Shown here piece after piece: positions 1 through 64,000 of a DNA stretch of 64,000 bases. Below the pieces are notes generated by a model. The model made no database searches, was not told the DNA's origin, and was given only the letters and a program-made list of their open reading frames with translations. Origin of the DNA: Daucus carota subsp. sativus (Eukaryota; Streptophyta; Magnoliopsida; Apiales; Apiaceae); assembly GCF_001625215.2 (NCBI RefSeq), contig NC_030385.2, positions 30,033,598 to 30,097,597 on the forward strand. The letters run 5' to 3'. Position 1 is the first letter of the stretch. Every line of letters starts with the position of its first letter. Both the position numbers and the translations under genes were made by a program.

Positions 1-311
1 TTTAAGTTTTTTGAAATCCCACCAAAATCAATGGGATTTTGAAGCATTGTACCTAAATCCTATCAACTCTACAACATTTTATCAAGAATCCGCACAATAT
101 CAAAATCTCATACAATTCATTAAAATCCATAGACTAACGGGAGTGTATTCGATTGGGATTTTAATGGATTGTTTTTAGTCTATGGATTTTAATGAATTGT
201 ATGAGATTTTGATATTGTGCGGATTCTTGATAAAATGTTGTAGAGTTGATAGGATTTAGGTACAATGCTTCAAAATCCCATTGATTTTGGTGGGATTTCA
301 AAAAACTTAAA
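1..311. repeat. Perfect inverted repeat, arms 1-137 and 175-311
   Basis: Bases 1-137 are the exact reverse complement of 175-311, separated by a 37-base spacer that is the left terminal repeat of the Harbinger-type element starting at 138. The left arm is therefore an inverted copy of that element's interior, without its terminal repeat. It may be a second, head-to-head copy cut by the window edge, a rearranged foldback, or an assembly palindrome. Confidence 0.85.
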
Positions 312-641
312 ATACACTGAAGAATGCCACAAAATCCATCATTTTATGAAATGAAAAAAAATCCATCAACATTTGAATACCATCAGATTTTAATGGATTT
401 TAAACAATCCCAATTGAATACCATCGGATTTTAAAGCATAATTTAAAATCCCAATTGAATACCACCGGATTTTGTTGCATAATTTGAAATCCCAATTGAA
501 TACCTCAAGATTTTAATGGATTTCAAACAATCCCAATCGAATACCCTCGGATTTCATGAATGCAAAAAAATGCTTTAAAATCCGAATCCAATACACCCCT
601 CTAAAAACAATCCATTAAAATCCCAATCGAATACACTCCCG
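138..641. mobile_element. PIF/Harbinger (Tourist-like) non-autonomous DNA transposon
   Basis: This 504-bp element has perfect 41-bp terminal inverted repeats (138-178 and 601-641) that start CGGGAGTGTATTCGATTGGG. It is flanked by the 3-bp duplication TAA (135-137 and 642-644), the target preference of PIF/Harbinger elements. The interior is made of repeated blocks related to AATCCCAATTGAATACC and has no coding capacity. The perfect ends suggest a recent insertion. Confidence 0.8.
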
Positions 642-732
642 TAAATAATACTCCGTTATGCTATAATTTTTTTTTTAAACTCCGTTATGCTATAAATTGA
701 AATATATTTTTGGAGTCCGTGTACCATTTATA

Positions 733-1505
733 TTGTAGGTGTTTGGGAAGAGGGCTTCTGGGCTTAAAAGCCTAGAAGCCCACGCGTTTGGGTGTTGGTT
801 TGAAGCGCTTATAAATGGTATAAGAAGTCAAAGAAAAAAAGCTCTGAAACCCCGCTTTTTTTTTGCCATCAGCTTCTTCTTTTTTCGATTCCTCCTGCTT
901 TTTATTTTTTATTGCTGTTATCACATCATGTTATCTCCGTGACTCCATCCATTGAATATAAGGATTAAGCTTTTGTCCTCATTTTAATAAATACTCAAAT
1001 ATATTAATATTTTATATTAATATTTATATAAATTGTTAAACACACTTATAGATCACTTAAATATTTAAATTTGAGACATTTTAGTCTGTTACAATATATA
1101 ATTTCAAATCATAATTTCACTTATTTAAATTTGGTTAAATCTTTTCATTCATTCCTATATTATATTTTAATATAATCTTAAGAAATAAATAAATGAAACT
1201 TATAACAAAATGTGAGACAAAGCAAACCAAAAATCAATTTTTTTATATGATATAAATATTAATCTAATCTAATATTTTCATCTAACTTTACTCAATATAT
1301 ACCGTAAATATCAAATAATATATTACAAAACTACGAAACTATACCAACTTATAAGTTAAGCTATCCAAACACTTAAAAAATTATAAGTCACGATATCCAA
1401 ACACTTCTAATAGCTTATAAGTCCAAACCAACTTCTCATTTCTAATCCACTTCTTTATTTTAAGCAATAAGTCACTTCTTTTAAGCTCAGCCAAACGGCC
1501 CCATT
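733..1505. mobile_element. hAT-like MITE debris
   Basis: The stretch opens near GTGTTTGGGAAGAGGG and closes with CAGCCAAACGGCCCC, so the two ends carry loosely inverted GTTTGG motifs. Inside are repeated 'cttataagt' and 'ccaaacac' motifs. The right part (about 1420-1503) resembles 63555-63640 at the other end of the window, including a shared 'taatccactt' stretch, so both belong to one family. No clear target duplication was found and the boundaries are approximate. Confidence 0.4.
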
Positions 1506-1757
1506 ATTTTGCAAACCAACCGAGGCTCGGTTAATTACTAAAAGGCTGGAGTTAAAAAGTAACCAGGGTTAGCTTAACCAACCCACCCAGTCTCTTCTCT
1601 CCCACTGATACACAGATCTTTTCTTCATCTCCATCGCTATGCTGCTTCTCAAAATATCTTCCAGATCTGATCTTAATCACGCTTCATCTTCATATTTCTA
1701 ATCATTTTTATCTCAAATGTTTGATTTTATTCAATTGTATTTGTAATTAAAAGATAA

Positions 1758-4700
1758 ATGGAGACGCAAAGAATGTTGGATTTTGCTCATAACATGGATA
1801 ATCGTCCCAGGAAGCGTCAGAGATTGACATGGGACATGCCTCCTCCTCTTCCTTATCCAAAGGTTGTATCTTTATACATCTCTCTTGTATGTATCTGTTT
1901 CAATTTGTATGCATTTCTATCTTATTTTGCCGTGCCTAGTAATCTTGTAATTTGTTTATTGTGTTTACGATACATAATTGACTGTAGGCTTGGGATGATT
2001 TGTTACTATTATGCCTGAAATTTGGTGTATATTTATGTTCTAATATTTAATTGCTAGTTTATTGATAAGATTAGTTTGTATTATGTGTCAGAAGATTTGT
2101 AATGAGCTGATATATGTCTTATACTGTTATTTTTCTATGGATTAATAGTTTATTCTTGTTGTTCTTCCAATCTTCTATGGATGTCTGGTACTTGTAGATA
2201 ATAAATTTTCAGGAATAGAGAAGCTAATATGTATAGGATATGTATTACGTGCATATATGTTTTAGATTGACCATGGAACTGAGTCATAACACATAAAGTA
2301 CACTATATAGATGTTTATTAGATTTTTTTGTTTGATTACGTGAAGAGATTATTGCACGGTAAATGAAGAAATTGTCATATGCCTGATCTATGGAAATCAT
2401 ATTGTGACATGTAGGGTCAGTGAAAGAATTTTTATATTACCGATCTTTGGGAATTACATGGTAATACATAGTTATCCTTTTTCTTTGGGTCATAATGCTT
2501 TTCTTGCAATAATTTTTAGGATTGCTATGGTTGTTAACAAGGCGGAATTATACATGTTTATCGTTCATGAGCAATAGTTTATGTTTAGCTGTTTAGATTG
2601 ATTGCCGGAGGATAATTTTCTGACTGTTTCTTATTCAAATGGCACTCAGGTCTTTCCAGCACTACATAACGGGCAGGAATATGCCAATGGGTGCATTCCG
2701 AATTATGCCTTTTCTTCTATATATTACAAGGACTTGCCTCCCAGAGGATCCCCTCCTTGGAGACCAGATGATAAAGATGGGCATTACGTTTTCGCTGTTG
2801 GTGATAGTTTGACTCCTCGTTGTAAGTACTCCAATTTTGACCTGAATTGTGTTACTTGTAGTGTTCGTTATGTCAATCTTTGTATTCCAAAATTTTTGTG
2901 ATTGTCTCAACGATAGTGTCAAAATTGTGGTGTGGGCATGACTGCTTGGAAGAAAGAGACCAATGATATATGAAAAGTAACCACTAAGTGTGCAATTCCC
3001 CTATATGTATCTGTTTTGAAGTATCAATGTTATATTACATTGTAAATTTGTTGATGAATATTGCTCTTAGGTTTCTGAAAAAATGTAGGAGACCATGACC
3101 CAGTTCTTAAGAGTAGGAAAGGTCATGTTCTGTCTTTTTCTGAAATTTTGTGTGCTATTAGGAAGCAGTTGCTAGATTGTTTAAGTTGGTGTACAATGGA
3201 AAACTTAAGAGAGAAGTGTTATTGAAATATGTCGAAACATTTTACAAACAATTGCTTGTCCATGATATGACTTAGACTTCTTGATACAACACTCTAGATC
3301 TGAAAAAACTCTTCTTTTACCGAGAATGTATCTTGACTTTGATTTATCTGGACAAGTTTCAGCTAGGTTGTGCTTATATGTCAATAAAACCTGTTTCCTT
3401 TCTCCGTATCACTTTAAGTTCTATATTTATTAATATTGATGACATAGCATTCCTTCTCTCTTTCTCTGCAGACAGAATTCTGAGCAAGATGGGTGAAGGT
3501 TAGTTGTGAACTTGATTTTGATGGTTTAGGATCTATAAGCCTTGTCTCAAAAGTTTTACGTATTCTTTGCCTTCTTAAGTGGAAAAAATTGACCAATACT
3601 GCAGGGACTTTCGGAAAAGTTTTGGAATGTTTGGACAATGAGAAGAAAGAGATTGTAGCAATTAAAATTGTTCGATCCATACATAAATATCGTGAAGCTG
3701 CTTTGATTGAAATAGATGTTTTACAAAAGTTGTGCAGGCATGACATTGGTGGCCAACGGTAAGAGTCTTCTTTATGTAGGGCTTCCAGTTTCATTGTTGA
3801 AGAGTAGATTGAAAGTGACCTTTGGTATAAGTGATTTCATTCCTTGCAGTTGTGTGCAAATACGGAATTGGTTTGACTATCGTAATCATATATGTATTGT
3901 AAGTTTCTATTGATGCATACTTTTTGATTGATTTTGGTGGGCGAAAATATTATGTAGGCCCAATATTCTGTAAGTTAAAAACTTGCGGATGGATTTAAAT
4001 GGTGTTAACAGGTTTTTGAGAGGCTAGGGCCAAGCTTATACGATTTTCTCCGGAAAAACAGCTACCGTTCATTCCCTATTGATCTTGTTCGGGAGTTTGG
4101 CAGACAACTTTTGGATTCTGTAGCATGTGTGTAGACGAATCTCGAACCAATTTTCTTAGTGCTGTTTATATCTTGGTTTAGATTATGTGCTATAATTTGA
4201 AAACTAGAATACGGGCGTAAATTGTATGTCAGTTGCCGCCTGCTACATTCTAATTTACTCATAGGTGGTTCTAAACTTCTAATAACATAACTAGTTATAA
4301 TTATTAATTAAGATGACAGTTGTCACTAATACATATTTTTCCCTTCTCTGCAGTTATGCATGATCTTCGCCTGATTCACACTGATCTGAAACCGGAAAAT
4401 ATACTTCTTGTTTCCTCCGAATATATTAAAGTTCCAGATCATAAGGTATTGCTTCTTTAGCATGATATCCATTTTTAATCGGACGCTTATCTTATTGTGG
4501 GCATCTCTTTTATATGCACATATTCACAGTTCTGAAGCTGTTAAATAGATGCTGTGTACTTGATCAGTTATATCTGTTGGAGGAAAAATCTTGCACTAGA
4601 TTTATGATGTCAGTTTTGTCACATGGTTTTGAATCCAGTTCTGTCTATTAATAAATGTTTATGCTACTAAAGTCAGAAATTTGTATGCGAGCTTGGTTTT

Positions 4701-6546
4701 AAAATCACTACTTGTTCCTGACATTTTAACTTCTTTCCTCTTGTAAAGTTTCTTTCTCGATGCCCTAGAGAAGGTTCCTATTTCAAGAATTTACCAAAGA
4801 CAAGCTCCATTAAGCTTATCGACTTCGGGAGCACTACATTTGAACATCAAGATCATAACTATATAGTATCAACACGTCATTACCGTGCACCAGAAGTTAT
4901 TCTGGGTGAGTTTTCTTCTCTTGTGACATTTTCTTCCATTATTTAGTTTTAACTTCGATCATTTATAAGTTCTTTTAGCTGTGATACTATTTTACGTCTT
5001 TACTTAAGAATCAATTAGTTTCAAAAATTGATCTGATACTGCAGTAGAGATATTGTATTGATAGACTTTGATGGACCTACATCAATCTGGATTTGAAATC
5101 TTACCCCTAAAGTTTCTGTTCATAAAGAAAGCAGGGAGTGAATTTTTGATCAAACACATTGCGCCTTTTACGATCTCATCGTCACTAGTATATGTAAGAT
5201 CTTCCATCAATTGTGTAAACATTAGCTTAGATTGGGGATGTCCTGGTCAGTAAGTTTTCTTCAGGGAGTCCCGATATTAGTCTAAGGCATCCTGTCTTGA
5301 TTTAATTATTAATTAATGAATACAAGTTGACATACATAGTCTTTCTTTGCAGGTCTTGGGTGGAACTATCCTTGTGACATGTGGAGTGTTGGCTGCATCC
5401 TTGTCGAACTTTGCTCTGTAAGTCAAGTGTGAATGTGCTCCTTCGTTTCCTCTGTCAATTGCCTGGACACCTCTTTTAACATATCTTCTAGTTTTGATGT
5501 ATTATTCATTATTTTTTTTTGGAGAGTTTTTAATTTGCAAACTTTGTTTGAAAGAAGATATTTACTGTAGAGCTTCACCATGAGTGGTTTAGTTCTACTT
5601 ACAATTCTGAATATCTTCTGTTAAGTAGGGTGGTTTTTAAGTAATAGAAATTATAATTCATTTATAAATTACTGTCAATTTTGATAATAATATTCTTATT
5701 ATCATATGGGTCCTACAGTGTATAGCTTATATATCAATCCTGGTCAATTTCCAGTCTCAGCATCTCTCTTAGTCAAGTATCAAATCATTATAAATATAAT
5801 GGAGCAAAGCTCTTTTTTCATAGTTGATAAATATATATTACGTGCGCTGAATGTTGCTCATTGAACCCTGAAGTCAAAATTTTAAACTTTTACAATTCAT
5901 TTTTGACCATATTATCTTTCAGGGTGAGGCCCTTTTCCAGACACATGAGAACTTGGAACATCTTGCAATGATGGAGAGGGTTTTAGGACCGCTTCCCCAA
6001 CATATGATTATCAGATCCGAGTGAGATATCGTTGCTATAAGATTTTCATTTTTTGTTCTTAGAATTAAATTGTCACCAGACAGCTGACCGCATACACTTT
6101 TACAGTCGTCGTGCTGACAAGTACTTCAGAAGAGGTGTACGGTTAGATTGGCCAGAGGGGGCTACTTCAAGAGAGAGTATGAGGTCTGTCTGGAAATTGC
6201 CACGTCTCCAGGTAACTACTGTACACAGTTTATGCGGTTTACAGATTGCGCGGATATTATAACTTATCTTGTGTGCCAGTCTTTTACATTCATGGTTTAT
6301 AAAAAAACTTTGCCACATCATTCTTGTTCTTGTTTGCCCATCCTATATACTTATTTATACCTGCAATTTTTTATAATTGTTTTGCAGAATCTAGTCATGC
6401 AGCATGTAGACCACTCTGCTGGGGATTTAATTGATCTATTGCAAGGGCTATTACGATATGATCCAACAGAGAGACTTACAGCGAGGGAAGCTTTAAAACA
6501 CCCCTTCTTTACTAGGGATCTGAGAAGGTGTGGCTTTCCAATGTGA
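1758..6546 (+). CDS. AFC1: LAMMER-type dual-specificity protein kinase, AFC1-like
   Basis: This is a CLK/LAMMER kinase, a family that phosphorylates SR splicing factors in the nucleus. I read 12 exons: 1758-1862, 2650-2821, 3472-3498, 3605-3758, 3850-3898, 4012-4126, 4354-4445, 4749-4905, 5353-5417, 5923-6020, 6106-6211 and 6388-6546. They have GT-AG borders and matching phases and encode 432 residues. The start reads METQRMLDF and is followed by the basic stretch [11 protein letters not shown], as in AFC1. The glycine loop GEGTFGKV spans 100-107, the ATP lysine of VAIK is K122, the catalytic loop HTDLKPEN is 216-223, DFG is 263-265, and the diagnostic [12 protein letters not shown] is 324-335. 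HTD in place of HRD is normal for the family. The length fits Arabidopsis AFC proteins (about 427-467 residues, recalled). The N-terminal exon matches AFC1 better than AFC2. The 27-nt exon 3 is a micro-exon. Nothing suggests inactivation. Confidence 0.93.
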
Positions 6547-8762
6547 AATTGCCGTGATCCAGTGGTGAAATTGTTGAAGGGAAAAAAAAAAGTTTATATA
6601 AAGCATTAATGATAAAGAAAAAGAAATTAAATCTTGATAATCTGTCTCTGTTTTTTTTTTTTTTTGTTAATTTCCAAATTATTTCCTGTTGCTGATTGTG
6701 TGGGTGTTGATTTATATTTGCCTGTCCCTTTCCTGACCCCAAAATTTTCTCAAATCTTATGTTCCATACTTTGATCATGTTTAAATCTGTAAATCTGGAT
6801 ATTGTGTTTGTTTGGTTGCCCTGAAATGATTTGGCATATCAATTAAAAGTTTGGTCTAGCTCATCTACTCTGGAGATTTTATTTGTTTCTATTATCATCC
6901 TTACCAATTTTGTTGAAAGTCTGAGTAGCCCGCAGTACATGTTATAATTTTCGGTGTAAAGTTCTACATATTAATCTCATTATCAGCTTTCTATTAATTT
7001 TCCACAGTCAATCCCAATATTTGTGTTAAACCTTTGGCCATTAAAACCAGTCAAAACTACATGACAGTTTTCCCCTCAATGTAGCCTGTAGGTAATTGCT
7101 TAAGCTAAAGGTTGCCAGCTATGGGGGCAATAAGTTCTATTATGCCCTAAACTAAATTTCATGATTTTTTTTTTTTCTGTAATATGTTTTTTTCCTTAGA
7201 ATCCCCCAAATTCCCATATGTATAATACAATAAATTTGTGGTTAGAGTTCATCTCCTTTTTCACTGGTTCTTCGCTTCAACCAGAGTTTATCTCTTTCTT
7301 TTTTTTACTGGTGGTGCTCTTCTACTAGCAGTCTAGCACTGTTGAATCTACAATTATATGTAGGAAACATCTATATAACTAGAGTCCCTTCTTTTCTCTT
7401 TCTTTATGTTTCTTTCTATTTCAGATCACAGATTCTTGCAAGTAATTATATTCAACAACAGTGCAGATTCAAGTGCTGTTATCTACTTATCTTACTAATT
7501 AAAATAAAATAATGCCAGGTAATATTTGTTATAGTTTACTTGCAAGTTTTTTGTAGTAGCATCTCGATGCCACTTCCATCCAAGTCGAGCCACGTAAAGG
7601 ATTTGAAAGCATTATCTAAAATTTTAATATAAAACATCAATGATTGCTCAATCATCTGTTTTTCATCTGTTTACAATTACTAGCTGTAATCGCACTAGGT
7701 TTTCAACTGTAGTACTATCATCCAATATAAAAATACAAGTTTGGTAAAGCAGTTCACTCGTTTCTCACGGATTCATTTCTATCTAATTTTGGAAAACGAA
7801 TAGCTGAAATTTGGAGTACCTTGTGTGCGCAGAATTAAACACTTGACCTTACATTTGTTCTCCAAACTTTAAACGCTCACCCTCTTGTCCCCTTAAATTT
7901 GGAAGGTTTTTTAGATTAAGGTGGGTTTTTTGCCTTACAGTATAAGAAATTTATAGAAAAATTATTCGTTATGATTTTAAGCTCTTTTTTTTTTTTTTTG
8001 AAAATAAGATAAGATAAACGGATTCGAGCAAGTTATTTAACGAAGAAAAGAGCACCCGGTTGAGCTACGAGCATTAAAGATCTCGAACATCATACATAAT
8101 TATGAATAATTGAACTTGACATTTTAACATAATTTTAGCATAAGTAATTAATATAATATATCCGGATTTTTGCGAGGGAAGTCAAAAAGTTCAAATTAAA
8201 TACTTCCTCCTCATGTATTATATATGTAGTATTAATTTTTTATGAATAAAAATATAAACTACATTTTTTTATTCACAATTTTTTTCAAAAAAAACACTAA
8301 ATAGAGGTATTTTTTCTTTGCATCTTAAATTAGGTAAAAAATAAAATATTATAAAATGGAGACGCAACGAGCAAGTCGAGTACTGGTTCATCTTTCTTCC
8401 CGCTCAGCTGTGAAAATTTTAATTATGCACCAACAACAATAATAAAGCTGAAAAAGAAATATTGCTCCATCTGATATCTCCTCCCATCCAATAAGAAGCT
8501 GAAGCCCACGTGGGTAATCAAGGCCCACCATAATTATGACATCACCTGATCACTACGAAGTTTAATAAAAACAACTAGTAATATAATAACAATAAACGTA
8601 AAATCAGGTACCTGTAGTCGGTGCTATTTCACTGTCCGCTCGTTAATTTATTCGTCCTATGTGCCGCCTATATATCAACCTACCCATAACCATCTTCGAA
8701 TCTATACTCATACGAAGCTTTTTGTTTCTTGTACCAAGCATTCGCAGCGTACATTTATCATC
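6547..8762. other. Intergenic region without recognised genes
   Basis: It holds the AFC1-like 3' untranslated region, poly-T and poly-A runs (for example 7160-7180 and 7985-8000), and AT-rich sequence. About 8480-8650 is somewhat richer in GC and contains CCCACGTGGG (8506-8515), a palindromic G-box. That site lies about 250 bp upstream of the start of the next gene, so it may be a bZIP/bHLH (light-signalling) site in its promoter. Confidence 0.45.
8506..8515. promoter_or_regulatory. G-box palindrome CCCACGTGGG upstream of the RPGE-like gene
   Basis: A perfect 10-bp palindrome contains the CACGTG core bound by plant bHLH (PIF/HY5-type contexts) and bZIP factors. It lies about 250 bp upstream of the start codon at 8763. 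Light control would suit the RPGE-like family, but occupancy is inference only. Confidence 0.45.
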
Positions 8763-9451
8763 ATGACTGCTTCATCCTCTTCTGCCGCTTCATATATCCA
8801 TATGGTAAGTAATTCCGTCTTATTTACGATTTTAGTAAAAAACCGCACCGAACAGATATATGTTTGTGTTATCAGGTGCAACACTTGATAGAGGAGTGTA
8901 AAAGAACAGTGAGTTGTAATGGTTGTAATATATTCAAGTTAATATAATTGTTGTGGGTACAGGGTATATATAGTTGATACAGGATAACATTTACAAGATT
9001 ATACAAAACTAACAGTGCATATCCAGTAGTTCAGTTAAGTGCTTCAGTTATCTGATCGCTTGACTTGGTCTGGTATTGGATAGACTTAGTGGTTAGGATC
9101 TGTTAGAGTGCATATTATTTAACATGAGCAAGGAAGAATGCATGGATGCGCTTGCCAAACATGCCAACATCTTACCTGTCGTTACTTCCACAGGTAAGCT
9201 AAATTTGTGCTTATATTATTTTTCATATTTATAAGATGAAATAATAATAGGATGTGATTGCAGTGTGGAAGGAGCTGGAGAAAGAGAATAAACAGTTCTT
9301 TGAGGCTTACTCCATGAATACAAGAGAAATGAGAAGTTTGGTTAAGGAGAAATCAGCGGTTACTGATTATGAGTTGGAAACTATGAAGCAAAGAATCCAC
9401 AAGATGCTAAGCGATCTTAGATCTTCTGCATCTGATGGGTCAACTTGTTGA
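8763..9451 (+). CDS. Plant-specific TIGR01589 / RPGE-like small protein
   Basis: This is a member of the plant-only TIGR01589 domain family; Arabidopsis members include RPGE/PEL proteins, reported as repressors of photosynthetic genes that act on GLK factors. Likely exons are 8763-8804, 8876-8908, 9109-9193 and 9264-9451, encoding 115 residues in phase. The family signature can be read across them: SYIHM, VQHLIEEC, CILFNMSKEECMDALAKHAN, VWKELEKENKQFFEAY. In homologues the block from VQHLIE to the SKEEC motif is continuous. Here it is split by a 207-bp insert (8899-9105) flanked by GAGTG. A strong donor, ACA|GTGAGT at 8908/8909, and an AG at 9107-9108 would remove most of the insert as an intron and add only about four residues (C-K-R-T). 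If that splicing does not occur, the gene is broken: reading on without splicing soon meets stops. The C-terminal tail is poorly conserved. Confidence 0.75.
8899..9105 (-). mobile_element. Short solo-LTR-like insert inside the RPGE-like gene
   Basis: The 207-bp insert is flanked by the 5-bp direct repeat GAGTG (8894-8898 and 9106-9110). On the minus strand it has a TATA-like run followed by an AC-rich leader, like a small LTR without internal region. Its termini read TA...TA, not the usual TG...CA, so the LTR assignment is tentative; the duplication is clear. It interrupts a conserved host exon. Confidence 0.55.
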
Positions 9452-10127
9452 CATTATTAATTATACACAGTGAAGAAGCTGCCTTCAGCAAGTTTGTTGA
9501 GATTGAAACAGTTATATATTTCTGTTTTGGGCTGGCTGTTACGGATAGATTATTCATCTTGCGTCCGGACAAGATAATAAAATGAATATTAGATGGGTTA
9601 GAGCAAGTCCTTTTACTCGGTTCAGTTTTTATAGTTTTTCACCGAATTTAGAAAAACCCAATTTCGAGTGAGTGTATTTGAAGCCAAATATATACGGAAG
9701 GCAAACATATTTTTAAATATGATAATAATGAAATATAAAGGTTTTCTTAAAAAATTTATCTAAATTACATTAAAAAAAAAAAGTATCTAAAAAAATATGG
9801 TGTAACTACACGTGCAATCTCAATTTAACAGTTGCAACATAAAAAGTTATTGGTAACATTACAATCTCATATCTCATATGCTTTTGAACATGTTTTTAAA
9901 TAAGTTTGAAAGCATGTGTTTTTTTCAATTTGCCGATAATGTGTATCTGATGGGCGGCTCTAAGAAATGGAGGTAGAGTGTGACCATAAATTTATTATTT
10001 TTAAACTTTGACCAACTTTTATAATTTTGAAAAATCAAGCCAATCTCGAGAACTTTATTTGAAACAAGTTTAAAACTATTACGAAAATTTCTTAATTTAT
10101 CAACAAAATTTTTAGGCAAATAAGATA
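9452..10127. other. 3' flank of the RPGE-like gene, no gene seen
   Basis: The stretch is AT-rich after a probable 3' untranslated region. I recognise no coding, RNA or transposon signature up to the Stowaway-like element. Confidence 0.4.
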
Positions 10128-10374
10128 CTCCCACAGTCTCATAATATATTTCCCATTTATTTTTATCATGTTTGTCAACGCACAATTTTGATCGTTAATA
10201 TCTTTAATTTCGTATCAGTATTAAATATAAAAATTTCATTGTAACTCATGGATACAAATCTAAGACTATGTTTAATCTTATAGATTAAACGTAAATTAAT
10301 AATTTATTTCATGTTATGAACAATATCAGCATGGCAACATCTCAAACGAGAAATATATATAGAAACGGAGGGAG
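10128..10374. mobile_element. Degenerate Stowaway-like MITE
   Basis: The left end (CTCCCACAGTCTCATAATAT) and the inverted right end (reading CTCCCTCCGTTTCTATATAT on the minus strand) resemble Stowaway terminal repeats about 247 bp apart. TA is present on the left (10126-10127) but not clearly on the right, so the copy is old or its border is misplaced. Confidence 0.45.
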
Positions 10375-11254
10375 CTTTAAAACATGAGGGTTTGAGTACG
10401 ATACAGGTTGTGGCAAAGCAGAGAAGTGGTTGACAGGCCTTTGATGTTTAATATTAATCAGTCTCATATTTACATCATCTCAGAGTTGAGTTATAGTCTC
10501 CCCCATTTTGTGTCACATGCACGAGCTTCAATGTATGATTCTGGCACAACAGTGTGCTGGACAATGTATCTCTGTACTCTGTCCCATCTTTGGATGATAA
10601 TTTCATGACCATACCTACATTCACGCACATTAATCAAACTGCTTTCTCACTTTTATGTGTTATAATTAGCTAAAGGCTCCAATTATGATTTCATGATCAA
10701 AGAAATCGGTCGACTGAGGAGGAGATTATTTGCATTTTGCGGGAACAAACTGAGCTTCACTTTGGTTTGCCTGAAATCTCAGATAAATTTTGTTCCTGCT
10801 GCAGATGGATCATCGCGTATATCTCATTCTTTTTTCTTGACTGTCCCTTTGCCAAGAAAAGCAAAGCCTTTTCTTATGCAGAGATTTTAATATTTCATGA
10901 GAACTCGATTTAATGTGTATTTTTATATCCGGATTGGACTGCGGTTAAAAATAATGACTTTTGGGACTTGATGATGAATGCTCGATTTAAATTGTTTGTT
11001 TGTTGCGTTATTTGTTTGAGTGATGAGATTTTTTTTATTTAAAAAATTTTAAAATAAAATAAGTTGTTCAAAAAATCATCCTACCAACTTTTACCTCTGA
11101 TTTTAAAAGAGTTTTAAATTCATTTTTAATTTTAAGTCAGTTTCTTACTTATTATACAAATAAATAATTTGCTACTCTAATTGAAGTCGAAAGACGAAAA
11201 TAACTTAAATTCAGAGACTTTTAAGTCCCACCAACCAGCCTTCTAGATGGTAAG

Positions 11255-11932
11255 TAGGAGTGTATAGAGGTGGGTAAAACCGACCGAACCAATTCAAGCC
11301 GACCATATTTCACCCCAACTAATCCGAACTTTTTTGACCCGATTGATAATTGGATTAAAAAATGAGTAACCCGATTTAATTGGGTTGGACACGGGTTTCA
11401 GTTTTTTTTTAACCGATCCAACCCAATCCGATTAAAAACTATTAAAGTATATATAAAAATCATTCCCCCCACCCCAGTAACCCATAATATGTTAGCCTGG
11501 TCCATTGAACTAATTGTTGATTTGTTGTGCTTTGCTAATTGTTGATTTGTTGTGTTTTACTAATTGTTTCGCTGTAATTCTGAAGCTTCTGGTATCGAGT
11601 TTTAATTGTTTTGGTCAGTAGTGCAGGTTTTTTAAGATGTTATAGTGCTCAGCTCATTTTGTATATATTTGAGTATTTCACCTGCTTACTGTAGTACATT
11701 CAGTTAAAATTATCTTTTGATATGTCGAAATTTAGTTTTGCTAGATTATGGAAAAGAGAATTATTTTATATTTCATAAGCTGATCAAACCGATCCGAACC
11801 GAAGTAATACAAATTGGTTTAGGTTATGAATTTAATTTTTATAGCTTGGGTTGAGAATTTGAAAACCCAATTTAATTCGATTGGGTCGTTAAATTTTTTT
11901 AACCCGCTCAACCTGAACCATGTACACCGATA
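11255..11932. mobile_element. Old hAT MITE, same family as 46152-46846
   Basis: This roughly 678-bp copy is colinear with the element inserted in the Copia retrotransposon further right. It shares long blocks such as GACCCGATTGATAATTGG, and its ends are rich in AACCGA and AACCCG. Its terminal repeats have drifted (TAGGAGTGTATAGAGG against TAGGGGTGTACACGGG) and I found no matching 8-bp duplication, so it is older than the other copy. Confidence 0.75.
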
Positions 11933-14900
11933 CTGTAGATGTTTATTTTATGATTATTGATTTCAATTAGCTGTTTAGATTAGTAATTTTGTGAAATAGA
12001 ATGAAAACAACATTATCCCTTACACTTTTCCAAAATATATATATTTTCGATTCCCCCACAGTTCAAACGCTCCCATCATGTATTACACGTAAACGAAAAA
12101 TTGTTACCCGACAAGACAAGGTTACTTGTGGCGAGGCCTCTTTGAGCTGCTCACAGAAGCTTTACTAGTTGAGAGATTTGAGGAATAGTTTATATTACAT
12201 GGGCTTTCAGACCACCTACAAGTTAAAGCCCATACATGAGTTAAACCCACAACATAAAGCCCTTAACAAGCATCTCAATTCTCAGTTGCGACAACAATAG
12301 CTAGAAGCCTAGAGGTTAGAAACTTTGCATGCCTACTGGCTACTGCCTAGCACATATCCCGTAAATATTGGTGCACATATAAATCATCTGTCGCCATTCG
12401 GTTTTTTCCTTTTTCAAATTCGGCAACAAATCCTTCAAATTTTATGCGTGTCAGCAATACAGACTTGACAGATTCTTGGTTTTATTTGCCAATATTTTTC
12501 AAATTTGACAATTCCTTTTTACTGCTCTTTTCTCCGGACAGAGAAACAGATGTTTGAAGATGTGAAATGTAATTGACTTCTTTTATCACTATTTCATTCA
12601 ATTTCAACCGGCCTCTCACAAAAGCAGCTTCTTTTCCTTTCTTTTTTTACTCATACAAGTAGTTTCGTCCCCACCTATGAAGGGGCGAGAGAAATTGTTA
12701 CTCCCCTGAACTTTTAAGAAAATTATATTTTATATATTAGAAAATTATAAAACTTAAAGTAACTCCACAAAATTATTTATATTATATATAACCAATTCAA
12801 ATGATATTATCGCTAAAGCATTACAATGTTTTTTCATCCTTATTTTCATTGAGATTATTAATTTGTAATAATCAATTTCATCAAATTCTAAATAATAACA
12901 AAAAAAAAATCCCGATTTTTTAGAGAATTTTTTATGCATTTTAGTACATATAACAGTACTCTTTTACCACTTCATCTTTTGTTTTCGTCCATGAAATTCT
13001 TCCTTTTGATTGAGTATATTTTGACGTTGTTAATTTCGTGTGCCTAGCATATACTAAAACCAAGCATAGAGTTGGGCAGTACACTGTAACACATTTGGAT
13101 CGAATCATATAGCGAAGAAGACGATCTAGTAATTTGACATGTTCCCACGAAACAAACAAACTTTAGAGACCTCACGTCAATATCAAACTATACGTTCAAT
13201 TCACAGATTTATTGAATTATTGAGCACCATGTAGCATGTAGGGTACGGTTTGGCAAGAAACATACACTTCTTATACCCATGCTTATTTTTATATAGTAAT
13301 GTATCGCTTTAGTTAGAATTTTAAGTAAAAAGCTTATTAGAAAATCAAGAAAATATTGAATTAAATTACTTATCCAGTAAATTGGAGATACTCATACAAG
13401 CGACAATTGTACAGAGTGTGGTTGTAATATATTCTAAATTTTGACATAGAAAATGGTACCACATTTCACAGACTCGTCCTCGTGAGAGGTCACTTTCCAC
13501 CAGCAATCAAGATAAAATGTTACAAATATTATAATATCTCATGGGTTGAGCAATCTTCCATTGTTTATGTCGTGGTCGACTTTTTCGTGCCAGCTCGATG
13601 ATGGGAAGCCAAAATAGTTTGTCAGATTGTGAAATGATTTTTCTGAGAACTGAAAAAACGTACAGAAATCAACGTAGATAAATATGGGAGAAAATGAGGG
13701 TTCGTATTAAAAAAAAATAAAGTGTCACATGGTGATACAGAAGCAGGGAGTTTTTGGCTAAGGTTAGGTATTTGCGGCCATGCTGCATTGCATGGTTTTG
13801 GAGTATCAAGCAGTTCATCCAATCAGGGGTTTTACAACTATAATGCTTAACTTGTGCTCGACGTTTTGGTTATCTAACAAAAGAAAAGCCATTCAGCTGA
13901 AATTTGAAATTCCTGTTATATTTGTTGCATAATGCTTTTTATAGAATCATATTATGTTTGAGTCATTTCTCGTAAAAATATATGATTTTATATTTTATAA
14001 TCGAACATTTTGGTCTAGAAGCAAACTCGATTTCGAGTATTGTTGAAATTTTAGATGATTGTTCGATTATAAAATCAGACGAGTGTTCGATGAGGATTTT
14101 TCTCCAAACACTTGATTTTCGATGAGTTAATTATTTATGATGAATATTTTGTCTCGGTTCAAATTTCAGTAGAAACAATTTTAGTTTTAAGTTATTTTTC
14201 GTTCAGATCCAATATGCTGAGTATAACAAATTTGGAGAGGGAAGAGCTGGGTGATGTAGGAGATGAATAGGAAATACAGTAGTCCTAGTACTTGATAGTC
14301 ATACTTTCTACGCAAACAAAAGAATAGTGTTTTCTGTTGCTAAAACCCAAATATGCTTTATTTGATTTAGAGGGGTACAGCCGTACAGGTATTGGTACTC
14401 GAAACTCGAAAGATGTTGTATTCTTTGACAAACGATACCAGTTGATCATCAACCCTGTTACTAATTTTTTTATGACTGATTGTTTTAACAAGTTGCGTGT
14501 GCGGGTGGGAGTACATAGAGTGAATTTTACGAGGGAGCAAGAGCATCTGCAACCAGAAAGTCTCCGATCATAAAAAATCTTTAACCAAAAATTAAATTGA
14601 TATATTAAAAATAAAAAATATAATTATTTTAAAATATTTAGTGGCATCTCCGCTTATCGATCTTGTAATGTCCATCCCCCTTCATGTATTTTAGAATATT
14701 AAAAGTTATATATGTAATTTATTTTAAAATAATTGTCATTTTGGTATTTTATATAGAGTTTGAGGCGTAAAAACAAATTATCTATACACGTCAACTTTCA
14801 TAAAATTCTGAATAAAAATCTCAGATCTATAATTTTATTTTTTTCGAAAAGCAAAAAATAATACATACACATTTTTTTTTTTTAAATCTTAAGCTTTAAA

Positions 14901-15350
14901 ACGCTTATTATACTCTCTCATTGATAGCTCAATTGGAGATGGGATTCTTGCTCAATGAAAAATTATCCGTCAAAATATATTGTATATCATAGCTTACAAA
15001 TAATACAGAAAAATGCCAAGTCTAACACGTACTAGTTGAATTTAATCAGTTAGACTCAGTCCGTTATTTATCATATTTTTAATATTTATATAATATAATT
15101 AAGATAAACTTGCACCCGTTATCACTTAAAATTCTACATTATCATTTAAATTGATAGATATAATAATTTATAAGATAGGAAAAGTGAATTTATTTTGATC
15201 ACGAGACAAATGAGGTTATGAGGGTAACGGTAATGTAGAAATTTATTTACAATATTCGAAAAAATAAAAAAAAAATTCAAATGTTGCATCAATTAGAAAA
15301 TCTAATAGCATAATTTGGGGCCAAGGTAGAAACAGTGACGTGAGTGAATC
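11933..15350. other. Gene-poor AT-rich region
   Basis: About 3.4 kb with no open frame that looks conserved, no tRNA-like fold and no clear transposon ends. Short frames here have random composition. A C-rich leader begins near 15470 in front of the next gene. Confidence 0.5.
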
Positions 15351-15615
15351 CAAGTGCCCCGAACAGGAAAGAAAAGAGGCGATTGTAAAGACAGGGCCCA
15401 CTAACGATCAAGTGGAGCCACCCCTAGTTGCCCGCTTTTATAGGCATAGCCTCACATAGTAAATGCAGCTCCACTCCACCTATTTTATTTATTATATTCA
15501 TTTTATATTTTTACCCCCCCTTCCCTTTCCTATCCACTACCCCCACCATTTTCAAACTTGAAATACCCACTCCTAACTCACGCTCTGCTCCTCCTAACAC
15601 ACACCCTATCTCCCC

Positions 15616-15799
15616 CCCCCCCCTCTCCCTCTCTGCAATAACAATTGCTGTGCCTAGTTACATTCCTGTATGTAATTGATCTCTCTATTCGGATCTAAAA
15701 ATGGACAGAATCAGAGATATACACAACTCTAGAAAAACTTCCACCAACACACTTGGAGGTCTCTCTCTCCCCCCCCCCCCCTCTCTCTCTCTCTCTGTG
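15616..15799. repeat. C and CT microsatellite tracts
   Basis: A run of Cs with CCCTCTCC starts at 15616, and a poly-C followed by (TC)n spans about 15768-15799. CT-rich tracts are common in plant 5' leaders. These flank the proposed first exon of the TRM-like gene, and the second sits immediately after its proposed donor site. Confidence 0.7.
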
Positions 15800-18700
15800 A
15801 AATATGTTTTTTACTGTTAAGTTAAGATTTCTGTGTATAGCTGAGAAATTTGAGCATGACAATTCAGCCATCTGCAATTTCAATTTGTTTAAAAGGAATT
15901 AACTACTGTTTACTCATCAAGTTAAGTAGTACAATATGTCAACATATAGTTCCTAAACACTGAAATATAAATGTGTGATTTATAGTTGTGGATATGCTTC
16001 AGTTTGTTGTTAAACACTAATGCTTGTTTTTTTATGTCATGCCAAATGAATTATGATAACTGTTTAACAAGTTCATTTGCAATTGGAGAATCAGTAAGTA
16101 GTGTTTTAGATTTAGTTGTATATTGCATTATTACTACTTTTCTTTCTTTAGCACTGAAATAAATTATGGTGGGTGGTTTCCTGTACCGAAAGCCTTGATT
16201 GATGCCTTTGGATTCTATTTGTTCACCTAGCTACTTTATCTTTTAATTTAATTATTATGAGTCATAAATCATAGTCTTGAATTTTCTCTAATGTCAGTAA
16301 GTTTGCACTTCGTGATGCCTTTATATTTGATTACATATCGGTTTTATGTGGTTCGGTGCTTTGATTGCACGGCGTACCTCCAACTGTGGCGAGCATTTTA
16401 ATTTGAATTAATTTGTCTTCTACGATCTGTCGGAATGCACATTCTAATGTTGGTTAGCCTAATTTTAGCAGGAAACCATAAGGACAGAGGTACTTCAAAG
16501 TTGGTGTCACCAAATGTAGTTGCAAGATTGATGGGTCTCGATGGCTTACCATCTCCGGAGGTGAGTCATATATCACAAAAAGTACCTGCTGACAATAAAG
16601 GGAAGATTGCTTTACCAAAGATTTCAGATCGAGATGCTCATTGGCGTGAGCTCCGGTCTTATAAGAAGAGCTACATGGAGCAGTCAGAGTTTAAGGATGT
16701 GTTTGAAGACACAATCAACAAATCGAGCTCCAACAAGAACCTGGGAACACAATTTCTTCAGCAATCAGATTCGTTGTTTCTAGAAAATCTGCCTATGCAA
16801 AAAGCTCCTTCCAGTTATGAATACAATCGCATAGCAGTTTTGAAGCCATCACATTCCACAAATCAAAAGGCCAAGGACAAGGGATGGCAAGATGAACGGG
16901 AAGGTCCCATGAAACATGGTTTTGTGAGGCACACTTGCAATAATCATGGCTCTCAAAGCCTATACAAGTCATCAACCATTAGCCCAGACAGAGCAGGCGA
17001 GTCTGACATTATGGCTAAACGAATTGTTATTCTGAAGCCAAACTATGTGAAGGCACATAATGCTTTTAACCCCGTGTCATTGTCATCGCCTGATTCTTCA
17101 CAATTTAATTTCCCCGTCTATAGCGAATATGAACAATCTGAAGATAGTTATAGGGAAGGATACTATAGAAACATGGATATTTTTAAAGACGTAGACTTCT
17201 CAAGGCGCAAGTCTAGAGAAGTAACGGAAACTGTCATGAAAGCTACCAGAGAAATGAGAAACACTTACAGTCGCATGAAGAATAGGAGAGGCACTGCTAA
17301 AGAATTAAATGGGGAAACGGTCGAGGAATTTGGTTATGTGATGAATAATTTTCCATCTCCTTTTAGAGGAAGTCCTGATATTAGTGGTCTTTATGATTTC
17401 TCTGGAAATGTTACTGCGAGTGAATCAGAAGAGACAAAGTTAACTTACGATTTCACAGAATCCTTCGCCAGTAGTGAGGCAAAAAAGAGATTGTTAGAGA
17501 GGTTAAAAAAGGCCTACAAGTATGAGGATAAAAGAAACATGACAAGGGATGTTTATCAATATGCAGGGATGGATGGTAAAAAAATTACACTTGGTGAAAT
17601 GCTTTCTACATCTGATAAGAAAGTAAGAAATCTGGATGTCACAATGGGTGGTATAAGCAGCAAGGACGGTTGGAAGGACAGTTTTTCCAAATACTCATCA
17701 AACTCTAGATCAATTTGTCAACTGCCAGGAGTAGTAAGTGAGAAAAACAATGCAGGTGGTGAATGTCGAGTTGATGACAAGTTGCTGGTGCCGAAAGAAG
17801 ACACATATCAGTATCAAAGGAAAGTAGTAGATAAAAATTGTAAGAAGAAAGAGAATTCCTCATTGAACAGCTTAAAGTCCAGCAAGAGAAGATCACTATC
17901 AGATCGCAAGAAATATGCCTATAATACTGACTCATCACTAGAAATCTATCCGAGTCAGGATCAGACGGAGACAAACTTCAACAAGGAAGGTTCTCCAGAT
18001 AAGCAGTTGGGAGCATCTCAGACATCAGGAAATATTACAAGTATTGCAGATGCGGACATCATTCAGAATGGGTCTAGAAACCTCTCTCCAAGATCTTCTG
18101 ATGAGATGCCTCAAGAACCATCAATATTCATGAAAAATAGTGATGATTCCTCTGTTGGTAATCAAGAGAATTCTACTCCACAGGTATGTATATCCAATTT
18201 CTATAACATGTACTTTATCCAATTTGTGTGTCATTGAGGTCACTAGTACCTGAATATCTATATTTAGTAAGCATTAGTAATCTATCTAAGAGAGATTGAA
18301 ACGTGCAGCGTACTAAAGCTGAGGCAGAATCTTTGGAGAGTTCCAAGGAAGCTGATCATCCAAGTCCTGTTTCTGTTTTGCAAGTTCCATTAAGAGAAGA
18401 TGATGCATTATCAGGTCCTGAGAGCTTTGAGCAAGTCAGCGCTGACCTTCGAGGTACCTATAAGCTACTGATATAGTTTAATTTTTGACAATGAAAATTG
18501 TTTAACTCAAATCAATAAAAGACAGTACAACACTGGAATTTCTGAATAAAAGAAACTACAACAGCAAATAGAACCTAAATCTGTAGGGTAAATGTTTGCT
18601 TTCCAGATTACCTTTTTATTAATTGCACGAGTGACTTCTAGTGAATTATATATGTGATTGTCACTACATGGTACACGCATGTTTGTTTCGGATAGAATAC

Positions 18701-19686
18701 AAGTAACAGCCAATCCAATTTTAGAGGTCAACTAGCACGCTATGTTAGGCATGTCTCCAATTGCCATCTCCTGTAAAACCTACTTCACTTTTATCCACTT
18801 TGATCCCCATCGTAGAGCTAACAGTACTGATTTTTTTTTCTTCATAACCATATTATTGTATATTCTGAATCATTTTCAAATGCAGTTAAATTAATATTCC
18901 TCTAGAATGTTACTAAAATTATGTAAGTTGGGTAGACTAGTAATGAAAGTTGCTTACATTATTTGAATTAGTAATTTCCCTAAGCCGATTTATGATTTTA
19001 ACTGTTTCTTCTTTCATTTAATAATAAAAAGAAGCTGTTTAATTGTGCTTCCATCAGAGCTTCAAAAGCAACTTCAGCTACTCAGGAGAGAATCCAGGTC
19101 AGATGAAGGGGATTCCACACCTCAAGATGATGACTACGATGTCCAGCAAGGGTCAGTCACAGATTCTGATCACAGAAGAGAGAATAAACCTGAGTGCTGG
19201 GAATCATCTTACATTGCTGATGTGCTGATTGAGTCTGGTTTTGCTGATACTGACACAGACATGTTCATGACTATATGCTACTCAACTGATTGTCCTTTGG
19301 GGCCGTGGGTATTTGACAATCTAGAGAGTAAGCACTATAGTGAGGTAAACAGATTAAAACATGATAGGAGACTACTGTTTGATCGCATAAATATAGCATT
19401 ATCGGGAATGCCAAAATCCTTTGCGGAGCCATTGCCCTGGGTGAAACCGTCAGCAGTGGGAATCCGATTCAAGTGGCAGGCATGTGAGATCAGAGATGAG
19501 CTATATAAACTACTCGAAGTTCAAGTAAGAGAAGCCAGCGAGGAAGATTCAGAAAAACTACTTGACAAAGAAATGCACTGGATGGGCTCGCGAGATTGCA
19601 TTGATGCAATTGGTGTAGAAATTGAGAAGTTGCTCACAGATGAACTACTAACGGAGCTTTTGAACGATGTTAAGTTCTCCAATTAG
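15701..19686 (+). CDS. TRM-family protein (VARLMGL motif plus C-terminal DUF4378)
   Basis: This belongs to the TON1-recruiting-motif superfamily, which targets TON1/PP2A complexes to cortical microtubules. Firm exons are 16472-18183, 18309-18453 and 19058-19686. They carry VARLMGLDGLP close to the N terminus, two IAVLKP/IVILKP motifs in the first 200 residues, a long low-complexity, serine- and charge-rich middle, and a DUF4378 C terminus (from CWESSYIADVLIESGF to the stop). The first exon is uncertain. A phase-compatible exon at 15701-15758 (MDRIRDIHNS...) would give 847 residues, but its donor is weak and sits in a CT tract. The in-frame ATG at 16435 would give 840 residues but a hydrophobic start that looks like intron end. 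The protein probably corresponds to the Arabidopsis TRM19/TRM20 branch, judged from the motifs and from the neighbouring AFC1-like gene. Confidence 0.8.
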
Positions 19687-22003
19687 AATTGTTTACCTAC
19701 GTTGACAGATATTATCCTATGACCTGATCAATCTTGGAAAAGAATGATTAGTAGAATAACATTTCCATAGATTATGGTCTATGACTAGTAGCAAGTAAGA
19801 ACCTTTTCTATTTGATGTTCATTCTAAACATGATAACAAAAGGAGCAATAACCCTGAAATTCAATTCTGTCAGCAGATCAATGCACCCATAAAGTGGTAG
19901 CTTTAAGATTAAAAAGTAAACGGAAAAGACATAAAGAACTATGTGGTATTGTGGTCTATAAAGAATATATTCTTCTGTTTAAAGTTTCCCATGGTTCATG
20001 TAGTCTGCATCCTGTGCCATTAGGCCATTAGCTATCCATCAAATTTCTGGGTTAAATAGCTTATACATAATTGAACTCATATCGAACTTCTAAATGGGTT
20101 ATTGAACTGAAATTCAAGTCTAAGAGAAGTAATTTAAAGTTGCAATTGAGTCGTTAAAGTTGCATAACGGAAAAGGGACATGACATGCTGATCTTTTTAG
20201 AATTTTCATCTTATTTTTGCTGACCAATATAACCATTATATTAAACGTAACCCGGTCCAAACTTTGCTTCCATTTGTGTATGAGATACTGGTTGTGAAAA
20301 GGGTTTCCAAATAAAATTGGGGTTTTAGGTTGCATGTATGTATTATGTTTGAAGACGACCGTGGAGAAGAGAGACACCATCAAACCGGTTTTTTTTGTGT
20401 TTGAAGATGACCGTGGAGAGGGAGACACCATCAAACCGGGTTTTTTTTCTGTTTTTATCTGCGGCAGCGGTGGTGTAAAAATTAACGAAGATTTGGTAGA
20501 AGTTAAATTCAGTGCAAGTCCTTCGAACCCGTTCATTGTTCTCCTCATAGCTTATTGCTTCCAGTTTCTCCTACATGCTTTAAGTTTTTCTTGATTCGTT
20601 TCTTTTGCCTGCTATAACTTGCCGATGACAATTTGCCTAAATATATTCGTTTCCCCTTCCCCAAAAAAAACCACAAGTCCTCTCAGTAATTTTGAGCATC
20701 ACGTCCACCCCCAAATAATACTAATCATATAAATGCATATGCACAATTAGTATGGACACTTCTAATATGAAGTTCACAACAGGAACAGTAAAACAATACG
20801 CTGGAAGCCTGGAACAGGCAAAGAGATTAGAATTTGAAACTACAAGTGAAGGTGATTAAAGAGGTCCTAGAAAACATATTAAAGAATTATTAACGACTAG
20901 GTGCCTACAATGTTATGGCATAATATTTATCATTACATCTCTTTGTTTTAGTAATTGTAGAGAATAATGATTACTCGAATTACATGGGAAAAAACAATAA
21001 CCTTTCATATATGCACTCCCAAAAGACTACCACTGAGGATAGCTACTCAGATCAAGTAACAATCTGAAATGAATTAATGAAGCTTATTATATCCATAATG
21101 ATTCTTTTGACTGGCAAAACCAAAACTCTATAATATGTGCAACGGCATACCACACAGCTCTACCTTCTTGCTAAAGGTTGGGGCTAATTTCCTTCATTCT
21201 TCGTACATCCTCAAAATAGCTTCATTTGTCTGTCTTCGCCTCCCTCCGATCCAAGGGACCAAGACTACTGATGGCATTGGTTGTTAAGCATTTCTTCATC
21301 TGGACATTATTCTGTCTGCTTTAGCAAGTGCCATGGACTTCACCAAATTATCTCATCACAAAAACATGTTGACCATCACAATAAACCAGCACATATCACT
21401 AAACTCAAACAACTAGAGGTGTTTGTTCTCCAACACAATTGCAATACTCATAATACATGATACAAAACACATGAATTACGCAATTCAGCTGCTACAAACA
21501 AGCAATTAAGCTCATACAAACATAAAACTAGATACTTCTATTATCTTAAAAAAACCTACTTTGTCCCGAAACATGGAGGTCTGAAACACAGCACAGACAC
21601 CCCTGTTAAACTGACCATACATAAATTAACCACCACTACTCCGCCATACCAAACTTAAGCTTCGACCTATCCAATTATTCACCTTACACTGAAACCATAC
21701 AATTATTCGCCCTAAACTTGCACTGAAAATATAGAATATGACCTATCCACACCAACAGAAACTTTGAAACACGATACATAAACACCTATTACATAAACTA
21801 TATGTAGATATACTAATACCAATACCAATACTAACTAGTAATCTGTCATCTTAAGTACGAAACTTCTGCATCAAACTTTTCGATATTCAATCAATTTGCT
21901 TTTCACTCGAAACTTCCTCTTGAAAAAATAAAGGAAGTTAACTCGAGCAAAAAGCAACCGATAAATTACCAACACGTCAAACTCCAAGTGAAAAACAATT
22001 CAC
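19687..22003. other. Intergenic region between convergent genes
   Basis: This region holds the 3' ends of the TRM-like gene (plus) and the PNRC-like gene (minus). It contains an imperfect tandem duplication of about 53 bp at 20349-20455 (GACCGTGGAGA...CACCATCAAACCGG twice). About 21140-21360 is less AT-rich and may be transcribed 3' sequence of the minus-strand gene. No further gene was recognised. Confidence 0.45.
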
Positions 22004-22495
22004 TCAAATCATGTCTAGACGCAACAATCTCCGCAAATCGCTAGTGACCTCATCAATTTTCCCCTCTTTCTTCGTGAAAAAAGCCGGAAACGGAACAGCA
22101 CTAGGCGGTGGAGACGCCAACATCGATTGAGAACCTGCATACAAATCACTAAAACCCCTAATTTGCTCCTTCACTGTAGCCGGGTCGGGTCCAATCCGAT
22201 CCGTGGAAGACAAAATAACATCTTCCTCATCCGGAAACCCTAATTTCAAATCATCTAACTTTTCTCCCCTTTTCAAGATCTTCACTTCTCCCATCACCAG
22301 GTTTTTGGATCCGGGTCTATTCTCCACCGTCCGATTGTGAGATCGGCCGGTGTTATTCTCCGTGATGTTTGATTGGCTTCGTTTGCGCCGCCGCGAACGC
22401 GTTGGATTAGGGTTAGAGTTGCGAGATCTGGATGGAGGTGAAATTAGGGTTTCGTTGCGTATGCAATTTTGGGGGTGGAGAATATCTGTTGCCAT
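22004..22495 (-). CDS. PNRC-like small proline/basic protein
   Basis: A single-exon 163-residue protein. It contains an NLS-like RSRRRKRS at 33-40, the conserved block MGEVKILKRGEKL at 68-80, DLYAGSQ at 117-123, the proline motif SPPPSAVPFPAFF at 128-140, and LRRLLRLD at 154-161 close to the C terminus. The SPPPS-x-LP-x-P motif followed by a leucine-rich end resembles PNRC (proline-rich nuclear receptor coactivator) proteins; in animals PNRC2 bridges decapping and decay factors. Plant members are uncharacterised as far as I recall, so a role in mRNA decapping is inference. The start is supported by a TATA-like motif about 85-95 bp upstream. It is convergent with the TRM-like gene. Confidence 0.72.
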   Translation of the reverse strand: MATDILHPQNCIRNETLISPPSRSRNSNPNPTRSRRRKRSQSNITENNTGRSHNRTVENRPGSKNLVMGEVKILKRGEKLDDLKLGFPDEEDVILSSTDRIGPDPATVKEQIRGFSDLYAGSQSMLASPPPSAVPFPAFFTKKEGKIDEVTSDLRRLLRLDMI

Positions 22496-22581
22496 ATTTG
22501 TGGTGATTTTGAGAATTAAAAATGTATGAGCTGTGTATCTGTATCATGTATGAGTTGTGTAAACTGCGATACGAGGGGCGG

Positions 22582-22589
22582 TTTATATA
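22582..22589 (-). promoter_or_regulatory. TATA box of the PNRC-like gene
   Basis: The minus strand reads TTATATAA about 90 bp before the ATG at 22495, a usual plant spacing once a short leader is allowed for. Confidence 0.5.
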
Positions 22590-22599
22590 ACGTTGTGGA

Positions 22600-23340
22600 C
22601 GAGGCACAGCCTCGTGACCCATTTTCACACGTTTAAGATTTGTGTTTTTCTTTTACAAATCGATTTTTTTTTACAAGTTACATGTCTTGCAAATTAATAT
22701 CTGTTCTAATAATTTTCAGGGTGAGCCAAAAACTTTAATAAATATGTTTATTTGAATAATTTTCTTTTTGAAAAATGATGGGTATCACAAAAATTCGTTT
22801 CAACCTTTTTTTTTTCTTCAAATCTACTTGCCAACATATAATTGGTTCAACTCGCACTAGTAATAATACGATCCCATGTATACACATCAGCCACACAATT
22901 AAAATTAGACATGTGTCTGCCACATCATTTGAGAAAAAATTTTGAGAACAAAATTAGAATACTACATTATCTTTTGTTTTTAGTATATTTAAATTTATTA
23001 TGCATATTTAAGTATATATATTTTCTTAAAAGTAATTCCTTAAATTTTTAAAGAAAAGGGCCCCTAAACACCGCCATAATCTTGTGATGGTCTCATGCGC
23101 AAGTATGTTCCTTGTGCTCGAAGTAACATGTTAATTTAAATTTTTATAGATAAATTAAATACATTACTTAATTGTTAAGTGTCAAGATAGAAGTCTCTCG
23201 TAGTCCGACCTGCGTAAAACGACTATGTCAGTATACTTTATTGCTGACTAACATATGCATAATGCATTGTATGGCTGGGTAAAAACAGTCTTCCTCCCGT
23301 TTCGGCCTTTTGGGTGCAGTAACACAGTTAAGACTTTGAC
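22600..23340. other. AT-rich intergenic sequence
   Basis: This is upstream of the PNRC-like gene. It contains no recognised coding region or repeat ends. Confidence 0.4.
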
Positions 23341-23345
23341 CTGCA

Positions 23346-24010
23346 TTCGAATTTTTTTTTTTGACACAAAATAAAAACAATATCATTAACATGACATAAT
23401 ATAGTCGGGACAAACCCCCAAACCATACAATCAGGATGGAAAACAAATAACATGCTAAAAATAATCAATTGATTTGTTTCCTAATCGTTTAACAGATAGA
23501 ATTTAAACATTCCTAAAACAAAAAATTGAAATTAAAGATATTCTAAGCGATTCAAATTGCACCAACATCGCAGAAAGTAACAACATCACAATTGACCTTA
23601 TCACGTGAAAGCCATTATTTGAACAATGTTCATAAACCATAATCTCATAAACTGGGATTCGAGGAGTAGCACCTCAGCTATCTACATGCCGGATACGAGA
23701 TATAGACATGCCGAAAGTGTAAACCCGAACAATCTTTGATTGTAAAAGGTACTAGCTGATATTTGACGAGGGCTTTCCAAATCTCCAAAACACCAATAAA
23801 ATCATTTTGAATAGATCCAACAGCGAACGAACCAAAACATAACTAAACAAAACACTCCAAAAACATAGACAAATCAAACACACTCCAAAAGGAGAGACAC
23901 ACAAACGCCCAAAAAATTGGATTTTATTGAATGAAAATCAACGAAAATGAAAGAAAATAAAATGGTTGGGGCTTTCCACCGGTGAAAAATCAGTGGAGCC
24001 CCTCAATTAG
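23346..24010 (-). mobile_element. Possible 5'-truncated poly(A) retroposon (LINE 3' end)
   Basis: On the minus strand the block ends ...TTTATTTTGTGTC followed by an A-run at 23349-23360, as plant L1 LINEs end. The upstream several hundred bases are less AT-rich than their surroundings and read like a LINE 3' untranslated region. I found no coding domain and no target duplication, so the 5' border is a guess. Confidence 0.35.
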
Positions 24011-24059
24011 CTTGAGGAAAGACGAGACAATGGACGGAGGCGCGAACCTAATTTGATTT

Positions 24060-24830
24060 GTTCTTTAATTCGTGTACATCCGAAAATAATTATTCAAAAA
24101 CCGATCCAAACTGGTTAGTCCAAACCGAATATTTTGATTTTCTAATTGTTTAATATGGTTTTGATGATCGGAATAATGAAATTTTTTGTTTGGTTTCGAT
24201 TTTCACATTTAAACTGACTGAAATATCTGAACTGAACCTTTATCAAATATGTTATATAATTGATATTTTTATAAATTTGATTTAGATATTCAAGTGCCGT
24301 AAATGTTGATCAATATTATAGACATTCCTTACTTTTAAAATTATTCTTCTCCTTTTTCTCCATCCGTATTGTATCTGCTATTCATTAATAATCAACCTTT
24401 ATTCTCTCTTTCAAATAAAATATATTGTTTTGTTTTTTAAATAAAATAAATTATTTGTTTTCGTAAAAACATATAAAGATTGCATCTAAAATTATTTATA
24501 TCGAAGAGTTATACAAGTTTCATCTTTATCTTTATTGGGTATTTTGTTAATTGACAAAAGAAGAAATATCTTTTTTTTTTGTCAGACAAAAGAAGAAATA
24601 TCTAAAATTATTATAATACTCTAATCTAATAAAAGTGTACAGTCTTATAATATTTTAGTATTAAATCGAACCCAAACCGAAACCATTCGTTGAGAATCGG
24701 TTTGGTTGGATTGATTTTTATAACATTCGATTTGGGCACGATTTGTAATTTTTTTAAAACTCAAAAATTTGATTTAGTATAATTTGAACCTCTAAAATAT
24801 CTAAACCGAACCTAATCGACTCTCGCTGCA
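24060..24830. mobile_element. hAT-like debris with AACCGAA subterminal motifs
   Basis: Clusters of AAACCGAA and its complement near 24090-24240 and 24660-24820 bracket an AT-rich core. This is the organisation of the hAT elements in this window. Ends and target duplication were not resolved. Confidence 0.4.
24553..24603 (-). mobile_element. Ultra-short poly(A) insertion with 19-bp target duplication
   Basis: GACAAAAGAAGAAATATCT occurs at 24553-24571 and 24585-24603. Between the copies are 13 bases which on the minus strand read TGACAAAAAAAAA. The structure is a retroposon tail plus a long target duplication with almost no body. Confidence 0.75.
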
Positions 24831-25049
24831 GCTACCCGCAAAGCGCAAATCTTATTTTTCGGATGCTTAACAATAAGAGTGTACATTTAAATGAGTTGAG
24901 TGAACTCGTCACATAATGTAATTCAAATCATGGACATTTCGAAAGAATTTCTTTTTAAAAATTTGGGCTTCTCGGAACCAGGAACCGAACCTCCCCACAA
25001 GAAATAGAACATCGGTCACGGCCTGGCTCCTCTTTCCATCCCACACGAA

Positions 25050-25912
25050 TAGGGATGGCAATTTGTACCGAACCGATGGATACCCGATCCGTACCGACCC
25101 GACTGGGTTATACCGAACCCGAAATATTCGGGTTTGGATTCGGGTTTGGGTTTGAATTTTAAACCCGAACTGCTTTCGGGTCGGGTTTGGTTTTAGAGCA
25201 TACCGTTTCGAACCCGACCCGAAAACCCGAAATCCGTTCGATTTTGACCTAAACCCGAACCCGACCCGAAACCCGTATAATAATATATAAATAATATTTT
25301 ATATATACATGTATAGTCATGTAATTTGTAGTATTAGTATAATATATATTACTAATATTTGTACTAAAAACGACTATACATTATGCAGATTGTTGCAGCA
25401 AAGTCTAATATTATTAAACTATAATATTATCATCAAACATATTTTCAGAAGTAGTATTAGTATAATATATATTACTAATATTTGTACTAAAAACGACTAT
25501 ACATTATGCAGATTATTGCAGCAAAGTCTAATATTATTAAACTATAATATTATCATCAAACATATTTTCAGAAGTAATATTCAAAGTAAGTATAATTGGT
25601 ATCTTTCTCATCTGCACTTTCTTTCTCCAATAATTTTGAGCTAGTGTTGCTCTTCAACATCGTCAGACCCATGAGCCCTTTGACTTGAATCAGATCCCGG
25701 TAATCTTTTACTAGAGTTTGCGAAAATAAAGATGCAATTTACAGAGATTCACTAACCGGAACCCGAACCGAACCCGAAGAAACCCGATGGATTCGGGTTT
25801 GGGTTTAGTGATTTGGATTTTTCCGGGTTTGGGTTCGGGTTCGGGTTTGACAAAGAAAATCGGGTTCGGGTTTTTGCTAAACCTGTTTCAACCGACCCGA
25901 TTGCCATCCCTA
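25050..25912. mobile_element. hAT-family non-autonomous element, 863 bp
   Basis: Terminal inverted repeats TAGGGATGGCAA (25050-25061 and inverted at 25901-25912) are flanked by the 8-bp target duplication CACACGAA (25042-25049 and 25913-25920), which is diagnostic for hAT. Both subterminal regions are packed with ACCCGAA / TTCGGGT motifs. The core is AT-rich and carries two copies of a 123-bp unit. There is no transposase. Confidence 0.88.
25328..25573. repeat. Two tandem 123-bp units inside the hAT element
   Basis: Units 25328-25450 and 25451-25573 are nearly identical, both opening GTAGTATTAGTATAATATAT. The duplication is more recent than the surrounding element. Confidence 0.85.
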
Positions 25913-25934
25913 CACACGAATCTCCTGCCAAATC

Positions 25935-25943
25935 TTTCCCGCC
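25935..25943 (+). promoter_or_regulatory. E2F site in front of the MCM5 pseudogene
   Basis: TTTCCCGCC fits the E2F consensus TTTSSCGS that drives S-phase genes such as MCMs. It lies about 70 bp upstream of the ATG at 26014 and 22 bp downstream of the hAT element. Confidence 0.65.
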
Positions 25944-26013
25944 ATAAATAACAGTGTAGTAGTATCTTTTTCTCTCCCACAGAGTTTCAGAGAGAGAGAG
26001 AGAGAGATTGAAG

Positions 26014-29000
26014 ATGTCAGGTTGGGATGAAGGAGCCGTGTACTACAGCGAACAAGCTCAGTTCCCCCGTGGCGCCGGAGACCCCGAACAGGCTGCCAGT
26101 CGCCACACGGTGCTCCGAAAGTCGAAGGAGTTTATTCGAAACCTCGCGCTCAAAATCAACCAAATGTGTTCCCCTACAGAGAAAGCTTGGTCCAAAACCC
26201 TAAATATCTTCTCGTCAATCTCTCCGATCTCCTCAATTAGGACAAAGACCAGGATTTTCGCGATTTGCTTCGAAAAAACCCTGCCGTAATTCCGCTACAT
26301 ATCTCTCAAATTTATCACATTTTTTTACAAATTTAGGTTTAATTGATGTGTTTTAAAATTTTAATCTAGTCATAGTGTTTATTTGGTGATTAATTTCGTA
26401 ATAAGTATACAAAACTGTGATGCACTTGCAGATTTTTAAATGATTTGAGTCGATGATTTAGTTATGATATGAGTTGGGGGATTTTGTGAAATATGTTTAG
26501 TTTGAAACCGCTGCTGCGGAAGCTCTGCCAAGTTTGAGGTCTAGAGTATCAGGGGAGAGTGGTGAAATGGAGGAACCTGAGACTGAGGAGGTGCAGATTT
26601 TTTTGACATCGAAGCAGGATCCAGTTTCAATGCGTTTACTAGGGATTCGTTTTATGCCCGTACTGTTTCATTAGTAATTGATTTTTATTGTTTATAGATG
26701 TTGTGTTCTGTTTCTTATGGTTGTACTTTATGTCTAATGATAGGTACAATATATATCCAAATTAGTAAAGATATCGGGGATCACTATTGCTGCATCAAGG
26801 ACCAAGGCAGGGGCAACTTATGTTACATTTTTGTGTAAGAACTGTAAATGTAAAAGTTATTCCATGTCGTCCAGGGCTAGGAGGGGCGATTGTGCTACAT
26901 TCATGCGACCATGTGCCACAGGTTTTTTCCGTAAATTCTAATCTGGTGAGACCCTTTGTTCTCTGCTGATTTTGTAAAAAAATTTAACAAACATTATGCA
27001 GGCTGGAGAAGAACCTTGCCCCATTGATCCCTGGATTGTGGTTCCAGATAAAAGCAAGTATGTTGATTAGCAGACCTTAAAGTTACAAGAAAATCCTGAG
27101 GTATGATTCGTACATTGCTTGATCGGGGAGGTCAGCTGTGGTGAATTTATGTGCTCAGTGTTTATACTGTTTTTATAAATAGGATGTACCTACTGGTAAA
27201 CTACCAAGGAATATGCTTTTTTCAGTTGATAGGCATCTGGTGCAAACAATTATTCCAGGCACAAGATTGACTATAATGGGTACTTAAAGCAAGTTCAACT
27301 GTGTCTTAGTTGAAGCTTTAAATTTAATATAAAAAATTACGTCCTAGTAATTTATGACATATTTAATAAATTCAACTCCAACAGTATGCCTTATCATCAA
27401 TATAAATTTAATATTTTATTATTAAAGGTTTACATTCATCATTGAATGACAATATAAAGTAGAGAGAGAAAAAGAGTATGTATAATAATTTATTATAAAA
27501 TATAAGATGGAAAAAAAGAGAGGTGCCTTAAAAATAAAGCTTGAAGAGGTTTTCCTAGTGATATGAGGCATCACTACGACATTGTTATGTAAAAATTAGA
27601 CAGGTACACTTTGGAAAGATTAGGCTGAATATACATTGAACTGTAGAAAAATCCTTTTTTGTCCATTTCATTCAATTCTTCCCTGGCCAGGTTTTATCGT
27701 CACTTTAAGTAGATTCAAGATTTTCCAGTGATAAAGATAAATTGGTGTTAGTGAACTAACTTCGTTTCATGTTTATGTTGAAGTGGGGTGCTTAATTTTG
27801 GTTAGTTTTTTTTGTTAGTTGAAGTGATTTCTTTTGGGGAGGGGGGGTTGTTATTAGATTTTTTCAGTGTCCTTTTTACCTTGGGATCTCGCCTGGTAAT
27901 GCAATGGCTACCAGACACTATTTTAAAATTAGCAAAAAAGCATCTACGTATCTCAAAAAGAAAAAAAAGGAACAAATTAACTTACCTGGAAATGGTGAAA
28001 TCAGAGTATGCTTTAACCCATCAAACATTGAGAGCACTAAAAAACTTGATTTGGCCAGCTCTCACACCTACTGTAATATGAGAGCTTCTAAAGTGAATGA
28101 TGTTGCTCTTAGGAATATGCTTCTAAAGCTTAGTCTTTAACGTTATCTTGCTTCGAGTCAACTCAGCCAATCGTCTGCCATTGATGCAATTAGTCACTTG
28201 TTACATTCCAGAATATATTATTTGTCTAGGCTTTCGTATTACTATATGACTCTCCTGATTGACTTCTTTATTGCCATTCAACTAAAGCAAGTACTATAAT
28301 TAGATGTATTAACTTTATAAGTACAAAAAATGGTTTCTGTTTTAACTTTGTAAGTACAAAAAATGAAAAGAGGGTTAGAGGTTGATTCTTATTTTAACTT
28401 TCCTTTTTAAATACTTATTGGTAGGATACGAGGCGACAAGCAAATGAAAATGGAGAAACTGCAGCGGTTCCAATAACTGTGAGACAGTTGAAAGCTATAG
28501 TGAGGTTGAGCGAGGCACTTGCGAAGATGCAACTGTGAGTTCAGTAGACGGTTCTTACTCATTATATTTTTTTTTGTAAGGTTGTCATTATTTTTATTAA
28601 AAATTTGCAGCTCCATATATATATATATAAATGACTAGATATAAAGTTCTATTAGAGCATTTTGTTGTCCTTTAAAACTTTTGTGATGTTTTCCGGATAA
28701 AGAAAGAAGAAACTTAATATATGTGATCAAATCTCATAATGTTTAACAAGGCAATTAACTATAAAATGAGAACTGTGGTGTGTGATTACTCTAAACAGTA
28801 GCAAATGTAATGACCGCAGCTGATACGAGTATAGATAGTAAAGTGATGCGAGCAACAGCTCTTGAGGTTTTGTTGATTCCTAGTAATTTTGCTATTCAAG
28901 CAAGTACACAGACAAACAATGCATATAACAGATTTTTACCCTGGCACCAGAAGGTCGTAAAACAAGAATGTTTAAAAAACTCAAAACAAACAGATATCAA

Positions 29001-29653
29001 GTAAATCCAGTTCCAGTTGGTCATAAAACAAAATTGTATAGAAAACTTTAAACTAACAAACATATACCAAGTAAATCCAGTCTCTATGATACACGTGTTC
29101 ATAGCTAGTCTTTATGTATCTGTCAATTTTTTTGTAGTACTAATCTGTTTGCATTTTGAGTTCAGGTCCTATGTTGCAAGCGATAACTATGTCATGGAAG
29201 CTATCAGATTATTCAACAATGCTACAATGGATATAGCAAAATCAGGAATCAATCAGCAGATAAATCTTACTCCTGAGATGGCAAATGACATAAGGTTTGG
29301 CTTACATTAATTCTTACACATTTAGCTTCAAGATCTTGGTATATTAGTGCCTTTCGTATGCAGATAGCAAAAACTCAGATAAACAGAAGAATGGGAATTG
29401 CAAGCCATATATCAGAAAGAAGACTAATCGATGAGCTTTCCAGAATGGGCTTGGATGAATCTATTGTAAGGGTCTACCTTGTTGTATCCAACTTTCATGC
29501 CTCACCATCGCGTGAAATATGTGAAGATTATGGTGTAAGTTGTTGAAATCATGTTGCATACTCTTGCAGGTAAGAAGAGCTCTGTTAATCATGCATCAAA
29601 GAGATGAAGTTGAGTACGAGAGAGAAAGAAGAGTTATTCTCCGAAAAGCTTAA
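26014..29653 (+). pseudogene. MCM5: MCM5 replication-licensing helicase pseudogene, ATPase core missing
   Basis: This is a decayed genomic copy of MCM5, a subunit of the MCM2-7 replicative helicase. Recognisable pieces in order: [14 protein letters not shown] (26014), [22 protein letters not shown] to MRLLG (about 26502-26650), [17 protein letters not shown] and LCKNCK (from about 26743), [24 protein letters not shown] (about 27006-27047), [20 protein letters not shown] (about 27195-27265), [19 protein letters not shown] (about 28467-28530), [16 protein letters not shown] (about 29237-29290), [18 protein letters not shown] (about 29386-29440) and [20 protein letters not shown] to the stop at 29651-29653. 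Introns are kept, so the copy is not processed. It is dead: exon 1 shifts frame after the KINQ segment, there is another frame change after LCKNCK, and YVD is followed by TAG where the family has Q. All sequence between the [11 protein letters not shown] and VRQL segments is absent, which removes the Walker A, Walker B and arginine-finger regions. Confidence 0.88.
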
Positions 29654-29679
29654 TGTACGACCCTAAGATCAAGCTTCAA

Positions 29680-29840
29680 CGCAACATTTTGCTTTCACAT
29701 TGTATAGTGTCTACTATTGTATCATACTTTCAGCGCAACATTTTGCTTTCACATTGTATAGTGTCTACTATTGTATCATACTTTCAGCGCAACATTTTGC
29801 TTTCACATTGTATAGTGTCTACCATTCTATCATACTCAGT
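29680..29840 (+). repeat. 54-bp tandem repeat, three copies
   Basis: Units start at 29680, 29734 and 29788, each opening CGCAACATTTTGCTTTCACA. The first two are virtually identical and the third has a few changes near its end. They begin 27 bp after the MCM5-derived stop codon, where the 3' untranslated region of the parent gene would be. Confidence 0.9.
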
Positions 29841-29849
29841 AAATAATGA

Positions 29850-30598
29850 TGCAGTTTGACGGTATAGTGTTCAATTTATGTTCGGCGTCTTCCATTATCC
29901 TCGTGTATGTATAAAAAACTGTAGTAATTTCATTAACAGACAAACAGACCGAAAATATTAACCTATATCCAAAGTTTATACTCCTATAAGTTTAACATCT
30001 CTATCCCTAAAATTTCCAGAATTTCGATAGTTTTAAGCAGTGTGCTTAAAATTCTCGATTTATTTAAAAATTTCTAATTTATCGAGAAAATCTTTAACAA
30101 ATTCTAATTCGACTGGTCAATCAATTAATTCTGATTTCTATAATAATATTTTTAAATTCTAATAATGTGGACAACATTGTTGAAATAATAATCTTAATAA
30201 TTTCAACTTATATTCCAAATTTTTTCTAAACATAACGTGACATGATTATTATAAAAGATACGTAACAAAATTTCTGTCCAAAAAATTTAAAATAATTTAT
30301 GAAAATATTGTTCGGTAAATAACGTGGGCTCGGAGGGAGTACTTGTGCTCTGATGAAATCGGTGAAGAATATGATTACGTGGGTATCCAAATAAAAAGAA
30401 AGTACGAGTCTCCAAACTCGAAAAGGGAACATCACGTGCACATCAAACCCTCGCGTCGCGTTTTCAATTCCGCCATAAACCCCAACCATTATATATACCT
30501 ATACCTACACATACATCATTCCCTTCCCTTGTTCGCGATTTACCCACATAAAACCCTCAAAAACAATCGAATCGAATCGAATCAAATTCGAATCCGCG
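29850..30598. other. Promoter-side gap before the DCN1-like gene
   Basis: AT-rich sequence includes a possible right end of an old Stowaway-type element (GGAGGGAGTA, 30333-30342). A CACGTG-containing stretch (ATCACGTGCA, 30431-30440) lies about 160 bp before the next start codon. TATATA near 30491-30496 may serve as its TATA box. Confidence 0.4.
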
Positions 30599-33500
30599 AT
30601 GCCTCCCCGCGCTTCAACCAAAAGAAAATCAAACGCATCCAATTCTAAACCCCCCGCTAAATCAGCTCGTACTGAACCTCCCGCTACTCCTGGTATACAA
30701 TCCCCTGCTTCTCTCTCGCTTTTCTTCGATCTTCGTTTTTTACTTTTTTGTGAATTCGATGTGAAGCCAAATTTGAATTGTATGTAGCTTTTGTAATGCT
30801 TGGGATTCAATTTCAGGGTGATACATTGTATAACAATTTTGAATTATACTAATACTTTATAAAGTATATGAAAATTTATAACCTTTGTTTTTATGAAATC
30901 AAGTGAAATACCAGAATTTGATTGCTATTAGTTTTTTTTGAAGATAAATTAGTTGTAATTGTTTTAGCAGTTTTGGTATATGAGACCTAGGTAGCGGGAC
31001 TAGTTACCTTTGTATTAGAATTTCCATATATACGAGTTGCGTTACAGAAAGAACTTGCTTATATAAGTCACCATAGATACCATGCATTTGTATAAAAATT
31101 GGGTGGTTGATGTTGGAATGACAAAGTTTAAAACTAAATAAGTTTAACATATCGAATTTAATGTTAAATTTCATCCAAATTTTAGAAATTTAATGTTATA
31201 GAATTTGGTATAGAATCCCGCGTATAGCCTTATATATTCCCTATTTGGCCTGCCCTATTATATTAAAAATATAAGTATTATATCCAGAAAACGAGTACAT
31301 AATTGTGTACTTTTTTCAGGAAAAGTAATTATTTTTGCAACATAAGGAATGTCAAACACCACCCAAGTAAATATTCCTACAAAAATATATTTTACCGTAT
31401 ATATTTTTTGAACATAAGTTCCTTTGCAAAATAAGGAATGCAAAACACCTGCAATAGTTTTTCTCGCAATGTAATTTACTTGAAGTTATGTCATATTAAT
31501 CCTAACTATTGTTAATATTGTTTTATATTCTATTTTATGTATATAAAACCTACTTGTAAATAATTGCAATCTAAATGAAATTTTATGTTAGATTCTACGG
31601 TGGTGTTCTTTTTCTTTATATAACAGTGTTCCTTTTGTACGAATGACCAGTATAAGTTATTTAGGTATAAATAATATCATTCAAATTGTACTTATTCTAT
31701 TGATTTTTGTCGTGCATGCTCTAATTCGGTAGAAGATATTAATGTTAGTTAAATGCGGACTTGACTTGTCTGTATCTATATATTTCAAGAATAAATATCT
31801 ATATAATAAATTGCAAGAACAAACATCCTGGATAAACAACCAACAGTTTTAGTTAAGTTACCAAATATGTTATAACAGCACAAATATATTACCTTGGATT
31901 AGGTTAGTATATAGATATCAGTACAGTTTAAAGGTTACACAATTAGTAGCACCGACTACCTAATGCTGCCTCATCCCTTGACTAATATGGTATTGTTTTG
32001 GAATTATTCATCAGATTATGTTCATGCTAACATTTATAACACTTTATTTACTATTTTTTTGTAATATTTAATTTCCTAAAGAACCCCAAAAAACACTCAA
32101 GTCTATCACACCTGTGCATTCACAGTGAATGGTTTTTTAAATAAAGTAAGAAGTAGTCTCAAAAATTAGTTTTGAATCACCAAAATTCAACGAGGACAAA
32201 TAGTTTTATACAAAGCTTATTTTCCAGAACCATAGGCAGAGGGAAATATCGTTTTTGTATACTTAAAAGAAGATTGTGAAACTAGTTACGGATCGTTGCT
32301 CACAATTGGATTATGATTTTGCCAGGTTTAAGAACGAAGAGCATCACTTCTATATATATAATATTTCTTTTATACTCATTTATCATAATATTATACCTAT
32401 CTATTTATTGGTAATATGTTACATGTTTGTACATCCGCTTATTTTTGTATGATTTAAACATCCGTACTGATGGATTACTTAAATTTTGATAAATATATTA
32501 CTATATTTTAAGCCAAACTAATAGAAAAGTTATCTATTTTTCTGCTTTAGATAATCTTTTACCATGTATATATTAGGTGATTGTTGTTATCTTATTTGTT
32601 TCTACAATTAACTTTGTATAATCTTTTCCCACATATATGTATATACAGTATCGCATTTCGGCTTAACCTGTATTGCACTGTACGGGTCAATACTGTCAGT
32701 CAGTGTTCTTGAAGTTTTGTAACTGATAGTGACAATATTTTTATTGACTAAGATGCTAAAGATATGTTCATGTCTCTAATTATTTGTTTGAAAATTACCT
32801 TTTCATTGATAAATTTTAGTTTGTCAATCTCTCATCTTCGTCTTGCCTGTGTAATGTGCATGTTGGAGGATACTAAGACCTATATCATTATCCTTTGTTG
32901 ATCTTGGACTGTCTGATTAGTACAAGATCCAAGTTTCATAATAAAAAATGTTTACTTTCTACACCCACTTTTACATTTCGGATGAGTAGTTTGCACTAAT
33001 TGTTCTAATAATACATAAATATATTATATTTTAATTTTGTCTATATAAATTATAGTTCTGACTTCTGTAATTTGTATTATTCAGCATCGAAGAAAGCTGC
33101 ATCGAAGGAAGTGGAACGCATTGATCAACTTTTTGATTCTTATGCAAACAAGTCACTGCGCATGATTGAGTAAGTAATATTCTTTCGCCAGTTCATATTA
33201 TCAGATATAGTGATTAGAAAAGCTTTAGTACAAAGGAATAAGCATGGTTTCTGGTTTAAAAAATTTCAATATGTAGCACTAGTCGCTATTCCATTGTGTC
33301 AGTTTAATCAGTTTCCACGTATTAACTTCTCGTGTACTCTTTACGTTTTGCTTTATTTTACTCGTTTGCTCTATATGTCTATGTGCTACTGGCCCGTATC
33401 TTATGACGACTATATTTTAATGCCATTATTCATACTATTATATAGTCGACATTATCTGCAAAAAATATTTTTGATGCTACCCTTAATGACCAAGAGGGCG

Positions 33501-36368
33501 TATGTTGCACTTGGTGAAACATGTTATAACAGCGAGATCTTTCTGTCATCTTATTGTATATTCCAACTGAGTAAAGACTTGATGCAACTATAATCTTGAG
33601 ATATAAATATGCATTACAGTCTGATGTTTTCCTCTTCTTTTGTGTTAGTTATAGGGAAGTGAATCCTAATTCTTACATGGATACTGATTGGACATATGAA
33701 TTATGGGTACTTAAACGAAATATTGTGAAATAAGATATAGAAAATTTTGGCTGCAACTAGAACAATATAGGTTCTATCACAGATGCAATTTTCTTAACTG
33801 GCCAGCAAGTACTTGAAAATTGTAATTTCACTATTTCTCCGGCCTTAGTTAAGACTCTTGCTTGATTTTGTACGCACTGAAGTCTGGATGTTTATTGTGA
33901 AGTTGAACAGGAAAAAGAAGAGGAAAAATATTCACTAGTCTAAAAGTTTTTTCTTAAAAGGAAAGGTTGGGGAGGAGTAAGGAATATTCTAAATTATGGC
34001 TTTACTTCATCCCAATCTATTTAGAATTTGGACTTAACTCAATTTGACCTTGGAGGGTTGGAAGAAAGGACTTTTCTAGGAAATGGCTTTGGTTTACCTT
34101 ATTTTCATATTATGTGGTCACCAGAATCTTTTATGACAATATTTAGTTATCTGTGTTCTATTAATCTTTCAGTCCAGAAGGGATTGAGGCACTTTGTTCG
34201 GATTTGGGTGTTGCTCACACTGATGTGAGGATGCTACTGCTGGCCTGGTATGTTATTCGTGGATTTAATTTTATTTCTGCTGTGCGCTATCGAGTTTCAT
34301 GTAGATAGATTTCTTCCTAATACTCGACTTGCAAATTTTCATGAACCAGGAAACTGAATGCTGAAAAGCAGGGATATTTCACAGAGGTAAATCAAACTCT
34401 GGTTGTGATGATTTAGACAGCAATGCATCATTTTAGTATCAATTCTCAGTTGATTTTAATTTATGTATGTTGGGGACATAGAACTGATGCACCAAGACTT
34501 TGACTTCTAGTGTCTGAATCTACCCGTATTTTTTTAATTTGTGCAACTTCACAGTTTTCTTGTACTTGCTTTGCACATATTTGATGTAAAATCGACAGTG
34601 GTACTAGCACTGTTGATTTATTTCTACTGTTTACTCATTGTCTCTCAAGTGGGAAAATCATGATTCATTTGTCAGGACAGTAGCAAGATTACATTTAGCT
34701 CATCTTGCAATATACTATGAATCTTCATTAGTTAACAACACTACCCCTTCCTTATCAGGATGAATGGCAAAGAGGATTGAAGGAGATTCGGGCCGACACT
34801 ATAAAGAAATTGAAGACTAGACTTTCGGATTTAGTAAAAGAGGTAATTCTATTCTTTTGGTTTGCTGAAGTATATGCTTTTGAGAACTTATTGTCTTGTA
34901 CAAATGAGAAATAAGTTTACATTTTCTTTGAAAAGATCAGGGAGCCAGGAAAATTTGAGGATTTCTATCTGTACGCGTTTCAGTACTGCTTGACTGGTAA
35001 GCTTGTAATTAAGCACTACAGTAAAATTGAATTGAAACCTTTATTTCCAATGACAATATTATGCGGTAAGATTATAACTGCTGTTTCTTACTGCTACTGG
35101 GCAATGTGTACCTCTTTCAGAAGACAAGCAAAAGTGTGTAGACATTGATACAGCCTGTGCACTGTTGGATATTGTTATTGGGTCCCAGTTCCGAGCGCAG
35201 GTTGATTCCTTCACGGAATATCTGAAGGTGAGTTGATTCATTTACCGGACAATAGATGCAATTTTTTATGATTTTATCTCATATTTTTAAACTAGAAATG
35301 ATTTTGTTTATAATGTTGGTTTTGCCAGTTGGTAGTTTACTCGGGCTAAAAGATTCTTTTGTAGTAAATTAGGATAATTGCAGGATTTATGTTAGTTTTC
35401 TTCTTGTAATAGTTTTCCCAGTACCATCAAATAGATTATTGTTATATATCTATAATTCATCATAACTGCGTAAAAATAATGTTTGAACTGTTTGTACCAG
35501 ATCCAGAGTGAGTATAAGGTGATAAACTTGGATCAGTGGAAGAGCTTTCACCGGTTTTGCAATGAGGTATGCTGGTTTTTATATTTATTTTTGAAGTTTC
35601 AGTACTTTTTTCTTGTTTTGTCTTTTTGTTTTTGAATTAGGAATTGTGTAGTGGCAAACAATGAGATGGGGTGAAACTAAGTCGTCATCCAAACATCAAT
35701 TATTAAAGATAATTGAATGATGTGGTGCGCATTTTGAGGCTTGTACATGTATATATTAGTTGGCAGACCTATATGCACTTTGTGCAGAAACTGGTTAGTG
35801 GTTAGGAATAGTTAATACAAAGAGGCGAGGTGTGAAGGATGGACTAAGGCCATATTTATATCGTGGTACTTGAGCTTCATAAAGATTAAATAACGTTACA
35901 TGTAGTGGCTTAAACTGTGAAAGTCTTCGAGTGACAGACCCTGATCGAATTACTTTGCTTAAGAGATCATCTATTCTCGAACCACTCAAGCTGATATTAA
36001 CTAATTGTTAGTAAGTTAATTGTTCACGCTTAATCTTAAAAGCTTTAATATAAACTTTACTGCGTGCCTATCTCTCGGTAAAAAAGGCTTTCATCTGTAT
36101 TAGCTGTAGAGCAATGTGTTGTGAGAACCAGAATGCATAAATCTTTTTCGTTTTGTGTTAGGTTATGCTGATACCTTTATGAATATATTAACGTCTCGTT
36201 CATTTCAAATTTTCTTTTGTTCCTGATTTTGTTCTTTTTTCAATTGTACTCTATGAACAGATAAGCTTTCCGGATCTTAAAGGTTATGATAGCAGCGAGG
36301 CTTGGCCTTTAATCTTCGACAATTTCGTGGAGTGGTTAGAAGAAAAATCAAAACTTTCATCAGCTTGA
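30599..36368 (+). CDS. DCN1-like protein (cullin neddylation E3 cofactor)
   Basis: DCN1-like proteins bind UBC12 and cullins and promote NEDD8 transfer to cullin-RING ligases. Nine exons (30599-30692, 33085-33169, 34173-34247, 34350-34386, 34759-34842, 34936-34996, 35121-35227, 35501-35566, 36261-36368) give 238 residues with all phases matching. After a basic, Ala/Pro-rich N terminus the DCUN1 (PONY/potentiating neddylation) domain runs from about 40 to the end. It contains RIDQLFDSYANKS, PEGIEALCSDLGV, ADTIKKLKTRLSDL, FYLYAFQYCLTEDKQKCVDI, GSQFRAQVDSFTEYL and DQWKSFHRFCNEISFPDL. The protein ends with NFVEWLEEKSK. It most resembles the Arabidopsis At1g15860 type, recalled from memory. Intron 1 is long (about 2.4 kb). 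Part of this gene's 3' end has a decayed duplicate at about 47570-48185. Confidence 0.93.
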
Positions 36369-37550
36369 TTTTTATCTCCATTGCGCTGTAAAATACAAAT
36401 CTTTTAGACAAAGGTGGTCTATAGTTTTCGATGAATCTTTCTTTCTATTCCTTTTCTGCATGAAAGCCAGCATAAATTTTGCAGGATGCGTAGTTGCTAA
36501 CATTGTATAACTTGCAACCTGACAGATTTGGAGAAACTGTCGGATGGAAACGCTTCTGGCAAAGCGTTGGATCTCAGGGTGAATTTAATGGACCATTTCA
36601 ATAGACGCCATCTTTTAGAATATGCAGTCACTATGTGATACTTGTTCTTTCACCCTTTTTCCCCAAGCATAAACATGTACTTTGTCATATATGGTCTGTT
36701 TGGAACAAATATCCCGATGGACAAGGTATAATCACAAATTTCATTTAAAAGCTTAAAATATAAGGTGGAATAATGTAGACATTTTTTTAGCAGGATGCTA
36801 TTGTGAGTGTTATCTGCTTGGCCAGAAGGCTCGGCTTATCTAACACTAAATTTTGCGGAATATTGAATCAGTTTAGTTACATGTCGTAGGAGCATTATTA
36901 TACAAATAAATTTCCTCTGAGTCCACGAGCCGTAGAGAGAACTGAAATATGCTGTATGATCAGGTTAGGATTATTATTATTAGGATGCTGTACTATGATC
37001 AGCTTAGGATTATTATTATTAGGGTGGCTTTGTGCAACAACGCGAACAGGTACAGGTATTTTAAAGTTTTCTTTGTATCGTCATAAAATTCTCATCTATT
37101 TGAATACAAAAAATCTTATATAAAGACCCTCAAAATTTTGTTATTTTAAAATCAAACTATGTTCGTTCCAACATGACTCTTTCACGCTTTTCAAGATATA
37201 TTTTTTCGTAATTTTTGTTTTGTATAAAAGTCGGAACTGAGTACTTTTTATATGCCTGAAAATGCCGAAATGCATGAGAGAGTCATGTAAAATGAGAAAA
37301 TCATTAAGCATCATTCGAAATTTTAACCTTATATCCCTTTTGTACTGAAGTACGCTATCACGAAGAGTTTCTTTCAACGAATAAATTCTTTACATTTAAT
37401 CGAAATAGACGTAGGAACCTTTCCGCAAAATCTAGACAAAATCTCATTGTCCACAAAAAACACCCAAAATTAGTAACACTATACTGGGACAAATTTTTAA
37501 ACACTGATCGAATATTGTTACATTTCGAAATCCAACTTTTTCCCTTTTTT
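36369..37550. other. 3' flank of the DCN1-like gene
   Basis: This is a probable 3' untranslated region followed by AT-rich DNA. An approximately 38-bp direct repeat built on ATGATCAGSTTAGGATTATT occurs near 36956-37025. The first 600 bp are the source of the duplicate near 47.6-48.2 kb. Confidence 0.5.
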
Positions 37551-37560
37551 TATGAGTTTT

Positions 37561-37737
37561 ATATCAAAATGCCCACCAAACTCGTTAAAATGTATGAAGT
37601 ACTTACCCAATCTCCACGACGACTCATTTAACATACTAAATTCATTATATATATCATGCTGTCAAAAAAAAATGAGTCGTCGTGGAGATTGAGTAGGTAC
37701 TTGATACATTTTAACGAGTTCGGTGAGCATTTTGATA
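37561..37737. repeat. Long hairpin, arms about 68 bp
   Basis: Arm 37561-37628 pairs with 37670-37737 at about 63 of 68 positions across a loop of about 41 bases. It includes CTCCACGACGACTCATT against its complement. The fold resembles a MITE foldback or a young small-RNA hairpin. A weaker continuation of pairing (AT-rich) lies outside the arms. Confidence 0.8.
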
Positions 37738-38302
37738 TAAAACTTTTTTTTTTTATTAAAAACCGAGAATTAATGAAAATTTTCACCCGATGTTTGACAG
37801 TAATTTTGGTGAGAACTTGCAAGTCCTTAAGGAGTGACATTATGCAAGAACCGCCAGTTTGATCTCAACTCCCAAGATAAATCCACTAGACTCGAGAAGA
37901 TTAAAGAAACATAAACCATGGACAAAAAGGGAAATCAACTCATAGTTATAGTTAGCTAGCACTATAAATACAAAGGGGAAACAAAACAGAGGCCACATCA
38001 AGTGGAAGGGTAAAAAATGCTCAAAGAACATGAAAGAGGCTGAAAAGCAGAGAGCTGGGAATTTTAAAGGGGGCTGTTGCCCCTCTCTGCACATCAGCCC
38101 ATGATTTCTCCCCTTCCCTTTATTCACAAACCAACAGCCCCTCTCCATTCCTTTTCCTCCAAACTTAAACAAATCATTTCTTTATTTATTTATAGGATTT
38201 TGGTGGGGAATATGGATCATATACTTTGGAATTTTCTTTTCTACTTGGAAACCAATTATTGCCAGTACTAGTACCAGGATTTCCATTTCTTGTGGCTTTC
38301 TT

Positions 38303-38570
38303 GGATTAATTATAAAACCCTAACCCTAAAACAAAGGCTGTGATGATGTGATTAAGGGTTCTTGAGCAAGTCGGGGCAGTGTTGATGTTCCCGTATCTTG
38401 GCGGGGCGGACCCACCAGATGGCATGCGCTGAGAGGGATTCATATGTTGAATGTTTTTGGGTTTAGGGTTAGGGTTTTGATTCAGTATATTTGAATCCCT
38501 CTCTGTTGATAAATTGTGCATGCAAGTGGTGAGGTTGCAGCCATGGCGGTGCACACTCCTTGCCCTGATT
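38303..38570 (-). other. Small open frame of unknown meaning
   Basis: On the minus strand a frame of roughly 85-90 codons runs through VHRHGCNLTTCMHN and RMPSGGSAPPRYGNINTAP and ends near 38306. It lacks a convincing ATG at its start (the first in-frame Met is internal) and has no signal peptide. The composition is less AT-rich than its surroundings. It could be an exon of a short peptide or non-coding transcript; I do not recognise it. Confidence 0.2.
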
Positions 38571-38717
38571 ACTTTCTCATCTGAGCCTCATCGTTTTTAG
38601 GATTAATTAATTATTTTTTGCACATATGAATTCTGGAATTAGAAAATGCATAAATTTATGTTTGTATTTTTATGTTCTTTTTTTTGGTCAGGTGTATATT
38701 GATGTTTGTAAATATTA

Positions 38718-38965
38718 CTCCCTCCGTTTCATAATACATGTCCACTTTAGAAAAAAAGCTTTGTTTCAAAATATTTGTCAACTTCAACTTTCAATATAAA
38801 TTTATATTTCCAAAATCAACTATCCACCACATATTTCAAATTTATATTTCCACACCACACATTAGGTTCAATTAATGACTTATTACACCTCTTTTTTCTC
38901 AAAATCCACTTTTCTTAAATTATGTGATTTTTTGAAAATGGACATGTAATTTGAAACAGAGGGAG
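38718..38965. mobile_element. Stowaway MITE, 248 bp
   Basis: Ends CTCCCTCCGTTTCATAATAC and, inverted, CTCCCTCTGTTTCAAATTAC are flanked by TA (38716-38717, 38966-38967). This is a Tc1/mariner-derived non-autonomous element without coding capacity. Confidence 0.85.
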
Positions 38966-39478
38966 TAAAACTTAAATAAAATGGCGCTAAAGGGTGGGTT
39001 TACCCTTTTTGTTCTGGGACACCCAGCTCTGGTATCTCGATACACTCGGTTAGACTATTGCTACTTTGAGATGTAGTAGATACTCAAAATTATTGAGCTT
39101 AAATTCGTCTCGAGGTTTGGCTTAACATATTTTTGTATCTGAAACCATCAGCAACTCAGCATCATCATCTTTGTCCAGCTATCTGCTATCTATCAAGTAT
39201 GGTCTTTTAGATAACTTTAAAAAAAGTGCTACTTCTTTGGTAGCATCATGGGCTCTGTCCTATTATCCATCTAGTATGGTCGTTTAGGTAATTTTAAAAA
39301 AAGTTTTTATTTTTTGATTTGTAAAAAAATTGAGTAAGATAAAGGAGTAAATTAAGACTCATCAAACTGTTTGAAAATAGTAGGAGTTCTAAAATAATAG
39401 TTTTTCAAAATTAACATTCTCAAACTTTTACATGAAGGTTCAAGAAAAATAGAAGACGATTTTTTATCGAAAGTAGCC

Positions 39479-39606
39479 AGAAGTACTATTCCTTCCTTCT
39501 CATTATAATAATCATTTGCACAAATCAAACGCATTAAGAAATAGAAGTACTATTCCTTCCTTCTCATTATAATAATCATTTGCACAAATCAAATGCATTA
39601 AAATAT
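39479..39606. repeat. Tandem duplication, about 64 bp
   Basis: AGAAGTACTATTCCTTCCTT begins at 39479 and again at 39543. The two units are nearly identical. Confidence 0.8.
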
Positions 39607-39850
39607 TAGTATGATAGGTTGTTATTATTGTCATGTATTGGTTATACAAAATATAACTATTTTTTTTATTCATTTCATTAAAAGTTATGTTTGTATTGTA
39701 AATTATGAAAATTGTGGGGTTAATAAATGTTAACATCGAAATTTAAATAAAATTTATATTGAAAATAGGAGGACAAGTAATAGGAGAAATTTTTTCTTAA
39801 CAAACACAGTATCTTTCGCCCTGTTTAACGTAAGCCAGGTTGGTTTAAGA

Positions 39851-39966
39851 CTTTTGCTGAGCTTATTGGGTTCATTGGAGGTGGGCTTGGATTTTGAGGC
39901 TCCAGTGTCTTTTGCTGAGCTTATTGGGTTCATTGGAGGTGGGCTTGGATTTTGAGGCTCCAGTGT
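39851..39966. repeat. Tandem duplication, 58 bp
   Basis: CTTTTGCTGAGCTTATTGGG begins at 39851 and at 39909. The units look identical, so the event is recent. Confidence 0.85.
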
Positions 39967-40184
39967 CGGCCTTTTAAATGTGGTAATTACATGATGTTGA
40001 CGCAGACATTTCTTTGTCGAGGGAAATTTTTGGGGTCGGAAATTGTTTAAATGTTAATAAAATAATTTTTTTATTGTAAATGATCAAAATATCTAAATAT
40101 TTTTTTTTGAAAATCATAATTAAATAACTTTTAAAATTAAAGTCATATTATTATGGTGCAAGGCTAAAATGGAGATATACATTA

Positions 40185-40509
40185 CTCCCTCTATCTCAAT
40201 TTAGATGAGCATTTTGCTCATTTCACACATATTAAGAAGTATTAAATGATTATAATTTTTTTCATCTTTACTCATATTTATTGTATTGACTTCTTTTGTA
40301 TATGAGCTAATGTATTAAATGATTATAATTTTTTTCATCTTTACTCATATTTATTGTATTGACTTCTTTTGTATATGAGCTAATGGTACATAGAAATGAT
40401 AAAGAAGAGAGGGTGAGAATGGAAGATTGTTAGTAAATATGCATTGATAAGTGAGAGGCTCAACTATTTTGAAATAAATATTTTTTTTCGAAAAGATCAT
40501 CTAAGTGAG
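40185..40509. mobile_element. Degenerate Stowaway-like MITE with internal 73-bp duplication
   Basis: The left end CTCCCTCTATCTCAATTTAG and the right end (minus strand CTCACTTAGATGATC) resemble each other and are flanked by TA. Inside, a 73-bp unit opening GTATTAAATGATTATAATTT occurs at 40239-40311 and 40312-40384. Confidence 0.5.
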
Positions 40510-40878
40510 TAATACGTAGTACTATTATTTAGGGGAGGAAAAAATCGAATTTAAACCGACAAAAATCGAATGGGAGATTTATTATGCCCGTGCTTTTCAA
40601 AGCTAGTATTATTAATTTGGTTGGAGACAATTGCATGAAAATAAAACTCGTGTAATTTTAGATGCATGCACGAAGATATGTATGTGATTTGTTTGATCGA
40701 CCATGTCCAAAATGAGAACTCTAGCCAAAGTTATCCATCATATATATAGGCAAATTTCCAAAAGATACACAAGAATTTTTATTTTTAGACATATAGATAA
40801 TATTGTAATGTGTTTATATTGCAAACCAAGCACCCTGAGTTTGAGCATTGAAATTTGTCATATTGGAAGCTAAGCACT

Positions 40879-41433
40879 TCAGGCTTGAACAAATCCACAG
40901 TCCACGTCATATCTGTCCGGATTCAAGATGCTGTACACAACAATGTCTCTACTCTCCCCCTTAACAAAGAAATATTTCCTTAGTGTACCCTCCTTGTAGA
41001 AACCTGCTTTCTCCAAAACCTTTTGTGAAGCTGTGTTGACATCAAAAACCAAGGCCTCCACTCTATCTAGATAATCCAGCTCCTTGAACACACATGAGCA
41101 CACCATCTTCACAGGTTTAGTTGCAATACCAGAACCCCAATATTTTTCACTGATCGCGTATCCGATCTCTCCTCTGCGTTCATCTTTCCCGGCATTGCCA
41201 GGCATCACGTAGATAGAGCCAATGGGAGAGTCATTAATGCAAATGGCTCGGTACCAGGGATGGGATTTAATGATCCCGTTCAAGAAGTTCAGAGCATCAT
41301 CCTTTGAACTAAAAGTGTCCCATCGACAGAACTGAGTAACATTCGGGTTTCCAGCCCACTCCATAAAAGCTTCAACGTCTGAGGATTTGAATTTTCTGAG
41401 AGTAATTTCTACAGTACTTGTCATGTTATCCAT
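40879..41433 (-). CDS. GNAT-family N-acetyltransferase (RimJ/RimL type)
   Basis: A single-exon 184-residue cytosolic-type GNAT enzyme that transfers acetyl from acetyl-CoA to an amino group; the substrate is unknown. The fold's motifs are visible: TLRKFKSSDVEAFMEW at the N terminus, GEIGYAISEKYWGSGIAT at 88-105 with the acetyl-CoA pyrophosphate loop (YWGSGIAT) and NTASQKVLEKAGFYKEG at 133-149. It ends with a YSILNPDRY segment. Plant homologues of this type (uncharacterised RimJ/RimL-like N-acetyltransferases) have similar length. The ATG at 41433 has a TATA box 35-41 bp upstream, so the leader must be very short or another TATA is used. The Copia element begins 120 bp upstream of the ATG in the opposite transcriptional orientation and may have displaced distal promoter elements. 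Confidence 0.88.
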   Translation of the reverse strand: MDNMTSTVEITLRKFKSSDVEAFMEWAGNPNVTQFCRWDTFSSKDDALNFLNGIIKSHPWYRAICINDSPIGSIYVMPGNAGKDERRGEIGYAISEKYWGSGIATKPVKMVCSCVFKELDYLDRVEALVFDVNTASQKVLEKAGFYKEGTLRKYFFVKGESRDIVVYSILNPDRYDVDCGFVQA

Positions 41434-41467
41434 GTTGATGATAAGTTGATTGAGGCTATAGGTTGAA

Positions 41468-41474
41468 TTATATA
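41468..41474 (-). promoter_or_regulatory. TATA box of the GNAT gene
   Basis: The minus strand reads TATATAA between the retrotransposon edge and the ATG at 41433. Only about 75 bp of native promoter remain upstream of it. Confidence 0.5.
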
Positions 41475-41552
41475 GTGGGTTGAAGTGGGTGTATCATTGT
41501 GGCCAAACTGCAATAATCGTGCTGAAATTTTTGGTTTACTGATATTTCATGT

Positions 41553-41821
41553 TGTTACTGATATAGGTGCAAGTAGCAGTGAGGACGTCAGCAAGAAAAA
41601 AGTGGAAGTAGTAGCTCCACGTGGTGGAGAGTTAGTTACAAAATAATAGATACAGCTGGTGTGTGTAATGTTTCTAGATCGTTCTATAGGAGCCTATATA
41701 TACAGAAGGCTATGTACAGATAAGGACAAGTTTATTCAATACAAACAGTTTAGTTCTCTTCATTCATCATGTTCTCTACAACAGATCCTCCATAATAGTA
41801 GCTTCACCATACTTTGTGATA
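41553..41821 (+). repeat. 5' LTR of the Copia element
   Basis: 269 bp, nearly identical to 47018-47287. A TATATATA run near 41694 is the likely promoter TATA. It is followed directly by the initiator-Met primer-binding site. Confidence 0.92.
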
Positions 41822-44800
41822 TGGTATCAGAGCCAGGTTGCTCTGGTCCTTAATCATACAACACACCAGATTACTTTAGATCTACACATCTTGAATGCTA
41901 TCATTTGCAGCAGTGGTATCAAATTCAGCGATGACTTCTTCAGCAAATAACAGAAATCAAGCACAAGTACCTGTAATTGACATCAATCATCCTTACTATC
42001 TCAGCTCATCTGATCATCCAGGCCTATCTCTTGTAAGTGAAGCTCTCACAGATCAGAACTATCAACAATGGAGTAGATCGGTGAGAATCGCACTTTCTGC
42101 AAAGCTTAAGCTAGGGTTCATCAATGGAACACAAGCGAAACCTGATGCAAATTCACCTCTGGAACACTTATGGATGCGGAGCAATGATCTGGTAATCTCC
42201 TGGATCTTAAACTCAGTTTCTCCAGATATTAGGAAGAGTATTGTGTATTTCTCAACTGCAAAACAAATTTGGGATGATTTGACGCATAGATATGGTCAGA
42301 GTAGTGTTCCTAGAATGTTTCATCTGCGAAAGGAGTTATTATCACTCACTCAAGGATCAAACTCTATTAACACCTATTTTACTCAGTTCAGAGGATTAAA
42401 TGATGAATTGGAGAATTTCTCACCAATACCTAGGTGTCAGTGTGCTGAATCTAATCAGAAAATAGAGAAATATGAGCAACTAGTGAGTCTGAGTCAATTT
42501 CTTATGGGATTAAATGAGAAGTACACTAATACTAGAGGTCAGATTCTACTCATGAAGCCTTTACCTGATATCACACAAGCTTATGCTATGTTGTTGCAAG
42601 AAGAAAGTCAGAGAGCAAATCAGACTAATACTGCAACTGTGTATGAATCTGCTGCTATGAATGTGAAATTTGCTGGAAAGAACAAAAATGTGAGCCAGAG
42701 GAAAGATGATAAGAAACAGGTGGATGAGTCTCTGATATGTGACTATTGCAAGCTAACTGGACATGTTAGAGACAAGTGCTTTGCTCTACATGGCTATCCA
42801 GACTGGCACAGGTTGTATGGACAACCTAAGCCCAAACTTAGGGCTTCAAATAAGAAAATTCAGAGCTCTGCTAATGCTGCAACTGTAGTATGCACTGAGA
42901 ACAAATCTGGTGGTGACAGTGGTGCTACTCTGTCAAATGAACAATATCAGCAATTCCTGCAAATGTTCCAGAACACTATGAAGAATCAGTCATCAAATGC
43001 CAGCTGGTTGAACAACAATAATGCTCAGATAGCAGGTGCATTCAAAATTAATTCAGTTATATATGCCAATACTGCACAGCTTGAACACTCAACACACACC
43101 TGGATTATTGACTCGGGTGCTACACACCACATCACACCACATCTGTCTCTGGTCACAGAACCTCAACTTGTCAATTCTGAATTACATCTGCCAAATGGTA
43201 ATAGAGCTGTAGTGAGTCACATTGGTAACATTAGACTCAATGCAGACCTCTGTCTTCGAGATGTTTTAGTGGTTCCAAACTTTCAATATAACTTGCTATC
43301 TGTTGCTCAACTAACCAAGGATAGTACTTGTCAAGTTCTATTCAATAATGGCAAATGTGTTTTTCAGGACCATGTCTCGAAGATGGAGAAAGAGATTGGT
43401 AGTCAAGAAGGTGGCCTGTACAAGCTCAACTACAATATTATATCAGTCTGCTCTGCTCAACTACAGGACAATCAACTGTGGCACAAAAGATTAGGTCACC
43501 CATCCTTAGCTGTTCTACAACATACCTTGGATATTACTATACCTACTACTGCTTTGAACAGTTGTGATACATGTCACTTAGCCAAACAAGCCAGACTTCC
43601 TTTTGCAACTAGTCAAACCTCTAGTACTGATAGGTTTGAACTAATACACTGTGATGTATGGGGTCCCTACAAACGTACAACTCATGGAAATTGTAACAGC
43701 TTTCTTACTATAGTAGATGACTTTTCCAGATGTACATGGGTCTTTCTTTTATCTGAAAAATCCCAAGTGTCCAACTTGATCAAAAACTTTATTGCTTATG
43801 CTTACAAGCAATTCGAAAAGTCTGTTAAAACTATTCGAACTGACAACGGCACAGAGTTTGTCAATCAAGATTTATCCACACATTTGTTGTCTCTTGGTAT
43901 TGTCCATCAAATGTCATGTGCTTATACCCCTCAGCAGAATGGGGTTGCTGAAAGGAAGCAGCAACACCTGTTGAATGTTGCTAGAGCCTTAAGATTCCAA
44001 GCTCATTTACCTATATCATTCTGGGGTGATTGTATACTGACTGCTGTTCACTTGATCAACCTCCTACCTGCACAAAGTTTAGATTACAAATCACCACATG
44101 AATTGTTGTTTAAGTCCAAGCCCTTCTATGAGCTACTTAAGGTCTTTGGCTGTCTGTGCTATATTTCAAACTTAGCTCCTCCCCAGGACAAGTTTGCACC
44201 GAAAGCACTCAAGTGTGTTTTCTTGGGATATTCCTTTCATAAGAAGGGCTACAGGGTTATGGATTTAATCTCTAAGAAATGTTACATCACTCGTGACATC
44301 TCGTTTGTGGAAAATGTTTTTCCATTTCAACAGATGTCTGTTTCCCCATCTGAGTCTACTCAGTCATCTTCCTACATCTTTCCTGATACTCCACTTTGTG
44401 TGGTACCTGATGTTGGGAACCCTCCTACCATACATGATACCAATGCACAGTCAACTACTAATCCTACTACATCTACTACTGCTACTATGTGTCCACAAAA
44501 CTCTGTTGCTCAGCCCAGACCTACAAGGACTAGGCAAATGCCATCCAAGTTTAAAGACTATACAGGTCTGCCTTCTGCTCACACTACCATCTCTACTCCA
44601 TATCCTTCCTTAACAGGTATGGCTCTCTCTGCTAGCTGTACTTACCCTATTCAGCAATACATATCACTTGATAAGTTTACTCCAGTATATCAAAAGTACT
44701 TGTGTGCAACTGCTGTCGATCCTGTTCCCTACACATTTAAGCAAGCATCCTCAGATGCAAACTGGATGCAAGCCATGAAAACAGAATTGCATGCCCTTGA

Positions 44801-46151
44801 GAGCAACAATACCTGGGAACTAGTGACAAAACCTGAAAATCAGCATATTGTTGATTGCAAGTGGTTGTTCAAAATCAAGTACAAACCATCTGGTGCTGTT
44901 GAAAGGTTTAAGGCACGTCTTGTGGCCAAGGGGTTTACACAAACTCATGGCCTTGATTATTTTGAAACATTTGCTCCAGTGGCCAAGATGACCACTGTGC
45001 GCACTCTGATTGCCATTGCTGCGTCACAAAACTGGAAGATTTCTCAGTTAGACATTACCAATGCGTTCTTACACGGGGACTTAAATGAATGTGTCTACAT
45101 GAGACTTCCTCCTGGCTTTGCAGAATTGTCGTCTCAAGCAGCAATATCTAACATTGCAGATTGGTCAAATATTGTTTGCAAATTGCGTAAATCCATCTAT
45201 GGATTGCGTCAGGCGCCTCGATGTTGGTTCACGAAATTTGCCAATGCTCTGAAAGAAAGGGGATTCACTCAATGCCATGCTGATAATAGCTTGTTCACCA
45301 TATACAGTGGCAACAAATTTGTAGCAGTGTTGGTGTACGTTGATGACATACTTGTCACTGGCACAAGTCCAGACAATATTCAAGGTGTGATTCAGTACTT
45401 AAGCACCAAGTTCAAAGTTAAAGACTTAGGTGCACACAAATACTTCTTAGGTATTGAGGTGGCTCGGTCCACAGATGGTATTTACTTGCATCAACGCAAG
45501 TATACACTAGACATCTTAACTGATACAGGACTTCTTGGAGCCAAACCTTCCAAAGTCCCGTTGCAACAGAATCATGATCTTAACTGCAATAACAGTGCTG
45601 TATTATCAAGTCAGAATGCTAGCCTGTATCGCAGGTTGGTAGGGCGTTTACTCTATCTTACAGTTACTCGACCTGATCTATCTTATCCAGTTCAGGTGCT
45701 TTCTCAACATCTGGCTCAACCAAGAAGTGATCATCTTACAGCAGCCTATAAAGTTGTTCGATATGTGAAAGGTACTTTGGGTCAAGGCTTATTCATGCCA
45801 GCTCAAAGTAAGCCCTGCCTTACTGCTTACTGTGATTCTGACTGGGGGGGGGGGGGTGTCAAGAATCAAGGCTATCTCTCACTGGATATGCTATCAAATT
45901 TGGAGATTCATTGATCTCATGGAAGTGTAAAAAACAGCAGACTGTATCTCAGTCTTCAGCTGAGTCTGAATACCGGTGTATGGCAGCAACATGCAATGAA
46001 ATCACATGGTTGCTTCATATTTTTGCTGCGTTTGGTTTTTACAAGCTCACGCCTGTCACGATGCTTTGTGATAGCAAATCTACAGCTTATGTTGCCTCAA
46101 ATCCTGTTTTCCACGAACGCACTAAGCACATTGATATTGCATGTCATGTGG

Positions 46152-46846
46152 TAGGGGTGTACACGGGTCGGTGAAACCGACCGAACCAACCCAAACCGAC
46201 CATATTTCACCCGAACCAATCCGAACTTTTTTGACCCGATTGATAATTGGATTAAAAAATGAGTAACCCGATTTAATTGGGTTGGACACGGGTTTCGGTT
46301 TTTTTTAACCGATCCAACCCAACCCGATTAAAAAATATTAATTTACATATAAACCCCACCCTAGTAACCCATAATATGTTAGCATAGTCCATTTAACTAA
46401 TTTATTGATTTGTTGTGCTTTGCTAATTGTTGATTTGTTGTGCTTTACTAATTTTTTCTGTTCAACTTAATTTTTAAATTTATTGTTGTAATTCTGAAGT
46501 TTCTGGTATCGAGCTTAATTTGGTATCGAGCTTTAGTTGTTTTGGTCAGTAGTGCATGTTTTTTAAGATGTTATAGTGCTGAACTCATTTTGAATACTAC
46601 ATTCAGTTAAAGTTTTATCTTTTGATGTGTCGAAATTTGGTTTTGCTAGATCATGAAAAAGAAATTATTTTATATTTCATAACCCGATCAAACCGATCCG
46701 AACCGATCCGAACCGAAGTAATACAAATTGGTTTGGGTTATGAATTTAATTTTTATGGTTTGGGTTGAGAATTTAAAAACCCGATTAATTTGGGTTGGGT
46801 CGTTAAATTCCTTTAACCCGCCCAACCCGAACCGTGTACACCCCTA
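46152..46846. mobile_element. hAT MITE nested in the Copia element, 695 bp
   Basis: Perfect 15-bp terminal inverted repeats TAGGGGTGTACACGG are flanked by the 8-bp duplication TCATGTGG (46144-46151 and 46847-46854). The ends are rich in ACCGA and AACCCG motifs, with an AT-rich core and no transposase. It inserted in the RNase H part of the retrotransposon and so is younger than it. A second, older copy is at 11255-11932. Confidence 0.92.
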
Positions 46847-47017
46847 TCATGTGGTTCGTGAAAAACTACAGCTTGGAGTTATTGACACAGCTTATGTTGC
46901 ATCTAATATGCAACCTGCAGACATCTTTACCAAAGCGCTTCCTTCGCATACCATTACACAACTGCTGTCCAAGTTGGGCATTTGTAACAAGTTTCAAAAT
47001 GCCAACTTGAGGGGGGA

Positions 47018-47287
47018 TGTTACTGATATAGGTGCAAGTAGCAGTGAGGACGTCAGCAAGAAAGAAGTGGAAGTAGTAGCTCCACGTGGTGGAGAGTTAG
47101 TTACAAAATAATAGATACAGCTGGTGTGTGTAATGTTTTCTAGATCGTTCTATAGGAGTCTATATATACAGAAGGCTATGTACAGATAAGGACAAGTTTA
47201 TTCAATACAAACAGTTTAGTTCTCTTCTTTCATCATGTTCTCTACAACAGATCCTCCATAATAGTAGCTTCACCATACTTTGTGATA
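47018..47287 (+). repeat. 3' LTR of the Copia element
   Basis: 270 bp, differing from the 5' LTR at about four positions. It is preceded by a G-rich polypurine tract and followed by the target duplication CATGT. Confidence 0.92.
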
Positions 47288-47569
47288 CATGTCGGATGAA
47301 GCTTCATAGCATAGTACACTGAATCGAAGGGCAAAGATGCAACGTTACAACCAATTGCATTAGGATAGACTTTTTATATACACTATACACGACCAAATAA
47401 GGCAATTTTAATCAACTTTGACAACTGAATACAAAGCTATAAGTACAAGTCATGAACTAACTCAAGCTAACAGATCTGCTCTAGCTCGACCACACAAATT
47501 GACAACTAATTGCTAACGAATTTGATGTGGACACTTCAGGCCTTGAAGCTGGAATTTTAATCTCACAGC

Positions 47570-48185
47570 TCGCCTACCAGTTGAAAAATAAAGCTCTTCT
47601 GTTACAGTCTGTAGAGCATTGTGTTCAAGAACAATCATGCATATATTTTTTAACTTTTCTGTTTCGGGATAGGTTATACTGATAAAATTATTGTCTCAAC
47701 ATGTTTATTCCAACTGCACCTCATGAACCGATAAGCTTTCCAGACCGTTGAAGTTATGATAGCAGCCAGGCTAACCATTTCATTTCTGTGTGAAAGTGAA
47801 CAACTTCCATCACCATAATTTTTATCTCAGTTTCTGTGTGGAAGTGAACATGACGAACCCTCTTGAAGTAATTTTGCAACATGCTAGCCTTGTATAAGTT
47901 ACAACTGTCAGTTTTGGAGAATACTGCTGGAACTCTCTTATGGTTTATGGCAACACGTCGGATCTTAGGGTGAATCCAAAATTTATTTGGAAGCTTTGGA
48001 ATATATGGTGTATAAATGGATTCATTATTTATTTTTTATTTTTTTGTTTGGAAGGCTGTCTTACTGTGAATTTGATGAAATTGCAAAATCTATTTGATTT
48101 ATTAATAAAAATTCTCTCGGGTCAATCTGCTGCAGAGAGAAAACTACAATATGTTGATGCCTTAAAGTTATGGGTATATATGATC
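47570..48185 (+). pseudogene. Decayed duplicate of the 3' end of the DCN1-like gene
   Basis: The stretch aligns by eye with about 36080-36960. CTGTAGAGCATTGTGTT matches the end of intron 8. CCGATAAGCTTTCCAGAC followed by AAGTTATGATAGCAGCCAGG matches the start of exon 9. TTTTTATCTC, a GGAGAA(t)ACTG segment and ATCTTAGGGTGAAT match the 3' flank, and GCAGAGAGAAAACTACAATATG matches further on. Most of exon 9 is lost and no frame remains. It lies about 11.5 kb downstream of the source with the GNAT gene and the Copia element between. Confidence 0.8.
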
Positions 48186-48593
48186 AACTTGTGTTTTTGC
48201 TGCCCAGGTTACTCCTAAAAACAAGGCTTAGGAGGTCTTTGTGACTAGGATATTGTGTATTTACGTCTGAGCTTTGGAAGAGTGCTTCAGGTTGTAATCT
48301 TATCAGGATTGCGTTTCGAGATGCAACTCACAGCTGGTAAACATGTTTACAAAATGACAAGGCAAATTATAATTTGCTAGGAGAATATCTTTAATTTACA
48401 GGCCGAGTAGAAAGTGATCGTAGTTATTACTGTACTTTGTTATAAATATCTGACTTGCGAGATCGATTAACAAATATGTTCTGATCCTTGGCTGATACAG
48501 AGAGAATTTTCTGAGAAAAAGATAGTTTATTTTATTGTAAATTACACGAGCATAGATAGTACGATTAGTAATATGATTGTTCTAATATACATA

Positions 48594-48640
48594 ACATTAA
48601 CTAGATAACTAGCCAAAAAAAAAACACATTAACTAGATAA
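48594..48640 (+). mobile_element. Ultra-short poly(A) insertion with 15-bp target duplication
   Basis: ACATTAACTAGATAA occurs at 48594-48608 and 48626-48640. Between the copies lie 17 bases, CTAGCCAAAAAAAAAAC. This is an A-tail with only about six bases of body. Confidence 0.8.
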
Positions 48641-48683
48641 AAATGTATTCCTGACAAAAAAAAAAACTAGATAAAAAAGTATT
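48631..48683 (+). mobile_element. Second ultra-short poly(A) insertion, overlapping the first
   Basis: AACTAGATAAAAATGTATT (48631-48649) recurs with one change at 48665-48683. Between the copies is CCTGACAAAAAAAAA. The left duplication overlaps the right duplication of the preceding insertion, so two events struck the same site in sequence. Confidence 0.8.
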
Positions 48684-48689
48684 AATTGC

Positions 48690-49303
48690 ATAATAAAAAT
48701 ATAGAAGAACTGAAAATTTTATATGTTAAAATACAAATTACATGATCTTAGAGCAGTGCAGTAATATAAAATATTTAAACTAACAGAGTTCTCCATTGGA
48801 GTTGGCTACAATGGTCGGTTAAATTGGACATATAGGATATTATGTAAAATTATAATGGTCGGTTAAATTGGATATGTAGGATATCATGTAAAATTTGCTA
48901 AAACTGTAAGAAATTTTGCTTAATTAATGGTATTGGTTATATTGGTAAGTTATAATTTAAAAATAATATTTTATTAATATTAAATTATTATAAATAAAAT
49001 TTATCATTTTAATATAATAATAAGTGATGTGTAATATTATTATAAATTTTTTACAGGCATGCATTGGATGTTAGCTAAGGGTTTCTCATGCAATAAAATC
49101 TTATTTTTTTATTTATTTGTCGGATCCATATCTGAAAAATCGGATTAGGGAAATTTAAACGAACGGGTCGGACAATATTTTTATATAAAATGCGGATAAG
49201 CGGGTATACCATTTCTCTGTTTGTTGTTGGATAGAGCTGGTATAAACAGATTCAGTAACTCACCTCACTTGAACCGGGAATCATTAAGATAAAAACGATC
49301 GAT
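48690..49303. other. AT-rich upstream region of the dioxygenase gene
   Basis: It contains a direct repeat of about 50 bp (AATGGTCGGTTAAATTGGA at 48809 and again at 48852) and otherwise AT-rich DNA. No gene was recognised. Confidence 0.45.
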
Positions 49304-52300
49304 ATGGAAGTTGCCGCCGGCGAGCCGGTAAGAGTCCAAACCCTATCCCAAATCACCAAAGCCTCACGGATCCCCTCTCAATACATCCAACCACCCGAGA
49401 CCCGACCCGACCCCCATACCTCTCAGATCACCCTCCCGTCAATCTCCCTCAGCAGCCACCGTGACTCCGCCGCCCTCCGCCGTGAAATCGGCGAGGCCTG
49501 CCGAGACTGGGGCGCCTTTCACGTCATCGATCATGGCGTTCCGGTAAATTTGCTGAGTGATATGCGAAACAACGGGCGATCATTTTTTGAAGATAAGGAA
49601 CTTGAGGAAAAGATGAAGTATTCTTGTGATCCTAATTTGCCTGCCTCTGAAGGATATGGAAGCCGGATGCTGGTTGAATCTAACGACACCGTTTTGGATT
49701 GGAGAGATTATTTTGATCATCATACAATGCCCGTTTCTCGGAGGAATCCATCCAAGTGGCCTGACTCTCCTTCTAACTATAGGTAGCTATGTCGAGTCGT
49801 ATATAATTATGGTTATTACTTTTTAGATATCTTTATATGTGAGATAATTTTTGTTCCTAATTTAAGCAAGGAAGCTCGTGCTGATCACATAACTCTGAGG
49901 AAGAGGTGTATATTGATAATTACATGCTTAAAACCCACTACAAATGGAACAAAAATGATATGTTAATGCTCAATTCGAAGAGGATTGATAATGGCATGGG
50001 TACTTTCTTTAAGCTTTTTGAATAACGAAGTTCATTCATCGCAAATGGTCTAGGAATCGCCTCACTATTCTAATTGAATTAAATATATAAAGCAATCATA
50101 TCCAGTTATTGCTATTCTGTGTTTTCTATAGTGTCACTGGATTCCTTTATGTGATGTGATATTATTATAATATGTAGTGATATCTGTATATGTAGTAACA
50201 TAATATTTGTTCCTAATTTAAGTTAAGAAACTTGTGCTGATCATTTACCGAGGAAGCGGTCTGTATTGATAATTATATGCTAAAACCCACTGCAAATGGA
50301 ACAACACTGATATGTTAATGCTCAATTCATAGAGGATTAATAATGGCATGGGTAATTTCTTTATAAGCTTTTTGAATAACCAAGTTCATTCATCACAAAT
50401 GGTCTAGGAATCGAATCACTATTCTCTCTATATGTAACATAATATTTGATCCTAATTTAAGTTAAGAAACTCCTCGTGCTGATCATATACCAGGAAGAGG
50501 TCTGTATTGATAAGTGCTAAAACCCACTGCAAATGGAACAATAATGATATATTAATGCTCAATTTGTAGAGGATTAATAATGGCATGGGTAATTTCTTTA
50601 AGCTTTGTGATTAACCTAGTTCATTCATCACAAATGGTCTAGGAATCGACTTACTATTCTCTTTATATGTAACATAATATTTGTTTGTAATTTAAGTTAA
50701 GAAACTCCTCGTGCTGATCATATACCAGGAAGAGGTCTGTATTGATAATTATGTGCTAAAACTCACTGCAAATGGAACAACAATGATATATTACTGCTCA
50801 GTTTGTTGAGGATTAATAATGGCATCGGTAATTTCTTTAAGCTTTTTGACTAACAAGTTCATTCATCACAAATGGTCTAGGAATCGACTCACTATTCTAA
50901 TTGAATTAAAAATAAAAAGCAATCATATCCTGTTATTGCTATTCTGTGTTTTCTATAATGTCACTGGATTCCTTTATGTGATGCGATTTTAGTATTATAT
51001 GTAGTGGATAGTTTTTTGGTGGAGTGATTGCTTTTTACTCTGGTCAGGCTCATTATAATAAAGAGAATGGCGTTATTTTAATATTTAATGAACAATTAGC
51101 TGACGTTAGGCAAAAATGAAACGTTTAAACAAAACTAACAAAGTCATTATACAGGGAAGTTGTAGCAGAGTATAGTGATCACATGCATGCCCTAGCACAA
51201 AAGCTTTTGTGTTTGATTTCTGAAAGTCTGGGCTTGCCTTCATCTTGCATAGAAGAGGCTGCAGGGGAATTTTACCAGAATATAACTGTGAGTTATTACC
51301 CGCCTTGCCCGCAGCCAGAGCTTGCTCTTGGTCTTCAATCTCATTCCGACATGGGTGCCATCACCCTGCTCATCCAAGATGATGTTGGAGGTCTTCAGGT
51401 GTTGAAGGATGGTGAATGGGTAACTGTACATCCTGTATCTGATGCCATTGTTGTAATATTGGCTGACCAAACTGAGGTACCACTTCATATAACTTACTTA
51501 CAATGTTGTATTTTGTATGGTTTAACTGCTATGCTAGATTATCTTTGTTTTTGAATTGCGAATGCTTCGGAATTGTAGGAGTTAACGATCATTTTGAATT
51601 GTTGTTGTTGAGATTATGTATATCTTCTAGAGTTCTAGTACATCAAGTAAATTGAATGTTGTAATGAGGTTTTTACTTACTGGTCTTCAAAAGTTTATCA
51701 AGTTTTATATTTTATTAAAGAGAAGAATCCATATAAAAAGGGACTTTGCAAAAAGAAGGAAATTTTCTTGGTTGCTACCTGAATTTTTCTTTCCGGGATC
51801 TTTCAGTTCACCTTTTATGATACATCAATTTTTATGTCTGTCATTTCCGCTTTGCTGTTAGAACATATTCTGTTCCATTTAGTTATATTTTGATTATCAG
51901 CAAGGTCTCACGTTGCTGTCCTGTTTCCTGCACCGTATGGAAGTTCTTGGTTTCTACTTTCTAGCATGACATGCAATGTCTGTACAATTTCACTGACCTT
52001 AGAGATGACCATTGTTTGAACAGATTTTGCTCCTTTCTTATATGCCGTTTGCAGACCTTGAAAAGTGAAGATGCATTTGTTTCTGTTGTTTCCTATACAC
52101 ACTTTGTAGTACACCGACCCAATTACTGCAAACTATAAAGTGTAGGGTGGAAGACATGCAGAGAAAAACAGCACTCTTCTTTTTAGGAGATGAAGTAATT
52201 GTGTTATTGAACTACAATGTGTATATGTATATATCTGTTTGTGTAAATTACATGAAATTGTAATCAAGAAACATGTTATCAATCACAAGAGCAAAATGAT

Positions 52301-52574
52301 TAATTAGATTCTCTTTCCTATGTTTGGCCCTATTGGCTCCTTTGTGCAGGTTATAACAAATGGCCAATATAGAAGTGCCATACATCGTGCCATCACCAAT
52401 GCCAACAGGGCCCGCCTTTCAGTTGCTACATTCCATGACCCTGCAAAGACGAAGACAATCTCCCCAGTTATTCATCCTCCTCGATACAAACAAGTGCTCT
52501 ATGGTGATTATGTTTCGTTGTGGTATACAAAGGGGCCAGATGGGAAAAGAAACATTGATGCCCTTCAGATTTAG
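49304..52574 (+). CDS. 2-oxoglutarate/Fe(II)-dependent dioxygenase (DOXC class)
   Basis: Exons 49304-49782, 51155-51476 and 52350-52574 encode 341 residues in phase. The N-terminal DIOX_N region contains ACRDWGAFHVIDHGVP. The catalytic 2OG-FeII domain contains YYPPCPQPELALGL, the iron ligands H223 and D225 (QSHSDMGAITLL) and H279 (SAIHRAI), and the 2-oxoglutarate-binding R289/S291 (ARLSVATF). These enzymes oxidise small molecules such as hormones or specialised metabolites in the cytosol. The substrate cannot be told here, although DMR6-, LBO- and JOX-like groups share this layout. The segment between the TISPV and HPPRY motifs seems shorter than in homologues I recall, so a small deletion near the C terminus or a mis-set exon border is possible. 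Intron 1 holds four diverged copies of one unit. Confidence 0.88.
49850..50960. repeat. Diverged repeats filling intron 1 of the dioxygenase gene
   Basis: A unit containing TAATGGCATGGGTA and, about 50 bases on, CACAAATGGTCTAGGAATCG recurs four times (landmarks near 49988, 50341, 50578 and 50817). The spacing is about 350, 237 and 240 bases. A separate flanking block, GTTATTGCTATTCTGTGTTT, appears near 50105 and 50933. The pattern suggests stepwise tandem growth of the intron. Confidence 0.8.
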
Positions 52575-53147
52575 TAAAAAATTGTCTATCGTCGTGGTTA
52601 CAGACTTTTAAATCTGAACTCCATATCTTTTTATCAGTTGGTGCTTTCAATATCTATGCTTTGTGATCTAGTTGAAGTGGCATCACCAAAGAATATATAG
52701 CAACGTAAACCAGCTTGTTCATTGTATTTATAGGATTTGTATTCTGTCAGTGTTTACATATTTGTTGTGGACTTTAAGCAAAGGGGAGTAAGAATCTGCT
52801 GGTGTGGAAGCAAATCAGCCAGCACATCCACTATAGGAGCGACCAATACCAAGGGAGTTGCTAAAAGAACTCCAAATCTGACCAGAAGAATCTGAAATCA
52901 ACTAGACACAGAAGATCATCTATTGTTTTGCCTGCTCACACTGGTTAATGGTTATATGCCTGGTTTTGTTCATATATAACCCTCTATCCTTTTTCTTTCA
53001 AGTTGGACTAGGACTTTATGTAAATAAAGCATGTGATGATAGCTTGTACTCTATTTTGTCTTATTTCAACTGATATACAAGCATATTAAGATTCCTTCTT
53101 ATTGCAACTAATATTCATATATACGTATATCCAAATGGAAAATTATA
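52575..53147. other. 3' flank of the dioxygenase gene
   Basis: Probable 3' untranslated region and intergenic DNA. Nothing further was recognised. Confidence 0.4.
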
Positions 53148-53428
53148 CTCCCTCCGTCCACACCCATTTCTTTACACTTTCCTTTTTGGGGTGTCCCACC
53201 CAATTCTTTACATTTCAAAACTTACCAAAAATAGTCAATGGGTCTCATCACTTCTCCACTTTTCTTTCCTTTGCACACTACTTTTACTCCACTATCTTCT
53301 TTTTATACATTAAAAATCAATGGGTCCCACCACTTCACCCACTTTTCCTTCTCTTTTCCATTACTTTATACATATTCCTTAACCTCTGTGCCCAACCCAT
53401 TCGATAAGAAATGGGAGGGACGGAGGAG
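53148..53428. mobile_element. Stowaway MITE, 281 bp
   Basis: It opens CTCCCTCCGTCCACACCCAT and closes with the inverted counterpart ATGGGAGGGACGGAGGAG, with TA on both sides (53146-53147 and 53429-53430). It is unusually C- and T-rich inside, with repeated TGGGTC(T/C)CA(T/C)CACTTC blocks. Confidence 0.82.
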
Positions 53429-53429
53429 T

Positions 53430-54264
53430 AATAATTATATTTGATGAAATATATTAATTCCTATTTCGGGACTGTTTGGCTTAGGTTATATTTATTATTA
53501 TAAAGTAGAAATTATTTAAGAGTGAACAATTATTTTTAATCTATCTTGTATGATAAATATATTAATATTTACAACTTATTAGGTATTAAATTAATAATAT
53601 AAATAAAAAGTTACAAATTAACTTTTAAAATGATTATATATATATTTATGAAGTAAAATTGCGAAAACCAAAGTAAATCGGTGCAAGAAGCTAACAGTTC
53701 AAAATAAGCCATGGAAGCATGAAGCTATCAAAACTAATATGATTGTTTAAATGGACGATAATAAAAGCAATTAAACTAAAAAAACATATGATGTTATTAA
53801 TTTCTTTTTCTGCGTCTGTTTTAAAGACAAGAAAAATCGAAAGGAGAATAAGAAGTGCTGAGAAATCGAGATTTTTTTACAAATATCTCTTCCTGTTGCT
53901 CCAAGATTATTTATTTTTAATGGTTTTCTCCTTCCTCAAATCAGGTATGCAGTGTAATATATACTTACTAATCTTCCCACGCGGATAATAAAAAATGAGT
54001 AAAACATCTAGTAAAATAAATAAAATTGTAGCCGAAGTAAAATAAGCGAGGCGCGTGAGGCGTGAGTTGTCCACGCGGAAGTTTCAAAGTTGTACAGACA
54101 GACAGCATAATCTTCAAACGCACAACCAAAGAATAATAACCCAACTTTTATACTACTGTAAACCAACGCAACTCAGTGATCGTATAAAGCAAACAAATTG
54201 AATTGAATAGCGTTCTCTTGATTCTCATCTTCTCTTGTTGTTAAATACATAAACACAAACAGCG
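53430..54264. other. Upstream region of YKT6
   Basis: AT-rich to about 54000, then a probable promoter and leader. No distinct motif was assigned. Confidence 0.4.
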
Positions 54265-57200
54265 ATGAAGATAACGGCGTTACTGGTACTTCGATGCGAC
54301 CAGTCGGGTTCGGATCCAGTGATCTTAGCCAACGCCACCGATGTGAGCCACTTCGGTTACTTTCAGCGCTCCAGCATCAAGGAGTTCATCGTCTTCGTCG
54401 GTCGCACCGTCGCTAGTCGCACTCCTCCCAATCAACGCCAGTCTGTTCAACACGAAGGTACATAACGTCTTTCTTAATTTTGTCTTTTTCATTTTCAATT
54501 CTTTAGTGTTTTTTTTAATATTTTTTAATTGGATCTGTGATTCGGAGACGGAGTTGATTATCGAAAAGGCTTGATTGTAGTCAATAGGAGTATGAAAAAG
54601 GCCTGAGGATTTTGATGTAGTTAATTTTTCCTGAATTTTTCTAATCTGCTAGGTTTGTAGGTTCTAGTGGAGTTGAATTAAAGTCGATGCTCTTTTAAGT
54701 TGTGCCAAGTCCGTAAACTAGTGTCGGACCTTGGGGTTCTGAGTTTGAATTATCTTAACATAAGAAGCTCTTGAAACTGTGGATACCTATGAATAAATTC
54801 AGTACAACTCCCAGACACTGGCTATGGTTTTGGTGCTCCGCTTGAACGATCTCCAAATCATTAACATTTACCCCTTCATGTTTTAGAAGAGTTGGAACAT
54901 CAGAAGAGAGGGTAAACAATCTCCTTACCATTAACCCGCAGGTCCTACACATTTCTTTTGGTTTTAAGAATTGTGGTGCCCAAAATGTTGAAAAGGTTTG
55001 AGTGATATGTATTGGCCCTTGCATATTTTTCATATTATCGGTCTTCTTGTTTCTTTACTTTCTCATATCTATCGATCGCGGCTCGGCAGACACAACCTTG
55101 TGGATAAAATTGCTTTTTCACCTTTAAGAATCAAAAAGTAGTTAATCAAGTCTTGAAATTTGAGCTTTGAGTATTGCAGGATTAAAATCTACCTGAAAAG
55201 ACATAATCTGTTGATTTGAGATGATTCCCTCTGTAGATTGTGCTTCTGGCTCGGCCAACTGTTGACCCATTGAAGAACTCCTTCAAACATGCGAGTCAGT
55301 TTTGGCTTTTGAAACCATAGGGAGAAAACCTATTGTCCAAGCCAACTGTTTGAGTTGCAAATCGCAAATTAATCCTTAGATTTATTCAATTATAGTCAAT
55401 TCATAGTATCCATAATCTCCCCAGTAGTAAAGATTACCATTGTTTAAATATATTTCTTAAAATCTAGAAATTAAGTCAACTTGGAGAACAAGTAAAATAC
55501 TGTACAAAAGAAAACAAACCCATTATTATTCTACTAATATATTCTTATATAAAACCAAATCACTAAAAAATAATTTGTTCTTACATATATATAAATTAAT
55601 TTTTCCCTTTACCGGATCATGGAGCTTGGTGTTGAATGCATATTTTGTGTCATAAATTGATACTTAGAAAGCCGTGCAAGGAATTTTGGCATTTTTAGAT
55701 GTGGAATATGAACTTATAGGCCTAATTATGTCTTATCTTAATGTTGATTGACAGAGTACAAGGTGCATGCTTATAATAGAAATGGTCTCTGTGTCTTGGG
55801 ATTCATGGATGATCATTACCCAGTCCGTAGTGCATTTTCTTTGCTGAATCAGGTATGTATGTTTATGTAACTTCTGTGTACTGATTATTTTATAATGCAC
55901 AATTAGTTTGCATATGTTAATTTTTGTGTTTGGTTGTGTCTGGAAATGATAAGCATATGACTTTATGAGAAAACAGAAATCTATGCCCTGATTATATATA
56001 AAATATGTCAGCTAATAGATGAGTACCAGAAGAATTTTGGAGAGTCCTGGCGAACTGTGCAAGCAGATAATGCACAACCGTGGCCCTATCTGAATGAAGC
56101 TTTGACCAAATTTCAGGTAATTATCCAGTTTCTTTCAGATAGGAAATATATATTTAAAATCATAGTGCTAAGATTCTCCAGCATTGTCCTTGCTAGTACT
56201 TTGAATTTTATCAAAAGTTGCACTGCTTGAAGATTTGAATTAATCTTTTTATTCGTTCCCTTTGATGTATTTAGGACCCTGCCGAGGCTGACAAGCTGCT
56301 GAAAATTCAAAGAGAACTGGATGAAACAAAAATTATACTTGTAAGTTGTAGTTTGTTACTGCATATGTTCCTTTTACTATAACTTCCTACTTGGTCAAGT
56401 CTCTCCTTGTGGCAATATTGTTATATTTATCTATTATGTGACACTGGCATCATGAAATACTTCACACTGAATGAATAATTTGAATGGTTCACATTTATGT
56501 TTCTATTTCGTATGCATGCACATCCACCTGAAAGATTAAATGGAATATACCTTGAAAGATCCCAAAGTAAACTAGTGACCAGTAATGAATACTGTAACTC
56601 TGCATAAGCGTATCAACTTGTATTGAAGTTTGTTTTCACTTTGAAAAGGGTCTCTGTCTATTGAGAGTGGCGACCACAGCAGAGTATTAGACCTTTGGGC
56701 TTTGGTGATTACTTTTATTTCTTCTATAAGCCTTCTTCCTTCCTTTTTTATTTCTGTTTTAGCTGGAGTAGAGTCCAGGTCTCTGTTTCAAGTTAGCAAC
56801 TAGTGCCGAAGAACAATATGAGGATTGTGAAAAAATGTGCAGGGAGTAGTGGAGTTTTCACCATCATTGGTGTCTTTGAACTCTGAATTAAATTGGTAGT
56901 AATGAAATTGATAAAGTACTGACAATCACAGATATTTCTCCAGCAAAGTTGTTCAAATTTCTATTCCATTCCCTCCAATTACACTCCTTCCAGTTAAAAT
57001 ACTTGATTAGAAGAAAATAGGCAAAATTCAGCTGTCCAAATATGGTTCTTTACATATAGCGGCCATATTATAGTCGTAAAATGGGATTAGAAATTTATAG
57101 CCATATATGAAATTTTAATATTGTATCAAGTTAATCAAATATATGGATTGGCTGGTTTTTTGGTTTTTGTCCCTTGTCATGCCAAAATATACTTGAAAGA

Positions 57201-60148
57201 TGATTGAAAACAGTGATTCACAGTCTTATCATGCAAAATCCCAACCTAAAGTTGCAAATTCAATAGATAGCGACTCAAAGTACTTTTTGTGGCAGAAAGC
57301 CTACAGAAACAGCTCACTTGGGTCTTTGGTATCCTTCAGAAAGTATGTTAGACGAAATCTGACCTGATTATTAATAGCATGTTACTTCTTTGTTATTTAA
57401 AATTACCTATCTATGTAATCATCAAATAAATCTGCTGTGATAGTGTTTGTTTAAAAAATATATAAAAATTGTGGCCATATGTGGAAGCTAGAAATCAGGG
57501 ATTTTCCACTTACCTGCCGCAGTGTGCAGCCTATACTTATGGATTCTTCTCTTACCCACAAGTGAGAGAAAATAATGTAGATACATGAAATCGTAATCGA
57601 TTAGACACGTTAAAAGTAATAATGACACATATTAATGAGGATAATGAACTTTTTTTTTTTGCCAGAGATAATGAACTTAATTAACTGACTATTTAGTTTT
57701 ATATAAATGAAACTCTTGAAATATATATACTACATATATATTTGATATATTAATACATATGCAAACTACCACTGCACCTGAATCCCCATGATTTTAGATT
57801 TGCCGAATTTTCGTATCTTAGTACTACGCACCCCCCGCACCCGCACTCATGCTTCCTAGTGTGGAAGCTACAAAACTACTCGCAGAAACAACCTAGATCC
57901 GGCATTCCAGGTTGAATATGTAGGTAAATAAGCCTTGAAGGGACACGGTGCTGCTCCACAGATTGCTGTAATTGCATATATGATTTGTGACAAAATCCTT
58001 TTTTGTTCATCTTGGTGGTTAATTTGGCTTTTAATTTTATTTTAAATAATCAAAAGACATTCTATGAAATGCAAAATTACTCTATAAATGGCAAATCTGT
58101 AACATCTATATCACGGAGTTGTAGATATATTCACTTGTTTTTACTTCGTCTTATTGTATCTCTTGTAGATATTTAATAATGATATTATTTGCTACAGCAC
58201 AAGACCATTGACAGTGTTCTTGCTCGAGGAGAGAAGCTGGACAGTTTAGTTGAGAAAAGCTCAGATCTTAGTGCAGCTTCCCAGGTATGTCAAACCAGAT
58301 TATGAGATTAGATATTATAACAATTTTCTATGCATAAGAAGAATTGTTGTATATAATAGATTCTGTCATGCATTTGGAAATTGGAATAGTAACTCTTTAA
58401 AGCTGCAAATGTCTTTAGATGTACATGTACATATATTTTTGACATTGAACATGCCCTAGTTTGTCTTCACATACCGTACCTACCAGCAATATTACTTACA
58501 GTCCTTACATCCATTTTTATATTGAATGGAAGATAAACTGTCATTAGTACTCAGCTTCATCCAAGATTAAAATTCTAAACTCAGGAGGTATGCCCTTACT
58601 TCCAAACACACGATCAGCTGATCATCATAGGGAACTCCGGCAAGGCCATGAGCTGAATTATTTGCAGATCGTCCAACATATAGCAATAAAGCACCCTTTA
58701 ATGAATCATATAATCTCTTACATTTGTCAAGCACACTCCTAAAATATGAGGCCATTTTAAGATGACTCTAATAGCTTGCACCACTGTAAGACTATGAGTT
58801 TTAACTTTTAAGTACCACTTGATCCCAAGGTTTATTTCTTAATCCAACTCAAGGCTTCAAACAAGCCAATTGCCTCAGCCATCTCAGGAGACACTTCGCC
58901 CACAAGACAACTGGTTAAGCCTACACCACTGCACCTATCATTCCTTCGCCATGCGGCCAAAACTAAACTGTCCAGTGTCTTTGAAAAGAGCTGCATCCAC
59001 ATTTATTGTTTATGGCTTTAAGCGGAGGTCTGATCCACCTTCCATAGCTATCATCTGGAAGAGAAAATATCAGAGCTGGTACCAACACTTTGTTTTGAGA
59101 CTTGATCCATGGATATAGAGTACTTTGAGCTGAAATAACCACTGCTGCAGCTCCCAAACCTTTCTGCTGCCAGACCAAGTCATTTACGAGTTTTTAAATA
59201 ACCCATGTCATCATCCATATTTAAATGTCATAATATGACCATGAGAGAGTAAACCAAGGTAGGTTAGTTTGTGACATAGAGTAGTATGTATAGAAACCAT
59301 AAGAAAGGTCAACTCTTTGTCAAGTACTATTGGATTTCATACCATCCTCTTAACTTCTAGCCTCTGACCATGTCCAGGAATTGGAACTAATTTGCATTCT
59401 TTTGGGTCTGATACATATAACAGGCTAACAGCTATTTAACAATGATTGGATTCACCGAGTTCTAGTGTACTTACTATGCAGCTTCCACTATTCTTTATCT
59501 GTTTTCAAAGGCTGAGTGATTATCTAGTCTCATCCTTGTCACCCTTGCCTTATCATTCAATTCAAATTTTGTTGCTGTGTGTAACTTAAAATTATATATA
59601 AAGGCCAATATAGCTACTCCACATTGGATAACATATATAAATGTGTAATCAAGTCGAGCTGACTGTTGACGAACACTGTTAGTCTCGAGCACGACTGAGA
59701 AGTTCGAACTCAAGCTTGAGCTCGATGATTCATTTTATGAAAGTCAAATATAGGCTCAACAGAGAGTGATATGCTTTAAGTACGGATTGTAAACTCGAAA
59801 TAACAATACTAAATATTACTGAAAGCTTAGGGTCTGAGCTTGATTTAATATGTAAAATACATATATATTCTTAATATATCTAAGATTAGATTACTGTAAA
59901 CAAAATTAGAACTTGTTATATACATATCTTAATATTTCTCATAAACTGTTTGAGCGGAACATGCCTTTGTTTATGTCATGGGATGAATATTCCATCTACT
60001 TAACGACCCTCTAATTAGAATTCTCGTTCTTTCTTTTTCCTTTTTTATAATTGGCATTTCTTTTCTGATATGTGGTCTGTGTGGTCTCTCTCTTCAGATG
60101 TTCTACAAGCAGGCCAAGAAAACCAATCAATGCTGTACAATACTGTAA
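54265..60148 (+). CDS. YKT61: YKT6 R-SNARE (longin), YKT61-like
   Basis: YKT6 is a lipid-anchored R-SNARE used in ER-Golgi, vacuolar and autophagic fusion. Six exons (54265-54457, 55755-55852, 56012-56116, 56275-56340, 58198-58284, 60098-60148) give 199 residues, exactly the Arabidopsis length I recall. The longin domain covers about 1-125 (MKITALLVLRC, FGYFQRSSIKEFIVFVGRT, EYKVHAYNRNGLCVLGFMDD). The SNARE helix follows the PAEADKLLKIQRELDE segment, with the zero-layer arginine R164 in SVLARGEKLD. The C-terminal CCTIL (195-199) is the palmitoylation/prenylation box that replaces a membrane anchor. Introns 4 and 5 are about 1.8 kb each. The last exon codes for only 16 residues and carries the lipid box, so skipping it would free the protein from membranes. 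The gene is convergent with the lipocalin gene. Confidence 0.96.
57640..57678 (-). mobile_element. Ultra-short poly(A) insertion in YKT6 intron 4
   Basis: GATAATGAACTT occurs at 57640-57651 and 57667-57678. The 15 bases between read TCTGGCAAAAAAAAA on the minus strand. The structure is the same as at 24553 and 48594-48683. Confidence 0.72.
58567..59178 (-). mobile_element. LINE-derived RNase H-like fragment, antisense in YKT6 intron 5
   Basis: Minus-strand frames resemble the plant RNase H-like domain (RVT_3) found at the ends of LINE polyproteins. At 58963-59178 there is WIRPPLKAINNKCGCSSFQ, the WxxPPxGxxKxNxDGA-type start. At 58567-58755 there is VLDKCKRLYDSL and VGRSANNSAHGLAG, the RxxNxxAHxLA end. 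The central part lies in other frames with stops, so it is an inactive relic. A host gene fragment of the same domain is the alternative. Confidence 0.6.
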
Positions 60149-61573
60149 AAGCTTTGCAACCACGTGTATCTTATATACTTTCGTTTGTGATGGATGATCC
60201 TTCCACGTAATCATTGTTTATATATCATGTTATAAATTTGATACAAGTCCAAGAGTTCCTTTGCTTGGGAGATTTGACAGCAGAATACTAGTATTATGGA
60301 CTATGTTTTCTGAGGTTTGTTTTAGTATCTGTATGTTTACTATTGATTGCATTGTTCCGGTCAGCAGGCAGTTCAGTGTCATCTATTTACCAATTGTTGC
60401 AATTTTCACTACAAGGGGAAATCTTTACTCAAGATACACCAATACATCTGAATCTGATTGCCCAGAGCAGAGTAAACACAACAGAAGATGCATGCAAATT
60501 TTGCACCGTTTTTAATAAGAGTCAGTTATCTGTCAAGTCTGCCAAATGAACACTCTAAAAGACCAAATCGTGTTACATGAAATAATGTTGTGTTACGTTT
60601 TGCAGTGACTTTTAGATCTGAATATAATTATGTAATGTTTTTTCATAAGAATCAAAATATTAGATTATTCGATATAAATAAGTGAAGTTCGATTTTGAGA
60701 CCTAAATATTACTATGTAATGTTTTTTCAGAAGAACCAAAATATTGGATATTTAGTAAGTGAATTTCGGATCATGTTTCACAACTTTGACATTTTTAGCA
60801 TTACTTGAAGGAATCGCGACCTTTCTCGATAATTCCACCCCCTCTCAGTTTCTGGTCAGAGTACATCAACTCACTTCATTTTTGATCTATTGATGATGCA
60901 ACTATTTTGGAATTTGGAGGTGTCTTTTTCACATTTAGTTCTCAAACTTTAGCGATGCAGTTAAACTTTTTACAATGAAATCAGTGAAAGCTTTTTACAA
61001 TGAAATCAGTGAAGGCCCGTGTTTCCAACTGGGGGTGAATGTATGTTTCAAACACAGGGTGAATTTATATGTTTCAGACACAGTCCTGATCACAAATCAA
61101 AACTTCAACCAGCAGTGCACAAGAAGCTAAATAGAATTTCAAGCCTTCTCTCAGTATGCTACATTAATAAATGATAATCGACCAAGGCCTGAAGCATTCT
61201 CTCGGTTACTCGGTATGCTACACTAATTATCGACCAAGGCCTGAGGTAAACAAGAACACAAGATACTTATACAGCCACATCCTCCATAGTACCTTGCAAT
61301 GAACATGTCACTGCTAACTTGACAAAGCCAGACAGGCATGGAAAAAACCAAACATGAGTTCACTCAGTAATGTACATACATAAACTTAAGTTTTAAATAA
61401 ACAACAGACAAGAACAAGCCTTACAAGTTACAAGTATAGAACATAAATCCTTAGTACTTAAACCGAACAAAGCTATTCAAAATTTACGAGAAACTGACAG
61501 GCAGCTAGAAGAACTGTAGCTTTTATTTTGAACTTCACGCTCAAGACAATCAAACCCCTCTGGCAGTCTCATT
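60149..61573. other. Intergenic region between convergent YKT6 and lipocalin genes
   Basis: It carries two short direct repeats. One is AAGCTTTTTACAATGAAATCAGTGAA-like units near 60970-61015; the other is ATCGACCAAGGCCTGA near 61177 and 61233. The rest is 3' flanking sequence of both genes, with no other gene seen. Confidence 0.45.
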
Positions 61574-62559
61574 CTATTTACCGAGAAGAGACTTGAACCA
61601 CCAAATCCCTTTGGTATCATCCGGAGCTACTTGACTCTCCGGTGGAGGATCAGTGTGAGCTGTTTTATGAAGTTTGCTCACATCATACCCTTCTTCTTTA
61701 GCTTTCTCCACTAGCATATTGTATATCCCTTCATCCAAATGGGGCTGCCTGCACAATATCTGCGAATAAAATCTTTTAATGCACATCCCCCTCAACCACA
61801 AATGCAAACAATACCATCCCATCTCAATAATATCTACGATCCAACAATACCCTACAATATGATAGCAACAGCCCATAGGCATCTCTAATTTGACACTAAA
61901 TAATATTGTCAAACTGGATCATAACTCAAAAAATTTATTTCTTCTATGGATAATGGACAAATTATTCAACACTACATACAGTTCAAATCCCTTGACAGTT
62001 TAATTGATTAACAGAAAAAATAATTATATAAACCAACCCATAAATGATAAAATAAAAGTTCGAACCAATGGACCATATATAAACATAGTCAATAAAATCA
62101 ACAGACAGCATTAAAAACTAACAGAAAAATTAATTACAAAAATATGGAGTAATTAATAATTAATAATTAAACATAAAAACATACCCAGAGATATTTCAAT
62201 GAAGGCTGACCAATCAAAGCATACTGATAGTCCTCATCAATATGAAGAACCCAATAATCACCCACAACAGGAAAGATAGGCAAGAAAGGAGGAACCCAGA
62301 ACTTGACTTTAAGCTTAGCTTCATCACTGTTGGGATCAGCCTTATAAGCACTTCCTTCAATAAACCCTCTCTTACCATCACTCCACGTCTCATTCAACAC
62401 ATTCACAATGCCGTCATCTCTTAGAGTGTATGTAGCCCTCGTATTTGCACCGTTCTTGGGCTGAAATCTCGATGGAAATGAAGCAATCTCGTACCACCTG
62501 CCCATGTATCTTTTTAAGTCGAGGCCCTTCACTGTTTGCATGCCTTTCTTTGTAGCCAT
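61574..62559 (-). CDS. TIL: Temperature-induced lipocalin (TIL)
   Basis: Two exons on the minus strand, complement(62185-62559) and complement(61574-61759), give 186 residues, the length I recall for Arabidopsis TIL. Lipocalin signature GRWYE sits at 20-24 after VKGLDLKRYM. Further family segments are ATYTLRDDGIVNVLNETW, AKLKVKFWVPPFLPIFPVVGDYWVL and, in exon 2, LCRQPHLDEGIYNMLVEKAKEEGYDV. TIL proteins are plasma-membrane-associated, lack a signal peptide (none is seen here) and protect against heat, cold and oxidative damage, probably by binding lipids. The hydrophobic proline-rich loop VPPFLPIFPVV is the proposed membrane contact. The tail PPPESQVAPDDTKGIWWFKSLLGK is family-like. Confidence 0.95.
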
Positions 62560-62603
62560 TTGTGTGTTTTTGTTGATTTTGTGTGTGTAGTTTGGGTTGT
62601 GTG

Positions 62604-62611
62604 TATATATA
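62604..62611 (-). promoter_or_regulatory. TATA box of the lipocalin gene
   Basis: The minus strand reads TATATATA about 45-50 bp before the ATG at 62559, which implies a very short leader. Confidence 0.45.
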
Positions 62612-62883
62612 GACAGAAGGGGTTTGAGGGTTTACGAGGATGTAAGATTTTTGGGGCGGTGCTGTGTTTTTTTTATTAATTTTACTTGTAAAGTAAGGAA
62701 GGTGTTTTGTTGGGTTTTGATAAGGTCGTGTTTGGATAGAGGCGTGGGGAAGCGAGGACCACATATTTGGATATCGACTCCGATAACGTTACCGTTATGT
62801 ATGATGGATGATGTGTCTAGATCCTTCCGGAATTGCGTGCTCCCTGCTGATCTCGTAAATTACTAAGATTAGTAGCGGGGTTA

Positions 62884-63243
62884 GAGTATCTCCAATAGCT
62901 TCTTAAATTGGCTCTTAAAACCAAAAATAAGAAGGATAAGAAAAAATGGAGCTCCAATAGACTCCTAGTGGCTCCTAAAAACACTAGGAGCCCCTTCTCT
63001 CTCCTCTCTTTTAAGAGCCACTATATGACTCTTAACTTGTATTTTATAATAAAGTATACACTCTCACCCATGTGACTTTGAACTTTTGTCATAGTGGAGT
63101 TTAAATAATAATAAAATATGATGTTAGGAGTGTGTATAGAGAGCATTATTGGAGTTCAAACTCTTAGTGATGTACTAACTTCCTAGGAGCTTAATATTTT
63201 ATATTATATATAGGAGTCACCTAAGAGACTATTGGAGATTCTC
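62884..63243. mobile_element. Tourist (PIF/Harbinger) MITE, 360 bp
   Basis: Terminal repeats GAGTATCTCCAATAG and (inverted right end) GAGAATCTCCAATAG are flanked by the target duplication TTA (62881-62883 and 63244-63246). The interior repeats CCAATAG / CTCCTA motifs and has no coding capacity. It lies about 325 bp upstream of the lipocalin start. Confidence 0.85.
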
Positions 63244-63249
63244 TTAAAC

Positions 63250-64000
63250 CTCGGTTCAGTTCGATTTTTTTGGCGAAATTGAAGATCTTCGGTTTCAAAA
63301 TTGAAAACCGCAATTGCAATCAAACCACCGATTCCGGTTTTAAAACCCGGTTCGGTTTCAATCGGTGCGGTTTCGGTTTTAGAACCGTAAAAAAAATAAA
63401 ATTAAGAAATATAGCGCCTGTTTGTTTAACAGAAGTTGCTTTTACTTCTGAGTTTTACTTTTTTGACCTTTTTGTGTAAATACGCAGAAATACTTTTAAG
63501 AATATGAGAATGTTATCTTTTCTCTCACAGTTTCGACTTCTTTTCAAACACTTGATTAACTTATTTATTTCTTATTTCTAATCCACTTTTTTACTTTAAG
63601 CAAATAATCTCTTTTTTAAACTTGTCCAAACAGCTCATACTTCTAATTTAATAAATAAATTAGTTAACTAAATTAATGATCGAAGAGAAATTTTGAAATT
63701 TAAACAATCGCTTGAACAAGGATCTATTTATCATGTTCAATTGTATACAACGAATGATGATATAAACAAAAACTTAACTATATAATATGTTTTTTGTCGT
63801 AACTTATTATATAAATTAGCTTAATGAACCCATGTTTATAGTAACTAAAATATTTATTTATAATTTATTCACTCTAACAATTATACCTATATGTTTTATA
63901 ATCGGTCGGTTCGATTTATTTCGTTTCGATTTTCACTTAAAATCGGGACCGCATCCATTAAAATGGTCAGATTGTTTTAATATTTTCGTTTTTAGTTCGG
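63250..64000. mobile_element. hAT-like debris, one element split by another
   Basis: AACCGA- and GGTTCGGTTT-rich blocks at 63250-63390 and 63900-64000 look like the two subterminal parts of one element of the type at 24060-24830. A second MITE (about 63414-63640, ends GCCTGTTTGTTTAAC and, inverted, GAGCTGTTTGGACAAG) lies between them and shares sequence with the right part of 733-1505. Target duplications were not resolved and the outer element runs off the window. Confidence 0.45.

What the first reader, a model, noticed from the sequence alone, without database searches (positions are those of the whole stretch)
8876..9193. A transposon-like insert appears to have become an intron in a conserved RPGE-like exon
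The block from VQHLIEEC to the MSKEEC motif is continuous in the family as I recall it. Here it is cut by 207 bp flanked by GAGTG on both sides. A canonical-looking donor (ACA|GTGAGT) lies 10 bp inside the insert, and an AG lies inside the right-hand duplication. Splicing these keeps the frame and adds about four residues, so the insert may have been turned into a spliceable intron at birth. Intron gain with the target duplication still visible is rarely caught this early. The alternative is that the gene was simply disrupted.
Basis: partly seen in the sequence, partly recalled or inferred. Interest (0 to 1): 0.75.

Follow-up and report, generated by a model that had tools for sequence, protein, structure and literature searches.

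The report
Solo retrotransposon LTR splitting a gene
In what appears to be the carrot genome, a 207-base leftover of a retrotransposon sits inside a conserved exon of a gene related to repressors of leaf greening; the rest of the gene is intact and the leftover carries usable-looking splice sites, so it may be a new intron or may simply have broken the gene.

Summary
Exon 2 (8876-9193) of an RPGE/BPG4/PEL-type gene (PF09713) is cut by 207 bp (8899-9105) flanked by GAGTG on both sides. In the 11 other exon-2 loci read in this genome the exon is uncut. The genome's size fits published carrot DH1 v3.

The insert is identified: an antisense solo LTR of a very low-copy Ty1/copia family with TA...TA ends and 5-bp duplications. 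Relatives found: one complete element (C6:40444472-40449170) and one further copy (C5:6448038).

By a recalled plant score the best frame-keeping pair is 8909/9096: 188 bp, wholly inside the LTR, adding eight residues (KRTDLLEC).

Splicing is not shown. Of 2000 shuffled inserts 344 do as well, and competing AGs exist. The other exons, splice sites and conserved residues are intact, which argues against a long-dead gene, but the insertion is undated: 0.24-0.30 substitutions per site from its nearest copies is only an upper bound.

Verdict: LTR insertion near certain; in-frame intron about 0.45; plain disruption about 0.40. Transposon-born introns with visible duplications are already published, so at best a new member of a known kind.

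The parts
8507..8512 (+). G-box CACGTG upstream of the gene (256 bp before the ATG); one of 8 in the window, so weak evidence
   Evidence: the published BPG4 promoter carries two G-boxes 288 and 180 bp before its ATG (PMC10774444, passage seen)
8763..8804 (+). exon 1, MTASSSSAASYIHM, followed by donor GTAAGT
8876..8898 (+). exon 2 left part, VQHLIEEC-, ending with the left target duplication
8894..8898 (+). left target-site duplication GAGTG
8899..9105 (-). solo LTR (207 bp) of a low-copy Ty1/copia family, antisense to the gene; the LTR reads TAACAG...TTTTA on the minus strand
8909..9096 (+). most likely intron if the insert is spliced: donor ACA|GTGAGT, acceptor TTAG|G, 188 bp, 66.5% A+T, possible branch site TTGAC at 9060
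   Evidence: scores from a recalled plant matrix; no transcript evidence
9111..9193 (+). exon 2 right part, -ILFNMSKEECMDALAKHANILPVVTST, followed by donor GTAAGC
9264..9451 (+). exon 3, VWKELEKENKQFF...SDGSTC and stop; open frame kept

Best explanation
A Ty1/copia retrotransposon of a low-copy family integrated antisense into exon 2 of an RPGE/BPG4/PEL-family gene and duplicated GAGTG. Recombination between its two LTRs then left a solo LTR of 207 bp. (Insertion and solo-LTR state: shown by sequence. The recombination step: inferred from the standard route.) The pre-mRNA is then probably spliced, at least in part, from a donor 10 bp inside the LTR (8909) to an acceptor 9 bp before its other end (9096). 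That restores the frame and lengthens the conserved block from LIEEC-ILFN to LIEEC-KRTDLLEC-ILFN. (Splicing: inferred only.) Unspliced or mis-spliced transcripts would stop early; the unspliced one codes for 37 residues.
For: Insert ends equal the LTR ends of the complete element at C6:40444472-40449170, which has CTCTG on both sides and whose reading frames match the copia-type gag and RVT_2 families of Pfam. The insert is flanked by its own 5-bp duplication. Of 240 donor/acceptor pairs, 9 keep the frame to the normal stop; 8909/9096 scores highest, 9.79 against 5.32 for the next. The acceptor score 5.34 lies within the range of 18 family acceptors (0.74-9.16). The predicted intron is richer in A+T than the exon pieces around it, 66.5% against 58.5%, with a branch-like TTGAC whose A lies 33 nt before the end of the intron. 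The +8 product still matches PF09713 at 80.9 bits. Start codon, frame, both old introns' splice sites and stop are intact. In a 58-codon block it has 5 private residue changes against 3 and 4 in its two nearest paralogues. In simulation a neutral gene keeps all this with probability below 0.05 once about 0.06 substitutions per site have passed.
Against: No transcript was seen. In-frame spliceability is not special: 344 of 2000 dinucleotide shuffles of the insert reach 9.79 or more, and all 2000 have some frame-keeping pair. The donor (4.45) is at the low end: 3 of 20 family donor rows score lower, at least one of them doubtful. A pair outside the frame scores higher (8909/8982, 12.68) and eight others do too, and AGs at 9083 and 9089 lie between the likely branch site and 9096. 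Eight extra residues fall inside the domain that binds GLK1 in Arabidopsis (PMC10774444, passage) and cost 12.7 bits in the family score, 93.6 to 80.9. If the insertion is younger than about 0.04-0.06 substitutions per site, an intact frame says little.
Confidence: 0.45

Rival explanations
1. The solo LTR simply disrupted the gene. Transcripts read into the LTR, stop after 37 residues or are mis-spliced, and the allele is a null or near-null that is too young to have decayed; paralogues on C3 and C6 cover its function.
For: The unspliced reading ends after 37 residues, and that peptide gives no PF09713 match at E up to 1. Close paralogues exist on C3 and C6. The intact frame is not informative if the insertion is young: at 0.02 substitutions per site a neutral copy stays intact with probability 0.24-0.59 depending on the indel rate. 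Nine splice pairs that do not keep the frame score higher than 8909/9096.
Against: Start, splice sites, frame and conserved residues are all kept; in the three exons nothing but the insert looks damaged.
Confidence: 0.4
2. The reader's joint 8909/9108 is the one used, adding four residues.
For: It keeps the frame.
Against: Acceptor GAG|T scores -0.64, below all 18 family acceptors scored. A TAG ends two bases upstream (9106), and 8909/9106 is not among the nine frame-keeping pairs. The total is 3.81 against 9.79 for 8909/9096.
Confidence: 0.05
3. Other routes keep a shortened protein: intron 1 donor joined directly to 9096, 9108 or 9132, or translation from the ATG of MSKEEC.
For: Three joints from the intron 1 donor keep the frame to the end: 9096, 9108, 9132.
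Against: They drop VQHLIEEC, the start of the conserved stretch present in the family; nothing favours them over the inner donor.
Confidence: 0.1

Closest known systems
Intron gain by insertion of the retrotransposon Doc1053 in Drosophila sechellia GM26034 (PMC3296678, passages seen)
   Same: A retroelement inserted in a gene, target-site duplications still visible at and near the intron ends, element sequence forming the intron.
   Different: There the intron matches the element at 98.4% and the authors call the gain unambiguous; here an antisense solo copia LTR, much more diverged from its relatives, with no transcript evidence.
Transposon-derived introns reported for maize, rice and Oikopleura (listed in PMC3296678, passage; originals not read)
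   Same: Transposon insertion as source of an intron, also in plants.
   Different: Elements and genes differ; details not checked here.
SMART/FRetro129 small LTR elements near and in grass genes (PMC3281118, passages seen)
   Same: LTR elements and solo LTRs with 5-bp duplications in and near genes, some altering gene structure.
   Different: Those have TGT...ACA ends and no coding capacity, and their gene insertions lie mostly in introns; this LTR has TA...TA ends, belongs to a coding copia family and lies in an exon.
RPGE2/BPG4/PEL1 (At3g55240) and relatives, A_thal_3526 domain (PMC10774444, PMC12696372, passages)
   Same: Same domain, PF09713 and TIGR01589.
   Different: The passages seen say nothing about inserts in this block; exon maps of other species were not available here.

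Membership tests
Ty1/copia solo LTR | matches an LTR end to end and no internal region remains | tested here: met
   ends coincide with the C6 LTR ends; 207 bp only
Ty1/copia solo LTR | flanked by a 4-6 bp target-site duplication | tested here: met
   GAGTG on both sides
Ty1/copia solo LTR | source family encodes copia-type proteins | tested here: met
   Retrotran_gag_2 71.8 bits, RVT_2 227.8 bits in the C6 element; the third frame given had no match
Ty1/copia solo LTR | canonical TG...CA LTR ends | tested here: not met
   ends are TA...TA in both the insert and the C6 element; usual but not essential, since such ends are a known exception (recalled; the one search on it gave nothing that I used)
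A_thal_3526 (RPGE/BPG4/PEL) family | PF09713 match over the curated cut-off | tested here: met
   38.2 and 28.4 bits for the right part of exon 2 and for exon 3 alone, cut-off 27.8; for joined readings
A_thal_3526 (RPGE/BPG4/PEL) family | represses GLK and greening | not testable with these tools
   needs plants
Spliceosomal intron gained from a transposon | related copies of the gene lack the intron | tested here: met
   11 of 11 other exon-2 loci read in the same genome are uncut; orthologues in other species could not be searched
Spliceosomal intron gained from a transposon | insert carries splice sites that restore the frame | tested here: inconclusive
   a pair exists, but 344 of 2000 shuffles do as well
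Spliceosomal intron gained from a transposon | transcripts show it removed | not testable with these tools
   no reads or cDNA held

The most novel reading that the evidence does not exclude
A solo LTR, by virtue of its orientation, became an intron at birth: the antisense LTR ends of this copia family carry a ready acceptor (GTTAG|GATCTGTT, kept in all four LTR copies found), and the insert's own donor GT stands where both relatives that keep that end read AC. The new intron lengthens the GLK-binding domain of a greening repressor by eight residues, giving an altered microprotein rather than a lost one.
Probability: 0.3. Interest if true: 0.6.

Novelty: new member of a known kind. Interest (0 to 1): 0.4.

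Why it matters
[quoted passage not shown] If reads show 8909/9096 in use, this would be one in which source family, orientation, empty site and donor change can all be named, and the cost (eight residues in a conserved domain) can be measured in a trait, leaf greening. If reads show no splicing, it is an ordinary gene disruption in a family with spare copies.

Tried and rejected
DNA transposon or MITE: rejected, since the insert matches copia LTRs end to end. More copies for dating: two whole-LTR searches and two short pattern searches found only the insert, the two LTRs of the C6 element and the C5:6448038 copy; the DNA search scores only best candidates, so more may exist. A search with an internal piece of the C6 element gave 21 matches; the LTR stretches of 17 of these loci were printed, and by local BLAST against all 21 the insert matched only the C6 element and the C5:6448 copy at E 0.01. 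Exact reconstitution of the old exon by a GT-AG intron sliding within GAGTG was considered by hand and fails: no register gives GT at one end and AG at the other. Chance test of in-frame spliceability: not significant, 344 of 2000. dN/dS: low for the 5 of 10 pairs that gave a finite value (0.038-0.08; the other 5 were saturated), but this covers mostly the time before the insertion and cannot settle it. G-box: found at 8507 and in 1 of the 6 paralogues checked (L014), with 8 in the window altogether, so weak support. Papers: one search gave 3 listings, one search gave 4, one search gave 13; searches gave none; (non-canonical LTR ends) gave 120 papers, 10 listed, none used. Structure prediction was not run, because a spliced product cannot be read in one piece from the DNA.

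Splice scores rest on donor and acceptor frequencies recalled for Arabidopsis, not fetched; they were checked only against introns of this family in this genome (10 of the 12 loci given, the duplicate L019 and the window copy left out). There the exon-1 donors and exon-3 acceptors were picked by simple motifs and include doubtful rows. The simulation's substitution and indel settings and the usual clock rates are also my own or recalled.

Full report
Setting. The window lies in G000:C5:30033598-30097597 of a 441-Mb genome in 11 contigs. Published carrot DH1 v3 has nine chromosomes, 440.7 Mb and a longest sequence of 64.5 Mb (PMC10581907, passages); here C3 has 64,558,952 bases. I infer carrot; no tool named the species.

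The gene. Exon 1 is 8763-8804, exon 2 8876-9193, exon 3 9264-9451, with GT-AG introns between. This is the A_thal_3526 domain of RPGE2/BPG4/PEL, whose Arabidopsis member interacts with GLK1 through that domain in yeast two-hybrid and represses greening (PMC10774444, passages; rice relatives in PMC12696372, passages). A search with PF09713 gave 25 matches in the genome, 12 of them exon-2 loci over the cut-off. In 11 of these 12 the exon is unbroken; the window's copy is the only one cut. Two of the 11 are identical inverted copies. Two weaker partial matches (C7:5598020, C4:25415014) were not read.

The insert. It is 207 bp (8899-9105) between two copies of GAGTG. Whole-genome searches found four places: itself, both LTRs of an element on C6, and one copy at C5:6448038. 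The C6 element runs 40444472-40449170 with CTCTG on both sides, a tRNA-Met-type primer site after its first LTR (recalled motif), and frames matching copia-type gag, Pol_BBD and RVT_2; its later frame is interrupted. Its LTR starts TAACAG and ends TTTTA, as the insert does on the minus strand. The insert is therefore an antisense solo LTR. A study of carrot LTR elements describes low-copy copia lineages, with DcAle elements often near genes (PMC9324142, passages); I did not assign a lineage.

Age. The insert differs from its relatives by 0.24-0.30 substitutions per site (Kimura), while the C5:6448038 copy differs from the C6 LTRs by 0.10, and the two C6 LTRs match at 190 of 190 bases in the stretch that BLAST aligns; the C6 3' LTR lacks about 40 bases near its end. 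The distance of the insert includes the history of the source lineage, so it limits the age from above only.

Splicing. With donors from 8878-9100 and acceptors from 8960-9180, 240 pairs at least 60 bp apart were scored with a recalled plant matrix; 9 keep the frame to the normal stop. Best of these is 8909/9096 (9.79), product LIEEC-KRTDLLEC-ILFN. The acceptor stretch GTTAG|GATCTGTT occurs in all four LTR copies found; the donor GT is AC in both relatives that keep that end. Against this: 344 of 2000 shuffled inserts do as well, AGs at 9083 and 9089 compete, and nine pairs that do not keep the frame score higher, up to 12.68. Both C6 LTRs placed at the same site in the same orientation also give frame-keeping pairs (8.09 and 13.10), while the insert turned round gives 2.21. 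So antisense orientation may suit splicing, but three trials prove little.

Is the gene alive? In its exons nothing but the insert is broken. In a 58-codon block the window copy has 5 private residue changes, its two nearest paralogues 3 and 4; the five finite pairwise dN/dS values are 0.038-0.08. Simulated neutral decay makes the intact state unlikely (below 0.05) from about 0.06 substitutions per site on, and fairly likely at 0.02. The intact state thus means either a working gene or a young insertion. It does not choose between them.

Conclusion. Insertion and origin are firm. An in-frame intron at 8909-9096 is about as likely as a simple loss of function; I give 0.45 and 0.40. Transposon-born introns with visible duplications are in print (the Drosophila Doc1053 case and others cited in PMC3296678, passages). 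I met no report of this locus, but the searches were narrow: RPGE1/RPGE2 (16 papers, 15 listed) and carrot genome papers (30 papers, 15 listed), both seen as listings.

Noticed in passing
L018 and L019 (G000:C6:34227467 + and C6:34922886 -): Two A_thal_3526 loci about 0.7 Mb apart in opposite orientation are identical over 3105 of 3105 bases, introns and flanks included: a very recent inverted duplication or an assembly duplicate.
   Followed up: partly
L003/L004 (G000:C6:40444472-40449170): A complete low-copy copia element with TA...TA LTR ends and LTRs identical over 190 aligned bases, apart from about 40 bases missing near the end of the 3' LTR: a recent insertion of a family with non-canonical ends.
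   Followed up: partly
window 6148-6546: An open frame ends in [32 protein letters not shown], like the end of a LAMMER-type protein kinase (recalled resemblance), upstream of the gene studied.
   Followed up: no
L036 and L037 (C8:660315, C1:1290329): Copia elements of a related group whose 3' LTRs read alike and seem to have TAAC...GTTA ends.
   Followed up: no
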